DNA from: Syntrophaceae bacterium
GTDB lineage: Bacteria; Desulfobacterota; BSN033; UBA1163
Direction of reading: 5' to 3'
Length of the DNA: 57,797 nt
Assembly: GCA_013388635.1 (NCBI GenBank)
Contig: JACAEX010000018.1
Coordinates: forward strand, 1-57,797
Part shown: positions 1-57,797 of the stretch, piece after piece
How the letters are laid out: the number at the start of each line of letters is the position of its first letter
How positions within the stretch are numbered: the stretch's first letter is position 1
Notes under the pieces: model-generated
Told to the model about the DNA's origin: nothing
Database searches by the model: none
What the model saw: only the letters and a program-made list of their open reading frames with translations
Made by a program: the position numbers and the translations under genes

Positions 1-46
1 ATTCGTAATCAGTAGGTCGAGGGTTCAAATCCCCCCGCCGGCTCCA
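1..46 (+). tRNA. tRNA-Thr (anticodon CGT), 3' part only
   Basis: The window opens inside a tRNA. Visible parts are the anticodon loop (TTCGTAA, bases 3-9, anticodon CGT reading ACG), the 3' anticodon stem, a 5-base variable loop, a T-arm with loop TTCAAAT (24-30), the 3' acceptor strand CGCCGGC (36-42), discriminator T43 and an encoded CCA (44-46). The 5' half lies outside the window. One T-stem pair (A20 opposite C34) is mismatched. The Thr identity follows from the anticodon. Confidence 0.88.
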
Positions 47-65
47 GCTCCATCGGAGCATGAAG

Positions 66-521
66 ATGAAAAACCATGTAAGATTCTCCTTGTTCGTATT
101 CATCTCGGTGGTGTTTATTCCCATTCTATCTGAAGCTGAAGGCATCAGGTGGGAAGCCTATCAGTCGGGAATGGCAAAGGCAAAGGTGGAGCGGAGGAAG
201 ATCTTTATAAATTTTCATGCCGATTGGTGAACGTTTTGTAAGAAGATGGAGGTGGAGTCCTTCAGCCAACCCGAGATCATCAAAACCATCAATAACCGAT
301 TCGTTCCGATTCGAGTCGATGTCGACAAGGAGAAGAGCATTTCCAGGGCTTATTTTGTGAGAGGCCTGCCCACTTCCTGGTTTCTCGACTCAGATGGCTC
401 AAGAATCACCAACATCCCGGGGTACGTCAATCCTGAAACCTTCCTGATCATCCTCAAGTATATCGATTCAGAGAGCTACAAGAGTATGACCTTCAAGGAG
501 TATATGAGGTCACAGAAATGA
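66..521 (+). CDS. secreted thioredoxin-like protein, probable selenoprotein (UxxC)
   Basis: Reading from ATG 66 gives a protein of about 151 residues if TGA 228-230 (codon 55) is decoded rather than terminating. The N-terminus has a hydrophobic signal-type segment (FSLFVFISVVFIPI). The protein then resembles a periplasmic thioredoxin-fold domain: INFHADW, then UGA, then TFCKKME, and later a GLPTSWF segment where the cis-proline loop is expected. The UGA sits exactly where the first Cys of a WCxxC motif belongs, giving Sec-Thr-Phe-Cys. ATG 66 is preferred over ATG 60 because GGAG (55-58) lies 7 bases upstream of it. The likely role is an extracytoplasmic thiol-disulfide or redox protein. The alternative is a one-base nonsense mutation of TGT/TGC. 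Intact coding on both sides and a hairpin after the UGA favour Sec, but no sel genes lie in the window. Confidence 0.72.
242..263 (+). promoter_or_regulatory. possible bacterial SECIS hairpin
   Basis: Eleven bases after UGA 228-230 a small hairpin can form: GAA 242-244 with TTC 261-263, a 3-base bulge, GGA 248-250 with TCC 258-260, and loop GGTGGAG (251-257). Known bacterial SECIS hairpins lie at a similar distance and carry GU in the loop. The stem is short, so this is supportive only. Confidence 0.35.
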
Positions 522-522
522 A

Positions 523-551
523 AAACCCCCTTTAAGCTCTATTCGGGGTTT
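523..551 (+). terminator. probable terminator after the thioredoxin-like gene
   Basis: AAACCCC (523-529) pairs with GGGGTTT (545-551) around a 15-base loop two bases after the stop codon. A pyrimidine-rich stretch follows, and a T-run appears only about 30 bases later. The placement supports the call; the loop is long. Confidence 0.45.
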
Positions 552-726
552 CTTCCCTCTCCCTTCCCAGTTTTTCCGATTCTCTTGAAAAAGTTTACGG
601 TTGATTTACATTCGGACATAGGATACGTTATTTTTCACAAAGGGGTTATGAGAGGTGAGGGTTGTGCTGGGAGTGCAGCGATCCTACTCTTTTCGTTCTG
701 GAACGATCCTTTAGTTGAAGGGATGG

Positions 727-1203
727 ATGAAGATCCGGTCTTTGCTCCCGAAGGACAGGGCAAAACTTCATGCCATGCTGATCAAAGCGGGTGTCTTCAC
801 CCAGGCGGAGATCGATGTGGCCATGGAACTGATCGATATTGTCCTGAAGGACAAGACCCAGAAGGATTATCAGATTAACTGTATGGTGGACGATCAGGAT
901 CAGGCGGTCGGCTATATCTGTTTTGGCCCGGCACCGATGACCCAGGGGACGTTTGACCTTTACTGGATTGTGGTCGATCGCAATTTCCAGGGAGGAGGGA
1001 TCGGTTCCAAGCTCTTAGATTTTTTAGAGGATGTCTTAAAAAAGCTCGGTGGACGGATGATCCTTGTTGATACTTCTTCGGTTCCCGAGTATGAGAAGGC
1101 TCAGGATTTCTATCTGAAAAAAGGGTTCAAAGAGATAGCGAGAGTTCCCAATTACTATGCTCCGGGAAACGATCGGATCACCTTATGTAAAAGGCTTACC
1201 TAA
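727..1203 (+). CDS. GNAT family N-acetyltransferase
   Basis: This 158-residue cytoplasmic protein has a GNAT fold. The beta-4 segment FDLYWIVVDRNFQ is followed by the acetyl-CoA pyrophosphate loop QGGGIGSKLL, and the C-terminal part (AQDFYLKKGFKEIARVPNYY) is the usual final strand and helix. It should transfer an acetyl group from acetyl-CoA to an amine; the substrate is unknown. ATG 727 is chosen because GAAGGG ends 4 bases upstream and MKIRSLLPKD is a typical GNAT beginning. TTG 715 in the same frame is an alternative. The gene stands alone between a terminator and the phosphofructokinase gene, so context gives no hint of substrate. Confidence 0.85.
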   Translation: MKIRSLLPKDRAKLHAMLIKAGVFTQAEIDVAMELIDIVLKDKTQKDYQINCMVDDQDQAVGYICFGPAPMTQGTFDLYWIVVDRNFQGGGIGSKLLDFLEDVLKKLGGRMILVDTSSVPEYEKAQDFYLKKGFKEIARVPNYYAPGNDRITLCKRLT

Positions 1204-1405
1204 ACGAATGTTTGGGTCGATGTCACGGTTACGAAGCGCTTCACTAAGCTTTCATGAGGAGCATGGGAGATGAGGTGATGAGGAGAAAAATCTTTTTCAC
1301 CCTATCTCCTTACCCCCTAATCTCCCTATGGGTTATTGGATGAAAGGGGAGGTTTACCCTTGCCGTTAGACGAAGCCCTTATTCTAAAAGCAACCGGGAG
1401 GAAAA

Positions 1406-2515
1406 ATGGAGAAAAGGAGAATCGGAGTTCTCACAGGAGGAGGAGACTGCGCCGGGCTGAACCCGGCGATCAAGTGGGTGGTGAAGACGGCACTCGATGA
1501 TCGACTCCAGAGGACGAGGAAGATCCAGTACGAAGTGGTGGGGATTCGAGACGGGTGGAAGGGTCTTGTCCAACCGGAAGGTGATAAAGATGCGCCTGTT
1601 TCAAGGATTGTGACGTTAACGGAGGAGATGGTGAGGACCTGGGATCGATACGGAGGGACGAACTTAGGGACTTCTCGGACCAACCCCTATGATCCCGAAA
1701 ACGATTGTTCCAAAGCTGTCCTCAAAAATATTGAAGATCTCCGATTGGATTACCTGGTCGCGATCGGAGGTGAAGACACCCTCGGCGTGGCTCATAAACT
1801 CTATGGGGAAGGGGTGAAGGTGGTCGGCATTCCAAAGACGATCGACAAAGACCTTTCTGGAACAGATTACACCCTGGGATTTGAGACTGCGGTCGGTGTG
1901 ATCACAGAGGAGATCGACCGTCTGAGAACGACGGCTGGCTCTCACAGGAGGATATTTGTCGTGGAGACCATGGGAAGGCATGCAGGCTGGCTGGCCCTGG
2001 AGGGAGGGGAGTCGAGCGGTGCCTATATCATCCTGATCCCTGAGTATGACTTTGAGTTGGAGCGGGTCAACGAACTGGTCCTGGAGGGGAGGAGGAAGGG
2101 GATGCGTTACGATATCATTGTGGTTGCAGAAGGGGCCAAGCCCCGGGGGTATGGCGAGATTTCGAAAGAGGAAGGGGTCGATAGCTTTGGCCATAAGATG
2201 CTGGGAGGGGTCGGAGAATTTTTGGCGAAGAAGATCTCCGAGGCCACGAAGATAGAAACACGAAGCATCACGCTCAGCCACCTCCAGCGGGGAGGGGCGC
2301 CCTGCGCCTATGACCGGAGGATGGGAAGGTATTTCGGCATCGCAGCAGTTGATCTGATCGTGAAAGAAGATTTCGGAAAGATGGTGAGCTATCGAAACGG
2401 GCAGATCACAGCGGTCCCTTTAAAGGAGGCGATTGCAAAGTTGAACTTGGTCAATGTTGAGACGATGTACGATACGGAGAGATACAATGGCCGAAGGACG
2501 ATCCTGAGGTCTTGA
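1406..2515 (+). CDS. 6-phosphofructokinase, probably pyrophosphate-dependent
   Basis: A 369-residue phosphofructokinase, which phosphorylates fructose 6-phosphate in glycolysis. Visible motifs are the N-terminal loop GVLTGGGDCAGLNPA, the phosphate-donor motif IGGEDTLG, the catalytic PKTIDKDL, the substrate motif ETMGRHAGWLAL, and HLQRGG near the C-terminus. ATP-dependent enzymes usually have GGDGS and TIDND. An acidic residue in place of the Gly after GGD/E, plus Lys in TIDKD, is the family signature of pyrophosphate use, which would make the reaction reversible. The general layout resembles the group III (actinobacterial-type) enzymes. The start is supported by a GGGAGG motif 6 bases before ATG. 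It is monocistronic, with no metabolic gene beside it. Donor specificity is inferred from motif residues only. Confidence 0.9.
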   Translation: MEKRRIGVLTGGGDCAGLNPAIKWVVKTALDDRLQRTRKIQYEVVGIRDGWKGLVQPEGDKDAPVSRIVTLTEEMVRTWDRYGGTNLGTSRTNPYDPENDCSKAVLKNIEDLRLDYLVAIGGEDTLGVAHKLYGEGVKVVGIPKTIDKDLSGTDYTLGFETAVGVITEEIDRLRTTAGSHRRIFVVETMGRHAGWLALEGGESSGAYIILIPEYDFELERVNELVLEGRRKGMRYDIIVVAEGAKPRGYGEISKEEGVDSFGHKMLGGVGEFLAKKISEATKIETRSITLSHLQRGGAPCAYDRRMGRYFGIAAVDLIVKEDFGKMVSYRNGQITAVPLKEAIAKLNLVNVETMYDTERYNGRRTILRS

Positions 2516-2982
2516 TCGCTTCAGGAGACTCATCGACGCTCGGTCTTCTTTTCAAGTTTTCACCCCTTCTGGAGAGTTACTCAGGCATTAAGAAAACGAT
2601 TGATTTTTGCTCCGTGCGGTGGTAGGTTAAAATTAAGTGGAACGAAAAGTAATTCGGATGGAATCCGGGAGGTTATTGAGGGGAATTCTGTATGCCTCTG
2701 TTTAAAGAAGGGGTTTGAGTCGTTAATTTTTTGCTAATAGGCCAGAGGGTATTCGATAAGGCCAGTAGGAGCAACGGATGAACTGGCTCAAACTGTGCCT
2801 CACCCATTCACTCGTTTTTCTTCCGTTCGCAAAGTTTTCTTATCCTCTTAACTGCACTTCACAATTCTTTCTAAAAAGTGAACTCCATTGGAAAAGAGAG
2901 ATGTTGCACTGCAGGCGGCAAGGCTGTCGATCTCAATGAAACTGCACTCTCTAATATAGATTTCAGAAAAGGGGGAGAGTTA
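2516..2982 (+). other. non-coding stretch upstream of the first hybrid kinase
   Basis: No convincing gene, strong hairpin or good promoter was seen. A reading frame from GTG 2878 runs in frame into the kinase, but it lacks a ribosome-binding site and has low-complexity content, so it is treated as leader. Confidence 0.5.
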
Positions 2983-5331
2983 ATGGCCAAGGGGGGAAAG
3001 AGGCGAGACAGAGAGCTCTATGAGGCGCTCGTCCGCACAGAATCCGAGCTGAGGGCTACGCTTTACAGCATTGGGGACGGCGTGATCTCGGTGGATACTG
3101 ATGGAATGGTGACCATGATGAACCCGGTTGCTGAAAAGCTGACCGGCTGGAATGAAGGCGAGGCGCGTGATAGGCGGCTGGATGAAGTGTTCAATATCGT
3201 TAACGAGGAGACGAGGGTCCGGGTCGAAGACCCTGTAAAACGAGTACTTCGGAAAGGCACGGTGATCGGGCTGGCGAACCACACAATTCTGATCGCTCGA
3301 GATGGCACGGAACGTGCGATTGCAGATTGTGGTTCACCTATTTACGGCAAAGGTGGCATCATTACCGGTGTGGTGCTGGTTTTCCGTGACCAGACAGAGG
3401 AAAGAAAGGCCGCGAAGGTTGTGGCCGAAGCCCGCGCATTTGCCGAGAGCATCATTGCCACTGTCCGAGAACCCCTCGTGGTATTGGATGCCAGCCTCCG
3501 TGTCCTTTTGGCTAACCGTGCCTTTTACCGGGTGTTCGAGGCGGTGCCGGAGGAGACTGATGGCCACCTGTTCTACGAGTTAGGAAATCGCCAGTGGGAT
3601 ATTCCTGAGCTTCGGAGGCTCTTGGAAGATATCCTGCCTCAGAACACCTTTTTCGACGACTATGAAGTCGAGCACGACTTTCCCAAAATCGGACCGAAGA
3701 CCATGCTTCTCAACGCGAGGCGGATTTACCGGGAGGCAAATAAGACTGAGATGATTCTCCTTGCGATCGAAGACATCAGCGAGCGGAAGCGCGCAGAGGA
3801 GGAGCTGCGCTTGTCAGAGGAGAGGTTTAGGCAGTTTTTCAGGAACGCCCCGATGTACTGCTACATGGTCTCTCCCGAAGGCATCCTCCTTGACTTAAAT
3901 AAGGCTGCCCTCGACGTCCTGGGACATGAGAGGGAAGAGGTGGTCGGCAGACCGGTAGCGACGATTTACGCCCCTGAATATTACTCAAAGGTGGTAGAGA
4001 ATCTCGAGACCTGGGAAGAGACCGGTAGACTCGAGGAAGTGGAAATGGAGATCATCACGAAGACAGGGAAGAGGCGAACAGTCATCTTGAGCGCAGGTGC
4101 CGTGAGGGACAGGGAGGGAAAGATCCTCCACTCGATCTCTGTCCAGAGGGATATTACCGAACGGAAGCATCTCGAAGAACAACTCCGGCAGGCTCAGAAG
4201 ATGGAGGCGATCGGGAGGCTGGCAGGTGGGATTGCCCATGATTTTAACAATCTTCTGACCGTGATCAAAGGGACCTGTCAACTCTCACTTCTTGATATTC
4301 GGGAGGGAGATCCATTGAGGGCAAACCTAAAAGAGATCGAAAAGTCTGCAGAGAGGGCTGCGGACTTGACCCGTCAGCTCCTTGCCTTCAGCCGGAAGCA
4401 GATCATGGAGATGAGGGTGATAGACATTAATGCCGTTATTAAGAACCTCGAGAAGATGCTTCGGAGGGTTTTAGGAGAGGATATAGAGCTGGCGACTTTC
4501 TTGGCTGATGGAATCGGCAGGGTGAAGGCTGACCCGGGCCAGATGGAGCAGGTGATCATCAACCTTGTGCTCAATGCAAGGGATGCGATGCCAGAAGGCG
4601 GAAAGCTCACCATTGAGACGTGCAACGTGGAACTGGACGAAGAGTACACGGAGAAGCACTTTGGGGTCGAGAGGGGTGCCTATGTGTTGGTTTCGATCAG
4701 CGATATGGGAGTCGGGATGACGCCAGAGATGAAAGAGAAGGTCTTTGAGCCATTCTTTACGACGAAGGAGGTGGGCAAGGGGACAGGGTTGGGGTTGTCG
4801 ACGGTTTATGGGATCGTGAAGCAGAGCGGGGGGAACATCTGGGTTTACAGTGAACCGGGGCAGGGGACGACGTTCAAGATCTACCTCCCCCGCGTAGAGG
4901 ATCCTCTGGAGGATCTGAAGGAGAAGACCATTAAGGAGGTTCCGCGGGGAAGCGAGACCGTTCTGGTTGTTGAGGATGAGGATGTTGTAAGAAAGCTTGC
5001 TGTGAGATTGTTGAAGACCCAGGGATATAAGGTCTTGGAGGCATCGGATGGGGGCAAGGCCTTTATGCTCTGTGAGGAGTATAAGGGGCCGATTCATCTG
5101 GTTTTGAGTGACGTGGTGATGCCGGGGGTGAGTGGCCGCCAGCTGGTGGAGCGTCTGAAGGAGATTCACCCTGAAGCGAAGGCGCTTTATATGTCGGGTT
5201 ATACGGAGAATGTGATCCTTCATCACGGGGTGCTGGAGAAGGGCATCGACTTTGTTCAGAAGCCCTTTACCATAGAGACCCTGGCGAGAAAGGTGAGGGA
5301 GGTGCTGGATAAGGGAACGATGAACAATTAA
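2983..5331 (+). CDS. PAS-PAS-PAS hybrid sensor histidine kinase with C-terminal receiver
   Basis: A 782-residue protein without obvious membrane segments, so probably a cytoplasmic sensor. Order: three PAS domains (roughly 15-130, 155-275, 280-400), HisKA with phosphoacceptor His419 in GGIAHDFNN, HATPase_c (N-box [15 protein letters not shown]-box GKGTGLGLS), and a receiver with Asp710 in [10 protein letters not shown] and Lys in QKPF. It should autophosphorylate on His and pass phosphate to its own receiver; no separate output domain is present. ATG 2983 is chosen for GGGGGAG 5 bases upstream. The catalytic core is almost identical at DNA level to that of the next gene, with stretches differing at only a few positions, pointing to recent duplication or gene conversion. 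Confidence 0.93.
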
Positions 5332-5346
5332 CGAGGGATTCTATAG

Positions 5347-5366
5347 GGCAAGGGCCTTTCCTTGCC
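5347..5366 (+). repeat. short inverted repeat after the first kinase gene
   Basis: GGCAAGG (5347-5353) and CCTTGCC (5360-5366) form a perfect 7-bp hairpin with a 6-base loop, 15 bases after the stop codon. There is no T-run, so it may be a weak terminator or an mRNA-stabilising hairpin. Confidence 0.4.
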
Positions 5367-5558
5367 ATTAGGCAAGTCACGAGGCATGCCCCGTGTGGAG
5401 TGCTTTTATCAAAGTGACCTATCGCCTTTTTTGCATACTCTATTATCTTTATCTTTCTCACCTTTTCGCCTAATTTCAGGGGCAAGCTAAGGTTTCTGCC
5501 GTAAGATTCCTCCGATATCCCTTACAGATCATGAGGTGACCCAAGCCCTCTTTTTTTG

Positions 5559-5587
5559 TTGACAAAAACAGTCATTTTTAAGAAAAT
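5559..5587 (+). promoter_or_regulatory. candidate sigma-70-type promoter
   Basis: A perfect TTGACA (5559-5564) is followed after 17 bases by GAAAAT (5582-5587, 4 of 6 consensus) in AT-rich surroundings. It would drive the second hybrid kinase gene with a leader of more than 200 bases. Confidence 0.35.
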
Positions 5588-5823
5588 TTAAGATGTAAAT
5601 TGGAGTCGAGGGACAAAATGGAACCAGTCATTTGGCTCAGGGTTTGCCCTACTCACTTACCCACACATTCGATCTTCCTTGTCTTGCTCGTTCGGATCGC
5701 CATTCAACCTATAACCAATTTAATTTCCGGAAAAGTTCATGAATTTCAAGTCTAACCCGGACACCTTTGTCTCCGAGATCGTTCGCTATATAGAGAAGAA
5801 GAGGGGCGAGAAGGAGTGATCCA

Positions 5824-8619
5824 ATGAGAATCCTCATCGTGGATGACAAGGAAGAAAGCAGGTATCTCTCGGAAGTTCTGCTCAAGGGGAGCGGGCATGA
5901 TGTCACCGCCACGTCAAACGGAGCCGAGGCCATTGAAAAACTGAAATCGGCTAAATTTGACCTGATCATCAGCGATATCCTTATGCCAGTCATGGACGGA
6001 TTTGAGCTCTGTCGTAGAGTCAAGAAGGACGAGGCCCTGAGACACATTCCGTTCATTGTTTATACCGCCACCTATACCGGTCCTGAAGATGAGGCCTTCG
6101 CCCTTAAAATCGGCGCAAGCCGTTTCATCCAAAAGCCTTGTGAGCCTGAGGCTTTTATTGCGGCCATTGAGGAGGTGATGGCAAGTGGGGCTCGTCGGGA
6201 CGTAATCTCTTTGCCAGCAGAAGTTTCAGATAAAGAGGCCTACAATGTTTATAGTGAGCGACTGGTAAGAAAACTTGAACAGAAGGCAATCCAGCTGGAG
6301 CAAGAGGTTCAGGCCAGGAAAGAGGCTGAATTGAAACTTCGAGAGAGTGAAGAAAGTTTTAGATCTGTGATTGAGAAGGCCAATGACGGAATTATCATCG
6401 CAGCCAGCGATGGGACACACCTTTATGCAAATCAACGAGCCTCTGAAATAACGGGTTATAGTGTTGAGGAGCTTCTTAAGATAGGCATGAGGGGCCTCGC
6501 CCATCCAGATGAAATTTTTAAGCTATCGGAAAGACTTAAAAAGAGACTTTCAGGAGAAGAGGTTTCCGGTCTTTTTGAGAGTCGAATCGTTCGCAAGGAA
6601 GGAAAGACAGTTGAGGTCGAAATAACAGGTGCGAGAATATTCTGGCATGGACAGTTTGCAGATGCAGTCATTATGCGGGACATTAGCGAGCGGAAGAAAA
6701 CATTAGAGGCCCTGAAGGTGAGCGAAGAGAAATATCGGGCCTTGGTTGAGAGATCACTTCAGGGTATCCTGGTCGTCCAGGACTTTCGCATCGCTTACGT
6801 TAACCAGAGGTGTGCGGAAATTCTTGGGTACACGGTTGAAGAGCTGTTATCCCTTCCCAAAGAAAAAGTAATGGCGCTGGTACATCCTGAAGATCAGGCT
6901 TTGGTTTGGGGAAGGTTTAGGGATCGTTTGGAGGGGGAAGATGTTCCACCACGTTATGAATATCGAGGGATAAGAAAGGATGGTTCGATTCGATGGGTAG
7001 AGATGTTCTCAAGCTTAATAGAATATGGTGGAAAACCTGCCGTGCAGGCCGCGTTCGTTGATATCACCGACCGTAAGCAGGCAGAAGAGCTGTTGAGACA
7101 GAGCGAGGAGCGGTATCGAGCACTGGTTGAAGGAAGTTTTGACGGGATCTTCATCCAGAAGGGATCAACCATCATGTATGTCAATAAACGACTTTGTGAG
7201 ATGCTCGGTTATGATCGGGGCGAATTGGAAGGGAAAGAACACTGGTTGGTCTACCATCCAGATTATCGGGAGTTAACCCGGGGACGTGCGAGAGCGAGGA
7301 TGCGGGGAGAGGAGGTTCCTTCTCAATACGAGGTTAAACTGCTCCGTAAAGATGGTTCCGCTTTTGATGGGGAGATCTTGGCTAAGAGGATCATGTTTGG
7401 AGATGAACCGGGCATACAGGTCTGGGTTAGGGACATCACCGAGCGGAAAAGGGTCGAGCAGGAGATGGCCTCTCTTCAGGAGCATCTTCGGCAGGTGCAG
7501 AAGATGGAGGCGATCGGGAGGCTGGCAGGTGGGATTGCCCATGATTTTAACAATCTTCTGACCGTGATCAAAGGGACTTGTCAACTCTCACTTCTTGATC
7601 TTCGGGAGGGAGATCCATTGAGGGCAAACCTAAAAGAGATCGAAAAGTCTGCAGAGAGGGCTGCGGATTTGACCCGTCAGCTTCTTGCCTTCAGCCGGAA
7701 GCAGATCATGGAGATGAGGGTTTTCGATCTTAATCGCCTCATCAATAACCTTGAGAAGATGCTTCGGAGGATAATTGGAGAGGACATTGAGCTGGTGACC
7801 TTTTTGACTGATGGAGTGGGCAGGGTGAAGGCCGATCCAGCACAGATTGAGCAGGCGATCATCAATATTGTTGTTAATGCGAGGGATGCGATGCCAGAAG
7901 GCGGAAAGCTCACCATTGAGACGGCCAATGTGGAGCTGGACGAGGCGTATGCCAAAAGGCACATTGAGGTCAAGCCAGGTCCTTATGTGATGCTCTCGAT
8001 CAGTGATACAGGGGTGGGGATGACGAAGGAGGTTCAGGAGAAACTTTTTGAGCCATTCTTTACGACGAAGGAGGTGGGCAAGGGGACGGGGTTAGGGTTG
8101 TCAACGGTTTATGGGATCGTGAGGCAGAGCGGGGGGAACATCTGGGTTTACAGTGAGCCGGGGCAAGGGGCGACGTTCAAGATCTATTTGCCGAGGGTGG
8201 ATGAGCCTTTGGACGAACTCAGGGAGGAGAGCATCAGGGAGGTGCCGCAGGGGAGCGAGACGATTTTGGTGGTTGAGGATGATGAGACGGTGCGGAGACT
8301 TGCGATTCGAATACTGAAGATGCAGGGTTATAAGGTTTTGGAGGCCTCAGAGGGGGACAGGGCTTTTCTTCTCTGTGAGGAGTATAAAGAGCCGATTCAT
8401 CTGGTTTTGAGTGATGTGGTGATGCCGGGCGTGAGTGGCCGCCAGCTGGTGGAGCGTATCAAGAGGATTCATCCGGAAGCAAAGGTTCTCTATATGTCGG
8501 GCTATACGGGCAATGTGATTCTTCATCATGGTATATTGGAGGCGGGGATTGAGTTTGTTCAGAAGCCCTTTACCATTGAGACCCTGGCGAGAAAGGTGAG
8601 GGAGGTGCTGGATAAGTAA
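5824..8619 (+). CDS. REC-PAS-PAS-PAS hybrid histidine kinase with C-terminal receiver
   Basis: A 931-residue soluble multi-domain sensor. Order: N-terminal receiver (1-120, Asp51 in LIISDILMP, Lys in QKPCEP), a helical linker, three PAS domains (roughly 175-295, 300-420, 425-545), HisKA with His573 in GGIAHDFNN, HATPase_c ([19 protein letters not shown]) and a second receiver with Asp864 in [11 protein letters not shown] receiver at each end allows input from another kinase and relay onward. ATG 5824 has GGAG 8 bases upstream. From HisKA to the C-terminus it closely matches the preceding kinase, while the sensing halves differ. The pair has therefore kept one core with different inputs. No response regulator with a DNA-binding domain lies nearby. 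Confidence 0.93.
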
Positions 8620-8646
8620 TTTGGGAGATCTTGTTGGCCTGACACC

Positions 8647-8674
8647 TTGACAAATCAAAAAGAGGGATTATTTT
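8647..8674 (+). promoter_or_regulatory. promoter upstream of the hsp20 gene
   Basis: TTGACA (8647-8652), a 16-base spacer and TATTTT (8669-8674) lie about 43 bases before the hsp20 start. The -35 is perfect; the -10 matches 4 of 6. No CIRCE element was seen, and the -10 is not of sigma-32 type. Confidence 0.5.
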
Positions 8675-8716
8675 TATGGCGAGATTGGATGATCACTCAG
8701 AAGGGAGGGATAGGTT

Positions 8717-9166
8717 ATGGCATGGGAGATTGCACCCTGGAGACCTTTCAGAGAGTTTGAAAGAATGAGGAGGGAGATGGACCGGCTGTGGGACTCCTTT
8801 TTCGAGAGGAGGCCAGCCAGAGTGGAGGAGGTTTCGGAATGGCTTCCTTCGCTCGATGTTTCTGAGACGAAGAATGAGTATGTGGTAAAGGCCGAGCTTC
8901 CTGGGATGGACGCCAAGGACGTCGATATCTCTCTCACCAATGATCTGCTTACCATCAAAGGTGAGAAAAAACAGGAGAAGGAAGAGAAGGATGAGAACTA
9001 TCACCTCATTGAGCGAAGCTATGGCTCCTTTACCCGATCCATTCGCCTCCCAGGCCAGGTCCAGAGTGACAAGATCAATGCCACCTTTAAGAACGGTGTG
9101 CTGAAAGTCACTCTTCCCAAGACCGAAGAGGCCAAAAAGAAAGAGATCAAGATCAAGGTCGAGTAA
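8717..9166 (+). CDS. small heat-shock protein (Hsp20/alpha-crystallin family)
   Basis: A 149-residue ATP-independent holdase chaperone that keeps unfolding proteins from aggregating. The N-terminal arm (about 1-43) has the typical WRPFREFERMRREMDRLWDSFF. The alpha-crystallin domain follows (about 44-140), with LPSLDVSET at its start, VKAELPGMDAKDVDISL in the middle and the family hallmark FKNGVLKVTLPK near the end. A short Lys-rich tail with IKIKV may supply the oligomer-linking I-x-I type contact. AAGGGAGGGA lies 6 bases before ATG. The gene is monocistronic, with its own promoter and a strong terminator. Length and motifs are standard for the family. Confidence 0.96.
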   Translation: MAWEIAPWRPFREFERMRREMDRLWDSFFERRPARVEEVSEWLPSLDVSETKNEYVVKAELPGMDAKDVDISLTNDLLTIKGEKKQEKEEKDENYHLIERSYGSFTRSIRLPGQVQSDKINATFKNGVLKVTLPKTEEAKKKEIKIKVE

Positions 9167-9195
9167 TACAGCCGACCTGCCGACTGTATCTCGAA

Positions 9196-9222
9196 GGGCA
9201 CCCGAGGCGGGTGCCCTTTTTT
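9196..9222 (+). terminator. strong rho-independent terminator after hsp20
   Basis: GGGCACCC (9196-9203) and GGGTGCCC (9209-9216) form a perfect 8-bp GC-rich stem with loop GAGGC, followed at once by TTTTTT (9217-9222). Confidence 0.92.
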
Positions 9223-9248
9223 ATATTTTGGTTATCGAGGGCTTTCTG

Positions 9249-9884
9249 ATGGAGTGGCTCGGTGAGATTGTAAACCAGGTGATCTCGTTAAGAATCCTTC
9301 TGCCCTTCATCCCCTTCTTTGTCGCATTTGACCCTCTCGGGATTCTTCCCGTCTTTGTCTCTCTAACTTCCGATATGACTGAGCGAGAGCGTAAAAGGGT
9401 GGTACGTCAATCGACGCTCACGGCTTTTCTCGTTGGGGTGGGTTTTCTCGGAGCAGGGAGATCGGTTTTTGAGCTCCTCGGTATCACGGTCTCCGACTTC
9501 AAGGTGGCAGGAGGGGTTCTTCTCTTTATCATTGCCATTGTCGATTTAATCTTCCCCGAGAAGACCAGGACTTTTCCCAGAGAGACGTTGGGGGTGGTTC
9601 CGATCGGAATCCCCTTGATCGTGGGACCAGGGGTTCTCACCCTTCTCTTAATGAGCGCTCCAACCTATGGGTACATGGCAACCATTCTTTGCTTTATTTT
9701 TAATCTTCTCATCGTCTGGTTCGTATTCAGCCATTCCTCCCGGATGATGCGATTCTTGAAGGAAGGGGCTACGAAAGGAATTGGCAAGGTCTTTGCTTTA
9801 CTCCTGGCTGCCTTTGCTATGATGATGATCCGAACGGGCATGACGGAGTGGGTAAAGTCACTCATACCGGAGGCAAAAATATAG
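9249..9884 (+). CDS. MarC family integral membrane protein
   Basis: A 211-residue inner-membrane protein with about six hydrophobic segments. The N-terminal LPFIPFFVAFDPLGILPVFVSLT segment and the mid-protein GVVPIGIPLIVGPGVLT segment are characteristic of MarC/YhgN proteins. Their function is not established; despite the name they are not proven multidrug-resistance proteins. ATG 9249 is chosen over TTG 9228, which lies almost inside the upstream terminator. The next gene starts directly after the stop codon, so the two are probably co-transcribed. Confidence 0.88.
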   Translation: MEWLGEIVNQVISLRILLPFIPFFVAFDPLGILPVFVSLTSDMTERERKRVVRQSTLTAFLVGVGFLGAGRSVFELLGITVSDFKVAGGVLLFIIAIVDLIFPEKTRTFPRETLGVVPIGIPLIVGPGVLTLLLMSAPTYGYMATILCFIFNLLIVWFVFSHSSRMMRFLKEGATKGIGKVFALLLAAFAMMMIRTGMTEWVKSLIPEAKI

Positions 9885-10145
9885 ATGGATACCCGCAACA
9901 GCCCAGACAATGAGATGCGAGCAATTCAGGAAAAAAGGATCAAGCAGCTCATCATGGAGTTTCGTAACCCGCAAGGGGCTGTTGCGCTCGCCGAGGAGTA
10001 TCGCCTTACCAGAGAGGAGATCGATCAGATTCTGAGAAGCATACGGAAGGAGGCTGAGGAGAGAAAGATCTTGGATAAGAGACAATTTGATATAAAGACG
10101 ATGCGCTATCTTTCCCTGGAGGAATGGATTAAGGAATACTTTTAA
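9885..10145 (+). CDS. small uncharacterised helical protein
   Basis: An 86-residue, highly charged protein with no signal peptide or membrane segment. I do not recognise the family. Residues about 25-60 look like two or three helices (GAVALAEEYRLTREEIDQILRSI) that could form a helix-turn-helix-like unit, followed by a basic stretch and an aromatic C-terminus (EEWIKEYF). ATG follows the TAG of the MarC gene without any gap, which suggests translational coupling and favours a real gene. A small DNA-binding or regulatory protein is possible, but this is only inferred from the predicted helices. Confidence 0.6.
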   Translation: MDTRNSPDNEMRAIQEKRIKQLIMEFRNPQGAVALAEEYRLTREEIDQILRSIRKEAEERKILDKRQFDIKTMRYLSLEEWIKEYF

Positions 10146-10321
10146 AATGGAAGGATGGATGGCCTTTAACCGATTAGAATGATTCAATAAATTTAATTAT
10201 ACGGAATGCAGAGAAAGCGAGGGGAAAGACCAGGATTCTCACAGGCCGAGACTTGACAATATAGAGATCAGTGATTATTTTTTTTTTGGTTTTTTTTAAA
10301 ATAGATTCTTTTTGACACCAA

Positions 10322-10388
10322 TTGGTTTATTTGCACTCTATATCCGCTGGGATGGGGAGGTTTTTCTGGTGCAAATTGATTAAACCAA
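10322..10388 (+). repeat. split inverted repeat just after a -35-like box
   Basis: TTGGTTTATTTGCAC (10322-10336) is matched in inverse by GTGCAAAT (10369-10376) and TAAACCAA (10381-10388), interrupted by four bases on the 3' side. It could be an RNA stem with a 32-base loop, or a pair of operator half-sites. Confidence 0.45.
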
Positions 10389-10445
10389 GAAAGGAGGATG
10401 GAGAGAGGAGATAGAATCGATCTTCCAAGAAGGTGTTTTCGAAAG

Positions 10446-10471
10446 TTGCCTTCCGGGGTCCGGGAAGGCAA
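10446..10471 (+). repeat. 9-bp hairpin in the intergenic region
   Basis: TTGCCTTCC (10446-10454) pairs perfectly with GGAAGGCAA (10463-10471) around an 8-base loop. No T-run follows, so a simple terminator is unlikely. Confidence 0.5.
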
Positions 10472-10772
10472 TGAAAGAAATCAAAGTTAACTCGTCCTTA
10501 TCATAATCTAAGATAACCCAGTTTAACCCAATACCCCAGATTAACTTCCCCTTTAATTCAAAAAGCCAGGCGCACGTAAAGGCTAAAAATAATTGATTGG
10601 GTCAAGTTTGCTTATACACTATACACAAAAGTGGGGATTTGTTTGATCGTTTTCAGGGCTCCCGCTTTGGCGGGATGGTAGAAAGGTTTCCATGCCAGTG
10701 AGACCCATTAATCTGTTTGAAAAAGGATGAGAAGGATGACAGGACCCGAGAACGGAAAGGAGGTGGGATATC

Positions 10773-10982
10773 ATGAGAAATTTAATCTACCTGATGGTAT
10801 TCCAGATCCTCGTCGGAATCTGGCTCATGGTCTCCCCTTTCGTTCTTGGATATAGGGAGATCACGAGCCTGACGACAAACAACATGATCTTCGGAGCCAT
10901 CGTGCTCATCCTTGGCATTGGGGTGATCTATTACCAGAAACTCTATCCCGGGATCGAGCAGATGACCAAGAAGACTGTCTAA
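10773..10982 (+). CDS. SPW-repeat membrane protein
   Basis: A 69-residue protein with two membrane segments. It carries one clear SPW-type repeat: WLMVSPFVLGY at about 18-28, then a short polar loop with TTNN, then the hydrophobic segment MIFGAIVLILGIGVIYY. SPW-repeat proteins are small bacterial inner-membrane proteins of unknown function, often with two such units; this one has a single unit. AAAGGAGGTG lies 7 bases upstream of ATG and is one of the strongest ribosome-binding sites in the window, suggesting high expression. It stands alone after the long structured leader. Confidence 0.82.
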   Translation: MRNLIYLMVFQILVGIWLMVSPFVLGYREITSLTTNNMIFGAIVLILGIGVIYYQKLYPGIEQMTKKTV

Positions 10983-11305
10983 GGGTTCGCTCCCTTTTAA
11001 ACAAACCGAAGAAAAGGCCTGTTCACTCCTTCCCACCTTTTTCAAACTTTTTTAAGTGTTGGGAGGTGAGTGAATGGTCAATCCGTCCCAATATCAAGGC
11101 AAGAACACCGAGATCCTCCTCATAAAGAACCCCATTTTTCCGTCCCATTTAAAGGGCGATGCTCTCCTAAAGACTTACCCGGTATCGAAGGGCTGGGGCT
11201 CTTCGCTTCGAGAAAGATGCCTCACTGGAAAAGACGTTTCTCACAAAGGGCCTAAGGCCTTCAATCCTATATCCTATTCAAATCAGTTAGGAGGTGACAT
11301 TCCCT
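10983..11305 (+). other. intergenic region before the inositol-phosphate synthase gene
   Basis: A short AGGG/CCCT hairpin followed by TTTT (10982-10998) may end the SPW-repeat transcript. A frame of 81 codons from ATG 11074, preceded by GGGAGGTGAG, overlaps the next gene's start. Its composition does not look like a conserved protein, but a leader peptide cannot be excluded. Confidence 0.4.
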
Positions 11306-12461
11306 ATGGAGAAGATTAGAACAGCTCTGATCGGAGTGGGAAACTGTGCAAGCTCCTTTGTGCAGGGGCGGTTCTACTATAAGGATCCAGATGCAGACAT
11401 TCCTGGCCTGATCACTAAGAACTTCGGTGGTTACCGGGCCTCCGATATTCAATTCGTAGCTGCCTTCGATGTGGATAAGAGGAAGGTTGGGAGGGATCTA
11501 TCCGAGGCCATATTTGCCAAACCGAACTGTACCACCATCTTTCAGAAGGATATTCCGTTTTTAGATTGTCCTGTACAGATGGGGTATGTCATCGACAGCA
11601 TCCCCCTCCATAACGAAGAATTTCCGGAGTCGGCTCGCTTCAAACCACTACCCAATATCTACTCCGACAGGAGAGAAGCGCGCCATCGTTCGAAGCCTTC
11701 GTGAAAAACGGGTTGATGTAGTGGTTAACTACCTGCCGGTGGGCAGTGAGGAGAACACCCTCTTCTATGCCGAATGCTGTCTCGAAGCAGGGTGTGCCTT
11801 TGTGAATGCCATTCCGGTGTTCGTGTCGAAGATTTACGGCGATCGCTTCAAAATGGCTAGGCTTCCCATACTCGGCGATGACATCAAGTCTCAAGTGGGG
11901 GCGACGATCATCCATCGGGTTCTGACCAAGCTCTTTGAAGATAGGGGACAGCCGATCCGGCGGTCCTATCAGCTTAACGTTGGAGGGAACACCGATTTTC
12001 TCAATATGTTGGATCGTGAGCGGTTGAAGAGCAAGAAGATCAGCAAGACTCAGTCCGTACTCAGCCAGATGAACAACGGAGAGATCGATCCCCAAAACCT
12101 CTACATAGGCCCGAGCGACTACGTTCCCTGGTTAAAGGATAACAAGATCTGTTTTTTGAGGATCGAGGCAGAACAGTTTGGTGGGATCCCGATGAATCTG
12201 GAGGTCAGGCTCTCGGTAGAGGATTCTCCCAACTCTGCAGGGGTGATCATGGATGCGGTGCGCGCGGCGAAGGTGGCCTTGGACCGGGGACTTTCCGGCC
12301 CGATTATTGAGGCGAGCGCCTATCTTTTTAAATCACCGGTCCAGCAGTTTGAGGATACGGTGGCCCGGGAGATGTTGAGGCGCTTTGCAGAACCGAGGCT
12401 CTGCGTGACGGAGGCGAGGGATGAACTGTACGTGAGCCCCGGGGGATCGATGGTCGTTTAG
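11306..12461 (+). pseudogene. ino1: myo-inositol-1-phosphate synthase, interrupted by a frameshift
   Basis: The two parts together match the bacterial/actinobacterial-type synthase, which turns glucose 6-phosphate into inositol 1-phosphate with bound NAD. The first frame covers about 119 codons from ATG 11306 (AGGAGGT upstream) with the NAD loop IGVGNCASSFVQG and FVAAFDVDKRKVG. The remainder is in the frame one base later: VVVNYLPVGSEE, AFVNAIPVF, GDDIKSQVGATI, QLNVGGNTDFLNML and DSPNSAGVIMDAVRAAK. The frames switch near 11660-11672, where YSD of the first meets TGEKR of the second. Both sides are otherwise undamaged and the following genes are intact. This could be a recent mutation, a sequencing or assembly slip, or programmed slippage; no slippery heptamer is evident. 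It is the first gene of the glycan operon. Confidence 0.85.
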
Positions 12462-12507
12462 GATGGGACGGTTAAAGAGGGTAAGCATGAGGTAGGGGGG
12501 AATCAAA

Positions 12508-13698
12508 ATGAATATCGCCATGATGTCGGCATGGAATACGGATTCAGGCGTCTCGGTCCACGCTGAGCTGATCGGCCGAGAATGGGTAAGAAGGGGCCAC
12601 CGGCTCCATGTATTCTCCTTTTTCAGTTCCGATTTTCATGGAACGGCTATCGTCGGCGAAGATGAGCAGTACGTGGTCAGGTGTTTTACCACCTCGGGGA
12701 ATCCTAATCCCTATCTCGACCCCCGGCCGATCCTATCCGCAGATTATGATGTCTTCGTGGTTCAGGATCTGGGAATGCTGCCAAAGGATGAGCTGGCCAA
12801 GATATTTCACCACATTCGAAGAAAGGCTGGCACGGTCACGGTGATCCACGATAGCGGGCCCTCTCCGGATCCCTCATTTTACCAATTCGATTGGGACCGG
12901 ATCGTCTGCTTCGATCACCGTTATCAGGCATTCCTCCAGAAGTATCACCCCATCGATAAAATCAGTATCATTCCATTCCCATGTCACCCTTTGCAGAGAG
13001 GGGATCAAAAAGAAGCGAGGGCGAGATTAGGACTTCCCCAGGACAGGAAGATTCTTCTGATCTTCGGACAGAGGGTCAAGGAGCACCTTCCATTGTTACC
13101 CATCATCAGGGAGGTCAATTCCGGCCTTCCCCTCCTTCTTCTTGTCGTCTCCGAAAAGGATCTGGACGAATTGCGAGGGGTGGAAGGAATCGACATGGAG
13201 ATCAGAGAGGAGACTCCTCCCATTGAGTTGCTTTATCGTTATCTTCATGCCTCAGATGTTTTGATCCTTCATCGAAACCCCTGTGAGGGTGTGGTGGTCT
13301 CGAGCGCTGCCTTCCAGTGTCTGGGCTCAGGGTGTCCGATCTTGGCTTCGAACTCGACGTTCTTCAACACCCTTGGAGAGGCGGTGGTCACCTACTCAGA
13401 TCCGAAGGAATTTAAGGAATTGCTTCTCGACATCCTCCATAAAGGGGTAAGGTATCAGACTTCCCAAGAGGCCTTAGAAGAGTTCATCAAGAGGAATTCC
13501 GCCGAGGTCGTGGCGAAGCGGTATCTCGACCTTTTTGAAGCCATCCGCGAAGAGAGAAAGGAGGCAAGGCTCTATCAGCTATCTCGCATCGTCGGAGCGG
13601 CGGAGCCGATTTCCGCTGAACTGGTCAGAGAGAAGTTCTCAGTTCCTTCAATAACAGGTTTTCAGGAGTCTCAGAAAGAGAGGCTCCAGCCGCATTAG
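12508..13698 (+). CDS. GT-B glycosyltransferase (family 4-like), paralogue 1
   Basis: A 396-residue cytoplasmic glycosyltransferase with two Rossmann domains. The N-terminal acceptor half begins NIAMMSAWNTDSGVSVHAELIGREW, a GT4-style start seen in two further genes of this operon (15387 and 18325). The C-terminal donor half has YRYLHASDVLILHR and CEGVVVSSAAFQCLGSGCPILA, corresponding to the EX7E region, but with the second Glu replaced. It should transfer a sugar from a nucleotide donor. Mannose is plausible from the GH130 and cupin neighbours, but not shown. The C-terminal 50 residues are a charged extension. GGTAGGGGGG precedes ATG, and the gene follows the inositol-phosphate synthase gene by 46 bases. 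Confidence 0.82.
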   Translation: MNIAMMSAWNTDSGVSVHAELIGREWVRRGHRLHVFSFFSSDFHGTAIVGEDEQYVVRCFTTSGNPNPYLDPRPILSADYDVFVVQDLGMLPKDELAKIFHHIRRKAGTVTVIHDSGPSPDPSFYQFDWDRIVCFDHRYQAFLQKYHPIDKISIIPFPCHPLQRGDQKEARARLGLPQDRKILLIFGQRVKEHLPLLPIIREVNSGLPLLLLVVSEKDLDELRGVEGIDMEIREETPPIELLYRYLHASDVLILHRNPCEGVVVSSAAFQCLGSGCPILASNSTFFNTLGEAVVTYSDPKEFKELLLDILHKGVRYQTSQEALEEFIKRNSAEVVAKRYLDLFEAIREERKEARLYQLSRIVGAAEPISAELVREKFSVPSITGFQESQKERLQPH

Positions 13699-13738
13699 CG
13701 GGATCCATGCCTCCTTATGAAAGAAGGAGGTGAGGGAG

Positions 13739-15064
13739 ATGATCTCTTTTGTATCCACATTTCCGCCTGCGATGTGCGGGATTGGAACCTATACCAAATA
13801 TTTGACCAGTTGTATTCAAGGAGATCAATGGAGTGTGATTGCCTTTCAACCTGACGAGTTTTCCACAGGTGACGGAAATTTCGGGATGGATAAAGATCGA
13901 AGGGTAGATTACTGGATATCCCTTGAAAATCCTTCACTACCCCCCTGGCCGATAGGTGATGTCTTGTGGTTTCAGCACTCGTTTGGGATGTGGGGCAGGG
14001 TGAATACCCAGTTCCTGAGATTGATCGAAGAGGCACGGTCCAGGGGAAAAAAGGTGGGCGCAAGTTTCCATACGATCCATTTCGAATCGGAGGAGACCCC
14101 ATGGGGCATGCAGAAAAAAGAGGTGGACCTTCTCAGAGAGGCCTTGCCCCTTTTGGACTTTGTCACGGTCTTTACGATCGGGGCACGACGTGCGGTGATC
14201 GACGCCTTTCCGGGTTACAGTGAGAAGGTCCTGGTTTTGAGACATGGGGTCCATCAATATCCCAAAATAACTAAGGAGTATGCGAGGGAGAAGCTTTTCA
14301 ACTACCTTTCTCAATTGCCTTCCATCCCTCCCCATGAGAAGATCAGGTTAAGCGGGATCGAGAAATCTTTGGTTAAGGGAAGTACGGTTTTGCTCGGGAA
14401 TTATGGCTTTATCACACAGGACAAGGATCCGATCCAGCTCTATGAAATAGGAATGGAGGTTCGGAAGAGGCTTCCAAGACAGAGGGAGGTCACCCTTTTT
14501 GTCGGGAAGATACAGGAGAGAAAGGATAAGAAGAGGGAGGTCTGTCTTCCAATCTTGGAAAAATTGAAATCGATTCACGACGGGAAGGAGAATCTGTTCT
14601 ACGAAGACTTTATACCCGAGAAGATATTTCCTTTCGCTTTCAGGGCATTGGACGTCGCCGTATTCTGGTGCAACAATGCCACTCAGTCAGGCAGGATGGC
14701 CCATGCCCAGGGGACAGGGGTAGCGATTGCTGGTCGAAAGCTGGAGGGGATCGGAGAAACCCTGGAACTTTCGAATCTTCCGGCCCTTAGCAATCTGGAT
14801 GAGCTGGCTGGTAAGATTGCAGAGATTGTGAGGGAGCCCAAACTCGAGGAGCGAATGGAAGAGCAAAGCCGAAGATATGCGGACCGCTACTCCTTTTACA
14901 ACCAGGCAAAAAAACACCTGATGGTGGAGCAAGCGATCAGGAGCGGAGCAAGGCTTCCAGTTTTGGATGGAGAGGTGGAAAATGACATCCATACTCGAAA
15001 GATTGGCCATTGGGGATATAGGCGATTTGGAACACCCGGAGAAAGGGTTGGGATCAGTGCTTAA
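13739..15064 (+). CDS. GT-B glycosyltransferase (family 4-like), divergent member
   Basis: A 441-residue protein starting MISFVSTFPPAMCGIGTYTKYL, the typical first strand and glycine loop of GT4 enzymes. Middle motifs include WFQHSFGMWG and GASFHTIHFESEETPWG. The donor-side half contains LLGNYGFITQDKDPIQLYE, TLFVGKI and a C-terminal helix region after ALSNLDELAGKIAEI. It differs clearly from the other three transferases of the operon and probably makes a different linkage or uses another acceptor. ATG 13739 is chosen over GTG 13730 because AAGGAGG lies 8 bases upstream. Its 3' end overlaps the phosphatase gene by 83 bases, implying coupled expression. Donor and acceptor cannot be told from sequence. 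Confidence 0.8.
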   Translation: MISFVSTFPPAMCGIGTYTKYLTSCIQGDQWSVIAFQPDEFSTGDGNFGMDKDRRVDYWISLENPSLPPWPIGDVLWFQHSFGMWGRVNTQFLRLIEEARSRGKKVGASFHTIHFESEETPWGMQKKEVDLLREALPLLDFVTVFTIGARRAVIDAFPGYSEKVLVLRHGVHQYPKITKEYAREKLFNYLSQLPSIPPHEKIRLSGIEKSLVKGSTVLLGNYGFITQDKDPIQLYEIGMEVRKRLPRQREVTLFVGKIQERKDKKREVCLPILEKLKSIHDGKENLFYEDFIPEKIFPFAFRALDVAVFWCNNATQSGRMAHAQGTGVAIAGRKLEGIGETLELSNLPALSNLDELAGKIAEIVREPKLEERMEEQSRRYADRYSFYNQAKKHLMVEQAIRSGARLPVLDGEVENDIHTRKIGHWGYRRFGTPGERVGISA

Positions 15065-15377
15065 CGTTGCCGAGGAGGTTGAGGTAAGTCCTCCAAACCT
15101 GAAGTACCACAAGATCCCTCTCAGGGATGGTATTCCCATACCGCCTGAAAGGATGCGGGAGGCCTTGGAATGGATCCGAGAGCACATTGTTAGGGAGAAG
15201 GTCCTCGTAGCCTGTCACTACGGGGTTGGGAGATCGGCATCGATCATAATTGGATACCTCTGTAGCATTGGCTTTGGATATCAAGAGGCCCTTGATTTCG
15301 TCTCCTCAAAAAGAGCAGGGGTGAACCCCATCCCTGGCCTCGAAGAGACGATCAGGAAGAGCTTTAACCATACTTAG
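14982..15377 (+). CDS. dual-specificity-type protein/phospho-sugar phosphatase
   Basis: A 131-residue cysteine phosphatase. The P-loop is CHYGVGRS, giving Cys78 and Arg84 of C-x5-R, with Asp49 in PLRDG positioned as the general acid. The fold start (LERLAIGDIGDLEH) is typical of small dual-specificity phosphatases. The usual His before the Cys is replaced by Ala. In this family, substrates range from phosphoproteins to inositol phosphates, phospholipids and phospho-sugars. Given an inositol-phosphate synthase and glycosyltransferases in the same operon, dephosphorylation of a phosphorylated sugar or inositol intermediate is as likely as protein dephosphorylation; this is inference. ATG 14982 is preferred over ATG 14967 because GGAGAGGTGG lies just upstream. 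Confidence 0.85.
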   Translation: MTSILERLAIGDIGDLEHPEKGLGSVLNVAEEVEVSPPNLKYHKIPLRDGIPIPPERMREALEWIREHIVREKVLVACHYGVGRSASIIIGYLCSIGFGYQEALDFVSSKRAGVNPIPGLEETIRKSFNHT

Positions 15378-15386
15378 GAGGTAGAA

Positions 15387-16442
15387 ATGCATATTGCTAT
15401 GATGACCGCCTGGAACACCGATTCAGGAGTGGCCGTTCATGCCGAGCCCATTGGCAGGGCCTGGCGAGAGATGGGACATGATGTGACCATATTCAGCCAT
15501 GTCTCCCATGATTATCATGGAGAGGGCTTCACCCGCAAGGATGAGGATTTTGTCATCCGATGCCTGGGCACCCAGCGGTCCAACTTCCTCGACCCCCGTC
15601 CTATCCTGACCACGGACTTCGATATCTTGGTCGTCCAGGATCTGAGGATGCTTCCGGTGGAGAATTTGGCCAGGATCTTCCCGCTGGTCAGAAATCGAGC
15701 GAGGACCGTTCATGTCGTCCACGAAAATAGACTTCCAGAGGAACCCTGGTTTTACCAGTTCAGTTGGGACGGGGTGGTCTATTTCGATGAAAGGCAAGAT
15801 TTTTTAAAGGAGGTCTATCCCAAGGCCAAACTGATTCCGTTTCCCTGCTTTCCCATCAGGAGAGGGGATCAAAAGGAAGCCAGAAAGAAGCTGAACCTTC
15901 CGTTGGATAAGAAGATCATTTACATTTTCTGTCATAGGGGGTACGAACCGTTTCTGCGGGATCTCCCCGAGGAGTTAAAGGGCCAGGCCCTTCTCCTCTT
16001 TGTCGTCCCTCCCAATTACCAGATGGTGGAGAAAGGAAGGATCCCGCCATGGATGATCATCCGGGAGGAAAAGGTCCTTTCCGAAGAGAGGTTTGACGAT
16101 TATCTCCATGCATCGGATGTGGTGGTTCTTCATAAATTTCAGAGCCTTCATCTCGGGGTGGTCTCCTCGACGGCATTTCAAGCCCTGGGAGCAGGATGTC
16201 CTATCCTTGTCCCAGGCCTATCGGACTATTTCAGACCCCTCGAAAACGAAGTGCTTCATTACCACGATGTTCACGATCTGGGTGAACAACTGATCGGCCT
16301 CCTTCTGAGAGACGGGGAGAAGAGAAGGGCCGTGATTGACCAGGCTGACGGTTTTTGTTCAGTCAACTCACCCCAGATCATTGCCAAGCGTTTTATCGAT
16401 TTCTTTGTGGAGATAGGGAGGCCTGCCTGGAGACATCCATGA
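15387..16442 (+). CDS. GT-B glycosyltransferase (family 4-like), paralogue 2
   Basis: A 351-residue paralogue of the transferase at 12508. The N-terminus HIAMMTAWNTDSGVAVHAEPIGRAW and the segment LDPRPILTTDFDILVVQDLRMLP are shared almost word for word. The donor region reads DYLHASDVVVLHK, then LHLGVVSSTAFQALGAGCPIL: the Glu that opens the EX7E motif in paralogues 1 and 3 is missing here. It may therefore use a different donor, be slow, or act as a non-catalytic partner. It lacks the C-terminal extensions of its sister genes. TTAGGAGG lies 6 bases upstream of ATG. The stop codon overlaps the next start as ATGA, so translation of the GH130 gene is probably coupled. Confidence 0.8.
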   Translation: MHIAMMTAWNTDSGVAVHAEPIGRAWREMGHDVTIFSHVSHDYHGEGFTRKDEDFVIRCLGTQRSNFLDPRPILTTDFDILVVQDLRMLPVENLARIFPLVRNRARTVHVVHENRLPEEPWFYQFSWDGVVYFDERQDFLKEVYPKAKLIPFPCFPIRRGDQKEARKKLNLPLDKKIIYIFCHRGYEPFLRDLPEELKGQALLLFVVPPNYQMVEKGRIPPWMIIREEKVLSEERFDDYLHASDVVVLHKFQSLHLGVVSSTAFQALGAGCPILVPGLSDYFRPLENEVLHYHDVHDLGEQLIGLLLRDGEKRRAVIDQADGFCSVNSPQIIAKRFIDFFVEIGRPAWRHP

Positions 16443-17362
16443 GCCAGAACACTTTTCCTATTGGACCGTTTACGGACTACGAAAAGAATCCGATCCTGAG
16501 GCCAAGCCGCGGGTTTCAGTCAAAGCGCCTCTACAACCCCTCTGTGTTGAAGGAAGGGGAGAGGTTCTTGATGGTTTACCGAGCCGAAACCGATGATGGT
16601 CTCACCGGTCGGATCGGTCTGGCCGAGAGTCAGGATGGGTTTCACTTCACCTGCCATGAAGAACCGGTTCTAACACCAGGTGAGGATTTCGACAGAGGAG
16701 GGTGTGAGGACCCGAGGATTGTGAAGCTGGACGGAGTTTATTACCTGACCTACGTGGGGAATAGTCAAAGGTACCATGTTTCCAATATCTGTATAGCCAC
16801 GTCAAAGGACCTTTTGAACTGGAGAAAATTAGGTTCAGTTTTACCTCCGAGGCCTAAGGGATGGAACAGCGGGCAGTTGAAGGCAGGTGTCATCGTGCCT
16901 GAAAAGATCGACGGGAAATATGTCATGTATTTTATGGGCGAGGAAAGACCCTGGACCTCTGCGATAGGCATCGCTTGCTCCGAGGATCTCCTTCATTGGA
17001 TAGAGCCTCTGGAAGGGCCCATCCTTTCGCCTCGGCCCGGATATTTCGACAGCCAAGGCATTGAACCCGGTCCAACCCCTGTAGTCCTCAATGAGGGAAT
17101 CCTTCTGATCTACAACGGGTGGGGAAGTGACTGCATCTACAGACCATCTGGCGCTCTCTTTTCAAAGGAAGATCCCGCGAAGCTTCTCTGGAGAGCGGAT
17201 CAGCCCCTTCTGGAGCTATCGAGAGATTATGGAGGTCAATTCGGAGAAGGGAACCATTGTGTGGCTGAGGGGTTGGTGAAAGTCGAAAATCAGTGGCTTC
17301 TCTATTACGGCGCAGCGGATCGGTTTACGTGTCTGGCCACCTGGAAGGAGGCGAGCCGATGA
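16439..17362 (+). CDS. GH130 family protein (beta-mannoside phosphorylase-like), copy 1
   Basis: A 307-residue five-bladed beta-propeller protein of family GH130, whose known members are mostly phosphorylases cleaving beta-mannosides with phosphate to release mannose 1-phosphate, plus some hydrolases. Visible family features are YNPSVLKEGERFLMVYRAE (about 32-50), SQDGFHF, the conserved GGCEDPRIVKLDGVYYLTY around residues 87-105, and IYNGWGSDCIYRPSGALF towards the C-terminus. There is no signal peptide, so it works in the cytoplasm. The ATG overlaps the TGA of the previous transferase gene, and the TGA overlaps the next GH130 start. Running in the synthetic direction it could build mannosides from mannose 1-phosphate. 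The subfamily, and hence the linkage, cannot be fixed by eye. Confidence 0.85.
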   Translation: MSQNTFPIGPFTDYEKNPILRPSRGFQSKRLYNPSVLKEGERFLMVYRAETDDGLTGRIGLAESQDGFHFTCHEEPVLTPGEDFDRGGCEDPRIVKLDGVYYLTYVGNSQRYHVSNICIATSKDLLNWRKLGSVLPPRPKGWNSGQLKAGVIVPEKIDGKYVMYFMGEERPWTSAIGIACSEDLLHWIEPLEGPILSPRPGYFDSQGIEPGPTPVVLNEGILLIYNGWGSDCIYRPSGALFSKEDPAKLLWRADQPLLELSRDYGGQFGEGNHCVAEGLVKVENQWLLYYGAADRFTCLATWKEASR

Positions 17363-18234
17363 TCCTCAAACGCTTTATCAAGAATCCCATCTTGAAACCC
17401 AGAAAGGAGAACGACTGGGAATCGAGACTGGTCTTCAATGCAGGGGTTGTGTTTGCAAATGGCCTTTTCCATCTCCTTTATCGTGCCGTTGGAGAGGATG
17501 ATATCTCGAGGATCGGCTATGCGGTCAGCGTGGATGGGTATGATTTTTTTCGTTTTGACAAACCGGTCTTCACACCGAGAGGGATTGCAGAGAGCAAGGG
17601 CTGTGAGGATCCAAGGGTCGTCTGTCTGGACGACAAGTTCTATATGACCTACACCGCCTATTCCATTAACGGTGTGAGGGTCTCCCTTGCCTCCACCCGG
17701 AACTTCATCCAATGGGAGAGGTTTGGGGTGATTCTTCCCGGTATGGAGAACAAGGATGCGGTCCTCTTTCCTGAGAAAATAGGTGGAAGGTACGTCATGC
17801 TTCATAGGCCGATGGACCCCCCTCGGAGCATCTGGGTCGCCTATTCCGACGATCTCGTCAGATGGAACGATTTTAAAAAGGTGATGACCCCTGTTGAGGG
17901 GAGATGGGACGGTGTCGGGATCGGGTCCGGATGTCCACCGGTGAAGACAGAGAAGGGGTGGTTGCTCATCTACCACGGGATCGACGAAGGGAGCGTCTAT
18001 CGGTTGGGGGTCGCCCTTCTCGACCTGAACGATCCTTCGCGAGTGATCGGAAGGCATCCAGATCCCATCCTGCAGCCTGAAGAGGACTATGAACTTCGCG
18101 GAGAGGTGAGAGAGGTGGTCTTCGGCTGCGGGATCTGTGAGGTGGAGGACAAGTACTTCATTTACTACGGCGCCGCGGACAGGGTGATCTGTGGCGCCAC
18201 AGCAGAAAAAAAGGATTTGCTGGGTTTGTTTTAA
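17359..18234 (+). CDS. GH130 family protein (beta-mannoside phosphorylase-like), copy 2
   Basis: A 291-residue GH130 protein, the tandem partner of the preceding gene but clearly diverged. It opens FIKNPILKPRKENDWESRLVFNAGVVF and continues LLYRAVGEDDISRIGYAVSVDG (about 39-60), a form close to classical mannosyl phosphorylases. The hallmark GCEDPRVVCLDDKFYMTYTAY is at about 81-101, and YHGIDEGSVYRLGVALLDLNDP marks the fifth blade. No signal peptide is present. Coupling to copy 1 through ATGA suggests the two act together or on sequential substrates. A large inverted repeat begins at its stop codon and separates it from the next gene, so its message may be differently processed or stabilised. 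Confidence 0.87.
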   Translation: MILKRFIKNPILKPRKENDWESRLVFNAGVVFANGLFHLLYRAVGEDDISRIGYAVSVDGYDFFRFDKPVFTPRGIAESKGCEDPRVVCLDDKFYMTYTAYSINGVRVSLASTRNFIQWERFGVILPGMENKDAVLFPEKIGGRYVMLHRPMDPPRSIWVAYSDDLVRWNDFKKVMTPVEGRWDGVGIGSGCPPVKTEKGWLLIYHGIDEGSVYRLGVALLDLNDPSRVIGRHPDPILQPEEDYELRGEVREVVFGCGICEVEDKYFIYYGAADRVICGATAEKKDLLGLF

Positions 18235-18304
18235 ATCTAATCCGAGCGATTCAGTGTCCTTGCGCTACCCAAAAATTCTAAGAATCGCTGAAATTAGATT
18301 TAAA
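18230..18304 (+). repeat. large two-step inverted repeat spanning a stop codon
   Basis: TTTAAATCTAAT (18230-18241) is the perfect inverse of ATTAGATTTAAA (18293-18304), and AGCGATTC (18245-18252) of GAATCGCT (18282-18289), separated by a 3-base internal mismatch. The result is a 20-bp interrupted stem with a 29-base loop. It includes the TAA of the second GH130 gene and ends 20 bases before the next ATG. No T-run follows. It may act as an RNA-stabilising or processing element, or be a small palindromic insertion. Confidence 0.75.
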
Positions 18305-18324
18305 CATCAAACTGGGAGGAAACG

Positions 18325-19866
18325 ATGAAGATTGTGATGATGAGCCGATGGAATATTCCCTGTGGGGTCTCACTCCATGCGGAACTGGTGGGCAGGGCAT
18401 GGGTTGAAATGGGGCATGATCTCGAAGTCCTCGCCCCTGTGGAGTGGGAAGGTTACCAGTGCGACGAGGATGAACCCTATGTAAAACGGTGTTATCGGCT
18501 TCCAAAGTCGGATAGAAGGGAAGGTTACTTCTTCGACCCGAAGCCCTTTCTCACTGCTGATTGCAACGTCTTCGTGGTTCAAAATCTTGAGATCCTTCCC
18601 ATGGAAGATCTTCTGGAGATTTATCCTTCTATAAAAAGGAGGACGAAGGCCGTCTTTGTGGTCCACGAGGGAAAACCGCCGAAGGATCCCATATTTTACC
18701 GGTTCGAATGGGATGCCATTGTCTGCTTTGACGAGAGGCATAAGAGGTTTTTAAAGGAGATTTACCCAGAAGAGAAGATCTCCATCATTCCCTATCCATG
18801 CCATCCGATCAAGCCCGGAGATAAGATAGAGGCACGTAAGAAGCTGGGTCTCCCTCTCGATAAAAGGGTCATCTTCAACTATGGAATAGGAGTCTACCGT
18901 CACCTTCACCTCCTTCCGACCATAGGCCGGGTCAACCATGACTATCCCCTCATTCTTTTAACCATGACTCACATTCAGGACTGGTATGATCTGTTCGAGG
19001 CGGTGAAGAATCTATACCCCTTTATTGACCTCAGAAAAGGGGATATCCCGATCAAAGATCTTTATACCTATCTTCATGCTTCAGACGTCCTCCTGATCCA
19101 TAAGGATTCAGCAGAGGCAGTCGTTGTCCCTTCAACGGCTTATCTCTGTATGGGTGCGGGGTGTCCGATCTTAGCTTACGACACGAACTTCTTTGAGACC
19201 TTTGATAGAGAGGTTTTCAAGTACAGTGAATTGGGGTCTGCGCTCAAAGAGGTATTTCAAGGGAGCGACCGGGTGAAATTCACGCTCGAAACCGCAAAGA
19301 AGTTTGTTGAGATGAATGCCTCCCACAATATTGCCCAGAGGTTCATCAGGCTTTTTGAATCTCTTACTTCTAAAGGTGAGGCGGTCCCAAAGACCGATGA
19401 ATTCTGCTACCCTCACACAGAGGTCCTGTACAGACCGAAGAGGAATAGCGTGGATCAGGAGGAATATCCGGTGATGGAACGGAAAAGGGGACCTGAGGAG
19501 GAGAAAAGGCCGTGGGGGGGCTTCCTGGTCCTTGAAGATCAGCCGACCCATAAGGTCAAGCGGATCTGGGTTAACGCCGGGCAGCGCCTGAGCTACCAGA
19601 AACATTATAGACGATCCGAGCATTGGATCATGGTTGAAGGGAAGGCCAGGGTGGTTTTGGATGGGAAGGAGGCCTTGCTTGAACCCGGGGACTCCATCGA
19701 TATTCCTCAGGGTGCGGCCCATCGGATTGAGAATATCGGAAAAGAGCTTCTCTCTCTTATAGAAGTTCAAAGGGGGGAAGATTTTTCAGAAGACGATGTG
19801 GTTCGCTTAGAAGACGATTATGGAAGGGCAGGCCGTTCAGCAGGGGTGAGTATTTATGGAAAATGA
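18325..19866 (+). CDS. glycosyltransferase fused to a mannose-6-phosphate isomerase type II-like cupin
   Basis: A 513-residue two-domain protein. Residues about 1-345 form the third operon paralogue (start KIVMMSRWNIPCGVSLHAELVGRAW; donor region LHASDVLLIHK, AEAVVVPSTAYLCMGAGCPILAY). After a linker rich in Pro and charged residues, residues about 395-505 match the C-terminal cupin of ManC/type II phosphomannose isomerase: RPWGGFLVLED, KVKRIWVNAGQRLSYQKH, RRSEHWIMVEG, GDSIDIPQGAAHRIEN and LIEVQRGEDFSEDDVVRLEDDYGR. The metal-binding His and Glu positions are kept. That domain interconverts fructose 6-phosphate and mannose 6-phosphate, feeding GDP-mannose, but here lacks the usual guanylyltransferase partner domain. 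The fusion links sugar supply to transfer and points to mannose as the donated sugar. GGGAGG lies 7 bases before ATG. Confidence 0.87.
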   Translation: MKIVMMSRWNIPCGVSLHAELVGRAWVEMGHDLEVLAPVEWEGYQCDEDEPYVKRCYRLPKSDRREGYFFDPKPFLTADCNVFVVQNLEILPMEDLLEIYPSIKRRTKAVFVVHEGKPPKDPIFYRFEWDAIVCFDERHKRFLKEIYPEEKISIIPYPCHPIKPGDKIEARKKLGLPLDKRVIFNYGIGVYRHLHLLPTIGRVNHDYPLILLTMTHIQDWYDLFEAVKNLYPFIDLRKGDIPIKDLYTYLHASDVLLIHKDSAEAVVVPSTAYLCMGAGCPILAYDTNFFETFDREVFKYSELGSALKEVFQGSDRVKFTLETAKKFVEMNASHNIAQRFIRLFESLTSKGEAVPKTDEFCYPHTEVLYRPKRNSVDQEEYPVMERKRGPEEEKRPWGGFLVLEDQPTHKVKRIWVNAGQRLSYQKHYRRSEHWIMVEGKARVVLDGKEALLEPGDSIDIPQGAAHRIENIGKELLSLIEVQRGEDFSEDDVVRLEDDYGRAGRSAGVSIYGK

Positions 19867-21022
19867 ATTCATCACAGGGGTCAATTACTGGCCGATTGAG
19901 TCTGCCATAAACTGGTGGCATGGCTTCGATGCCAGTGTGGTGGAAGATGATTTTTCGAGGATACAGGAGGCAGGCTTGAAAGTGGTCAGGATCTTTCTCC
20001 TGTGGGAGGATTTTCAGCCCCTGCCCAAAAAGGTCTCGACGAAGGCACTTGATGAGCTGGTCCATGTCTTAGAGATTGCGCATCGAAAGAGCCTCCTCAT
20101 CCTCCCCACACTGTTTACGGGGCACATGAGTGGAGTCAACTACCTTCCTCTCTGGATGCTGGAGCTGAAAGAATCGGATGACCGTTTCCCCGTTTTTTCA
20201 GAGGGGAAAAGGAGGAGAAACAGGATCCGAAATTTCTATTCAGATCGGGAGGTGATGGAGGCCCAAAAATATTTGGTCCGCGAAGTGTCATCAGCCCTTC
20301 ATGGCCACCCTTCTCTCTGGGCATGGGATCTCGGGAATGAACCATCCAATCTCGCCATCCCAAACACGAAGGAAGAAGCGCTTATATGGTTGGAGGAGAT
20401 GGTTTCTGAAGTGAAAAAGAGGAATGAGGCGGTTTCTGTAACACTGGGCCTCCATCAAGAGGATTTAGAGGAAGATCGGAAGATGGGCCCGAAAGAAGTG
20501 GGTGCCTTCTGCGATTTTCTTTCGATGCATACCTACCCGATTTATGCCAGGTGGGCAGATAGCCCGCTGGATGAGGAGGTGAGCCCTTTCTTGGGGCTTC
20601 TCACCCAATGGCTTGGTTCGAAAGAGGTATTGATCGAGGAAGTGGGGGTCCCCTGCTCCAGGGAGCCCGAGGAGGAAGGGGTCTACTCAGAAGAGAAGGC
20701 CTATGGGTATTATGAACGCCTCTTGACAAAGCTCAGAAACTTTCCGTTTCTCGGAGCGCTCTTCTGGTGCTACGGTGATTATGCGAAGTCCCTTTGGGGT
20801 CAAGCCCCTTTCGATAAGAACAGGCATGAGAGATATTTCGGTCTCTTTCGTGAAGACCGTTCTCCCAAGCCCCACGTCTCTCTATTAAAGAATGTTCAGC
20901 GGAGGAAGGGGACTGGAGCCCCATGCCTCGACTGGATCGACATCGAACCTGAGGAATACTTCCAAGAAGCCCAGAGGTCTATTTCTCGACTCTACCGGAG
21001 ATTTAAAGAACGAGGCCTGTAG
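19856..21022 (+). CDS. GH5-like (clan GH-A) glycoside hydrolase, cytoplasmic
   Basis: A 388-residue TIM-barrel glycosidase of clan GH-A. The acid/base Glu162 lies in WDLGNEPSN, and the nucleophile is probably Glu262 in VLIEEVGVP; FITGVNYWP at the start, VVRIFLLWEDFQP and SMHTYPIYARW match the usual barrel strands. The family includes mannanases and mannosidases, which fits the GH130 neighbours, but substrate is not proven. There is no signal peptide, so a polymer outside the cell is an unlikely substrate; trimming or transglycosylation of an internal glycan is more plausible. ATG lies 11 bases inside the end of the fusion gene. A 35-residue charged C-terminal tail follows the barrel. Confidence 0.83.
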   Translation: MENEFITGVNYWPIESAINWWHGFDASVVEDDFSRIQEAGLKVVRIFLLWEDFQPLPKKVSTKALDELVHVLEIAHRKSLLILPTLFTGHMSGVNYLPLWMLELKESDDRFPVFSEGKRRRNRIRNFYSDREVMEAQKYLVREVSSALHGHPSLWAWDLGNEPSNLAIPNTKEEALIWLEEMVSEVKKRNEAVSVTLGLHQEDLEEDRKMGPKEVGAFCDFLSMHTYPIYARWADSPLDEEVSPFLGLLTQWLGSKEVLIEEVGVPCSREPEEEGVYSEEKAYGYYERLLTKLRNFPFLGALFWCYGDYAKSLWGQAPFDKNRHERYFGLFREDRSPKPHVSLLKNVQRRKGTGAPCLDWIDIEPEEYFQEAQRSISRLYRRFKERGL

Positions 21023-21037
21023 GGAGGGAAGAGGGGA

Positions 21038-22639
21038 ATGGAAGCAGTGGAGAGAGAGGAGAGAGACATTGAAAAGAGCTGGCGAAAATATGACCTCCAG
21101 AAGGATTTAGTCCCCATCCTCCAATTGCGAGGAAGGGAGAGGATGGAGGCCATCCTCGATTCGGATCGTCCGAGAGAACTTTTTCAAGCCCTTCCCGAAG
21201 AGGAGGCCTATTTCACGATCAAGGAGATCGGAGAACAGGATGCCCTGCCTCTTCTTTCGCTCATGTCTCCAGGGCAATGCCAATATCTGCTCGACCTCGA
21301 GCTGTGGAAAGGATATGAACTTCAGCTCGAAAACGTTGAACGATGGCTTCCCCTCTTGCTCTCCTGCGATGGAGAGGCAGTAGCCCAGTGGCTACGGTCC
21401 ATTGATCTCGACACCCTTCTTCTCATCCTTAAGAAAACGATTCGTGTCCACGTTCAAGATAGCGAAGGGCCTAACCTGACTCAGGACGGGGGGACTCCTC
21501 ATTTCACTCTCGATGGCACTTATTACATTGAAATCCTCACCCCCACGCTTCAGAATCAGATAGAACAACTCCTCAGGCATTTGGCTGAAACGGATCTTAA
21601 TTTCTACTGGAAGGTGCTCCATCAGGTGAGCTGGGAGATCGGTACTGAGCTTGAAGAGAGGGCTCTCCATTTCAGAGAAGCCAGGCTCGAAGACAGAGGG
21701 TTCCCACCTATGGAGGAAGCTCTATCTCTCTATCAATACCTCAATCCCGGGAGGCTCAAACAGATGCTTGAGCAAAAGGAGATCCATCTCCCGGGGATTC
21801 CTGAGGAACCTGCTCTTCCCTCTTTTCCCATGATCCTCAAAGACCATCACACTTTTTTCTCTCTCTGTTTAAGGGAGCTGGGGGAAGGCTTAGTGGTCGA
21901 TCGACTTAAAATGGAGCTGGCCTACATGGCCAATCAAGTCATGGTGGCGGACCAGCCTGAAAGAATTGATCTCCAGACCCTTCAGGAGAGCCTGAAAAAG
22001 GTGGGAGGCTATCTCAGTGTGGGGCTTGAATTACTTTCCCAGGGGGATGTTCGAAGGGCGAGAAAGTGGATCGAACAAATCCCATTAAAATTTGTCTTTC
22101 AGGTCGGTTTTGGTGCTTCCCTTGAACTGAAATGGAGGGCGGAGAGGATATGGGAGAAGGGCTGGTATTCGGACAGAGGCCTTCCCCTCTCTTTCCTTGG
22201 CTCTCCGTGGGAGGAGAGGGTTGAGGGTCTGTTGAAAAAGAGGCCCCTTTTCTGGGATGGGGTTGATGAAATGGAATACCGGGAATTTCGTTCTCTCGAA
22301 GAGATCCGTTCCCTTCGTCGTGATCTGGATGAGATTGAACTTGTCGGGAAGGTTCTCTCTTCTCTTCCCCCTTTTTCATATTCAGATGGACTCGTATGGA
22401 AGACCGTTCTCCTGACAGCCTACATCCGAGATCAGACGGAGCCTCAATTCCAAGAGATGCCGAATACCATAGAAGGAACGACTCGCTGTCTGAATCAGCT
22501 CCTCCAGAAAGGGATTGACATAGAGGGCTCTTTCAATCATTGGCTCCTGAAAAAAGTTGCCTTCAAACCGGAGAATGAAATCAGCCTCTTGAGAGAGATC
22601 ACTACGTTGGTTTTAAAAGATAGTGTTCCATACCCATGA
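21038..22639 (+). CDS. uncharacterised protein resembling the DUF6178 family
   Basis: A 533-residue soluble, mostly helical, acidic protein with no signal peptide or membrane segment. Segments such as DLVPILQLRGRERMEAILDS, LFQALPEEEAYFTIKEIG and LLSLMSPGQCQYLLDLELWKGYEL resemble proteins called DUF6178 in deltaproteobacteria, whose function is unknown. The beginning recalls short tandem helical repeats around P-x-x-x-x-x-x-L-L-D-L units. GAAGAGGGG precedes ATG by one or two bases, and the gene follows the GH5-like gene by 15 bases, so it belongs to the same transcription unit. A regulatory or scaffolding role for the glycan pathway is possible but cannot be shown. Assignment to the family rests on recall of motif style, not on a search. 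Confidence 0.6.
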   Translation: MEAVEREERDIEKSWRKYDLQKDLVPILQLRGRERMEAILDSDRPRELFQALPEEEAYFTIKEIGEQDALPLLSLMSPGQCQYLLDLELWKGYELQLENVERWLPLLLSCDGEAVAQWLRSIDLDTLLLILKKTIRVHVQDSEGPNLTQDGGTPHFTLDGTYYIEILTPTLQNQIEQLLRHLAETDLNFYWKVLHQVSWEIGTELEERALHFREARLEDRGFPPMEEALSLYQYLNPGRLKQMLEQKEIHLPGIPEEPALPSFPMILKDHHTFFSLCLRELGEGLVVDRLKMELAYMANQVMVADQPERIDLQTLQESLKKVGGYLSVGLELLSQGDVRRARKWIEQIPLKFVFQVGFGASLELKWRAERIWEKGWYSDRGLPLSFLGSPWEERVEGLLKKRPLFWDGVDEMEYREFRSLEEIRSLRRDLDEIELVGKVLSSLPPFSYSDGLVWKTVLLTAYIRDQTEPQFQEMPNTIEGTTRCLNQLLQKGIDIEGSFNHWLLKKVAFKPENEISLLREITTLVLKDSVPYP

Positions 22640-22740
22640 AAGCAAGGCTTACGGATTGATTGTGAGCGTGGAGGATATTGACTGGAGTGAATTTTACAAG
22701 AAAAATTCCCATAGGTTCAAAGGAAAGAAAGGAGCGAGCG

Positions 22741-23028
22741 ATGAATCAAGTCAGATCGGATCTCCCTTCCCCCCGTTGGCAGAGCTGGGTGACCACCATT
22801 CGGTGCGAAATGATCGATGAGCACGTCTCTCTGATGGCAAAGAATGACTGGACGTCGCACTGCACCTGGTACAAAGAGTACAAAGGGTCAACCTCAGAAG
22901 GAAAAAAGATCGTTAAACGAGATCGAAAGACAAAGAGGCAGATTGAATTGTGCCAGGGGCCGCTCTGTTCCTACGTAACATCTTTTCGGGACAGGTTGAT
23001 TGAAGAGGAGAGGGGAGCAGCGTCTTAG
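22741..23028 (+). CDS. small Cys-containing protein of unknown function
   Basis: A 95-residue basic protein with five Cys residues (IRCEM, SHCTW, LCQGPLCSYV). The spacing, with a final C-x4-C, could bind a metal or form disulfides, but the set is not a classical zinc finger. I do not recognise a family. ATG 22741 has AAAGGAG 6 bases upstream and is preferred over an in-frame GTG at 22678. It lies about 100 bases after the DUF6178-like gene and faces the convergent PBP1A gene, with only about 20 bases between stop codons. It is probably the last gene of the glycan run, but linkage to it is uncertain. Confidence 0.55.
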   Translation: MNQVRSDLPSPRWQSWVTTIRCEMIDEHVSLMAKNDWTSHCTWYKEYKGSTSEGKKIVKRDRKTKRQIELCQGPLCSYVTSFRDRLIEEERGAAS

Positions 23029-23049
23029 GTCGCTCCCTTGAATGGACCT

Positions 23050-25524
23050 CTAATAGGTAGAAGGTTCAGGTAACATTCCGGATGCTGGCCCACCTTCCGG
23101 TGTGGGAGAGGAGGACTCCTTTTTCTGATTCTCCTTGGCTTCTGGAACGGTGCCATGGATAAAGGCCTCCACGATGCCCTGTTCGGAATCTTCACTGACA
23201 GGGAGCCCGGTCTCGATATTCACCTTGACCAGGGTCATCCCCTGTGGCACCTTAAATGTTTCGATCGGCGTATTCTTCAAGGCCTGCCCCATGAATGAGA
23301 TCCAGATGGGAAGGGCAGCCCGCGCACCTGTCTCGTCCTTTCCCAGGGAGCTGTGGTCATCGAAGCCCACCCAGACCGTGGTCAGAAGCGAAGGGGTGTA
23401 TCCGATGAACCATGCGTCCGCATAGTCGCTGGAGGTCCCTGTCTTTCCCGCGATCGGCCTGCCAAGGACCTTCGCCCTCTGACCTGTCCCATGCTGGACA
23501 ACGCCCTCGAGGAGGTGGGTCATGATATAAGCGTGCTGGGGGGAGAGGACACGTTCTTTTTGGACAGGGGAGGTCGATCCGGGAGGTTCCTCCTCTTCCT
23601 CTTTTTCGTCCCATTCCATGTATGGATAGTTCTCTTCGAGCACCTCTCCCTTCATGGTCACAATCTTTTTGATGAAGACGGGTTTGATCTTCTCTCCTCC
23701 GTTTGCAAAGACACTGAAGGCCCCGGTCAATTCTAACATGGAGACTCCGGAAGTGCCTAAGGCGATGGAGAGGTCTCTTTTGATCGGGGATTCGATCCCC
23801 AGCCTTTTGATGAATTTAAGGACATAACCCACCCCGATGTCTTCGAGGATCTTGACGGTGACCACATTCCTCGAATGGGCCAGGGCATTCCGGAATGTGA
23901 TGGGGCCCAGAAAATCCTTATCGTAATTCTTCGGCGCCCAGTACTGGCCGCCGTCATGATCAGCATATTCCACTGGAGAGTCCAGCAGAATCGTGGAGGG
24001 ATGATAACCCTTCTCAAGGGCAGCCGCATAGATGAGCGGCTTGAAGGCAGAGCCAGGTTGTCTTCGTGATTGGACCGCCCGATTAAATTGACTCTCGCCG
24101 AAGTCCCGGCCTCCCACCATTGCCTTGACATACCCGGTCTTTGGATCGACACAGACCAGGGCACCCTGCACAAGAGGCTCCTGTTCGAGGCTGAGCAGAA
24201 GGGGTTGATCTTTTTGCGGCAGTGCCTTCACCCGGACATGGACGACATCTCCTGTTTTGAGAAGGTCTCCCGGATTCCTCAATTTCTCAGGTCTGAAGTT
24301 TGATCCAGGTTTTATGCGAAGGGCCCAGGCCGCCTCCGAGAACGGAAGGATTCCTTTTCGATCCTCCACCCAGACCGTGTAGAACCTCTTCGAATCATCC
24401 TTCGAGATGACGGTGCCCTCGAAGATCTCGTTTTGCCGGAGCGGGGACAAAGCCCCTTTCTTCTTCTTCTCCAACAGGGCCTTCACCTCTTTCTGAGAGA
24501 GCGTCTGGATCGGGCCCCGAAATCCCTGCCTCTTATCCAGGTCTCTCAGTCCCGCATCCACAGCCTTTTGGGCGACCTCCTGAAGGGAGAGATCAAGGGT
24601 GGTATAGATTCTCAGGCCCTCCTGATAGAGCTTTTCCTTCCCATACTTTCTTTCAACCTGCTGCCGAACAAATTCAGTGAAGTAGGGCGCCTTGCTAAAA
24701 TAGGCGCTCTCCTTTGGCTGAATCTTCAACGGAGCTCGAAGGGCCCTCTCTTTCTCCTCCTGGGAGATGAAATTGAGCTCGGCCATTCGGTTGAGGACAT
24801 AGGATTGCCGGTCTTTGGCCCTCTTTAAGTTATTGACAGGGGAGTAGCGGCTTGGGGCTTTTACCAGACCGGCGATCATGGCCATCTCCGCGAGATTGAG
24901 TTGCTCTGTCCGCTTGTTGAAATAACTTTCGCTGGCGGCCTCCACACCGTAAGCTCCGTTGCCCAGGTAGATGTTATTCAAATAGAGGTTGAGGATCTCC
25001 TCTTTTGTTAAATTCCGCTCCAGGCCAAAGGCGTAGGCGATCTCCTTCAACTTTCGAAGCAGGCTCCTCTTCGGCGTGAGAAAGAAGGTCTTGGTGATCT
25101 GTTGGGTGATCGTGCTCCCTCCCTGGACGATCCTTCCTGCCATCAGGTTCTTGAAGATCGCACGGCAGATCCCCTTATAGTCGATCCCTTTATGGTGAAA
25201 GAAGTCTGCGTCTTCTGCAGCGATAAAGGCCTGGACGAGGCGCTTGGGAATACGCTCATAGGGGATGGGGATCCGGTTGTCCATCAGGAATTTGCCCACC
25301 ACCTCATCCTCCTCAGAGTAGACGACGGAGTAGGCATTGAGGCTCCTTTCCTTCAGGGGTTTAAAATCAGGGAGGTTCTTTGAATAGTAATAGAAGAGGA
25401 GAATCCCGGAGAGAAGAGGCACCAGGACGGAGAGGACGAGGACGTAGATGAGGTAGGTCGTCCATCGCCTTCTGGCCTTCCTTTCCGGTTCTTGGTTATT
25501 TTGATTAATTTCTGTCATGAGCAT
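23050..25524 (-). CDS. mrcA: penicillin-binding protein 1A (bifunctional transglycosylase/transpeptidase)
   Basis: An 824-residue class A PBP that polymerises glycan strands and cross-links peptides in peptidoglycan. It is anchored by one N-terminal membrane helix (about 22-46). The GT51 domain shows EDADFFHHKGIDYKG, the QGGSTITQQ motif and LYLNNIYLGNGAYGVEAA. Between GT and TP domains is an OB-like insert (about 330-440) typical of PBP1A. The transpeptidase has SAFK (in RRQPGSAFKPLIY), SRN (in AHSRNVV) and KTGT (in AGKTGTSSDYADAWF). The C-terminal tail is Pro/Ser-rich. ATG 25524 is used; ATG 25518 is two codons inside. It is on the minus strand, convergent with the glycan operon, downstream of the lipoprotein gene and a terminator. 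Confidence 0.96.
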   Translation of the reverse strand: MLMTEINQNNQEPERKARRRWTTYLIYVLVLSVLVPLLSGILLFYYYSKNLPDFKPLKERSLNAYSVVYSEEDEVVGKFLMDNRIPIPYERIPKRLVQAFIAAEDADFFHHKGIDYKGICRAIFKNLMAGRIVQGGSTITQQITKTFFLTPKRSLLRKLKEIAYAFGLERNLTKEEILNLYLNNIYLGNGAYGVEAASESYFNKRTEQLNLAEMAMIAGLVKAPSRYSPVNNLKRAKDRQSYVLNRMAELNFISQEEKERALRAPLKIQPKESAYFSKAPYFTEFVRQQVERKYGKEKLYQEGLRIYTTLDLSLQEVAQKAVDAGLRDLDKRQGFRGPIQTLSQKEVKALLEKKKKGALSPLRQNEIFEGTVISKDDSKRFYTVWVEDRKGILPFSEAAWALRIKPGSNFRPEKLRNPGDLLKTGDVVHVRVKALPQKDQPLLLSLEQEPLVQGALVCVDPKTGYVKAMVGGRDFGESQFNRAVQSRRQPGSAFKPLIYAAALEKGYHPSTILLDSPVEYADHDGGQYWAPKNYDKDFLGPITFRNALAHSRNVVTVKILEDIGVGYVLKFIKRLGIESPIKRDLSIALGTSGVSMLELTGAFSVFANGGEKIKPVFIKKIVTMKGEVLEENYPYMEWDEKEEEEEPPGSTSPVQKERVLSPQHAYIMTHLLEGVVQHGTGQRAKVLGRPIAGKTGTSSDYADAWFIGYTPSLLTTVWVGFDDHSSLGKDETGARAALPIWISFMGQALKNTPIETFKVPQGMTLVKVNIETGLPVSEDSEQGIVEAFIHGTVPEAKENQKKESSSPTPEGGPASGMLPEPSTY

Positions 25525-25536
25525 TGAAAGTGAGTC

Positions 25537-25569
25537 AAAAAAAGGGAAAACCCCTCTCCGGGTCTTCCC
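25537..25569 (-). terminator. terminator after the coiled-coil lipoprotein gene (minus strand)
   Basis: On the minus strand GGGAA and ACCC arms pair with GGGT and TTCCC arms around a short loop (plus-strand 25544-25569), followed by seven T residues (plus-strand A-run 25537-25543). It lies between the lipoprotein stop and the PBP1A start, so the two genes may be transcribed separately. Confidence 0.65.
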
Positions 25570-25597
25570 TCTTTTTCGGCCACGGATCCTCGCGTGG

Positions 25598-25888
25598 CTA
25601 TCTTTTCTTCTTTGCCAACTGGGTCTTTAAGTCCTCAACCTGTTTCTTCAAGGCTTCGTTCTCAGCGTTCATGGCGCTGAGCGCTGCGTCTTTCTCTGCG
25701 GCCTTTTGGATCTCCTCCTTCAGCTTCTGTATCTCGAGTTTCAATTTATCGTTGTCCGACTTGAGATTGGCGTTCTCCGCTTTCAGCTTCTCGTTTTCTG
25801 CCTTGATGTCCGGTCCGCATCCCACCAAACCGATGAGAAACGTCCCGATCACGAACAACGATAGCGTAACAAACACAGCCCTCTTCAT
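25598..25888 (-). CDS. small coiled-coil lipoprotein (Lpp-like)
   Basis: A 96-residue outer-envelope lipoprotein. The signal peptide ends in a lipobox LVGC with the lipidated Cys at position 24. The mature part is almost entirely a heptad-repeat coiled coil (KAENEKLKAENANLKSDNDKL, then EIQKLKEEIQKAAEK), ending in a Lys-rich tail AKKKR. This layout, a lipid anchor plus a long parallel coiled coil plus a basic C-terminus, resembles Braun-type lipoproteins or periplasmic spacer lipoproteins; no sequence-specific family is claimed. GGAGGTGAGG lies a few bases upstream of ATG and is strong, suggesting abundant expression. A terminator follows. Its neighbour is PBP1A, consistent with a cell-envelope role. 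Confidence 0.82.
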   Translation of the reverse strand: MKRAVFVTLSLFVIGTFLIGLVGCGPDIKAENEKLKAENANLKSDNDKLKLEIQKLKEEIQKAAEKDAALSAMNAENEALKKQVEDLKTQLAKKKR

Positions 25889-26174
25889 CCCAGCCTCACC
25901 TCCTTCTTCTCAGATGGTTTTAGCCTTTTTGAAAATTATAAACACCCTCCCGGGAAAAAGCAAATCCTTTCCAGTAGGATCTCAACGGATACCTTTGCCT
26001 ATAAAAATCTCGAAGCATCCGCCACGATGCGGGCAGTCGTACCGACCGCTTGATAAGATTTTGGATGACGTTTCGCGGAGATCGGCTGGTTCCAGCTCCT
26101 GTCGCTTCTCTTTTCATGCTTGACGAAAGGGTTGCTTTTTTATAGAGTCTTTTGAAAAAAGAGGGAGATCTTCA

Positions 26175-27707
26175 ATGGATTTAAGCCGGGTTCTCTTTTT
26201 TTCGGCCAATAAATTCCCCAAACGGACAGCCATCATCTCCGAAGGAAGACGGTTGACCTATGAAGAGTTCAATGGCCGGGTGAACCGACTGGCTCATGCC
26301 TTGCTCAGGTTAGGTCTGAAGAAAGGGGAGAAGTTGGCGGTCCTCCTTCACAATTCAGCTGAGCTTACCGAGATACTCTTTGCCACGGTCAGGATCGGAG
26401 GGGTCTTCACGCCGGTCAATTTTCGTTTTGTAGGGGAAGAGGTGCTTTATATCTTAAACCATTCCGATGCCCGATTCTTCATCTACGGTCAAGAATTTTC
26501 AGACCTGGTCGAGACGATTCGATCAGAACTGAAAGGAGTGGAAGTTTTTATCTCGGTCGGAGATTCAACGGCTCCCTCGGTCCTGAATTATGAGAATCTC
26601 ATTGAGGGATCGATTGCCAGCGAACCGGATATTACGATTTCTGAGGAGGATGAGTGCGAGCTGATGTATACCTCCGGAACGACCGGAAGGCCCAAGGGGG
26701 CTCTTCTCACCCATGGGAATATCCTCTGGAATCTTGTGAACACGATTTTGGGGAGGGAGGAGAAGGTGGGCGAGGTTTCATTGGTCGTAGGCCCTCTCTA
26801 CCACACGGCAGCCTTGAACAACCATTTTATCACACGTGTCGCATTGGCGGGCACGAGTATCTTGATCAAGGATTTCGATCCGGAGAAGGTATTGAGAATG
26901 ATCGAAAAGGAAAAGGTGAGCGTCATCTCAGGAGCGCCCGCCATGTACCATCTCCTTCTGGCTTCTCCATTTGAAGAGTATGACCGGAGCTCCATTACCA
27001 AATGTACGACAGGGGCCTCCATCCTTCCCGATGAGACCAGGGAAAGGCTGATGAAGCTCTTTCCCAATATTCAGGGGGTTTATGACGTTTACGGTTGCAC
27101 AGAGGCCTCTCCCAGTATTGCGATCCTTAATGCAAAGGACTCCCTCCGAAAAAAAGAGTGCGTCGGCCCTCCGGTCCCTTTCCTGGAGGTCAGGGTGGTG
27201 GACGATCAGGATCGGGATGTCCCAACCGGAGAGGTGGGTGAGCTGGTCTGCCGAGGACCCAATGTGATGAAGGGGTACTACAAGGATAGAGAGTCAACCG
27301 AAGAGACTCTCAGAGGCGGATGGCTTCATACCGGAGATCTTGGCCGGATGGATGAAGAAGGGTATGTCTATATCGTTGACCGGAAGAAGGATATGATCGT
27401 CAGCGGAGGAGAGAATATCTATCCTCGAGAGATCGAGGAGCTGCTTTATCACCATCCGAAGATTCGGGATGTGGCTGTGATCGGAATCCCGGATCCGCTG
27501 TGGGGAGAGTCGGTAAAGGCATGCGTCGTGTTGAAACCAGGGGAGAGGATGAAGGAGGAGGAGGTGATCGAATACTGCAAGAGGCATCTTGCCAGCTATA
27601 AAAAGCCGAAGTCGGTAGAGTTCGTGGATTCCCTTCCCAGAAATCCTTCTGGAAAAGTCCTTAAAACGGTGTTGAGAAATAGACATCTCAACCGGAAAGG
27701 AGAATAG
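26175..27707 (+). CDS. AMP-forming acyl-CoA synthetase
   Basis: A 510-residue member of the ANL superfamily that activates a carboxylic acid to its CoA thioester through an acyl-adenylate. Motifs: P-loop YTSGTTGRPKGALLTHGN (about 164-181), DVYGCTEASP, GWLHTGDLGRMDEEGYVYIVDRKKDMI, and the catalytic Lys in PRNPSGKVLK near the C-terminus. No signal peptide is present. It lies two bases upstream of a TAXI-type solute-binding protein, so uptake and activation of the same acid are probably coupled. The acid is unknown: the sequence does not distinguish medium-chain, branched or aromatic substrates. AGGGAGATC precedes ATG. It is divergent from the lipoprotein gene, with 286 bases between them. Confidence 0.93.
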   Translation: MDLSRVLFFSANKFPKRTAIISEGRRLTYEEFNGRVNRLAHALLRLGLKKGEKLAVLLHNSAELTEILFATVRIGGVFTPVNFRFVGEEVLYILNHSDARFFIYGQEFSDLVETIRSELKGVEVFISVGDSTAPSVLNYENLIEGSIASEPDITISEEDECELMYTSGTTGRPKGALLTHGNILWNLVNTILGREEKVGEVSLVVGPLYHTAALNNHFITRVALAGTSILIKDFDPEKVLRMIEKEKVSVISGAPAMYHLLLASPFEEYDRSSITKCTTGASILPDETRERLMKLFPNIQGVYDVYGCTEASPSIAILNAKDSLRKKECVGPPVPFLEVRVVDDQDRDVPTGEVGELVCRGPNVMKGYYKDRESTEETLRGGWLHTGDLGRMDEEGYVYIVDRKKDMIVSGGENIYPREIEELLYHHPKIRDVAVIGIPDPLWGESVKACVVLKPGERMKEEEVIEYCKRHLASYKKPKSVEFVDSLPRNPSGKVLKTVLRNRHLNRKGE

Positions 27708-27709
27708 CC

Positions 27710-28669
27710 ATGAAACGATCTTTCGTCTTCATCATTATCTTATGCCTTTTAGCCATCTGGCCAGAAATGGGCGATGCCCAAGAGAAGAGGCTGGTCATCG
27801 GAACGGCAAGCACCGGTGGCACATGGTATCCCTTAGGAGGAGGAGTGGCGACCATCATCACCAAATATATTAGAGGGGTGAGCGCTACAGCCGTTCCTTC
27901 AGGTGCATCCATTGAAAATATCCGGGCGATTAACAAAGGGACCCAGGATCTGGCCCTCAGCATGCCCGACGTGGCCTATTTTGCGTATCATGGACTGGAG
28001 ATGTTTAAGACTGAGAGGCACGAGGAGATCCGGGGCCTCTTTTCCACCTATCCCATTGATATTCAATTCTACGTGGAGGAGAAATCGCCGGTAAAATCGA
28101 TCGGCGATATTAAGGGTAAGAATCTGAGGGTGGCCGTAGGACCTCCTGGAAGCGGGACAGAGGTGATGGCCCGTCTTGTCTTAAAAGAGTATGGGATCAC
28201 GTATGATGATATCCGAGAACAGTTTATCTCCCATACCGAGGCCACGGCAGCCATGAAGGATGGAAATATCGACGTGGGCATTGTGACGCTGGGAACGCCT
28301 GCTCCCACCCTGATGGATTTGACTCAGTACAAGAAGATTCGCTTCTTGGATATTGAACCGGAGATGGCGGATCGGATCAACAAGAAATTCCCGGCCTATT
28401 TCCCCAGGATCATCCCGGCAGGAACTTATCCCGGGATGACCAAACCCCATCACACTCTGGCCTGGATGGGCCTTTTTATCGTGCATAAGGACTTCCCTGG
28501 TGATCTGGCTTATGAGATCTTAAAGGCGGTCTTCGACCATAAGTCAGAACTGGACGCCATTCATATCCAGTTTAAATCGATCCTTTTGGAGAATGCCAAC
28601 AAGGGCATGTCCATTCCCCTTCATCCAGGGGCGATCCGATTCTTTAAAGAAAAGGGAATGGCCAAATAA
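27710..28669 (+). CDS. TAXI-family TRAP transporter solute-binding protein, copy 1
   Basis: A 319-residue periplasmic binding protein. A signal peptide (about residues 1-23, cut near GDAQ) is followed by the TAXI hallmark IGTASTGGTWYPLGGGVATII and by DLALSMPDVAYFAY. The C-terminal lobe has IPAGTYPGM and LHPGAIRFFKEKG. TAXI proteins capture organic acids, often dicarboxylates or amino acids, and deliver them to a fused TRAP permease. Here a DUF1850 gene and such a permease follow directly. AAAGGAGAATAGCC precedes ATG and overlaps the end of the acyl-CoA synthetase gene, supporting one operon. It differs substantially from copy 2 at 32511, so the two systems probably take up different acids. 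Confidence 0.93.
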   Translation: MKRSFVFIIILCLLAIWPEMGDAQEKRLVIGTASTGGTWYPLGGGVATIITKYIRGVSATAVPSGASIENIRAINKGTQDLALSMPDVAYFAYHGLEMFKTERHEEIRGLFSTYPIDIQFYVEEKSPVKSIGDIKGKNLRVAVGPPGSGTEVMARLVLKEYGITYDDIREQFISHTEATAAMKDGNIDVGIVTLGTPAPTLMDLTQYKKIRFLDIEPEMADRINKKFPAYFPRIIPAGTYPGMTKPHHTLAWMGLFIVHKDFPGDLAYEILKAVFDHKSELDAIHIQFKSILLENANKGMSIPLHPGAIRFFKEKGMAK

Positions 28670-28687
28670 CTACATGAAAAGGGCTTA

Positions 28688-29251
28688 TTGATCCATGAGC
28701 CATTGGCAGGGAAAGTGAAGAGAGGTTGGTTTCATTTAAGGATCGCCTTTGGCATCAGTCTGACAGGGGTTCTGCTATGGGCTCTCTGGCCGGCCTACTT
28801 TTTGGAGGTCAGGAGTTTAAACCAGACGGTCCCCTCTCTTTTTCTTCCTGTCTCATCAGGAGACCATTTCAGCATCTGGTTTCTCCACTCCTATGATCGC
28901 GCCTTCTTCCAGGAGAATTATGAGATCGACACCTCTCACGAGATCCTTCTGACTGACATGGTTTTCAAGTCCCATCTCAGCGGCGGAGGTTTCGTCTACC
29001 CGAATTTCCATCTCAGACCCGATGGCGTGGGAGAATTGAAGGAGATCAAGAGGCGGATGGCCCGGGTCGAATTTATGATGGGGTCTAAAGATTTAGCCAA
29101 TCATAAGCTCCTTTGGAAGAGAGGGAAGGTCGATTTATCTGATTTTTTCGAGGCGGGAGAGATCATTCACATCCAGGTGGTTCGGAAGATCAGACTGCTG
29201 GAACTGGTGTGGCAAATTTTAGGCAAAGCGGTGAGTCGGAGGACAAAATAG
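28688..29251 (+). CDS. DUF1850 domain protein
   Basis: A protein of about 187 residues with one N-terminal membrane helix (about 15-36) and a DUF1850 domain: SGDHFSIWFLHSYDRAFFQENYEI, then LSGGGFVYPN and the C-terminal LSDFFEAGEIIHIQV segment. DUF1850 genes are commonly found beside TAXI-type TRAP transporters, and an accessory role in that transport is assumed though unproven. The start is uncertain: TTG 28688 with AAAAGGG upstream, or GTG 28715 preceded by GGCAGGGAAA. The stop shares a base with the next start (TAGTG), so translation is coupled to the permease. Confidence 0.8.
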   Translation: MIHEPLAGKVKRGWFHLRIAFGISLTGVLLWALWPAYFLEVRSLNQTVPSLFLPVSSGDHFSIWFLHSYDRAFFQENYEIDTSHEILLTDMVFKSHLSGGGFVYPNFHLRPDGVGELKEIKRRMARVEFMMGSKDLANHKLLWKRGKVDLSDFFEAGEIIHIQVVRKIRLLELVWQILGKAVSRRTK

Positions 29252-31125
29252 TGGCCGGAGGCAGTCGGATCAAAACGGGACTGATTACGGTGGTGGCAGT
29301 CGCCATGTCCCTCTTTCACATTTATACAGCACAGTTCGGTGTCTTTTCTGCACTGGTCCAAAGACCGGTTCACTTAGCCTTTGCCTTTGTCCTCATCTTT
29401 CTGCTCCATCCTTCAAAGAAGGAAAAGAAGGGATGGTGGGTTGATCTCTTGGATGGGCTATTTATTATTCTTTCGGTGATCTCATTGATCCATCTTGTCG
29501 TAACCTTCAAAGAGATTGTTTTAAGAGGAGGGGCGGCTACGCAGTTAGATATCTGGTTGGGAGGATTGGTTATTCTCTTTGTTTTAGAAGGGACGAGAAG
29601 AGTTTTGGGATGGCCCCTTCCCATCATCGCCTCAGCCTTCATCCTCTACGCACTCCTTGGGAAATATATGCCGGGGCTGTGGGGGCATCGGGGGGTCAGC
29701 CTCGAAAGTTTGATCAGTTATCAATACCTCACAACAGAAGGGATATTCAGCCTACCCCTCGGCGTCTCTGCCACATTCATCTACATCTTCATTCTCTTTG
29801 GTGGGTTTTTAGTGGCCTCCGGGACGGGTGAGTTCTTCATCGATTTTGCTAATTCGATTGCAGGCCATTTAAAGGGAGGACCTGCAAAGGTGGCCGTGGT
29901 TTCCAGTGCGTGCTTTGGGACCATTTCAGGAAGCGCTGTGGCCAATGTGGTAGGGACAGGATCGTTCACCATTCCTCTGATGAAGCGACTCGGTTACCGT
30001 CCGGCCTTTGCTGGCGCGGTGGAGGCAGTGGCATCGACTGGCGGTCAGATCATGCCGCCTGTGATGGGTGCAGCAGCCTTCATCATTGCAGAGATGCTCG
30101 GAATTCCCTACATCCAGGTCGCCATCGCCGCTGCGATCCCTGCCATCCTTTACTATTTTGCATTGATGTATATGGTCCATCTGGAGGCGATCCGGCTGGG
30201 GTTGAAGGGCATCCCAAGGGAAGATCTTCCCAATCTATGGAAGAGTTTGAAGGCAAGGGGGTATCTCCTCATTCCAGCCATCCTCCTGGTCTATTGGCTG
30301 ACTGTCGGTTATTCACCGATGAAGGCAGGTCTCTGGTCCATGGGAGCTGTCTTCGTGTTCAGTTTTTTGAAAAGAATAACACGGATGGGACCAAAGAAGT
30401 TAATCGAGGCTCTAAAACGGGGGGGGACAGGATGCCTGGAAGTGGTGACGGCGTGTGCCTGTGCCGGTATCGTCATCGGAGTAGTGACCCAGACCGGGCT
30501 GGGTTTGAAATTTTCTACCCTTATCATTGAGGCATCTAAAGGATTTCTCCCTTTGGCCCTGACCTTTATTGCCATCACCTCCTTAATCCTCGGAATGGGG
30601 GTGACGACCTCTGCCGCCTATATCCTCACCATCATTCTGGGCGGTCCTGTATTGGTAAGATTGGGAGTCCTCCCTTTGGCTGCCCATCTCTTTGTCTTCT
30701 ACTATTCGTGTCTTTCTGCCATCACCCCGCCCGTTGCCCTGGCTGCTTATGCAGGGGCAGGCATAGCGGGTGCGAATCCCTTTTCTGTGGGCTTTACGGC
30801 GATGCGTCTTGCCTTGATCGCCTATATCGTGCCTTATTTCTTCGTTTTCCAGCCAGTACTGATCTTGCAAGGTCAGTTTTCTGATATTCTGTGGGCATTT
30901 TTCACGGCCGTATTGGGTTGCATCGCATTGGGTTCCGGTCTGATGGGCCAGTTGTTGGGACCGTTAGGGATATTCTCAAGATTCGTTCTTGTGGCAGGCG
31001 GTTTGGCCTTGATCAAACCCGGAATCTACACAGACCTCTTCGGGATGGCTGCATTGGGTCTCATTTCCAGTCTCCAATGGATTGAGCGTAAAGGTCTTCG
31101 CACACATGAACACCGTGGGACATGA
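29251..31125 (+). CDS. TRAP transporter fused DctQM-type permease, copy 1
   Basis: A 624-residue inner-membrane protein joining the small (DctQ-like) and large (DctM-like) permease parts, as in TAXI systems, with about 16-18 hydrophobic segments. Signature stretches are FGTISGSAVANVVGTGSFTIPLMKR, STGGQIMPPVMGAAAFIIAEMLG, CACAGIVIGVVTQTGLGLKF and SAITPPVALAAYAGAGIAGANP. It would import an organic acid handed over by the preceding binding protein, driven by an ion gradient. GTG 29251 is chosen because GGAGGA lies 7 bases upstream and it abuts the DUF1850 stop codon; GTG 29209 lies deep inside that gene. It is paralogous to the permease at 33570, and the motifs align throughout. Confidence 0.93.
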   Translation: MAGGSRIKTGLITVVAVAMSLFHIYTAQFGVFSALVQRPVHLAFAFVLIFLLHPSKKEKKGWWVDLLDGLFIILSVISLIHLVVTFKEIVLRGGAATQLDIWLGGLVILFVLEGTRRVLGWPLPIIASAFILYALLGKYMPGLWGHRGVSLESLISYQYLTTEGIFSLPLGVSATFIYIFILFGGFLVASGTGEFFIDFANSIAGHLKGGPAKVAVVSSACFGTISGSAVANVVGTGSFTIPLMKRLGYRPAFAGAVEAVASTGGQIMPPVMGAAAFIIAEMLGIPYIQVAIAAAIPAILYYFALMYMVHLEAIRLGLKGIPREDLPNLWKSLKARGYLLIPAILLVYWLTVGYSPMKAGLWSMGAVFVFSFLKRITRMGPKKLIEALKRGGTGCLEVVTACACAGIVIGVVTQTGLGLKFSTLIIEASKGFLPLALTFIAITSLILGMGVTTSAAYILTIILGGPVLVRLGVLPLAAHLFVFYYSCLSAITPPVALAAYAGAGIAGANPFSVGFTAMRLALIAYIVPYFFVFQPVLILQGQFSDILWAFFTAVLGCIALGSGLMGQLLGPLGIFSRFVLVAGGLALIKPGIYTDLFGMAALGLISSLQWIERKGLRTHEHRGT

Positions 31126-31149
31126 AATCTTCGGGGTAATTACAGAACG

Positions 31150-32391
31150 ATGATATCTTCGGTCAGGCCTTATCTGATCTTTTCGGTCCTTTCGGCCCTC
31201 TTCGTACTTTCCATGTTTTATCGGGTCTCCAATGCGGTCATCGCTCCCAATCTCATTCGGGATCTGGGCCTCAATGCAGAGACCCTTGGGATTTTAGGGG
31301 GTGCTTATTTCTACTCTTTTGCCCTGCTCCAGATCCCCATGGGGCCGATGCTCGACCGGATCGGGCCCCGGATCGTCATGACCTTCTTCCCTCTGGTCGC
31401 GGCCTTAGGCGCTTTTCTCTTCGGGCTTGGAGAATCCTTTGTGACAGCGCTTTTCGGAAGGATCATGATTGGAGCAGGGATGGCCTCTGTCCTGATGGGG
31501 TCTTTTAAGGTCTTCACCTTAAGGTTTTCTCCGGAGAGGTTTGCCACCCTTGTGGGCATCAACCTTTCGATCGGGACTCTGGGTAACATTATTGCAACCT
31601 CTCCTCTGGCTTATCTCGCCTCTACCATCGGGTGGAAGATGACGTTCATCGTTGCCGGTGGTATTACAACCCTGCTCGGTCTTTCGGTTTTTTGGGTACT
31701 GGGAGAGGAGAAGGATAAGGCCGGAACTCCGGTTCCTTCTCGTTCATCCGGACCAGCGACCAGCTTTGCTCAATCGGTTCGAATGGTGTGGGGTTCTCTT
31801 GCCTTTTGGCAGATGGGGGCAGTTGCTTTTTTCAGATATGGAACCTTCGTCGGTCTTCAGGGTTTGTGGTTGGGTCCTTACCTGATCGATGTGGAGGGGT
31901 ATTCTCCTATTGAAGCGGGTAATGTATTGATATTTCTATCGGTTGGAATGATTGTGGGAGGGCCGTTTGCAGGACGGCTTTCCGATCGGTTCCCTCGCTC
32001 GAGGAAAGAAGTCGCGCTTTGGGGCCTGGCTCTCTACACCCTCTGCCTCTTCCCTCTGGTGGGGGTCTTGAAAATCGAGAGCCCTTTCTGGTATGGTTTT
32101 CTCTTCTTTTTCCTCGGTTTCTCGAGCAGCTTTGGAATGTTGATCTATTCGCATGCGATGGCCCTTTTCCCCACGGAGATTTCGGGGACGGTGACGTCAT
32201 GGGTCAATTTCTTCACGATGTTAGGCGCTGCGACCGTGATGCCTGCTTTGGGTAGGGTGATCGAATCCTTCTCCCGTCAGGGGAGTATCTATCCTGAAGA
32301 GGCCTATCACCTCTCATTCCTTTTTTGTTTCCTGGGGATGATGGCCAGCCTGATCTTTTATGCCTTCTGTGAGAAGGAGAAGAAGAGCTGA
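31150..32391 (+). CDS. major facilitator superfamily transporter
   Basis: A 413-residue, 12-helix secondary transporter. The N-terminal half has YRVSNAVIAPNLIRDLGL and the loop 2-3 motif GPMLDRIGPR; the C-terminal half has the equivalent FAGRLSDRFPRSRK. MFS proteins of this type often move organic anions or sugars with protons. It lies 24 bases after TRAP permease 1, with no terminator between them, so it may be the last gene of the first transport operon. Whether it imports a related substrate or exports a product cannot be told. A promoter for the next transport gene lies directly downstream. Confidence 0.88.
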   Translation: MISSVRPYLIFSVLSALFVLSMFYRVSNAVIAPNLIRDLGLNAETLGILGGAYFYSFALLQIPMGPMLDRIGPRIVMTFFPLVAALGAFLFGLGESFVTALFGRIMIGAGMASVLMGSFKVFTLRFSPERFATLVGINLSIGTLGNIIATSPLAYLASTIGWKMTFIVAGGITTLLGLSVFWVLGEEKDKAGTPVPSRSSGPATSFAQSVRMVWGSLAFWQMGAVAFFRYGTFVGLQGLWLGPYLIDVEGYSPIEAGNVLIFLSVGMIVGGPFAGRLSDRFPRSRKEVALWGLALYTLCLFPLVGVLKIESPFWYGFLFFFLGFSSSFGMLIYSHAMALFPTEISGTVTSWVNFFTMLGAATVMPALGRVIESFSRQGSIYPEEAYHLSFLFCFLGMMASLIFYAFCEKEKKS

Positions 32392-32409
32392 AAATTGCTC
32401 GAAAAGGTC

Positions 32410-32438
32410 TTGACAATAGAATCAATTTGTAGTTTTAT
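32410..32438 (+). promoter_or_regulatory. promoter for the second TAXI-TRAP operon
   Basis: Perfect TTGACA (32410-32415), 17-base spacer, then TTTTAT (32433-32438, 4 of 6 consensus). It lies about 72 bases before the second TAXI gene, after the MFS stop codon, and implies independent expression of the second transport system. Confidence 0.55.
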
Positions 32439-32510
32439 TGGGAGGAATTTCCTTGGGTTCTAACGAGGAGAGATGGGATGGAGGAAACCTAAGAGAAAGG
32501 AGGAATTAAG

Positions 32511-33467
32511 ATGAAATTTGGAAGCAAGATCTGTTTGGTCGTCGGTTTAATCATTTGTCTTAGTTTTCCGTCTTTGGTCATGGGTCAGGAGAAGGTCGAT
32601 TTGAAGATGATGACAGGCCCGATGGGGGGCTCCTGGTATCCATTGGGCGGAGCCATTGCAGATGCCATCCAGAAAGAGATTCCCGGAGTGACGTTGACCG
32701 TGGCTCCCGGCGGTGGAGTGGCCAACGTAGAGGCTGTGGAATTCGGGAAATGTGACATCGGTTTCTCCAACTCCAGTTCAGGCGTGGACGCCATTTATGG
32801 CCGGCCGCCCTTCAAGCAGAAGATTACGAATATGAGGCAGCTGGCCAACCTTTATCCTCAGTATTTCCAGATCGTCGTTCTGGAGGATTCGGGGATCAAA
32901 TCGGTCTCGGACTTGAAAGGGAAAGTGATCTCGCCTGGCCCTAAAGGTCATACCGGCGAGTTTGCGGCTCGCCAGGTTTTGGAGATCTATGGACTTTCGT
33001 ACAAGGATATGTCCAAGGTCCATCACGTTGGATATAGCGATACGGTGGCCCTGATGAAGGATGGTCATTGCGATGGGTGGATGCTTTGCACCACGATTCC
33101 GGCTGCATCGATCATGGACTTGGCCTCCTCCCGAAAAATTCGCCTGATCAGTCTGCCTGAGGATAAGATTAAGGCTATGCAGAAACTCAACGCTGGTTAC
33201 ATTCCGCGACTTATCCCTAAGGGGACGTACCAAGGGGTTGATTACGATGTCCACGGATTTGGATTCTTCACCCATCTGATCATCAGCGCCAAACTGCCTG
33301 ACGACCTGGTTTATAAGATCACCAAAACCATGGCAAAGAATCTTCCCCGTTTCGGCGATGTGGTCAAGGACATGAAGGGCGTGACGCCAAAGGATCTGGC
33401 ATTGGATATCGGGATTCCCTTCCATCCTGGAGCGCTCAAATACTTTAAGGAGATCAAAGCGCTTTAA
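32511..33467 (+). CDS. TAXI-family TRAP transporter solute-binding protein, copy 2
   Basis: A 318-residue periplasmic binding protein with a signal peptide (about 1-25, ending LVMGQ). The TAXI signature reads MTGPMGGSWYPLGGAIADAI, followed by APGGGVANVEAVEFGKCDIGFSNS and, in the C-terminal lobe, IPKGTYQGVDYDVHGFG and FHPGALKYFKE. It binds an organic acid for the permease at 33570. AGAAAGGAGG lies 6-7 bases upstream of ATG, and a clear promoter precedes it. A 14-bp perfect hairpin follows the stop codon, a typical arrangement for making far more binding protein than permease. Residues around the binding site differ from copy 1. Confidence 0.93.
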   Translation: MKFGSKICLVVGLIICLSFPSLVMGQEKVDLKMMTGPMGGSWYPLGGAIADAIQKEIPGVTLTVAPGGGVANVEAVEFGKCDIGFSNSSSGVDAIYGRPPFKQKITNMRQLANLYPQYFQIVVLEDSGIKSVSDLKGKVISPGPKGHTGEFAARQVLEIYGLSYKDMSKVHHVGYSDTVALMKDGHCDGWMLCTTIPAASIMDLASSRKIRLISLPEDKIKAMQKLNAGYIPRLIPKGTYQGVDYDVHGFGFFTHLIISAKLPDDLVYKITKTMAKNLPRFGDVVKDMKGVTPKDLALDIGIPFHPGALKYFKEIKAL

Positions 33468-33488
33468 CCTCGGCTTTCTGTTCTTCGT

Positions 33489-33521
33489 GAGGGGGCAAGG
33501 GATTGATTCCCTTGCCCCCTC
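33489..33521 (+). repeat. 14-bp perfect hairpin between binding-protein and permease genes
   Basis: GAGGGGGCAAGGGA (33489-33502) and TCCCTTGCCCCCTC (33508-33521) form a perfect stem with a 5-base loop. No T-run follows, so full termination is unlikely. It probably stabilises the upstream message or attenuates the downstream one. Confidence 0.8.
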
Positions 33522-33569
33522 TCGAATCCTCCTCCAATAATAAGAGTTGATGAGGGACAAGGGATTCTT

Positions 33570-35432
33570 ATGTCTATTATCTTCCATGCATTGATGACCA
33601 AAATAATCGCACTGATTGCGATATCGATGTCTGTTTATCATCTTTACACTGGTTACTTTGGCGTGCCCGAGGCGCTCCTTCACCGGTCCACTCACCTCCT
33701 CTTTACCCTGGTGCTGATCTTCTCTCTCTTCCCACTTTCTCAGAAGGAGTGGGGGAAAAGATCTCGCTGGATTGATGGAATTCTCGTCCTGCTGACCTTG
33801 GTCTCCATCGGCCATCTTTTTGTCAACTATGAGTACGTGATCACCCGTTACCCTTATGTCCATCCGCTGACCCGTAGCGATATCATATTTGGCGTTCTTG
33901 TCACCCTGCTCCTCATCGAAGCCTGCCGCCGGGTGATCGGGCCTGCCCTTCCCATCACGGCAGGAGTTTTCCTGCTTTACGCCTATATTGGCCCGTACTT
34001 TCCGGGTTTGCTCCGGCATACCGGCTTCACCACCGAGGCCATTGTGGATCAGCTCTACATGGCCACAGAAGGGATCTTTGGGATTCCTTTGGGAGTTTCC
34101 GCAACCTATGTGATCCTTTTCATTATCTTCGGTACTTTTTTGGAGAAGTCGGGAACAGGGCAGCTCTTCATGGATTTTGCTTCGGCCATTACTGGCTGGA
34201 CCCGGGGAGGGCCGGGGAAGATTTCCTGCATCTCGAGTGCCCTTTTTGGAACGATCTCCGGAAGTGCTGTGGCCAATGTGATGGTCGACGGGTGGTTGAC
34301 CATTCCTCTGATGAAGCGCACCGGATTTAAACCTCCTTTTGCCTGTGCTGTAGAAGCTGCAGCCTCCACCGGCGGTCAGATCATGCCTCCGGTCATGGGC
34401 GCAGCCGCCTTTGTGATGGCCGAATTCCTCGGCGTCCCTTACATCACCATCTGTCTTCATGCCATGATCCCCGCAGTCCTTTATTATTTTGCCCTTTTCA
34501 TGTCGATCCATTTTGAGGCAGGAAGGATGGGGCTAAAGGGATTACCTAAGGAAGAGCTTCCCCGGATAAAGCAGGTTTTGGTCACGAGAGGCCACATGTT
34601 TATCCCCCTTGGCGTCATCGTTTACATGATGAGCGCAGGGTACACGCCCATGTATGCCTGTATCTATTCTACGGTCACTGTTGTCATCCTCTCTTTTCTT
34701 CGAAAGGAGACCCGCATGGGCTTCCGGTCGATCCTGAGGGCCCTTGAAGAAGGGGCTAAAAATACGCTGGGTGTGGCTTCGGCCTGCGCCTGTGCAGGGA
34801 TTGTCATCGGAGTGATCAATCTCACGGGGCTGGGATTGAAGTTCACCAGCCTCGTCCTCTTTGTGGCTGGTGAATCGCTCATCCCTGCCCTTATCCTGAC
34901 CATGCTGGCAGGGGTGATCTTGGGGATGGGCATGCCCACTACCCCTGCTTATATCGTCCAGGCTGCATTGCTCATTCCAGCGCTGATCAAACTTGGAGTG
35001 ATGAAGATTGCAGCCCATATGTTCGTCTTCTATTTCTCCACCATTTCGGCCATCACACCACCGGTGGCCATGGCGGTTTATGCGGCTTCAGGAATCGGCG
35101 GAGCGAAGTTATGGCCCACAGGTATCTGGGCGATGCGCGTAGCGGCCACCGGGTTTATCGTTCCATTTATGTTTGTCTATGGTACCTCTCTGCTCTTTGT
35201 GGGTTCGGCCTTCGACATTATCACATCGGGCCTCAGCGCCTCTTTTGGGGTCATTGCTCTGGCCGCTGGGATGATGGGATGGTTTGTGAAAGAGCTCAAA
35301 CCATGGGAACGGATCGTTTTGGTCGCTGCCGCACTCCTGCTCATCAACCCCGGCCTTTTAACGGATGGCATCGGATACTTCTTGTTCGCCTTCATCTTCT
35401 TCAAACAGAGGTACTGGGGTCGTTCCAATTGA
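33570..35432 (+). CDS. TRAP transporter fused DctQM-type permease, copy 2
   Basis: A 620-residue polytopic membrane protein, paralogue of the permease at 29251. The N-terminal DctQ-like part (LIAISMSVYHLYTGYFGVPEALLHRSTH) is followed by the DctM-like core: FGTISGSAVANVMVDGWLTIPLMKR, STGGQIMPPVMGAAAFVMAEFLG, CACAGIVIGVINLTGLGLKF and SAITPPVAMAVYAASGIGGAK. It should work with the binding protein of copy 2. It lacks a DUF1850 partner, unlike system 1. ATG 33570 has AAGGGA about 7 bases upstream. The gene lies 102 bases after the binding-protein gene and its hairpin. A very long antisense reading frame across its 5' half is a shadow. Confidence 0.93.
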   Translation: MSIIFHALMTKIIALIAISMSVYHLYTGYFGVPEALLHRSTHLLFTLVLIFSLFPLSQKEWGKRSRWIDGILVLLTLVSIGHLFVNYEYVITRYPYVHPLTRSDIIFGVLVTLLLIEACRRVIGPALPITAGVFLLYAYIGPYFPGLLRHTGFTTEAIVDQLYMATEGIFGIPLGVSATYVILFIIFGTFLEKSGTGQLFMDFASAITGWTRGGPGKISCISSALFGTISGSAVANVMVDGWLTIPLMKRTGFKPPFACAVEAAASTGGQIMPPVMGAAAFVMAEFLGVPYITICLHAMIPAVLYYFALFMSIHFEAGRMGLKGLPKEELPRIKQVLVTRGHMFIPLGVIVYMMSAGYTPMYACIYSTVTVVILSFLRKETRMGFRSILRALEEGAKNTLGVASACACAGIVIGVINLTGLGLKFTSLVLFVAGESLIPALILTMLAGVILGMGMPTTPAYIVQAALLIPALIKLGVMKIAAHMFVFYFSTISAITPPVAMAVYAASGIGGAKLWPTGIWAMRVAATGFIVPFMFVYGTSLLFVGSAFDIITSGLSASFGVIALAAGMMGWFVKELKPWERIVLVAAALLLINPGLLTDGIGYFLFAFIFFKQRYWGRSN

Positions 35433-35483
35433 GATATAGAAAGCCTTAAAAAAATCTGCTGCGAAAACGATATCGTGCCTGGA

Positions 35484-35511
35484 GCTGCTTTCAATGTCTC
35501 CCAAAAGCAGC
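35484..35511 (+). terminator. hairpin between TRAP permease 2 and thiolase genes
   Basis: GCTGCTTT (35484-35491) pairs with AAAGCAGC (35504-35511) around a 12-base loop, about 50 bases after the permease stop. There is no good T-run, so this may be a weak terminator or only a partial barrier. Confidence 0.35.
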
Positions 35512-35544
35512 CCCTGAAAAGAGTTTAAGGCGAAAGGAAGGAAA

Positions 35545-36798
35545 ATGAAGAAAGCGGTCATCATCAGTGCAGTACGAACCCCTGTCGGGAGATATATGGG
35601 AGCTCTCAAAGAGGTCCCCGCATATGACCTGGCTGCTTTGGTCTTAAATGAGGCAGTCAGAAGGGCAGGGTTGGATCCGATCCGTGTGGACGAGGTAATT
35701 CTGGGTCAGTCCTATCAGAGCGGTGAGTATGTCAACATCGCTCGCATGTCTCTGCTCAAGGCAGGATGGCCTGACTCTGTCCCCGGGATTACTCTCGATC
35801 GACGCTGTTGTACGGGCCTGGATTCAATCTGTTTTGCAGCCATGGCCATCCAATCTGAACATGCCGAGATCATCGTCGCAGGTGGGGTGGAAAACATGAG
35901 CCAGGCCGAGTTTTACCTGCCAGGTGAGATCAAATGGGGAATCGGTGGAAAAAGAGGGATGCCAAGGGGACATGGGGATCTTTCCCTGTGGGGAATCCCT
36001 TTTTACGATCGGATTCAAAGGGCGAGGGTGATGTCCCAGCCCGAGGAGAGGTATGGAATACTCCCAACGATGATGTCCTGGGCTGAGACGGCTGCGAAGG
36101 AGGAGGGCATTTCTCGCGAGGATTGTGACCGTTGGGCCTTGGAAAGCCATCGGAAGGCCTGCCGGGCGATCGAATCAGGAAGATTTAAAGAGGAGATCGT
36201 CCCTGTCTCCATCCCTCAGCCCAAAGGAGGTTCCTTGATCGTTGACCGAGATGAGAACCCGAGGGCTGACACGACCCTGGAACAGTTGGCCAGGCTCAAG
36301 CCTGTGATCGGAGGTGTCTGTACAGCAGGGAATTCGTCCTCGGAGAACGATGGTGCTGCAGTCTGTGTGATCACTTCTGAGGAGAAGGCGAAAGAGCTCG
36401 GAGTGAGGCCCTTTGCCTCGATCAGGGCCTTTGCTGTTGCGGGTTCTGATCCGAGGCGCACCTATGTAACCGTCCCTCTGGCAGTGGAGAAGGTCATGAA
36501 GAGGAGCGGCCTGAAGATGGATCAAATCGATTTGATAGAGATCCAGGAGGCCTTTGCTGCCCAGGTGCTGGCGGATCTGAAGGGCATGAAGCTTACAGAG
36601 AAGGATTATCCGAGAATAAACGTGAACGGCTCTGGCATCTCCCTGGGACATCCTATCGCATGCACCGGGACGAGGGTCCTGGTGACTCTGCTCCATGAGA
36701 TGAGGAGGCGAAACAGCCGCTATGGCCTCGAGTGTATCTGTGGTGGAGGAGGGCTGGGCATCGCAGCCATCTTCGAAAGGGAGACTATAGAACCGTAA
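35545..36798 (+). CDS. thiolase (acetyl-CoA C-acyltransferase family)
   Basis: A 417-residue thiolase, which cleaves a 3-ketoacyl-CoA with CoA or condenses two acyl-CoAs. The nucleophile is Cys88 in DRRCCTGLDS. The second half shows NSSSENDGAAVCVITSEEKA, NEAF-like IQEAFAAQVL, the His motif SGISLGHPIACTGTR and the proton-relay Cys in ECICGGGGLGIA. Gly-rich loops and length are normal. The DRRCC form and the IQEAF in place of NEAF are less common variants. With enoyl-CoA hydratase and two acyl-CoA dehydrogenases downstream it fits a beta-oxidation-like pathway. AAGGAAGG lies 4 bases before ATG. Confidence 0.93.
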   Translation: MKKAVIISAVRTPVGRYMGALKEVPAYDLAALVLNEAVRRAGLDPIRVDEVILGQSYQSGEYVNIARMSLLKAGWPDSVPGITLDRRCCTGLDSICFAAMAIQSEHAEIIVAGGVENMSQAEFYLPGEIKWGIGGKRGMPRGHGDLSLWGIPFYDRIQRARVMSQPEERYGILPTMMSWAETAAKEEGISREDCDRWALESHRKACRAIESGRFKEEIVPVSIPQPKGGSLIVDRDENPRADTTLEQLARLKPVIGGVCTAGNSSSENDGAAVCVITSEEKAKELGVRPFASIRAFAVAGSDPRRTYVTVPLAVEKVMKRSGLKMDQIDLIEIQEAFAAQVLADLKGMKLTEKDYPRINVNGSGISLGHPIACTGTRVLVTLLHEMRRRNSRYGLECICGGGGLGIAAIFERETIEP

Positions 36799-36810
36799 AA
36801 TTAGAAAACA

Positions 36811-36849
36811 CCCCTCTCCCTTGATGGGAGAGGGTGGGGGGTGAGGGTG
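36811..36849 (+). repeat. dispersed palindromic repeat (CCCTCTCCC type), copy 1
   Basis: CCCTCTCCC (36812-36820) and GGGAGAGGG (36826-36834) form a 9-bp stem with loop TTGAT, followed by a GGGGTGAGGG tail. A second copy with the same stem and tail is at 52709-52745. The element has the look of a multicopy intergenic repeat. Confidence 0.7.
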
Positions 36850-36946
36850 AATAATAGAATCATTTTCCCCCTCCCCTTCGGTAATTATTTGGGATTTGGA
36901 GCTTGTGTTTTGGATTTTTGGTGCAAAGAGACAAAAGGGGAATTGT

Positions 36947-37723
36947 ATGTCCTACCATAACTTGATTTATGAAACAGATAATGGAGTGGCTATCATCAAG
37001 GTGAACCGGCCTGAGGTTCGAAACGTTCTGAACTGGGAGACCTGGATGGAGTTGGAGGATGCGCTAAATCGCCTGCACGCCGACCCGCAGCTCAGAGCAG
37101 GGGTGATTACAGGGATGGGGGAGGCGTTTATTGCTGGCGCTGATCTCCGTATGCTTAAGGAAAGGAGGCCTCAGGATGCAGTCCAAGCCTCAAAGAAGGC
37201 AAATCAAATCTTGCTCTTCATGGAATCGATGGACGAACCGATGATCGCTGCGATCAACGGCTGGGCCCTCGGAGGCGGATGTGAGATCGCCCTGGCCTGC
37301 GATATTCGGATCGCGAGCGATAGAGCGCAGATCGGTCAGACAGAGGTCAGGGTGGGGATCATGCCTGGCTATGGAGGCAATGTCCGTCTGATGAGGCTGA
37401 TCGGCCCAGGCCGGGCCAAAGAGATGATCTATACAGGAAGAATTGTTAATGCTCAAGAGGCGGAGAGGATCGGTCTGGTCAACCGGGTGGTGCCGCATGA
37501 GAAATTGATGGAGGAGGCACTGGCAGTGGCCAGACAGATTGCCCAGGGGCCGGCTGCCGTCCATTTGGCAAAAAAATCGATCTTTCAGGCGTCCCAGAAT
37601 TCCTTCGCGGAGGCACTGGATAAAGATTCGGAGCTTTACGGAGAGGTTTACAGGACTGAGGATTTTAAGGAAGGGGTGACCGCTTTTTTGGAGAAAAGGA
37701 GGCCGGTTTTCAAAAATAGGTAA
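36947..37723 (+). CDS. enoyl-CoA hydratase/isomerase family protein
   Basis: A 258-residue crotonase-fold enzyme. The oxyanion-hole loop AFIAGADLRMLKE (about 66-78) and the catalytic region AAINGWALGGGCEIALACD with its Glu are present, as is the second catalytic Glu in QTEVRVGIMPGYGG. Having both Glu residues favours true hydratase activity, adding water to a 2-enoyl-CoA. The C-terminal helix KEGVTAFLEKRRPVF is standard. ATG 36947 is chosen because GGGG lies 6 bases upstream and MSYHNLIYETDNG is a typical start; a longer frame from 36896 is not supported. The gene follows the dispersed repeat and belongs functionally with the thiolase and acyl-CoA dehydrogenases. Confidence 0.93.
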   Translation: MSYHNLIYETDNGVAIIKVNRPEVRNVLNWETWMELEDALNRLHADPQLRAGVITGMGEAFIAGADLRMLKERRPQDAVQASKKANQILLFMESMDEPMIAAINGWALGGGCEIALACDIRIASDRAQIGQTEVRVGIMPGYGGNVRLMRLIGPGRAKEMIYTGRIVNAQEAERIGLVNRVVPHEKLMEEALAVARQIAQGPAAVHLAKKSIFQASQNSFAEALDKDSELYGEVYRTEDFKEGVTAFLEKRRPVFKNR

Positions 37724-37775
37724 TTCAAAAAATCTCAGTGAACGACGTACGATGAAAAATGTAACTGGAGACCGT

Positions 37776-38324
37776 ATGGATGACATTCGGCAGATCGTTT
37801 CCTTCGGAGGAAACTCCCCCCGATTTGACGAGACGGTCTTTATCGATCCGACGGCAAAGCTGATCGGAGATATCCTCCTCGGATCTGGCGTCAGCATCTG
37901 GCCATTTGCCCTCCTGAGGGCGGATAGCAACCGAATCACTGTCGGAGATCGTTCTGCTCTATTGGATAAGGTTTTAATCGAATCGCCAAAGGACAATCCT
38001 GTGGTGATCGAGAAGGAGGTGTTGATCAGCCACGGCGCCATCCTCCATGGTTGCACCGTCAGGGAAGGGGCAATCGTTGGCATCGGAGCCATCATCTTAG
38101 ATGGGGCTGAGGTGGGACGGAATTCGATCGTGGGCAGTGGAAGCCTTATTCCTCCGGGGATGAAGATACCTGACCGGTCACTGGTTCTGGGAATCCCGGG
38201 CAAGGTGGTGAGAGGGCTTGATGAGGCCGATCTGAAGAGATCGAAGGAGCAGTTGATCGAAGCCTATGAGAAGTCGAGAAAGTATCTGGAGATATTTGGC
38301 AGAAGAGGGGACCATGTTTTTTGA
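37776..38324 (+). CDS. gamma-carbonic anhydrase-like hexapeptide-repeat protein
   Basis: A left-handed beta-helix protein of about 182 residues. Hexapeptide repeats run from about 25 to 150 (FIDPTAKLIGDILLGSGVSIWPF, LRADSNRITVGDRSALLDKVLIES, then SHGAILHGCTVREGAIVGIGAIILDGA). The Asp-Arg-type pair near the start of the helix and the His residues in SHGAILHG match metal ligands of gamma-class proteins; whether all three His are in place is not certain. Members near acyl-CoA genes (PaaY/CaiE type) may act as thioesterases or accessory proteins. ATG 37776 with GGAG 5 bases upstream is preferred over ATG 37752. The end overlaps the next gene by 11 bases. Confidence 0.83.
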   Translation: MDDIRQIVSFGGNSPRFDETVFIDPTAKLIGDILLGSGVSIWPFALLRADSNRITVGDRSALLDKVLIESPKDNPVVIEKEVLISHGAILHGCTVREGAIVGIGAIILDGAEVGRNSIVGSGSLIPPGMKIPDRSLVLGIPGKVVRGLDEADLKRSKEQLIEAYEKSRKYLEIFGRRGDHVF

Positions 38325-39456
38325 ATTGAGTGAAGCGCACAAAGAATTTCAGAAAAGGGTTCAGAGGATTTGCGAAAGGGAAGTAAGCCCATTGGTCGAA
38401 GAGTATGAGAGAAAGAAGGAATTTCCCCTCCCTCTTTACCGCACGTTTGGGGCGGAAAGGCTCCTCTGTCTCCGATGTCCGAAAGAGTACGATGGGCCCG
38501 GTCTGGATAAGGTCTCGGAATGCGTCTGCATGGAGGAGTTGAATCGGATCTGCGCAGGCATTGGAGCGGGTTTCATGGTCCATGGGGGCCTGGCCACGGA
38601 CCCCATCCTCCGGTTTGGTTCCGAAAGTCTGAAGCAGACCTATCTGCCTCGTGCGGTTCGAGGTGAGAAGATCGGTGCCTTTGCCTTAACCGAACCTGAT
38701 GCAGGGTCTGATGCTGCAAGCATTCGGACCATAGCGTCGAAGGATAAAGATGGATATCGTCTAAACGGCTCAAAGACATTCATCACCAATGGCACCATCT
38801 GCGATTTTGTCACGGTTGCTGCTTACACCGACCCGGGGAAGAGGGGCATCGGGATCAACCTCTTCGTCGTGAACCGGGAGGATGAAGGATTTTCCGTTAT
38901 CAAGAAGCTGAGAAAGCTGGGAAATCATACTTCAGATACGGCCGAGCTTGCCTTTGATGGCTGTTATGTTCCACGGGAGAGGATGATCGGAGAGAGGGAA
39001 GGGGGCGGATTGGAACAACTCGAAGAGACCCTCAAGTCGGGCAGGATCACCTATGGGGCGAGAAGCACAGGGGTGGGACAGGCCACATTTGATGCCACGC
39101 TCTCTTATGTCAAACAGGCCCGGAGGCATGGGGAACCTTTGAAAAGGTCGCAGGCGATTCGTTTTCTTCTCGCAGAGATGGCCACCTCTGTCGAGGTCAT
39201 GCGGTATACGACCTACCGGGGGGCATGGCTTTTCGACCAGGGCATTGCCACGATGAAGGATGCCTCCATGGTGAAGCTCTTCTGCAGCGAATCGGTCCAG
39301 AAGATTGTCCAGAAGGCCATGGCGATTCAGAAGGCCGCTGGCCTCTTAATGGAGAATCCCATTCAGAGATTTCTTCGTGACGCAAGGCTCTTTAAGATTC
39401 CGGAAGGAACCTCCGAAGTCCACCACCTGGTGATCGCAAGGGAGTTGGGACTCTAA
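38314..39456 (+). CDS. acyl-CoA dehydrogenase, copy 1
   Basis: A 380-residue FAD flavoprotein that forms a 2,3-double bond in an acyl-CoA and passes electrons to an electron-transfer flavoprotein. Motifs: GAFALTEPDAGSDAASIRT (FAD-binding), KTFITNG, the second signature region near the C-terminus, and PEGTSEVHHLVIARELGL with the usual catalytic Glu of EGT. ATG 38314, with AGAGGGG just upstream, lies inside the end of the gamma-carbonic-anhydrase-like gene, so the two are co-translated. The unusual CLRCPKEYDGPG in place of IPEEYGG suggests a non-standard acyl substrate. No etf genes lie in the window. Confidence 0.93.
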   Translation: MFFELSEAHKEFQKRVQRICEREVSPLVEEYERKKEFPLPLYRTFGAERLLCLRCPKEYDGPGLDKVSECVCMEELNRICAGIGAGFMVHGGLATDPILRFGSESLKQTYLPRAVRGEKIGAFALTEPDAGSDAASIRTIASKDKDGYRLNGSKTFITNGTICDFVTVAAYTDPGKRGIGINLFVVNREDEGFSVIKKLRKLGNHTSDTAELAFDGCYVPRERMIGEREGGGLEQLEETLKSGRITYGARSTGVGQATFDATLSYVKQARRHGEPLKRSQAIRFLLAEMATSVEVMRYTTYRGAWLFDQGIATMKDASMVKLFCSESVQKIVQKAMAIQKAAGLLMENPIQRFLRDARLFKIPEGTSEVHHLVIARELGL

Positions 39457-39568
39457 ATTCTAAGCAAATTTAAAACCTAAAACCCAAAAGATGATAGCGC
39501 TTTGAGTTTTTTTAGGGTTTTGAGTTTAGGATTTAATATTTTTGTTTCGGTTTCTATAAGGGGGAAAG

Positions 39569-40696
39569 ATGGATTTCAATTTGACTGAGGAGCAGAGAGA
39601 TATTCAAAAGGCGGCAAGGGAGTTTGCGCAGGGAGAGTTTGATCCGGATCTGACGATTGAAATGGATCAGGCTGGAAAATTCCCTGAATCGATATGGAAG
39701 AAGGCTGCCAGGCTCGGCTTTATCGGGATTCATTATCCCGAGGAGTATGGCGGCCAGGGTTTCGGGCTCTTTGAGGCGATCCTAACGGTTGAGGCATTCT
39801 GCAGGGTCGATTCCGGATTGGGAAGTGCCCTTTGCAGCGTTGATAGAGGGGTGGAGGTCATTCTGAAATTTGGATCCGATGGGCAGAAGAGAAATCTCCT
39901 TCCCCCTTTGGCAAAGGGAGAGAAACGGTTGACCGTCGCCTTTGCCGAGTCGGAAGACGCGTGGGGTCTTTCCCTTCTCGCCGCCTCTGCAAAAAGGGAA
40001 GCCGATGGTTATCTCCTCCAGGGAGAGAAGCGATTTGTAGCCAATGGGCCACTGGCTGACACATTCCTGATCGTTTGCAGGGAGCCAAAGGAGGGGCTGA
40101 TCAACCTGATCGTTGATAAGGTTGACGGTATCGAAATTCTTCCGGTCGAAAAGGTCGGACTGAGAACGATCCCTTTTGGAGATCTTCGTCTGAGAGGTGT
40201 TCGTGTCCCTCTGGAGATGCGAATAGGAGGGGAGGACGAAGGCAGCGCTCAGGTCCTCCATTTTCATCAGACGATGGGCTTGAAGAGCGCGGCCCAAGCC
40301 CTGGGCATGGCCCAGGGCGCTTTCGATCGGGCGATGCAGTACGCCAAACAAAGAGAACAGTTTGGTCGAAGGCTTTCGCAGTTTCAGGTCATCCGGCACA
40401 AGCTGGCTGATATGGTCGTTTCCATTGAGGTGAGCCGCTGGCTCACCTATAAAGCAGCTGCAGAATACGACCAGGGGAAAAACGAAGGCGATTCGCTCTC
40501 GATTGCTCAAATCGAGGCTGGAAGAAGATTGATCTCAGTGGTTGATGAGGCCCTTCAGATTTTTGGGGGCTACGGTTACATGGCAGAGCAGGAGATTGAA
40601 CATTATTACAGGGATGCCTGGGCGATCGGAGCAGAACTGGGAACGGAAGAGGAACATAAGGACGAGATTGCAAGGAGGGCATTGGGCGGATCGTGA
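39569..40696 (+). CDS. acyl-CoA dehydrogenase, copy 2
   Basis: A 375-residue acyl-CoA dehydrogenase, distantly related to copy 1. Motifs: MDFNLTEEQRDIQKAAREFAQGEF at the start, GIHYPEEYGGQGFG, VAFAESEDAWGLSLLAASAK (a variant of the TEP-AGSD flavin motif, lacking the usual GSD), KRFVANGPLADTFLIV, QFGRRLSQFQVIRHKLADM, and QIFGGYGYMAEQEIEHYYRDAW. The end reads AELGTEEEHKDEIARRAL, so an ELGT replaces the usual YEGT with Glu kept. GGGGGAAAG lies 1-9 bases upstream of ATG. AT-rich repeats (CCTAAAACCC and TTAGGGTTTTGAGTTT) fill the 112 bases before it and may contain a weak hairpin. It probably oxidises a different intermediate from copy 1. Confidence 0.92.
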   Translation: MDFNLTEEQRDIQKAAREFAQGEFDPDLTIEMDQAGKFPESIWKKAARLGFIGIHYPEEYGGQGFGLFEAILTVEAFCRVDSGLGSALCSVDRGVEVILKFGSDGQKRNLLPPLAKGEKRLTVAFAESEDAWGLSLLAASAKREADGYLLQGEKRFVANGPLADTFLIVCREPKEGLINLIVDKVDGIEILPVEKVGLRTIPFGDLRLRGVRVPLEMRIGGEDEGSAQVLHFHQTMGLKSAAQALGMAQGAFDRAMQYAKQREQFGRRLSQFQVIRHKLADMVVSIEVSRWLTYKAAAEYDQGKNEGDSLSIAQIEAGRRLISVVDEALQIFGGYGYMAEQEIEHYYRDAWAIGAELGTEEEHKDEIARRALGGS

Positions 40697-40771
40697 TGAC
40701 GAGACGTTTGACTTCTCAGGGACAGGTCTCTTATATTTGTTTATTATTATCCCGAAGAAGGAGAGCGAGTG

Positions 40772-41380
40772 ATGATCATCACCATCAATCCGAAGAATCC
40801 CCAGCCGAGATTGATTCGAAAGGTCGTTGAAATTCTCGGCAATGGAGGAGTCATTGCTTATCCCACCGATACGGTCTACGGATTGGGCTGTGACCTTTTC
40901 AACCCGGATGCGATCCGAAAGATCCATCGCCTGAAAAAATTGGATGGGAAGAAACCATTGAGCTTCATCTGTTCGGACCTGAAGGACATCAGCCGATATG
41001 CCTACGTCTCCAATTACGCCTATAAGACGATGAAACGGTTGCTGCCGGGCCCATACACGTTTATTTTAAAGGCGACCAAACTGGTCCCGAAGATCGCCAT
41101 GACCAGGCAGAAGACGGTCGGTATCCGTATCCCTGACAACCGGATCTGCCTCAGCCTCGTACGGCAGCTGGGCCATCCGATTATCAGCACGAGCGTTTCT
41201 AAACCTGACGAGAGCCTCTACAACGACCCCACCGAGATTGAAGAGCGTTTCGGAAAGCAGTTGGATCTTGTCGTCGATGGAGGGCTGATCGTCGCTGAGC
41301 ATTCCAGCATCATTGACCTCACCAACGACTTTCCAAAAATAGTCAGAAAAGGGAAAGGGGACGTCAGCCTTTTTAAATGA
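40772..41380 (+). CDS. Sua5/YciO/YrdC family protein (threonylcarbamoyl-AMP synthase-like)
   Basis: A 202-residue protein with the YrdC fold. Key features are GGVIAYPTDTVYGLGCD near the N-terminus, the KRLDGKKPL-type segment (KLDGKKPLSFICSDL), LPGPYTFILKA, and RIPDNRICLSLV followed by PIISTSVSKP. The family makes threonylcarbamoyl-AMP for the t6A modification of tRNA; YciO-type members act less clearly. The fold is complete but it lacks the extra C-terminal Sua5 domain. GTG 40769 and ATG 40772 are both possible; AAGGAGAG upstream suits either. It follows the second acyl-CoA dehydrogenase gene by 75 bases without an evident terminator, but functional linkage is unlikely. Confidence 0.9.
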   Translation: MIITINPKNPQPRLIRKVVEILGNGGVIAYPTDTVYGLGCDLFNPDAIRKIHRLKKLDGKKPLSFICSDLKDISRYAYVSNYAYKTMKRLLPGPYTFILKATKLVPKIAMTRQKTVGIRIPDNRICLSLVRQLGHPIISTSVSKPDESLYNDPTEIEERFGKQLDLVVDGGLIVAEHSSIIDLTNDFPKIVRKGKGDVSLFK

Positions 41381-41410
41381 GGGAGGCGTCTCCAGAAGGA
41401 GGAGAAGAGA

Positions 41411-41980
41411 ATGGGGAGGAAGAGCCTTGCACCAACGACCATGCTTTTTCCCACGCCCGTCGTCCTGCTGACCTGCGTGGATGAAAGAGGAAAGCCCAAT
41501 ATCATCACCCTGGCCTGGGTGGGGGTGGTCAATTCAGAACCTCCCATGATCGGGGTCTCGATCCGGCCCAGTCGGTACTCCCACGGCTGTGTGAGCAGGG
41601 CGAGAGAGTTCGTGGTCAATCTCCCTACTGCCGAGATGGTCAGAAAGGTGGATGCCTGCGGCATCCTCTCAGGGAAAGAGACGGATAAGTTTGCCTCGTT
41701 GGGGTGGAAGCCGGTTCCAGCCGAGAAGGTGAGCCCTCCGCTGATCGATGAATGCCCTGTCCAGATGGAGTGCAAGGTCAAGGAGAAGATCTCCCTGGGC
41801 AGCCACGATCTCTTCCTCGGAGAGATTGTCGCACTCCATGTGAAGGAGGAGATTCAGAAGGAGAAAGGTCGTATCGATATTGCCAAAGCCCTTCCCTTTG
41901 TCTACTGCCCGGGCGCGCATGAATACTGGGATCTTGGGAAATCGATCGGCCACTACGGTTTCACAAAAGGCAAGCCATGA
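41411..41980 (+). CDS. flavin reductase family protein (flavoredoxin-like)
   Basis: A 189-residue FMN-binding split-barrel protein. PTPVVLLTCVDERGKPNIITLAWVGVVNSEPPMIGVSIRPSRYS is the typical flavoredoxin/flavin reductase start, and FVVNLPTAEMVRKVDACGILSGKETDKF holds the next strand and a Cys. The C-terminal CPGAHEYWDLGKSIGHYGF is usual for the anaerobic flavoredoxin group. In sulfate reducers and related anaerobes such proteins carry electrons or reduce flavin with NAD(P)H. GAAGGAGGAGAAGAG precedes ATG. The stop overlaps the next start (ATGA), so it is co-translated with the amidohydrolase. Confidence 0.92.
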   Translation: MGRKSLAPTTMLFPTPVVLLTCVDERGKPNIITLAWVGVVNSEPPMIGVSIRPSRYSHGCVSRAREFVVNLPTAEMVRKVDACGILSGKETDKFASLGWKPVPAEKVSPPLIDECPVQMECKVKEKISLGSHDLFLGEIVALHVKEEIQKEKGRIDIAKALPFVYCPGAHEYWDLGKSIGHYGFTKGKP

Positions 41981-42834
41981 TCATTGACTGCCATACCCAC
42001 ATCTTTCCTGACGAAGTCAGGAGGGAGCGGGCGCCCTTCTTCGAGAAGGATCAGGGGTTCGCTTCGATCTATAAAAACCCGAAGGCAAAGATGGCAGGGG
42101 TTGAAGATCTGATCGCCTCAATGGATGAGTCAGGCGTAGCGCAATCGGTTGTCTGCGGTTTTCCCTGGGGCCGACGAGATCTATGCTCCCTCCATAACCA
42201 GTATCTCCTTGAGTCTGTCTCCCGATATCCTGATCGTTTGGTCGTTTTTATTACGCTCCTCTGCTCCGATCCTGACTGGTCAGAAAGAGAATGGGATCGG
42301 TGCAGGAAGGCCGGGGCAAGAGGGGTTGGCGAGATGGCTTTCTATGGGCGAGAGATGACTTCCCAGGACATCAAACTCATGAGGCCCATCTTTTTAGAGA
42401 TGGAGAAAGAGAGGACGCCCCTCCTCCTCCATACCAACGAACTTGTGGGCCACCGCTATCCTGGGAAGGGGATCACCCCCCTCGAGAGGTTCTATGATCT
42501 CATCCTCTCTTTCCCGGAGCTTCCCGTTATATTGGCCCATTGGGGCGGAGGGCTCCCTTTCTACGAACTGATGCCCGAGGTGGCAAAGGCCATGGCGAAT
42601 GTCTATTACGACACGGCCGCATCGCCTCTGCTCTACTCGAAGAAGATTTATTCGATCGTCAGTCAGATTGCAGGTGCAGAAAAAATTCTCTTTGGCACGG
42701 ACTTTCCTCTTGCTTCGCCCCGGAGATATCTTGAGGAACTGGAAGAGTCAGGCCTGTCGAAAGAGGATCTGGAAAAGATCCTCGGCCTCAACTTCCTGAG
42801 GTTGGTCGATAGGAAGCAGGAGATCTCCAGATGA
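41977..42834 (+). CDS. amidohydrolase family 2 (ACMSD-like) metal-dependent hydrolase
   Basis: A 285-residue TIM-barrel enzyme. The metal-binding HxH sits at the very start (IIDCHTHIFPDE). A His in LLLHTNELVGH, a His in VILAHWGGGLPFYE and the Asp in LFGTDFPLASPRRY complete the family metal site. Family 2 includes decarboxylases and hydrolases that act on aromatic or carboxylic substrates, matching the surrounding acid-catabolism genes, but its reaction cannot be fixed. No signal peptide is present. ATG 41977 overlaps the TGA of the flavoredoxin gene by one base in an ATGA junction. Confidence 0.9.
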   Translation: MIIDCHTHIFPDEVRRERAPFFEKDQGFASIYKNPKAKMAGVEDLIASMDESGVAQSVVCGFPWGRRDLCSLHNQYLLESVSRYPDRLVVFITLLCSDPDWSEREWDRCRKAGARGVGEMAFYGREMTSQDIKLMRPIFLEMEKERTPLLLHTNELVGHRYPGKGITPLERFYDLILSFPELPVILAHWGGGLPFYELMPEVAKAMANVYYDTAASPLLYSKKIYSIVSQIAGAEKILFGTDFPLASPRRYLEELEESGLSKEDLEKILGLNFLRLVDRKQEISR

Positions 42835-42915
42835 AGCCTGCTGGTAGGCAGGGGCTTCGTAACCGTAACCCCGGAGCGTCTCCATTATTCGTGCTTGGCG
42901 GCCCGTCGTGAAAGG

Positions 42916-43320
42916 TCACTTTGAACTCTGTCTCATCAGCGTCGATCTTCCCTCAGCAAGAATCGTCCCATCCTTCCCGGTGATCCGGGCCTTTGCCCTA
43001 ACCAACCGCTTGTTCACCTCAATAATCTCTCCATGAACGAATAAGGGCTCGAGAATCGGGGCAGGTTTCTTGAACCTGATCTCCAGAGAAACGGTCACCG
43101 TGTTGTATCCCAGTTCGTAAGACAGCTTGGCCATGGCCTCATCGAGAAGCGTGCTGATGATCCCCCCATGGACAATCCCATCCCAGCCCTGAAAATTGGG
43201 GCCTGCGGTGAAAATCGTTTTCAGGGTCTGCCTTTCCTTATCGATATCAAATTTCAAATGCAGTCCACCGGGATTCTTTTCTCCGCAGACAAAACAATTT
43301 CCATAAGATTCAAATTTCAT
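42916..43320 (-). CDS. PaaI-type hotdog-fold acyl-CoA thioesterase
   Basis: A 134-residue hotdog-fold protein. It starts with a short Cys-containing segment (NCFVCGEKNPGGLHLKF) seen in a subgroup of PaaI-like thioesterases. The core helix is GWDGIVHGGIISTLLDEAMAKLSYE with the HGG motif, and the acidic residue in LLDEAM is the likely catalytic base. The C-terminal half (ARITGKDGTILAEGRSTLMR) forms the last strands. It should release CoA from an acyl- or aryl-CoA, a safety valve for the catabolic genes on the opposite strand. It is transcribed divergently from the inositol phosphatase gene, with a candidate promoter for the latter in between. Confidence 0.9.
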   Translation of the reverse strand: MKFESYGNCFVCGEKNPGGLHLKFDIDKERQTLKTIFTAGPNFQGWDGIVHGGIISTLLDEAMAKLSYELGYNTVTVSLEIRFKKPAPILEPLFVHGEIIEVNKRLVRAKARITGKDGTILAEGRSTLMRQSSK

Positions 43321-43430
43321 CTCTTTCCTCTCAATTTAGACCTCTGTTCTTGATGCGAGTACTCCCACCGTAAGACCATATTCAGTCCGAGGCCTTACCC
43401 CCGGGCCCCTTGTCCGCTAAATTCATGGAT

Positions 43431-43459
43431 TTGACTTGTTTTTACCGGTATCATAATAT
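43431..43459 (+). promoter_or_regulatory. promoter upstream of the inositol monophosphatase gene
   Basis: TTGACT (43431-43436, 5 of 6) is followed after 17 bases by TAATAT (43454-43459, 4 of 6); CATAAT two bases earlier matches 5 of 6 with a shorter spacer. It lies about 38 bases before the GTG start. Confidence 0.5.
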
Positions 43460-43496
43460 AGGTTAAATAGCGAAGCTGTCAACAGGGTGGATTGGG

Positions 43497-44300
43497 GTGA
43501 GAGAAGACGATCATTATCTCCAGGTAGCGGTTGCCGCAGCGAAAGAGGCTGGTCGGATCCAGATGGAACACTATGGCCATTCCCATTCGGTGGAGTACAA
43601 AGGTGAGATCGATCTGGTGACCATGGTCGATAAACTCTGCGATCGGACGATCAGGGAGAGGATTCGGGACTCCTTCCCGGAGCACGACCTCCTGACAGAG
43701 GAGAGCTCTTTTGAAAGAAGAGGATCTCCGTGGAGGTGGATTATCGATCCCCTGGATGGGACAACGAATTATGTGCACGGGTTTCCCTGTTTCTGTGTTT
43801 CGATTGCGCTGGAAATCGAGGGCGAGGTGAGATTAGGGGTGGTCTACAATCCCATCCTGGATGAGCTCTTCTATGCGGAGCGTGGAAAAGGGGCCCATCT
43901 CAATGGGAAGCGGATCTCGGTCTCCAGTGAGGATCAGCTCGATCGAAGCTTTCTGTGCACGGGCTTTCCCTATGATGTTCGGGAGAACGGTGATTTCTAT
44001 CTCCGTTATTTTCGTGAGTTTATGATGAAAAGCCTTGCGATTCGGCGACCGGGATCTGCGGCCATCGACCTCTGCTATCTCGCAGCAGGTCGGTTTGATG
44101 GATTCTGGGAGTTGAAGCTTCATCCCTGGGATGTGGCTGCAGCCAGCCTGATCGTTTTGGAGGCAGGTGGAAAGGTGACAGACTTCCGGGGAGGCCCTTT
44201 CAGTATCTATTCCCGGGAGATTCTTGCGTCCAATGCCCTGATCCATGAAGAGATGCTCCAGGTGATCCGATATGTGAACAGCATAGGGCATAGCACCTAA
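43497..44300 (+). CDS. inositol monophosphatase family protein
   Basis: A 267-residue Mg2+-dependent phosphatase. Metal-binding motifs are LTEESS (first Glu), WIIDPLDGTTNYVHGFP (the family signature, about 81-97) and LHPWDVAAASLIVLEAGG near the C-terminus. Members dephosphorylate inositol 1-phosphate, but also fructose 1,6-bisphosphate, PAP or sugar phosphates. An inositol-phosphate synthase is encoded about 31 kb away, so it could complete an inositol pathway; distance makes this only a suggestion. GTG 43497 is the start; the ribosome-binding site (GGTGG) is weak. It has its own promoter and is divergent from the thioesterase gene. The next gene starts about 100 bases on. Confidence 0.92.
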   Translation: MREDDHYLQVAVAAAKEAGRIQMEHYGHSHSVEYKGEIDLVTMVDKLCDRTIRERIRDSFPEHDLLTEESSFERRGSPWRWIIDPLDGTTNYVHGFPCFCVSIALEIEGEVRLGVVYNPILDELFYAERGKGAHLNGKRISVSSEDQLDRSFLCTGFPYDVRENGDFYLRYFREFMMKSLAIRRPGSAAIDLCYLAAGRFDGFWELKLHPWDVAAASLIVLEAGGKVTDFRGGPFSIYSREILASNALIHEEMLQVIRYVNSIGHST

Positions 44301-44403
44301 CCCGCATCTTTACCGCTTCCCGTTTTGAGGGGATGGGATGAGGAGATGGGGAGATAAGGAGATGGGGAGTAGCCGCAACCTTCAGGCTGCGCAATAAGAG
44401 GCG

Positions 44404-45756
44404 ATGGGTATCGGAAAACAATCTGATCTTTTCGAAAAGAAAGGGAAGGAGCTGCTCGAAAGAGAGGCTCCTCTGGCCGACCGGATGAGGCCCAGGACAT
44501 TGGAAGAGTTCGTTGGCCAGGAACACCTTCTGGGTCCCGGAAAGGTTCTCCGTCAGGCCATTGAGACGGATCACCTTCCATCCATGATCTTATGGGGTCC
44601 ACCTGGTTCGGGAAAGACCACGCTGGCCATGATCGTCGCCTCAACAACAGGGGCCCAGTTTATCGCTTTCAGTGCTGTTCTCTCGGGTGTGAAAGAGATC
44701 AAGGAGGTCATCAAAGAGGCAAACGACGAATGGAGATACCGGAAGAGGAGGACGGTCCTCTTTGTAGATGAGATCCACCGTTTCAACAAGGCCCAGCAGG
44801 ATGCCTTTCTCCCCCATGTGGAGAAGGGGACGATCATTCTGATCGGTGCGACCACAGAGAATCCCTCGTTTGAGGTGATCTCTCCTCTGCTTTCCCGCAC
44901 CAAGGTTTTTACCCTTCATGCTCTGACAGAGGAGGAGATTGAGGTGATCCTGAAACGGGGGTTAACCGATAAGGAACGAGGGCTGGGAAAGTACCCAGCC
45001 GTGATCGAGCCTGAAGTGATCAAGGGGATCTGTCGTTTGGCCAATGGAGATGCAAGGATAGGACTGAATACCTTAGAGATGCTCGTTCTCACCACCTCTC
45101 CAAACACAAAGGGGCTTCGCCATATCAGGATGGAGGATTTAAAGGAGGTCCTTCAGAGAAAGGCCTTTCTTTATGACAAATCCGGAGAGGAGCACTATAA
45201 TCTCATTTCGGCCTTTCACAAGAGCCTGAGGGGAAGTGATCCGGATGCAGCCCTTTACTGGCTCGGGAGAATGTTAGAAGCTGGAGAGGATCCTCTTTAC
45301 ATTGCCCGGCGGATGATCCGGTTTGCTTCAGAGGATGTCGGAAATGCCGATCCTCAGGCCTTACAGATTGCTGTCTCAGCGATGGAGGCCTTTCACTTTA
45401 TTGGTTTGCCCGAAGGCGATTTGGCCCTTGCCCAGGCTGCGCTCTACCTGGCCACTGCTCCGAAATCGAACTCCATCTACACGGCATACCAGAGGGTTCA
45501 GAGAGATGTTCGGGAACTCGAAAACTTGCCTGTTCCCCTCCATATCAGAAATGCGCCCACCTCTTTAATGGAGGATCTGGGGTACGGAAAAGGATATAAG
45601 TACCCGCATGACTATCCGGACCACTTTGTCGAAGAGGAGTATCTTCCCGAGAACCTGAAGGGAAGAATTTACTATGATCCTTCGGATCAGGGCTTTGAGA
45701 AAGAGATTAAGAAGAGATTGGAAGGCTGGAGGGGGAGGAAGAGAGAGAGGACGTAA
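44404..45756 (+). CDS. rarA: replication-associated recombination protein A (RarA/MgsA AAA+ ATPase)
   Basis: A 450-residue AAA+ ATPase that acts at stalled replication forks. It starts with an SSB-contacting type leader (QSDLFEKKGKELLEREAPLADRMRPRTLEEFVGQEHLLG). Walker A is WGPPGSGKTTLA (Lys about 70), Walker B is LFVDEIHRFNKAQQD, and sensor 1 is IGATTENPSFEVISPLLSR. The C-terminal part has the family region IARRMIRFASEDVGNADPQAL and the tetramerisation segment ending in PENLKGRIYYDPSDQGFE. Length and order are standard. No particular ribosome-binding site stands out. The region before it contains G/A-rich spacer repeats. Confidence 0.96.
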   Translation: MGIGKQSDLFEKKGKELLEREAPLADRMRPRTLEEFVGQEHLLGPGKVLRQAIETDHLPSMILWGPPGSGKTTLAMIVASTTGAQFIAFSAVLSGVKEIKEVIKEANDEWRYRKRRTVLFVDEIHRFNKAQQDAFLPHVEKGTIILIGATTENPSFEVISPLLSRTKVFTLHALTEEEIEVILKRGLTDKERGLGKYPAVIEPEVIKGICRLANGDARIGLNTLEMLVLTTSPNTKGLRHIRMEDLKEVLQRKAFLYDKSGEEHYNLISAFHKSLRGSDPDAALYWLGRMLEAGEDPLYIARRMIRFASEDVGNADPQALQIAVSAMEAFHFIGLPEGDLALAQAALYLATAPKSNSIYTAYQRVQRDVRELENLPVPLHIRNAPTSLMEDLGYGKGYKYPHDYPDHFVEEEYLPENLKGRIYYDPSDQGFEKEIKKRLEGWRGRKRERT

Positions 45757-45767
45757 GGTCGAGGCAA

Positions 45768-47000
45768 ATGAAGATTGTGACCGTGATTGGGGCAAGGCCC
45801 CAATTTATTAAAGCCGCTGCAGTTAGCCGGGCCATACAGGCATTCAACCGGAGCCGTCCTTCGAAGATAAGGATTCAAGAGATTTTGGTCCATACGGGCC
45901 AGCATTACGATTATCTGATGGACAGGGTCTTTTTTGAGGAACTTAAACTTCGGACTCCGCAGTACCATCTGGGCGTTGGATCTGGTTCTCATGGCAGACA
46001 GACCGGATTGATGCTCGAGAGAATTGAGACCGTTCTTGAAAGAGAGAAACCCGACAGGGTCATGGTCTATGGCGATACAAATTCAACACTGGCAGGGGCC
46101 CTCGCTGCGGCAAAGTTGAATATTCCGGTGGCCCACGTGGAGGCAGGATTGAGGAGTTATAATCGTATCATGCCCGAGGAGATCAACCGGCTTCTCACAG
46201 ATCACCTCTCCACATTCCTTTTCTGTCCCACTGCCCAGGCTGTAAAGAACCTGGCAAAAGAAGGCATAAAGGATGGTAAGACGAAAATCGTTAAGAAAGT
46301 CGGCGACGTCATGTACGATTCCGTGCTTTACTATTCCAAATTGGCCGAAAAAGAGTCCACCATTCTAAGAGATTTAAATCTTATTACTCGGCACTCCGCA
46401 TTCCGAAATCTGAAATCCCGCTCATTCGCTCCGAACTCCCTGCCTGTCCGGCAGGCAGGCGAACTCGAAACCCCCAACTATTATTTGGCTACCCTTCACC
46501 GATCTGAAAACACGGACAACCCTAAGAGATTGAAATCTATTTTGGCCGCGCTGAATGAAATCGGAAAAGAGGTTCCCGTCATTCTCCCCCTCCATCCACG
46601 GACGAAGAAGATGATAAAACGCTTTCATCTCATCTCCGAAACCCGATGGGTTAAGCTGATCGACCCGCTTTCCTATCTCGATATGATAAAATTGGAAAAA
46701 CATGCAAAGGCCATTCTGACTGATTCAGGGGGCGTCCAGAAGGAGGCGTACTGGTTTGGAGTTCCCTGTTTTACCTTAAGGGACGAGACCGAATGGGTTG
46801 AGACAGTGGAGAGCGGATGGAATGTTTTGGTGGGAGCGGAGAAGAGAGGCATTGTGAAGGCTGTGAAAGATGCGATGGGGAGAAGGAGGATCCTGAGACA
46901 TAGAGGGATATTTGGAGATGGAAAAGCAAGTGAGAAGATAATCCAAATAATAATGGAGTACGCTTCCCATCCTAAAAAAATCTACGTGATGGATGTATAG
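45768..47000 (+). CDS. wecB: UDP-N-acetylglucosamine 2-epimerase with an in-frame repeat insertion
   Basis: A 410-residue non-hydrolysing epimerase giving UDP-ManNAc for surface polysaccharides. It opens VTVIGARPQFIKAAAVSRAI and shows HTGQHYDYLMD, YGDTNSTLAGALAAAKLNIPVAHVEAGLRSY, MPEEINRLLTDHLS, LHRSENTDNPKRLKSI, LTDSGGVQKEAYWFG and LRDETEWVET, including expected active-site residues. Between LRDLNLI and PNYYLATLHR about 29 residues (207-235) are extra compared with the family and are encoded by repeat-like DNA with a perfect palindrome (46439-46459). The reading frame is kept. The insert falls in a surface loop before the C-terminal half, so activity may survive. It lies 11 bases after rarA and heads the polysaccharide cluster. 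Confidence 0.92.
   Translation: MKIVTVIGARPQFIKAAAVSRAIQAFNRSRPSKIRIQEILVHTGQHYDYLMDRVFFEELKLRTPQYHLGVGSGSHGRQTGLMLERIETVLEREKPDRVMVYGDTNSTLAGALAAAKLNIPVAHVEAGLRSYNRIMPEEINRLLTDHLSTFLFCPTAQAVKNLAKEGIKDGKTKIVKKVGDVMYDSVLYYSKLAEKESTILRDLNLITRHSAFRNLKSRSFAPNSLPVRQAGELETPNYYLATLHRSENTDNPKRLKSILAALNEIGKEVPVILPLHPRTKKMIKRFHLISETRWVKLIDPLSYLDMIKLEKHAKAILTDSGGVQKEAYWFGVPCFTLRDETEWVETVESGWNVLVGAEKRGIVKAVKDAMGRRRILRHRGIFGDGKASEKIIQIIMEYASHPKKIYVMDV
46439..46459 (+). repeat. palindromic repeat inside the wecB coding region
   Basis: CCTGCCTG (46439-46446) and CAGGCAGG (46452-46459) flank TCCGG, forming an 8-bp stem. Read in frame, it encodes LPVRQAG, a peptide typical of palindromic repeats that have inserted into genes. 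The insert of about 87 bases spans 46386-46472. Confidence 0.75.
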
Positions 47001-47336
47001 ATTTAAGGTCGAAAGGAGAGGACACAGAAGCTATGTTGAGCTTATGCTTACCATTATCATAATAAGCAGCTTTTTGGTTGCCTAAGACAAGAAAATCAAA
47101 GCGACTTTTTACATTTAACAATTTCCTTTTTACAATACGAACCCTTTTGCCCAGTCCACTGGCACAAACTGAAAAACTTCTGTGGCCGAATTGAATGAAA
47201 TTCGGGGTGGCGGAAGCTTGGGTAAAAACTGTCAAAATGCGGGCACCTGTGAGTCTTGGATTGAAAGGCCCTAAAAAAAGCTGGACATGTCAAATGAGTT
47301 GTGATATCCAAAAAGATAAAATTTGACGAGACCATA
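47001..47336 (+). other. intergenic stretch after wecB without a recognised gene
   Basis: No gene is supported in these 336 bases. A minus-strand frame (46972-47235) overlaps the wecB 3' end and resembles no family that I know. It may contain the remains of a gene, as it separates wecB from an accessory coiled-coil pair. Confidence 0.4.
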
Positions 47337-47741
47337 ATGGCAGAGATTACAAGAAGAGACCTTTTTGATACGCTGAACGATTTTTACGAAAAGATCCTTA
47401 AGCCACATTTTGGTCGAATCGAGAAGCGGCTTGACGAACACGATCAAAAATTTAGAGATATCCTTCAACATTTTGATCAGATTCATCAAAGGCTTGAAAG
47501 GCTCGAAACTGAGTATTATTCGATAAAGGCAGGTCTTGACAGGGTCGAACAACGTCTTGATAAAGTTGAACAACGTCTTGATACACTTGAACAGGGTCAA
47601 CGTGAAATTATGGAGAAACTCGACAAAGAGATTTCGCTCAGGGAAACCCTTGAAAAGGAGATAAAAGACCTTAAGCATCGTGTCTCTTTGCTCCAAGAGC
47701 GAATCGATGACCTTGAAAAACGTCTCAAAACCTTCTCATGA
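47337..47741 (+). CDS. coiled-coil protein, member 1 of a paralogous pair
   Basis: A 134-residue protein consisting of a short N-terminal region (MAEITRRDLFDTLNDFYEKILKP) and a long coiled coil with heptads such as RLDEHDQKF, RLERLETEY and two nearly identical VEQRLDK/T units. There is no signal peptide or membrane helix. The N-terminal 25 residues match the protein encoded at 47956 (xEITxxDxxxxL), so the two are paralogues. Small proteins of this design, a conserved head followed by a coiled coil, occur in variable regions of bacterial genomes; I do not know their function. ATG 47337 is chosen by alignment with the paralogue; a GTG at 47301 is an alternative. Confidence 0.65.
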   Translation: MAEITRRDLFDTLNDFYEKILKPHFGRIEKRLDEHDQKFRDILQHFDQIHQRLERLETEYYSIKAGLDRVEQRLDKVEQRLDTLEQGQREIMEKLDKEISLRETLEKEIKDLKHRVSLLQERIDDLEKRLKTFS

Positions 47742-47955
47742 TCAGACGAAAGTTCCTTTAATGGGTGACCCCAAAGTTCTTCTTAACATTAAACTTTGAA
47801 CTTTTTTACTTTGAACCTCGAACTTCGAACGTTGAACTTAGAAAAACCAAACAGACCAAAAAGACATTTTTGTTCTCGCAATGGTACCATAAAGAACAAA
47901 AGAATCCGTAATGGTACTTGCTGATTCTACCACATTACAGAACTGGAGATCGGCC

Positions 47956-48519
47956 ATGACTGAAATTACTAAAAAGGATATTTTAGAGGCATTGCAAGAA
48001 TTCTCAAATAAGACTTTGGACCCGAAATTTGAGAAGATAGACAAACGTTTCGAGAACATGGATCAGCGATTTGAGAACATGGATCAACGTTTTGAGAAGA
48101 TAGACAAACGTTTCGAGGACATGGATCAACGATTTGAGAACATAGATCAACGCTTCGAGAAGATAGACAAACGTTTCGAGAACATGGATCAGCGATTTGA
48201 GAAGGCGGATTATCGGATTAACGCTCTCGATCACAAAGTTGATCAATTCAAGGAAGAGATTATTCATCAGTTCCATGTTATTTCTGAAGATGTGATTTCC
48301 CAGGTGAAGCTTGTTGCAGAAGGCGTGATGAATCTGGATGAGAAATTTACACGGGAGATAGCCAACTTTCGGAGAGAGAATGAGCAGGCTCATCAGGAGA
48401 TCATGGCTATGATTAAATTTTCCTACGCTGAGTTAGACAGGCGGATTTCTACCCTCGAATCTGAAGTTCAAGATTTAAAACGCCGAATGGATCAGATTGA
48501 GCGGAGATCCGTTTCTTAG
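47956..48519 (+). CDS. coiled-coil repeat protein, member 2 of the pair
   Basis: A 187-residue protein. The head (TEITKKDILEALQEFSNKTL) resembles that of the neighbour at 47337. Residues 25-87 are nine tandem heptads of the type FEKIDKR or FENMDQR, encoded by 21-base repeats, followed by a non-repetitive helical region and a final coiled coil (ISTLESEVQDLKRRMDQIE). Such repeats can expand or contract by slippage, changing coiled-coil length. No membrane segment or signal peptide is seen. GGAG lies 7 bases before ATG. The 214 bases upstream hold a GAACTTTGAAC-type spacer repeat and the palindrome ATGGTACCAT (47881-47890) with a partial copy 30 bases on, which may be an operator. Confidence 0.7.
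   Translation: MTEITKKDILEALQEFSNKTLDPKFEKIDKRFENMDQRFENMDQRFEKIDKRFEDMDQRFENIDQRFEKIDKRFENMDQRFEKADYRINALDHKVDQFKEEIIHQFHVISEDVISQVKLVAEGVMNLDEKFTREIANFRRENEQAHQEIMAMIKFSYAELDRRISTLESEVQDLKRRMDQIERRSVS
48028..48216 (+). repeat. nine 21-base tandem repeats inside a coding region
   Basis: Nine heptad-coding units follow each other in frame. A higher-order 63-base pattern is visible: each KIDKR-type unit is followed by two MDQR- or IDQR-type units. Copies differ by only a few bases, so the array looks young or is kept uniform by slippage. Confidence 0.9.
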
Positions 48520-48633
48520 GATGTCAGCGCTTTGGAGAAGCCGCATTTCCGCCCATACCTGTTAGCGCAATAAACGACAGAAACCAGACAGACCGAATCA
48601 ACAGAGACAGACCGGACAAACCAGAGTGATCTT

Positions 48634-48649
48634 TTGTCAAGCTTGACAA
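48634..48649. promoter_or_regulatory. 16-bp perfect palindrome, possible operator
   Basis: TTGTCAAGCTTGACAA is a perfect 16-bp palindrome 59 bases before the UDP-glucuronate decarboxylase start. Its right half contains TTGACA (48643-48648), which with TTAAAA 17 bases on (48666-48671) could be a weak promoter, so a bound protein would block it. Confidence 0.4.
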
Positions 48650-48708
48650 GATTTGGCCTCTGTGGTTAAAAATAATCAATTCGGAACTTCAGGATAGGCT
48701 CACGGATT

Positions 48709-49665
48709 ATGGCTAAGATCTTGGTCACCGGTGGGGCTGGTTTTATTGGAAGCCATCTCTGTGATTATCTCCTGAGAAACGGAAACGATGTCCTCTGCGT
48801 GGACAACCTCTTTTCCGGAGCGAAGGACAATATCCGGTCGCTCCTGGCGAATCCCTATTTTGAATTTATCCGTCATGATATCATCCATCCTTTTTTCGCG
48901 GAGGTCGATCAGATCTACCATTTAGCCTGCCCGGCCTCTCCAGTCCATTATCAATATAACCCCATCAAGACGATAAAAACCAATGTGATGGGTACGATTA
49001 ATATGTTAGGGTTGGCCAAAAGGATAAAGGCGAGGATACTTTTGGCCTCTACCTCAGAGGTCTATGGAAATCCAGGGATTCATCCCCAGCCGGAGACTTA
49101 CTGGGGCAATGTCAATCCGGTCGGTCTGAGGAGCTGTTATGATGAAGGCAAAAGGGTGGCTGAGACCTTAATGATGGATTATCACAGACAGAACCATGTC
49201 GCTATTCGGATCGTCCGGATCTTCAATACGTACGGGCCCCGCATGGCGATTAACGATGGCCGGGTGATCAGTAATTTTATCGTCCAGGCCCTTAGAAATG
49301 AGGACCTGACGGTATATGGAGATGGGAACCAAACTCGCTCCTTTTGCTATATTTCCGATTTGGTCGAGGGAATGGTCAGGATGATGGAGACCTCTGATAC
49401 CATCGGTCCGATCAACTTGGGCAATCCGAATGAAAAGAGCATCCTGGAGATCGCCAAAAAGATTCTGACGATGACCGGAAGCAAATCGAGGATCGTCTAT
49501 AACTCCTTACCATCAGACGATCCTGAACGGCGGTGTCCGGATATCAGTCTTGCCCGGAGGATATTGAATTGGCAGCCCAGAGTATCATTAGAGGAGGGCC
49601 TTGAAAAAACAATCCAATACTTCAAGACCAAACTGAATCGCTCAGATTCTTTAGAGAACAGATAA
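48709..49665 (+). CDS. UDP-glucuronate decarboxylase (UDP-xylose synthase-like)
   Basis: A 318-residue extended short-chain dehydrogenase. NAD-binding [10 protein letters not shown] lies at 7-16; [47 protein letters not shown] with the catalytic Tyr-x3-Lys, and [10 protein letters not shown] with the decarboxylase-type Arg are the hallmark of UDP-glucuronate decarboxylases, which make UDP-xylose. The SYDEGKR-type segment separates it from UDP-glucose epimerases. UDP-xylose would be a donor for the polysaccharide made by the neighbours. A palindromic operator-like site lies upstream. The start ATG has no strong ribosome-binding site, with AGGATAGG about 11 bases before it. Confidence 0.93.
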
Positions 49666-49830
49666 AGGAAATCAGTAAAGTCAAGCTTACCGTGCGGCCG
49701 CACGGGACATCTTCGCATCTTCAGCGAAAACTTCCAACGCACATCCATCTGACTTCGACCTTGCTCAAGTGCTCTTTTCGCATTTATTCCCGGTCCTGCG
49801 GAGTGGGCATTCTTCGAATGTGGGAAACAG

Positions 49831-51372
49831 ATGATCAGTAAAATTATCCCATTTTTTAAAAATCTCACTGAAAAACAGATCTTTCTTCTTTTGATCGGAA
49901 TTACCTTTGGGTTAAGGCTTTACGCAGTCTTGATGGCGAAAGGGATCGCATACGATAGCGCGAGCTATGGATTCATGGCAAGGAATTTTTTGAAAGGCCA
50001 ATTCGCCAAAGGATTATCAATCCCCGGCCATCCCCTTTATCCTCTCCTCATCTCTCTGTTTTCAATGGACACCGGACAGGTTGAGGTGACAGGAAGGCTT
50101 ATCTCGCTTTTTTTCGGTACTCTGACCATCATCCCCCTCTATTTTTTGGTCAAAGGAGCCATCGGTCAAAGAGGAGCCCTCTTCTCAACGCTTTTTTACG
50201 CCTTTCATCCTTACCTGGTGAGTTACTCCGGAATGATGCTCACAGAGGCCACCTATTGGGGGCTACTGGTTCTATCGGTTTATTTCTTCTGGACAGGACT
50301 GAAAAGGGATAAGATCTGGAGGATAGCGTTGTCGGGCTTTTCCCTCGGCCTGGCCTACCTGACAAGACCGGAGGGAATTGGCTACATGGTTGTTTATCTG
50401 GCCTGGGTAGTCGTTGACGGGTTTCTTAAAAAGAGGTGGGTTAAGCCTCTGGTCTCCATAGGAGTTTTGATTTCGAGCCTGTTTATCCTCGGGCTTCCCT
50501 ATGTTATTTATATCCACAGAGAGACAGGTCAGTGGCTGATTAGCAAGAAGGCCGTTGAAGCGCAATCTCAATTATTTAAAAAGAGCATGGATCAGATCAA
50601 TCCTTCAAAAGGAGTTGAGCAGGATCATCCCGAAAAGAGTAATCCAAAAATCATCTGGATGACCAGAAATATCGTTCATCATTTCCCTTCTGTTCTTTAC
50701 CACTATTTGAGAGCCTACCATTTTTCATTGTGGCTTATTCTCTTTTTCGGGCTAATAAGAGTAAGAAGAGAAGGCATTGCCTATGAGCTATTCTTGGCCT
50801 CTCTGGTACTCTTCCATTTGCTTTCTTTATCGACCTTTCTGCCTTCCACTATCCGTTTTTCGGTTCCGGTCATTCCCCTTTCCCTCTTCTGGGCTGGTAC
50901 GGGAATTCTGGAAATGAAGAGATGTATGGAAAAAGTTGGGATAGCCACTTCAGAAAGCGCCATTTTCTTGATTATTGCCCTGGTGATTTTAGTTCAGTTG
51001 CCGCAGAGTTTGAAGCCGGAGAGGGGGCATCGTGCCTTTCAGAAAGAAGTGGGGTTATGGTTAAAACAAAATACCCCCGCGAATGCGGTTATTATGAGCA
51101 ATAGTCCTCAAGAAACATTCTATGCAGATCGGGAATTCATGATGTTGCCAAAGGAGGAGGTCCATCCAGGAGACCCTGTGAAATCCTATGACGAGATAAT
51201 TCGTTATGCAAAATCCAAAGGGGTCCGTTATATCCTAATTAATAAGAATACTCATGAGAGGAATCCTGGGTTTATTAGCGCCATTCAATCAAAAGATGTT
51301 CAATTAAAGGATTTGAAAGAGGTCTTCAAAAGGGGGGATCAATCGTTGACGATTTATGAAGTGGTCTATTGA
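49831..51372 (+). CDS. GT39/ArnT-like polytopic membrane glycosyltransferase
   Basis: A 513-residue inner-membrane protein with about 11-13 hydrophobic helices and a C-terminal periplasmic part (from about 410). The first periplasmic loop after helix 1 has AKGIAYDSASYGFMARNF, the place of the usual acidic pair of GT-C enzymes, and GLSIPGHPLYPLLISL follows. Such enzymes transfer sugar from a polyprenyl-phosphate carrier onto lipids or polysaccharide in the periplasm. The usual D-E pair is D-S here, so catalytic competence is not certain. It lies 165 bases after the decarboxylase gene. The start ATG 49831 has GGGAAAC upstream. Confidence 0.83.
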   Translation: MISKIIPFFKNLTEKQIFLLLIGITFGLRLYAVLMAKGIAYDSASYGFMARNFLKGQFAKGLSIPGHPLYPLLISLFSMDTGQVEVTGRLISLFFGTLTIIPLYFLVKGAIGQRGALFSTLFYAFHPYLVSYSGMMLTEATYWGLLVLSVYFFWTGLKRDKIWRIALSGFSLGLAYLTRPEGIGYMVVYLAWVVVDGFLKKRWVKPLVSIGVLISSLFILGLPYVIYIHRETGQWLISKKAVEAQSQLFKKSMDQINPSKGVEQDHPEKSNPKIIWMTRNIVHHFPSVLYHYLRAYHFSLWLILFFGLIRVRREGIAYELFLASLVLFHLLSLSTFLPSTIRFSVPVIPLSLFWAGTGILEMKRCMEKVGIATSESAIFLIIALVILVQLPQSLKPERGHRAFQKEVGLWLKQNTPANAVIMSNSPQETFYADREFMMLPKEEVHPGDPVKSYDEIIRYAKSKGVRYILINKNTHERNPGFISAIQSKDVQLKDLKEVFKRGDQSLTIYEVVY

Positions 51373-51602
51373 AGTTGAAAGATGAGTTTTTTAAAAACAC
51401 AGCATTCATGTTCGTTGGTATCCGTCAAACATCTCTTCACCACGATTGATGTCAGTTATTACTCCATTACTCCTCCTTTCCCTGATCGGATTACACAGAT
51501 GCTCACTGACAACGTCTGCTTGGAATTGGGCATAAACTTCTATCTAGCCTATCATCCTTATACCGAGGAGAAGGGAAAGGGGGAAAAAGCCTATCAAAAG
51601 GG

Positions 51603-52685
51603 ATGCGAAGCAAAGTGAAGGATGGGGTGCATCGCTGGAAAGTTCGAAATGGAGATGAAAAAGACATGAACGGGATTTTGTCTCTCCGAAGGACTGTCTT
51701 CGGCGAGATGGAAAAAGACAAGTTGGATCCCAGATTTTGGCAGTGGCAGTTTATGGAAGGGCCAGCCGGAAAAGCCCTGATTTATATTGTGGAGGATGGC
51801 GATCAGATCATCGGCCATTTTGCGGACCTTCAAAGGCAGTTTTCTGTTCATGGAAAAGCGGTCCGTGGAACCCTCTCTGTGGATCTGATGGTTTCTCCTG
51901 ATTATCGAAGGAGAGGGATATTTGAGGCGATGGGAAGGTATGCGATCCGGCGAGTTCAAGAGGAAGGAAACTCCTTTACCACCGCCTATCCTATCCGAAA
52001 AGGGACCATCTCTGGATTCAAAAAAATTGGCTGGAAAGAAGTGGTGCCCCTTCCGGTTTTGGTCTATCCGATAAGATTTAGCGGCATCGCAAACCGTTAC
52101 CTCCATTTTTTACCCTTCGGCCTTCTCATTGGCGGATTAGCAAGAATTTTATATAACCTTCTTTTTATTTTGCGGAAAAGAGAGGGAGGCAATGGGATTG
52201 AAATCGAAAAAGTTGAGGAACTGGATGGCCAGTTTGGACTTTTTTTGGGAAAAGCCAGCTCCCTTTACCCGATCATGGGAATTCGTGACCAGAGTTATGT
52301 GACATGGCGTTACCTCTGTCACCCAACACGAAATTATATCATTTACAGGGCCACGAGAAACGGAGAGATGAGAGGATTTATCATTCTGAGAAAGGTGGAC
52401 CTCGTTGGATTTAATAGCGCGGTGATTGTGGACCTGTTAGCGCTCGATGGCGATGCCTTAACAGCTCTGGTGAAGAAAGGGGTCGAATACAGCCAGAGCG
52501 AGGGGGTTGACCTGCTGGGATTCATGGTCCCGGAAACCCATCCGTATTATCGCCTGTTGAGGAAACAAGGATTTCTTCGGAGTCCAAAAACATTTCTCTT
52601 CATGGTCTACTCTCACGAAGAAGATAAGGAACTATTGAACCCAGAGGGGTGGTATGTGACTTGGGGAGACACGGATGTCATTTGA
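51603..52685 (+). CDS. GNAT family acetyltransferase, long polysaccharide-cluster type
   Basis: A 360-residue protein whose N-terminal 150 residues are a GNAT domain: VRNGDEKDMNGILSLRRTVFGEM, LIYIVEDGDQIIGHFADLQRQF, TLSVDLMVSPDYRRRGIFEAMGRYA with the acetyl-CoA loop RRRGIF, then GFKKIGW. The C-terminal half (about 200-350) is less conserved and may be a second GNAT-like domain (LALDGDALTALVKKGVEY, ETHPYYRLLRKQGFLRS). It probably N- or O-acetylates a sugar precursor of the surface glycan. ATG 51603 is used; no good ribosome-binding site is visible and the 230 bases upstream contain only an unconvincing short frame. Confidence 0.8.
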   Translation: MRSKVKDGVHRWKVRNGDEKDMNGILSLRRTVFGEMEKDKLDPRFWQWQFMEGPAGKALIYIVEDGDQIIGHFADLQRQFSVHGKAVRGTLSVDLMVSPDYRRRGIFEAMGRYAIRRVQEEGNSFTTAYPIRKGTISGFKKIGWKEVVPLPVLVYPIRFSGIANRYLHFLPFGLLIGGLARILYNLLFILRKREGGNGIEIEKVEELDGQFGLFLGKASSLYPIMGIRDQSYVTWRYLCHPTRNYIIYRATRNGEMRGFIILRKVDLVGFNSAVIVDLLALDGDALTALVKKGVEYSQSEGVDLLGFMVPETHPYYRLLRKQGFLRSPKTFLFMVYSHEEDKELLNPEGWYVTWGDTDVI

Positions 52686-52708
52686 TTTGACAGAAAATAC
52701 CTTTGTCC

Positions 52709-52745
52709 CCCTCTCCCTTGGTGGGAGAGGGAAGGGGTGAGGGGG
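52709..52745 (+). repeat. dispersed palindromic repeat (CCCTCTCCC type), copy 2
   Basis: CCCTCTCCC (52709-52717) and GGGAGAGGG (52723-52731) form a 9-bp stem with loop TTGGT, followed by AAGGGGTGAGGGGG. It matches the element at 36811-36849 in stem and tail. It lies directly before the deacetylase gene. Confidence 0.7.
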
Positions 52746-52760
52746 CGTATAAGGACTGTG

Positions 52761-53600
52761 GTGTCCGTGATCAATGCCTTAGCCATTGATACGGAGGAAT
52801 GGTTTCACTCTGAATTGTTAGGGGGACAAAGGCCTCCTATATTTCAGGCGGCCGAAGCCACCCGACAAGTTCTTGACCTGTTAGACCATTGTCAGACCAA
52901 AGGGACCTTTTTTATTGTTGGAGAGGTTGCGGAGCGCCATCCCGATCTTGTTCGTGAAATATTTAAGAAAAGCCATGAAATTGGATGTCACGGATTTTCG
53001 CATCACCCCTTGTCGAAGTTAAACGAAGACCATTTTCGGGAAGAATTGAGACGTTTCCATTCTGTTATGGAGGGAATTCTTGGAAAGGTGCCGATCAAGG
53101 GGTTTCGGGCTCCCTGCTTCTCTCTCGACAACCGGACAAAGTGGGCCCTTCAGGTTCTTGTGGATTTCGGTTATCGATACGATGCCAGCATCTTTCCTGT
53201 GAAATTGAACCCTCACTATGGGGTCAACGGTGCTCCCCTTCGACCCTATCGGATATCTATGAAGGATGTTCGAGAAGAGGACCCCTCCAGCCCCCTCGTC
53301 GAATTTCCTACGCCTCCCTTGAGATTATGGAGGTTTAGAATTCCCATAGCCGGTGGGTTCTATATGAGGTTGTTCCCATCTCCATTTCTTCATTGGGGAC
53401 TGAAGCGAATCAATCGGGATCAGCCCTTTCTTCTCTATTTTCACCCCTGGGAAGGTTTTTCTAAAACACCGAGGTTAAAACTTTCAATGGTAAATCGTTT
53501 CATCTCCTTTTATGGGATTGATTCCGCCTTAAAGAAAATGGAGTTTCTCTTAAATCGTTTTAAGTTTTCCCGGGTAGATCGGGTCCTCGGTTTGGAATGA
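52761..53600 (+). CDS. polysaccharide deacetylase of the exosortase (XrtA/PEP-CTERM) type
   Basis: A 279-residue NodB-fold deacetylase. Motif 1 is NALAIDTEEWFH, motif 2 is EIGCHGFSHHPLSKL with the H-x3-H metal site, and motif 3 is GFRAPCFSLD; the C-terminal LLYFHPWEGF completes the active site. Length and the final segment (PFLLYFHPWE...) match the deacetylases with a DUF3473 tail found beside exosortases in EPS clusters. It removes acetyl groups from N-acetylated sugars in the polysaccharide. GTG 52761 with AAGGA 5 bases upstream is chosen; GTG 52737 falls in a repeat and GTG 52767 is also possible. No signal peptide is evident. It is followed by the GT2 gene after 7 bases. Confidence 0.9.
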   Translation: MSVINALAIDTEEWFHSELLGGQRPPIFQAAEATRQVLDLLDHCQTKGTFFIVGEVAERHPDLVREIFKKSHEIGCHGFSHHPLSKLNEDHFREELRRFHSVMEGILGKVPIKGFRAPCFSLDNRTKWALQVLVDFGYRYDASIFPVKLNPHYGVNGAPLRPYRISMKDVREEDPSSPLVEFPTPPLRLWRFRIPIAGGFYMRLFPSPFLHWGLKRINRDQPFLLYFHPWEGFSKTPRLKLSMVNRFISFYGIDSALKKMEFLLNRFKFSRVDRVLGLE

Positions 53601-53607
53601 GGAGAAG

Positions 53608-54630
53608 GTGGATCCCCAACTTTCTGTAATCATTCCCAACTGGAATGGGAAACGCTTTCTTCAAGAGTGTCTCGATTCCCTGAAGGACCAAACCTATTCC
53701 CATTTTGAAACCATCCTGGTGGATAATGGCTCTACAGACGGGTCAGCTGATTTCGTTCGGCAAAGATATGGAGGGTTTGTTAGAATCATTCAAAATGAGA
53801 TCAACCTTGGTTTTGCAGGGGGTACGAACGTCGGTATTCGGAATGCAAAAGGAGATTATATTGTTCTTTTAAATAATGACACATGGGCAGACCCTCTCTG
53901 GCTTCAGGAGTTAGTAAAGGCTATTGATGTGGATTCAGAGGTTGGCATGTGGGGGTCAAAGATCTATTCCTATTATCAAAGGGATCAGATCGAGGCTGTA
54001 GGAGAACTCATTTACTGGGATGGGTTGTGTCGGGCCAAGGGACAATTTGAGCAGGATCAGGGGCAGTATGACCAGATGGAAGAGATCTTTTTTCCTCCTG
54101 GTTGTGGGGCCATGTACCGGAAGAAGGTCTTTGATGAGATAGGGCTTTTTGACGAAGATTTCTTCGCCTACGCGGATGATGCGGAAATAGGCATTCGGGC
54201 GAGGCTGGCAGGCTGGAAAGGGCTATTTGTTCCAAAAGCCATCCTCTACCACAAAAACTCCGGAACCGGAGGGCAACATTCACCTTTCAAGGCCTTTTAT
54301 GTGGAGAGAAACCGTTTCTGGATTACCATCAAATACTTTCCCTTCCCCCTTCTTCTCTTCACCCCTTTATTTACGATCTTGCGTTTTTTGTTTCAGGCCT
54401 ATGGAGCGCTCAGTCATCGGGGAGCGGCCGGGAAATTTACCCAGATCTATTCCCCGTGGCATTTGATCGGGATTCTATTCAAGGCCTATGGATCTGGATT
54501 GCGGGGCCTTCACAAAATGTGGGAGAAAAGAAGGCGGTTGAGCGGGCTGAGAAAAGTTTCGTTTGGAGAGATTTTTGGCTGGTTCATACGGTTCGGGATC
54601 AGCGCAAAAGAGATTTCTTTAAGAAATTGA
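53608..54630 (+). CDS. family 2 glycosyltransferase
   Basis: A 340-residue GT-A enzyme. PQLSVIIPNWNGKRFLQECLDSLKDQTYSHFETILVDNGSTDGS is the classic start, NLGFAGGTNVGIRNAKGDYIVLLNNDTWADP holds the NDT in place of the DXD, and FPPGCGAMYRKKVFDEIGLFDEDFFAYADDAEIG is the usual acceptor-side motif with catalytic Asp. A hydrophobic stretch near residues 240-265 (PFPLLLFTPLFTILRFLF) may anchor it to the membrane. It probably adds a rhamnose-, galactose- or similar residue to lipid-linked polysaccharide. GTG 53608 has GAGGAGAAG right before it. Its end overlaps the next start as TTGA. Confidence 0.92.
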   Translation: MDPQLSVIIPNWNGKRFLQECLDSLKDQTYSHFETILVDNGSTDGSADFVRQRYGGFVRIIQNEINLGFAGGTNVGIRNAKGDYIVLLNNDTWADPLWLQELVKAIDVDSEVGMWGSKIYSYYQRDQIEAVGELIYWDGLCRAKGQFEQDQGQYDQMEEIFFPPGCGAMYRKKVFDEIGLFDEDFFAYADDAEIGIRARLAGWKGLFVPKAILYHKNSGTGGQHSPFKAFYVERNRFWITIKYFPFPLLLFTPLFTILRFLFQAYGALSHRGAAGKFTQIYSPWHLIGILFKAYGSGLRGLHKMWEKRRRLSGLRKVSFGEIFGWFIRFGISAKEISLRN

Positions 54631-55112
54631 AAAGTACCTTCATCCAGAGAAAAGAAGATAAGAAAGCTAAAAAGATTGGGCTCATCTGTTCCGCAGGTGG
54701 CCATTTTACGGAGATGCTTCATTTATGGGAGGCGTTCGAAGGCTATCCAAAATTCCTTTTAACCTATCGAGAGGTGACCACGAAAGATCAGAAAGACGCT
54801 TATTATATAGAAAACATCTTCAGAGGGCCGTTAGCTTTTATCAAGGGGGTCGTCAAGACATTTATGATCCTTCTGAGGGAAAGGCCGGATATCCTCTTTT
54901 CCACAGGGTCTGAAATAGCCGCTCCTGCTTTCTACCTTGGAAAACTCCTCTTCGGAACCAAACTCATCTACCTTGAATGCAGCGCCCAAGTTTACCGGCC
55001 ATCACTGACAGGAAAGTTTGTGTATCCCATTACCGATCTTTTTCTTGTTCAGTGGGAGCCACTTCTGAAAAAATATGGCCCAAAAGCCAAATTTGTGGGC
55101 GGGCTGATATGA
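54627..55112 (+). CDS. Alg14/PssD-like glycosyltransferase subunit
   Basis: A 161-residue protein with the Alg14 fold: KIGLICSAGGHFTEMLHLWEAF near the start, an amphipathic helix about 55-75 for membrane binding, RPDILFSTGSEIAAPAFYLGKLLFGTKLIYLEC, and TDLFLVQWEPLLKKYGPKAKFVGGLI at the end. It is the membrane-anchoring, acceptor-side half of a split transferase; the catalytic Alg13/PssE half is encoded at 55764. The start is probably TTG 54627, overlapping the GT2 stop; a longer frame from 54456 lies inside the GT2 gene. Normally the two halves are adjacent, but here about 650 bases with a toxin-antitoxin-like pair separate them. Confidence 0.87.
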   Translation: MKSTFIQRKEDKKAKKIGLICSAGGHFTEMLHLWEAFEGYPKFLLTYREVTTKDQKDAYYIENIFRGPLAFIKGVVKTFMILLRERPDILFSTGSEIAAPAFYLGKLLFGTKLIYLECSAQVYRPSLTGKFVYPITDLFLVQWEPLLKKYGPKAKFVGGLI

Positions 55113-55207
55113 TCCCTCGCAAGTTAATTATTTGCAAGAGTTGAATTTTTTATGGTATTTTGCAAATCATTGAGTTGAAATCGGGTATGAAACTCTAAGG
55201 ACCGCCC

Positions 55208-55465
55208 ATGAAGCTTGTCTGGACTAAGCATACAGAGGAGAGACAGAAAGAATGGGAAAGGAAAAAGGGAATTACGCGATTAGAAGTTGAGGACTTATTA
55301 AAAAAGCCAGAACAGATGGTTCCTGGTGACATGGATGTCTTGATTGCCCAAGTAAGAAAACATAGAGGTATATAACGAGCCCTATTCAAGGAAATTGGTG
55401 ATCAAAGAAAAGTAATAACCGTTTATTGGACCAGCAAGGTCGAAAAGTACTGGAGGGAGGAATGA
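55208..55465 (+). pseudogene. DUF4258-like protein (possible toxin) interrupted by TAA
   Basis: In frame from ATG 55208 the first 55 codons (MKLVWTKHTEERQKEWERKK) read as the start of a DUF4258-type protein, then TAA at 55373-55375. The same frame continues without other stops to TGA 55463-55465 (FKEIGDQRKVITVYWTSKVEKYW), which is the typical end of the family. One nonsense mutation therefore splits an otherwise normal 85-codon gene. TGA overlaps the ATG of the DUF2283 gene. DUF4258/DUF2283 pairs are known to occur together and are thought to be toxin-antitoxin-like, but this is not well proven. The toxin is probably inactive, or the truncated 55-residue peptide is made. Confidence 0.72.
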
Positions 55466-55680
55466 AAATAAAATATGATATTGAGGCCGACGTCCTTATC
55501 TTGATTATCCGTGACGAACCTCCGGTAGATGCAATTGAAGAGCCAGGGGGGGTAATCGTAAGTTATGGGGAGGACCGCCAACCAGTTAGCGTGGAGTTCT
55601 TGAATGCGTCGGCAAGGAAACTTATTCGTCCGGATGAATTCAGTGTGACCCTGCAGACCAAAAATGTCGCAATGGTATAA
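55462..55680 (+). CDS. DUF2283 protein (possible antitoxin)
   Basis: A 72-residue protein with the DUF2283 pattern: MKIKYDIEADVLILIIRDEPPVDAIEE, then GVIVSYGEDRQPVSVEFLNASARKL. DUF2283 proteins are small and cytoplasmic and often follow a DUF4258 gene. ATG 55462 (GGAGGG upstream) overlaps the TGA of the preceding frame; an in-frame start at 55426 is not supported by the family beginning. The gene is intact while its partner is broken, as expected if an antitoxin may be kept but the toxin is free to decay. Confidence 0.8.
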   Translation: MKIKYDIEADVLILIIRDEPPVDAIEEPGGVIVSYGEDRQPVSVEFLNASARKLIRPDEFSVTLQTKNVAMV

Positions 55681-55763
55681 TATGCAGAAGGAAACTCGGC
55701 TTTTCTCCACATATTCCTCAATTGTGTAGAAAAAGCATAAGAGAATGATAGTAGGCGTGTGAT

Positions 55764-56249
55764 ATGATTTTTGTTACCGTGGGCAATCACTTCCAGGGGT
55801 TTGATCGACTCATAAAAAAAGTCGATGAAATAGCCTCCCATACTTCCTATGATATCTTGATCCAGAAAGGTTACTCCTCCTATCGGCCGCAAAGTGCTCG
55901 ATATTTCGATTTTGTCCCCATTCAGACCGCCATTGAATATATTCGGACATCCGAACTGGTGATTTCCCATGCGGGGATTGGAACGATCATACTCTGCAAG
56001 GAGTATGGAATCCCACTGATCCTCTTTCCCAGAAGGAAGAAATACGGAGAGCATGGGACGGATCACCAGGTTGAGATAGCTCATGCAATAGAAGAAAGGA
56101 AGGATGACCATATCTATATCGTCTACGAAGAAGATGGACTTGAGGCCAGGATTGACGAAGTTCTGACGAAGCGGGAAAAGCCGGTCCTAAGAACAAATGC
56201 TGGGAAAGTCAATCTCATCCGGACCATCCGGGCTTTCATTGAAGATTAA
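55764..56249 (+). CDS. Alg13/PssE-like glycosyltransferase subunit
   Basis: A 161-residue catalytic half of a split transferase, corresponding to the C-terminal GT-B domain of MurG. FVTVGNHFQGFDRLIKKVDEIA starts it, YIRTSELVISHAGIGTIILCKEYGIPLILFPRRKKYGEHGTDHQVEIAHAIEE carries the nucleotide-sugar-binding GIGT and the HQ of the donor site. It should pair with the Alg14-like protein at 54627 to add a second sugar (often glucuronate or GlcNAc) to a lipid-linked glycan. It is unaffected by the intervening module. No strong ribosome-binding site is visible before ATG, although GTAGGCGTG lies nearby. Confidence 0.9.
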   Translation: MIFVTVGNHFQGFDRLIKKVDEIASHTSYDILIQKGYSSYRPQSARYFDFVPIQTAIEYIRTSELVISHAGIGTIILCKEYGIPLILFPRRKKYGEHGTDHQVEIAHAIEERKDDHIYIVYEEDGLEARIDEVLTKREKPVLRTNAGKVNLIRTIRAFIED

Positions 56250-56279
56250 AATTAGGAAGAGGCCACAAGACAGGAGAGG

Positions 56280-56387
56280 ATGGAAAGGCAAAAAATAACT
56301 CAAGAGAGATGGTATGATCATTTGGAGGACGAATACGAACAATATAGAGATGTGATTGCGAGAATGGAGATACCTAAGCTCAATTGA
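56280..56387 (+). CDS. possible 35-residue peptide of unknown function
   Basis: AGGAGAGG immediately precedes ATG 56280, and the frame encodes 35 residues (MERQKITQERWYDHLEDEYE and 15 more, ending PKLN). It is acidic-amphipathic with no signal peptide. I recognise no family; it may be a gene remnant or a small protein. Confidence 0.3.
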   Translation: MERQKITQERWYDHLEDEYEQYRDVIARMEIPKLN

Positions 56388-56424
56388 ATAGCTGAGTTAA
56401 TTTTGACCTCATCCAAAATACGAC

Positions 56425-56453
56425 TTGACAACATACCGATATTATTGTAGATT
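56425..56453 (+). promoter_or_regulatory. promoter for the VanZ-like/Wzz genes
   Basis: Perfect TTGACA (56425-56430), 17-base spacer, TAGATT (56448-56453, 4 of 6 consensus), then a T-tract. The transcript would carry a leader of about 110 bases in which GTCCGCC (56497-56503) could pair with GGCGGAT (56554-56560). Confidence 0.5.
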
Positions 56454-56573
56454 TTTTTTACACGAGTGAGGGGATGTTCTGAAACCGAATTTTCCTGTCC
56501 GCCGGTATGTAGGAAGTGCGAAACATAGCACCAGAAGGAAATGGAATAGGCGGGGCGGATTGAAACCCCAAGG

Positions 56574-56993
56574 TTGAAATCGAAAATATTCTACATTGGG
56601 GCTCAATTTCCGATGCGTCTAATCTTCCCAGTATTATCGGCGATCTATATCTCAGGCATTTTTATTCTACCCAGAGTGATTCCAGGTTCTGTTATTTCAA
56701 GGGTCTGGAATCCTTACAGCCTCCTACATATTCCCCTCTATGGACTTTTGATGATTTTACTTATTATGTCGTTTGGGGTTAATTTCAATACCCTGAAGAT
56801 TGGAAATCCTGTTCCATCCTTTTTAATCTTACCTGGGGGCATTGCCACCGTCGTGGGTATCCTCGACGAAGTTAATCAAATTTATATCCCTTATCGTGAT
56901 GCGTCTGTCAGCGATGTCATACTGGATATCGTAGGGATTTTGTTGGTTGGCACTCTTTTCCATCTTAACCACAAGAGGAGAAAAAATGAATGA
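56574..56993 (+). CDS. VanZ-like membrane protein
   Basis: A 139-residue protein with four membrane segments and the VanZ pattern near the end: GILDEVNQIYIPYRDASVSDVILDIVGILL. VanZ-like proteins have no agreed function; some are tied to surface glycan genes. TTG 56574 is used, with a weak AAGG before it; ATG 56613 is an alternative but has no ribosome-binding site and would cut the first segment. It is transcribed from the promoter at 56425 and overlaps the next gene by 8 bases. Confidence 0.8.
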   Translation: MKSKIFYIGAQFPMRLIFPVLSAIYISGIFILPRVIPGSVISRVWNPYSLLHIPLYGLLMILLIMSFGVNFNTLKIGNPVPSFLILPGGIATVVGILDEVNQIYIPYRDASVSDVILDIVGILLVGTLFHLNHKRRKNE

Positions 56994-57774
56994 ACATATG
57001 CCGGATGAAATTAACTTAATAGATTATATTCAAGTGCTCTTAAAAAGGAAATGGATAATCATTCTCGGAACCCTCATTTGTCCGGTTGTTGCCGGAGTGA
57101 TCAGCTTTTCAATGCCAAAGATTTATAGGGGAGAGGCCACTTTTAAAGTGACAGGAAAGGAGATAACAACAGGAAAGGAAATAGTCAGCATTATAGGAAA
57201 TCTGGATGGGGAAAAATTAAAACACGTTTTACCGAAAAATTATAATTTGGTAGATAGGGTCAGGTTGAGCGCCCTTAGAGATTCGGCAGATAAATTTCAG
57301 TTAATTATTGAGGCAAAAAGAGTTGACGACATTCCCATCGCTATTTCAGAGTTTGAAGAATATGTAGTGAATATCCCTTTAATAAAGCGGTCTGTCGAAC
57401 AGGAAAAGGAGAGGCTTTTGGAACAAGTGAAAGAACTATCTAAGGTAATAGAGTCTTCAGCAGAATTAGCCAAAGCCTATAATAATCTGATTAAAACAGG
57501 GAAGCTCGCAATGGTAGGCTTTAACCCTGTAGAATTAAACCAAGGGATTTCAGATATGAAAATCAAAAAGCTCCAGATGGAACAGGCCCTCAAAAGACTC
57601 AAAGGAGTAGAAATGATAGCACAGCCCTATATTTCAAGCAAACCTGTAAAGCCCAAAAAAAGACAAAACGTGATGATCGCAGGAGTGGTGGGGCTTTTGG
57701 CCTCAATTCTGGTGGCCTTTTTTATGGAATTCTTAGAAAGGAATAAAATGAATTTGACAAAACCGAGTCAATAA
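56986..57774 (+). CDS. Wzz-type polysaccharide chain-length/co-polymerase protein
   Basis: A 262-residue inner-membrane protein: a cytoplasmic N-terminus (INLIDYIQVLLKRKW), a first membrane helix (about 27-46, IIILGTLICPVVAGVISF), a periplasmic region with coiled coils (about 130-225), a PxxPxxP-like segment (SSKPVKPKKRQN), and a second helix (about 235-252, VMIAGVVGLLASILVAFF). This is the layout of Wzz proteins that set polymer length. No kinase domain follows within the window. AAGAGGAG lies 7 bases before ATG, and the gene overlaps the VanZ-like gene by 8 bases. The window ends 23 bases after its stop, so the cluster very likely continues. Confidence 0.9.
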   Translation: MNEHMPDEINLIDYIQVLLKRKWIIILGTLICPVVAGVISFSMPKIYRGEATFKVTGKEITTGKEIVSIIGNLDGEKLKHVLPKNYNLVDRVRLSALRDSADKFQLIIEAKRVDDIPIAISEFEEYVVNIPLIKRSVEQEKERLLEQVKELSKVIESSAELAKAYNNLIKTGKLAMVGFNPVELNQGISDMKIKKLQMEQALKRLKGVEMIAQPYISSKPVKPKKRQNVMIAGVVGLLASILVAFFMEFLERNKMNLTKPSQ

Positions 57775-57797
57775 TTCAGGGCAGGTTCGAAGTTCTA

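Follow-up and report, generated by a model that had tools for sequence, protein, structure and literature searches.

A thioredoxin-like gene with an in-frame UGA at its first redox position is very probably a selenoprotein gene in a Syntrophaceae bacterium

We report that positions 66-521 of a 57,797-nucleotide stretch of DNA from a Syntrophaceae bacterium (the window) very probably constitute a genuine selenoprotein gene, in which the UGA at 228-230 would be recoded as selenocysteine (Sec) within a thioredoxin-like active site. Sec insertion itself is what we infer; the reading frame, the conserved TGA, the cysteine counterparts, the selection on both sides of the codon, the constrained hairpin, the complete Sec machinery and the predicted fold are direct observations. 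A first-pass annotation had read the gene as a likely selenoprotein, and the TGA kept in relatives, the machinery, the Cys counterparts and the hairpin support that reading well. The kind of selenoprotein is already known (UxxC, PF13098), and the window gene is a well-supported further member. Its features are as follows.

1-46, + strand: tRNA-Thr(CGU) gene, 3' part only, truncated at the contig start (Rfam tRNA match at 1-43; matches the 3' part of the intact tRNA in relatives)
55-58, + strand: putative Shine-Dalgarno sequence GGAG, 7 nt before ATG 66 (read in the sequence)
66-521, + strand: very probable selenoprotein gene for a 151-residue DsbD-gamma-like thioredoxin with a W-U-T-F-C active site (sequence, Pfam, alignments, selection, predicted structure)
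228-230, + strand: predicted Sec codon UGA, residue 55 (TGA in 5/5 family orthologues, Cys codon in distant orthologues)
247-264, + strand: putative bacterial SECIS hairpin, with stem UGGAGG (247-252), loop UGGAGU (253-258) and stem CCUUCA (259-264) (folding, synonymous constraint, Sec/Cys contrast, model rules of PMC13188914)

The UGA codon and its conservation

Translation of 66-521 gives MKNHVRF...NFHADW-U-TFCKKM...MRSQK-stop, with a single internal TGA (228-230) ahead of the terminal one at 519-521. The read-through protein matches the Pfam family Thioredoxin_2 (PF13098) at 59 bits, against a gathering score of 27, over residues 42-130 and thus across the TGA, and also matches Thioredox_DsbH, Thioredoxin_7 and Thioredoxin. 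The in-frame UGA aligns with the redox Cys of homologues, so that the UxxC motif reads U-T-F-C. These results bear out the first-pass claims that coding continues uninterrupted on either side of the TGA and that the UGA falls exactly at the first Cys of a thioredoxin W-C-x-x-C motif. Ordinary gene calling (table 11) lists only 246-521, the 91-residue fragment from ATG 246 that had been foreseen, and the active site of the protein is lost in automatic annotation. Among other read-through ORFs in the window, a scan for redox-motif UGA codons returned none, only plain gene ends. ATG 66, the start codon chosen in the first-pass annotation, is plausible because GGAG stands at 55-58 with 7-nt spacing; ATG 60 is also in frame but lies too near this putative Shine-Dalgarno sequence. 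A perfect inverted repeat, GCTCC-ATC-GGAGC (window 47-59), lies between the tRNA and the start codon and covers the GGAG.

A search of 99 relatives identified orthologues in four genomes of a sister genus in the same family (G006, G010, G012 and G016), which are 57-60% identical and carry TGA at the identical codon in 4/4 cases. The gene is present in 5/17 genomes of the family; the other 12 are without it, though all carry selA. Selection was estimated from the window sequence and the four orthologues by NG86: where dS is finite, dN/dS is 0.05-0.21 upstream of the TGA (codons 26-54) and 0.07-0.14 downstream (codons 56-148), several pairs involving the window being saturated at synonymous sites. 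These ratios indicate strong purifying selection, and no decay, on both sides of the TGA. The orthologues that keep the TGA share only 44-62% of their third codon positions; since the codon is identical despite this divergence, and dN/dS is low on both sides, its conservation goes beyond chance.

These observations bear directly on the possibility that the TGA is a sequencing error, or a recent nonsense mutation that has made a pseudogene of an ordinary Cys-containing thioredoxin-like gene. A single base change turns TGC or TGT into TGA, and the contig, part of a draft assembly, begins only 227 bases upstream of the codon. The same TGA is nevertheless found in five genomes of two genera whose synonymous sites are saturated, and with low dN/dS on both sides we consider an error or pseudogene extremely improbable; the conserved TGA refutes it for practical purposes. 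Random damage in close relatives, which the first-pass annotation had named as evidence against a selenoprotein, was looked for and the opposite was found.

Outside the family, homologues that are 38-41% identical (L026, L027 and L051, alignment A1) have Cys in place of the UGA, in the motifs WCHYC, WCPAC and WCTFC; a search for homologues with Cys at codon 55 had been proposed in the first-pass annotation, and these more distant orthologues have it. They also help to judge whether the UGA is a true stop that separates a 54-residue leader from a 91-residue protein starting at ATG 246, with no Sec involved. That ATG is in frame and is kept in the orthologues as M61. Such an arrangement, however, would split the thioredoxin domain inside its active-site motif, place the start past the CxxC and put the first strands and the signal-like N-terminus on a peptide of their own. 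In addition, W54, U/C55 and C58 form a single motif that is conserved as a whole in the Cys homologues, purifying selection acts on both parts as on one domain, and the predicted fold is a single unit. A true stop is thus scarcely credible, and we retain the reading of UGA as Sec.

Sec machinery and the candidate SECIS hairpin

The source genome (G000; 3.42 Mb, 106 contigs, 95% complete) contains the complete set of genes for Sec decoding whose absence, in the first-pass annotation, was to count against the selenoprotein. Matches above cut-off were obtained for selA (contig C20, 622 bits), selB (contig C23, 373 bits), selD (contig C44, 391 bits) and selC, the last as a tRNA-Sec on contig C20 (81 bits) on which ARAGORN agrees. 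The SelD gene has an in-frame TGA of its own, in the context VKKAG-U-AAK (L064:3098-4084, - strand, extended to the upstream TGA, on contig C44). Sec-containing SelD is a listed selenoprotein found in many Sec-decoding bacteria. A cysteine-desulfurase-like gene lies near selD on the same contig (L064). The genome also encodes a second thioredoxin-like family with an in-frame TGA (L062:1956-2555, + strand, contig C51), a protein of about 200 residues in which PG-U-IGC-KQM is followed by a BamD/TPR-like tail. Members of this family are also present at L047, L048, L050, L146 and L148, with one TGA in many genomes of the phylum, and no NCBIfam model matches it above its cut-off.

The machinery also bears on whether the UGA is read through in some other way, by a near-cognate tRNA or by genome-wide reassignment of UGA to Trp or Gly, to give a residue other than Sec. 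The sequence alone is compatible with another tRNA. Against this, other genes of the window end normally at TGA, read-through candidates being plain gene ends; the dedicated Sec machinery is complete; and the UGA stands at the catalytic Cys, as it does in three other lineages. We therefore regard non-Sec read-through as highly improbable, and Sec as the residue that UGA 228-230 most likely specifies.

A SECIS-type hairpin, expected near the TGA if Sec is inserted, is present at 247-264. The published bSECIS model (PMC13188914) specifies a loop of 3-9 nt, a stem of 4-16 bp, a G in loop positions 1-2, a UGA-to-loop distance of 16-37 nt and an MFE <= -7.5 kcal/mol. The hairpin fits the loop, stem, G-position and spacing rules (UGGAGU loop, 6-bp stem, G at loop position 2, 22 nt), and its energy of -6.8 kcal/mol falls narrowly outside the -7.5 rule, as calculated with ViennaRNA on 48 nt, where the published tool may fold another stretch. 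The same calculation yields -5.7 to -10.7 kcal/mol in the four orthologues. Dinucleotide shuffles fold as well as the window hairpin, and because stability alone is therefore uninformative, the case for a SECIS element rests on synonymous constraint and on the contrast between Sec and Cys sequences.

With regard to constraint, third-position diversity among the five sequences is the lowest of the gene over codons 61-68, and conserved degenerate columns use one codon in all five sequences at 5/6 positions in codons 59-66 as compared to 13/52 elsewhere (Fisher p=0.009). Neither the codon freezing nor the mean hairpin energy was matched by any of 2000 synonymous shuffles (0/2000 for each), which ignore the relatedness of the five sequences; for the window sequence alone, 24/1000 synonymous shuffles fold as well. 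With regard to contrast, a loose hairpin rule separates the two groups poorly, as it is passed by 11/11 Sec rows and 31/57 Cys rows, whereas a strict rule (6-nt loop, G second, U last; NGNNNU), set after viewing the Sec rows, is passed by 9/11 Sec rows and 2/57 Cys rows (p=6e-8). The two Sec rows that fail it form this hairpin too, with one additional closing pair, the script having picked another register of equal or longer stem.

Genomic setting, predicted function and known families

The gene directly follows a tRNA. The Rfam tRNA match at 1-43 scores 23.4 bits and is 5'-incomplete, and it lies below the gathering score because the gene is truncated at the contig start; in L022, L023 and L025, the sequence of 1-46 recurs as the 3' portion of an intact tRNA-Thr(CGT) that immediately precedes the orthologue. 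The distance from the end of the tRNA to the start codon is 9-13 bases in 3/4 relatives and 19 bases in the window. As the gene begins 9-19 bases past tRNA-Thr(CGU) in 4/5 genomes, the two are probably cotranscribed, with tRNA processing then releasing the message of the gene, which would be an unusual expression arrangement. Downstream, genes of the GNAT and phosphofructokinase types are present in 5/5 genomes. In four relatives (L065, L066, L067 and L068), the thioredoxin and GNAT genes are separated by an opposite-strand gene of some 500 codons, which the window lacks (521-727). Further along the window, neighbouring PAS/histidine-kinase/receiver proteins (2878-5331 and 5824-8619) share nearly identical stretches in their C-terminal halves, which suggests that the two genes arose by duplication.

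The predicted structure of the read-through protein is a thioredoxin fold (pLDDT 89.4) with U55 just before the helix formed by residues 56-64, and its best PDB matches are DsbD-gamma and DsbH (1uc7, 2fwg, 2ju5) and a Thermus thioredoxin. The N-terminus resembles a signal peptide, as judged by eye, and pLDDT is low over about the first 20 residues; from the N-terminus, the protein is likely secreted or periplasmic. We consider it probably a disulfide reductase acting outside the cytoplasm. No redox gene adjoins 66-521. The source genome encodes two DsbD_TM-type (CcdA/DsbD-type) proteins of about 279 residues, on contigs C52 and C71, which by family knowledge we take to be plausible electron donors.

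In the mechanism we propose, SelB carrying Sec-tRNA(Sec) would bind the hairpin at 247-264, leading to recoding of UGA 228-230 as Sec. The product would be a protein of 151 residues, probably exported, that has a DsbD-gamma-like thioredoxin fold with W-U-T-F-C as its active site. By established thioredoxin chemistry, the selenolate of U55 would attack substrate disulfides and C58 would resolve the mixed selenenylsulfide, after which a membrane electron carrier, possibly one or other of the CcdA/DsbD-type proteins, would reduce the pair again. The same selenoprotein might instead do another job, as a peroxidase-like, metal- or selenium-handling, or cytochrome-c-maturation thioredoxin. UxxC sites can serve several redox chemistries, and the adjoining genes give no redox context. 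We consider such a role unlikely, but deserving of some weight, as the protein is nearest, in sequence as well as in fold, to DsbD-gamma, DsbH and thioredoxin domains, and the cis-Pro candidate P102 is invariant, as in thioredoxins. A disulfide reductase is the role we favor.

UxxC selenoproteins with PF13098 appear as 'thiol:disulfide interchange protein' on published lists (PMC13188914, PMC9312934), and selenoproteins of that name have been reported from the deltaproteobacterial Geobacter and Syntrophus (PMC1794560); the GOS study has 'Trx-like 2', cd02953 (PMC2398784). This family (for example WP_011366075.1) shares PF13098 and a UxxC with Sec first with the window protein, but it is defined in the papers only at the domain level, and the likeness drawn here is one of domain and motif; the label would also suit the approximately 200-residue Trx-plus-repeat Sec family found in this genome (L062). 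Sec-containing thioredoxin (Trx, PF00085, UxxC) has the same fold and the same placement of Sec at the first redox position, whereas the window protein has a signal-peptide-like N-terminus and WUTFC instead of WxGPC, and it scores 36.8 bits with the TrxA-type model TIGR01068 (cut-off 96.8). Its best NCBIfam match is to the C-terminal thioredoxin-like part of TsoB, a rhodanese/DsbD fusion-like selenoprotein (NF045694; 74 bits, cut-off 805), but TsoB is a 572-position fusion and the window protein corresponds to the Trx-like part only, at 151 residues. In fold and sequence it is most like the DsbD gamma domain and DsbH, from which it differs in being stand-alone, lacking the DsbD membrane domain and having Sec in place of the first Cys; scores with both models lie below cut-off (DsbD, NF001419, 52.4 versus 330 bits; DsbH, NF043050, 42.7 versus 190 bits). 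No NCBIfam model covers the orthologous group of the window protein, and in the literature we found no paper naming it.

Repeated exchange of Sec and Cys

Searches were extended to 395 genomes of the phylum and to the order of G297 (46 genomes), to which G406 and G428 also belong, and they identified three more lineages with UGA at the same site: G297/G417 (YUGYC), G427/G428 (SUPYC) and G406/G407 (SUAYC). Each has a hairpin, GGAC-(CGUGAU, AGGUCU or CGGGAU)-GUCC, at the same distance from the UGA; the E. coli fdhF SECIS has AGGUCU as its apical loop. Distant matches flagged as having one TGA (L144, L145, L147 and L149) were rejected as Sec sites, being ordinary gene ends, and viral contigs contained only distant thioredoxin relatives. 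A tree of 51 rows, built with U treated as missing, requires four or more Sec/Cys changes; this minimum holds for the best tree and throughout the bootstrap range. A single Sec clade is rejected (AU p=1.6e-6). On these trees, Sec and Cys have been interchanged several times in the family, and the tree does not tell gain from loss.

It is an evenly balanced proposition that these sequences form an orthologous group, so far uncatalogued, of small DsbD-gamma-like thioredoxins that are exported, common in the phylum and for the most part of the Cys type. In such a group, Sec would have been gained or lost on at least four separate occasions at one and the same position, accompanied every time by a similar SECIS hairpin at an unchanged distance. 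The gene itself is of moderate interest, which lies in this repeated switching around it, and what is known of Sec insertion is unchanged by it. If the proposal is true, the group would be a natural replicate set for conversion of Cys to Sec: with Sec and Cys forms in close relatives and a hairpin for each Sec lineage, paired comparison could test by what route, and for what reason, Cys gives way to Sec in an exported thioredoxin.
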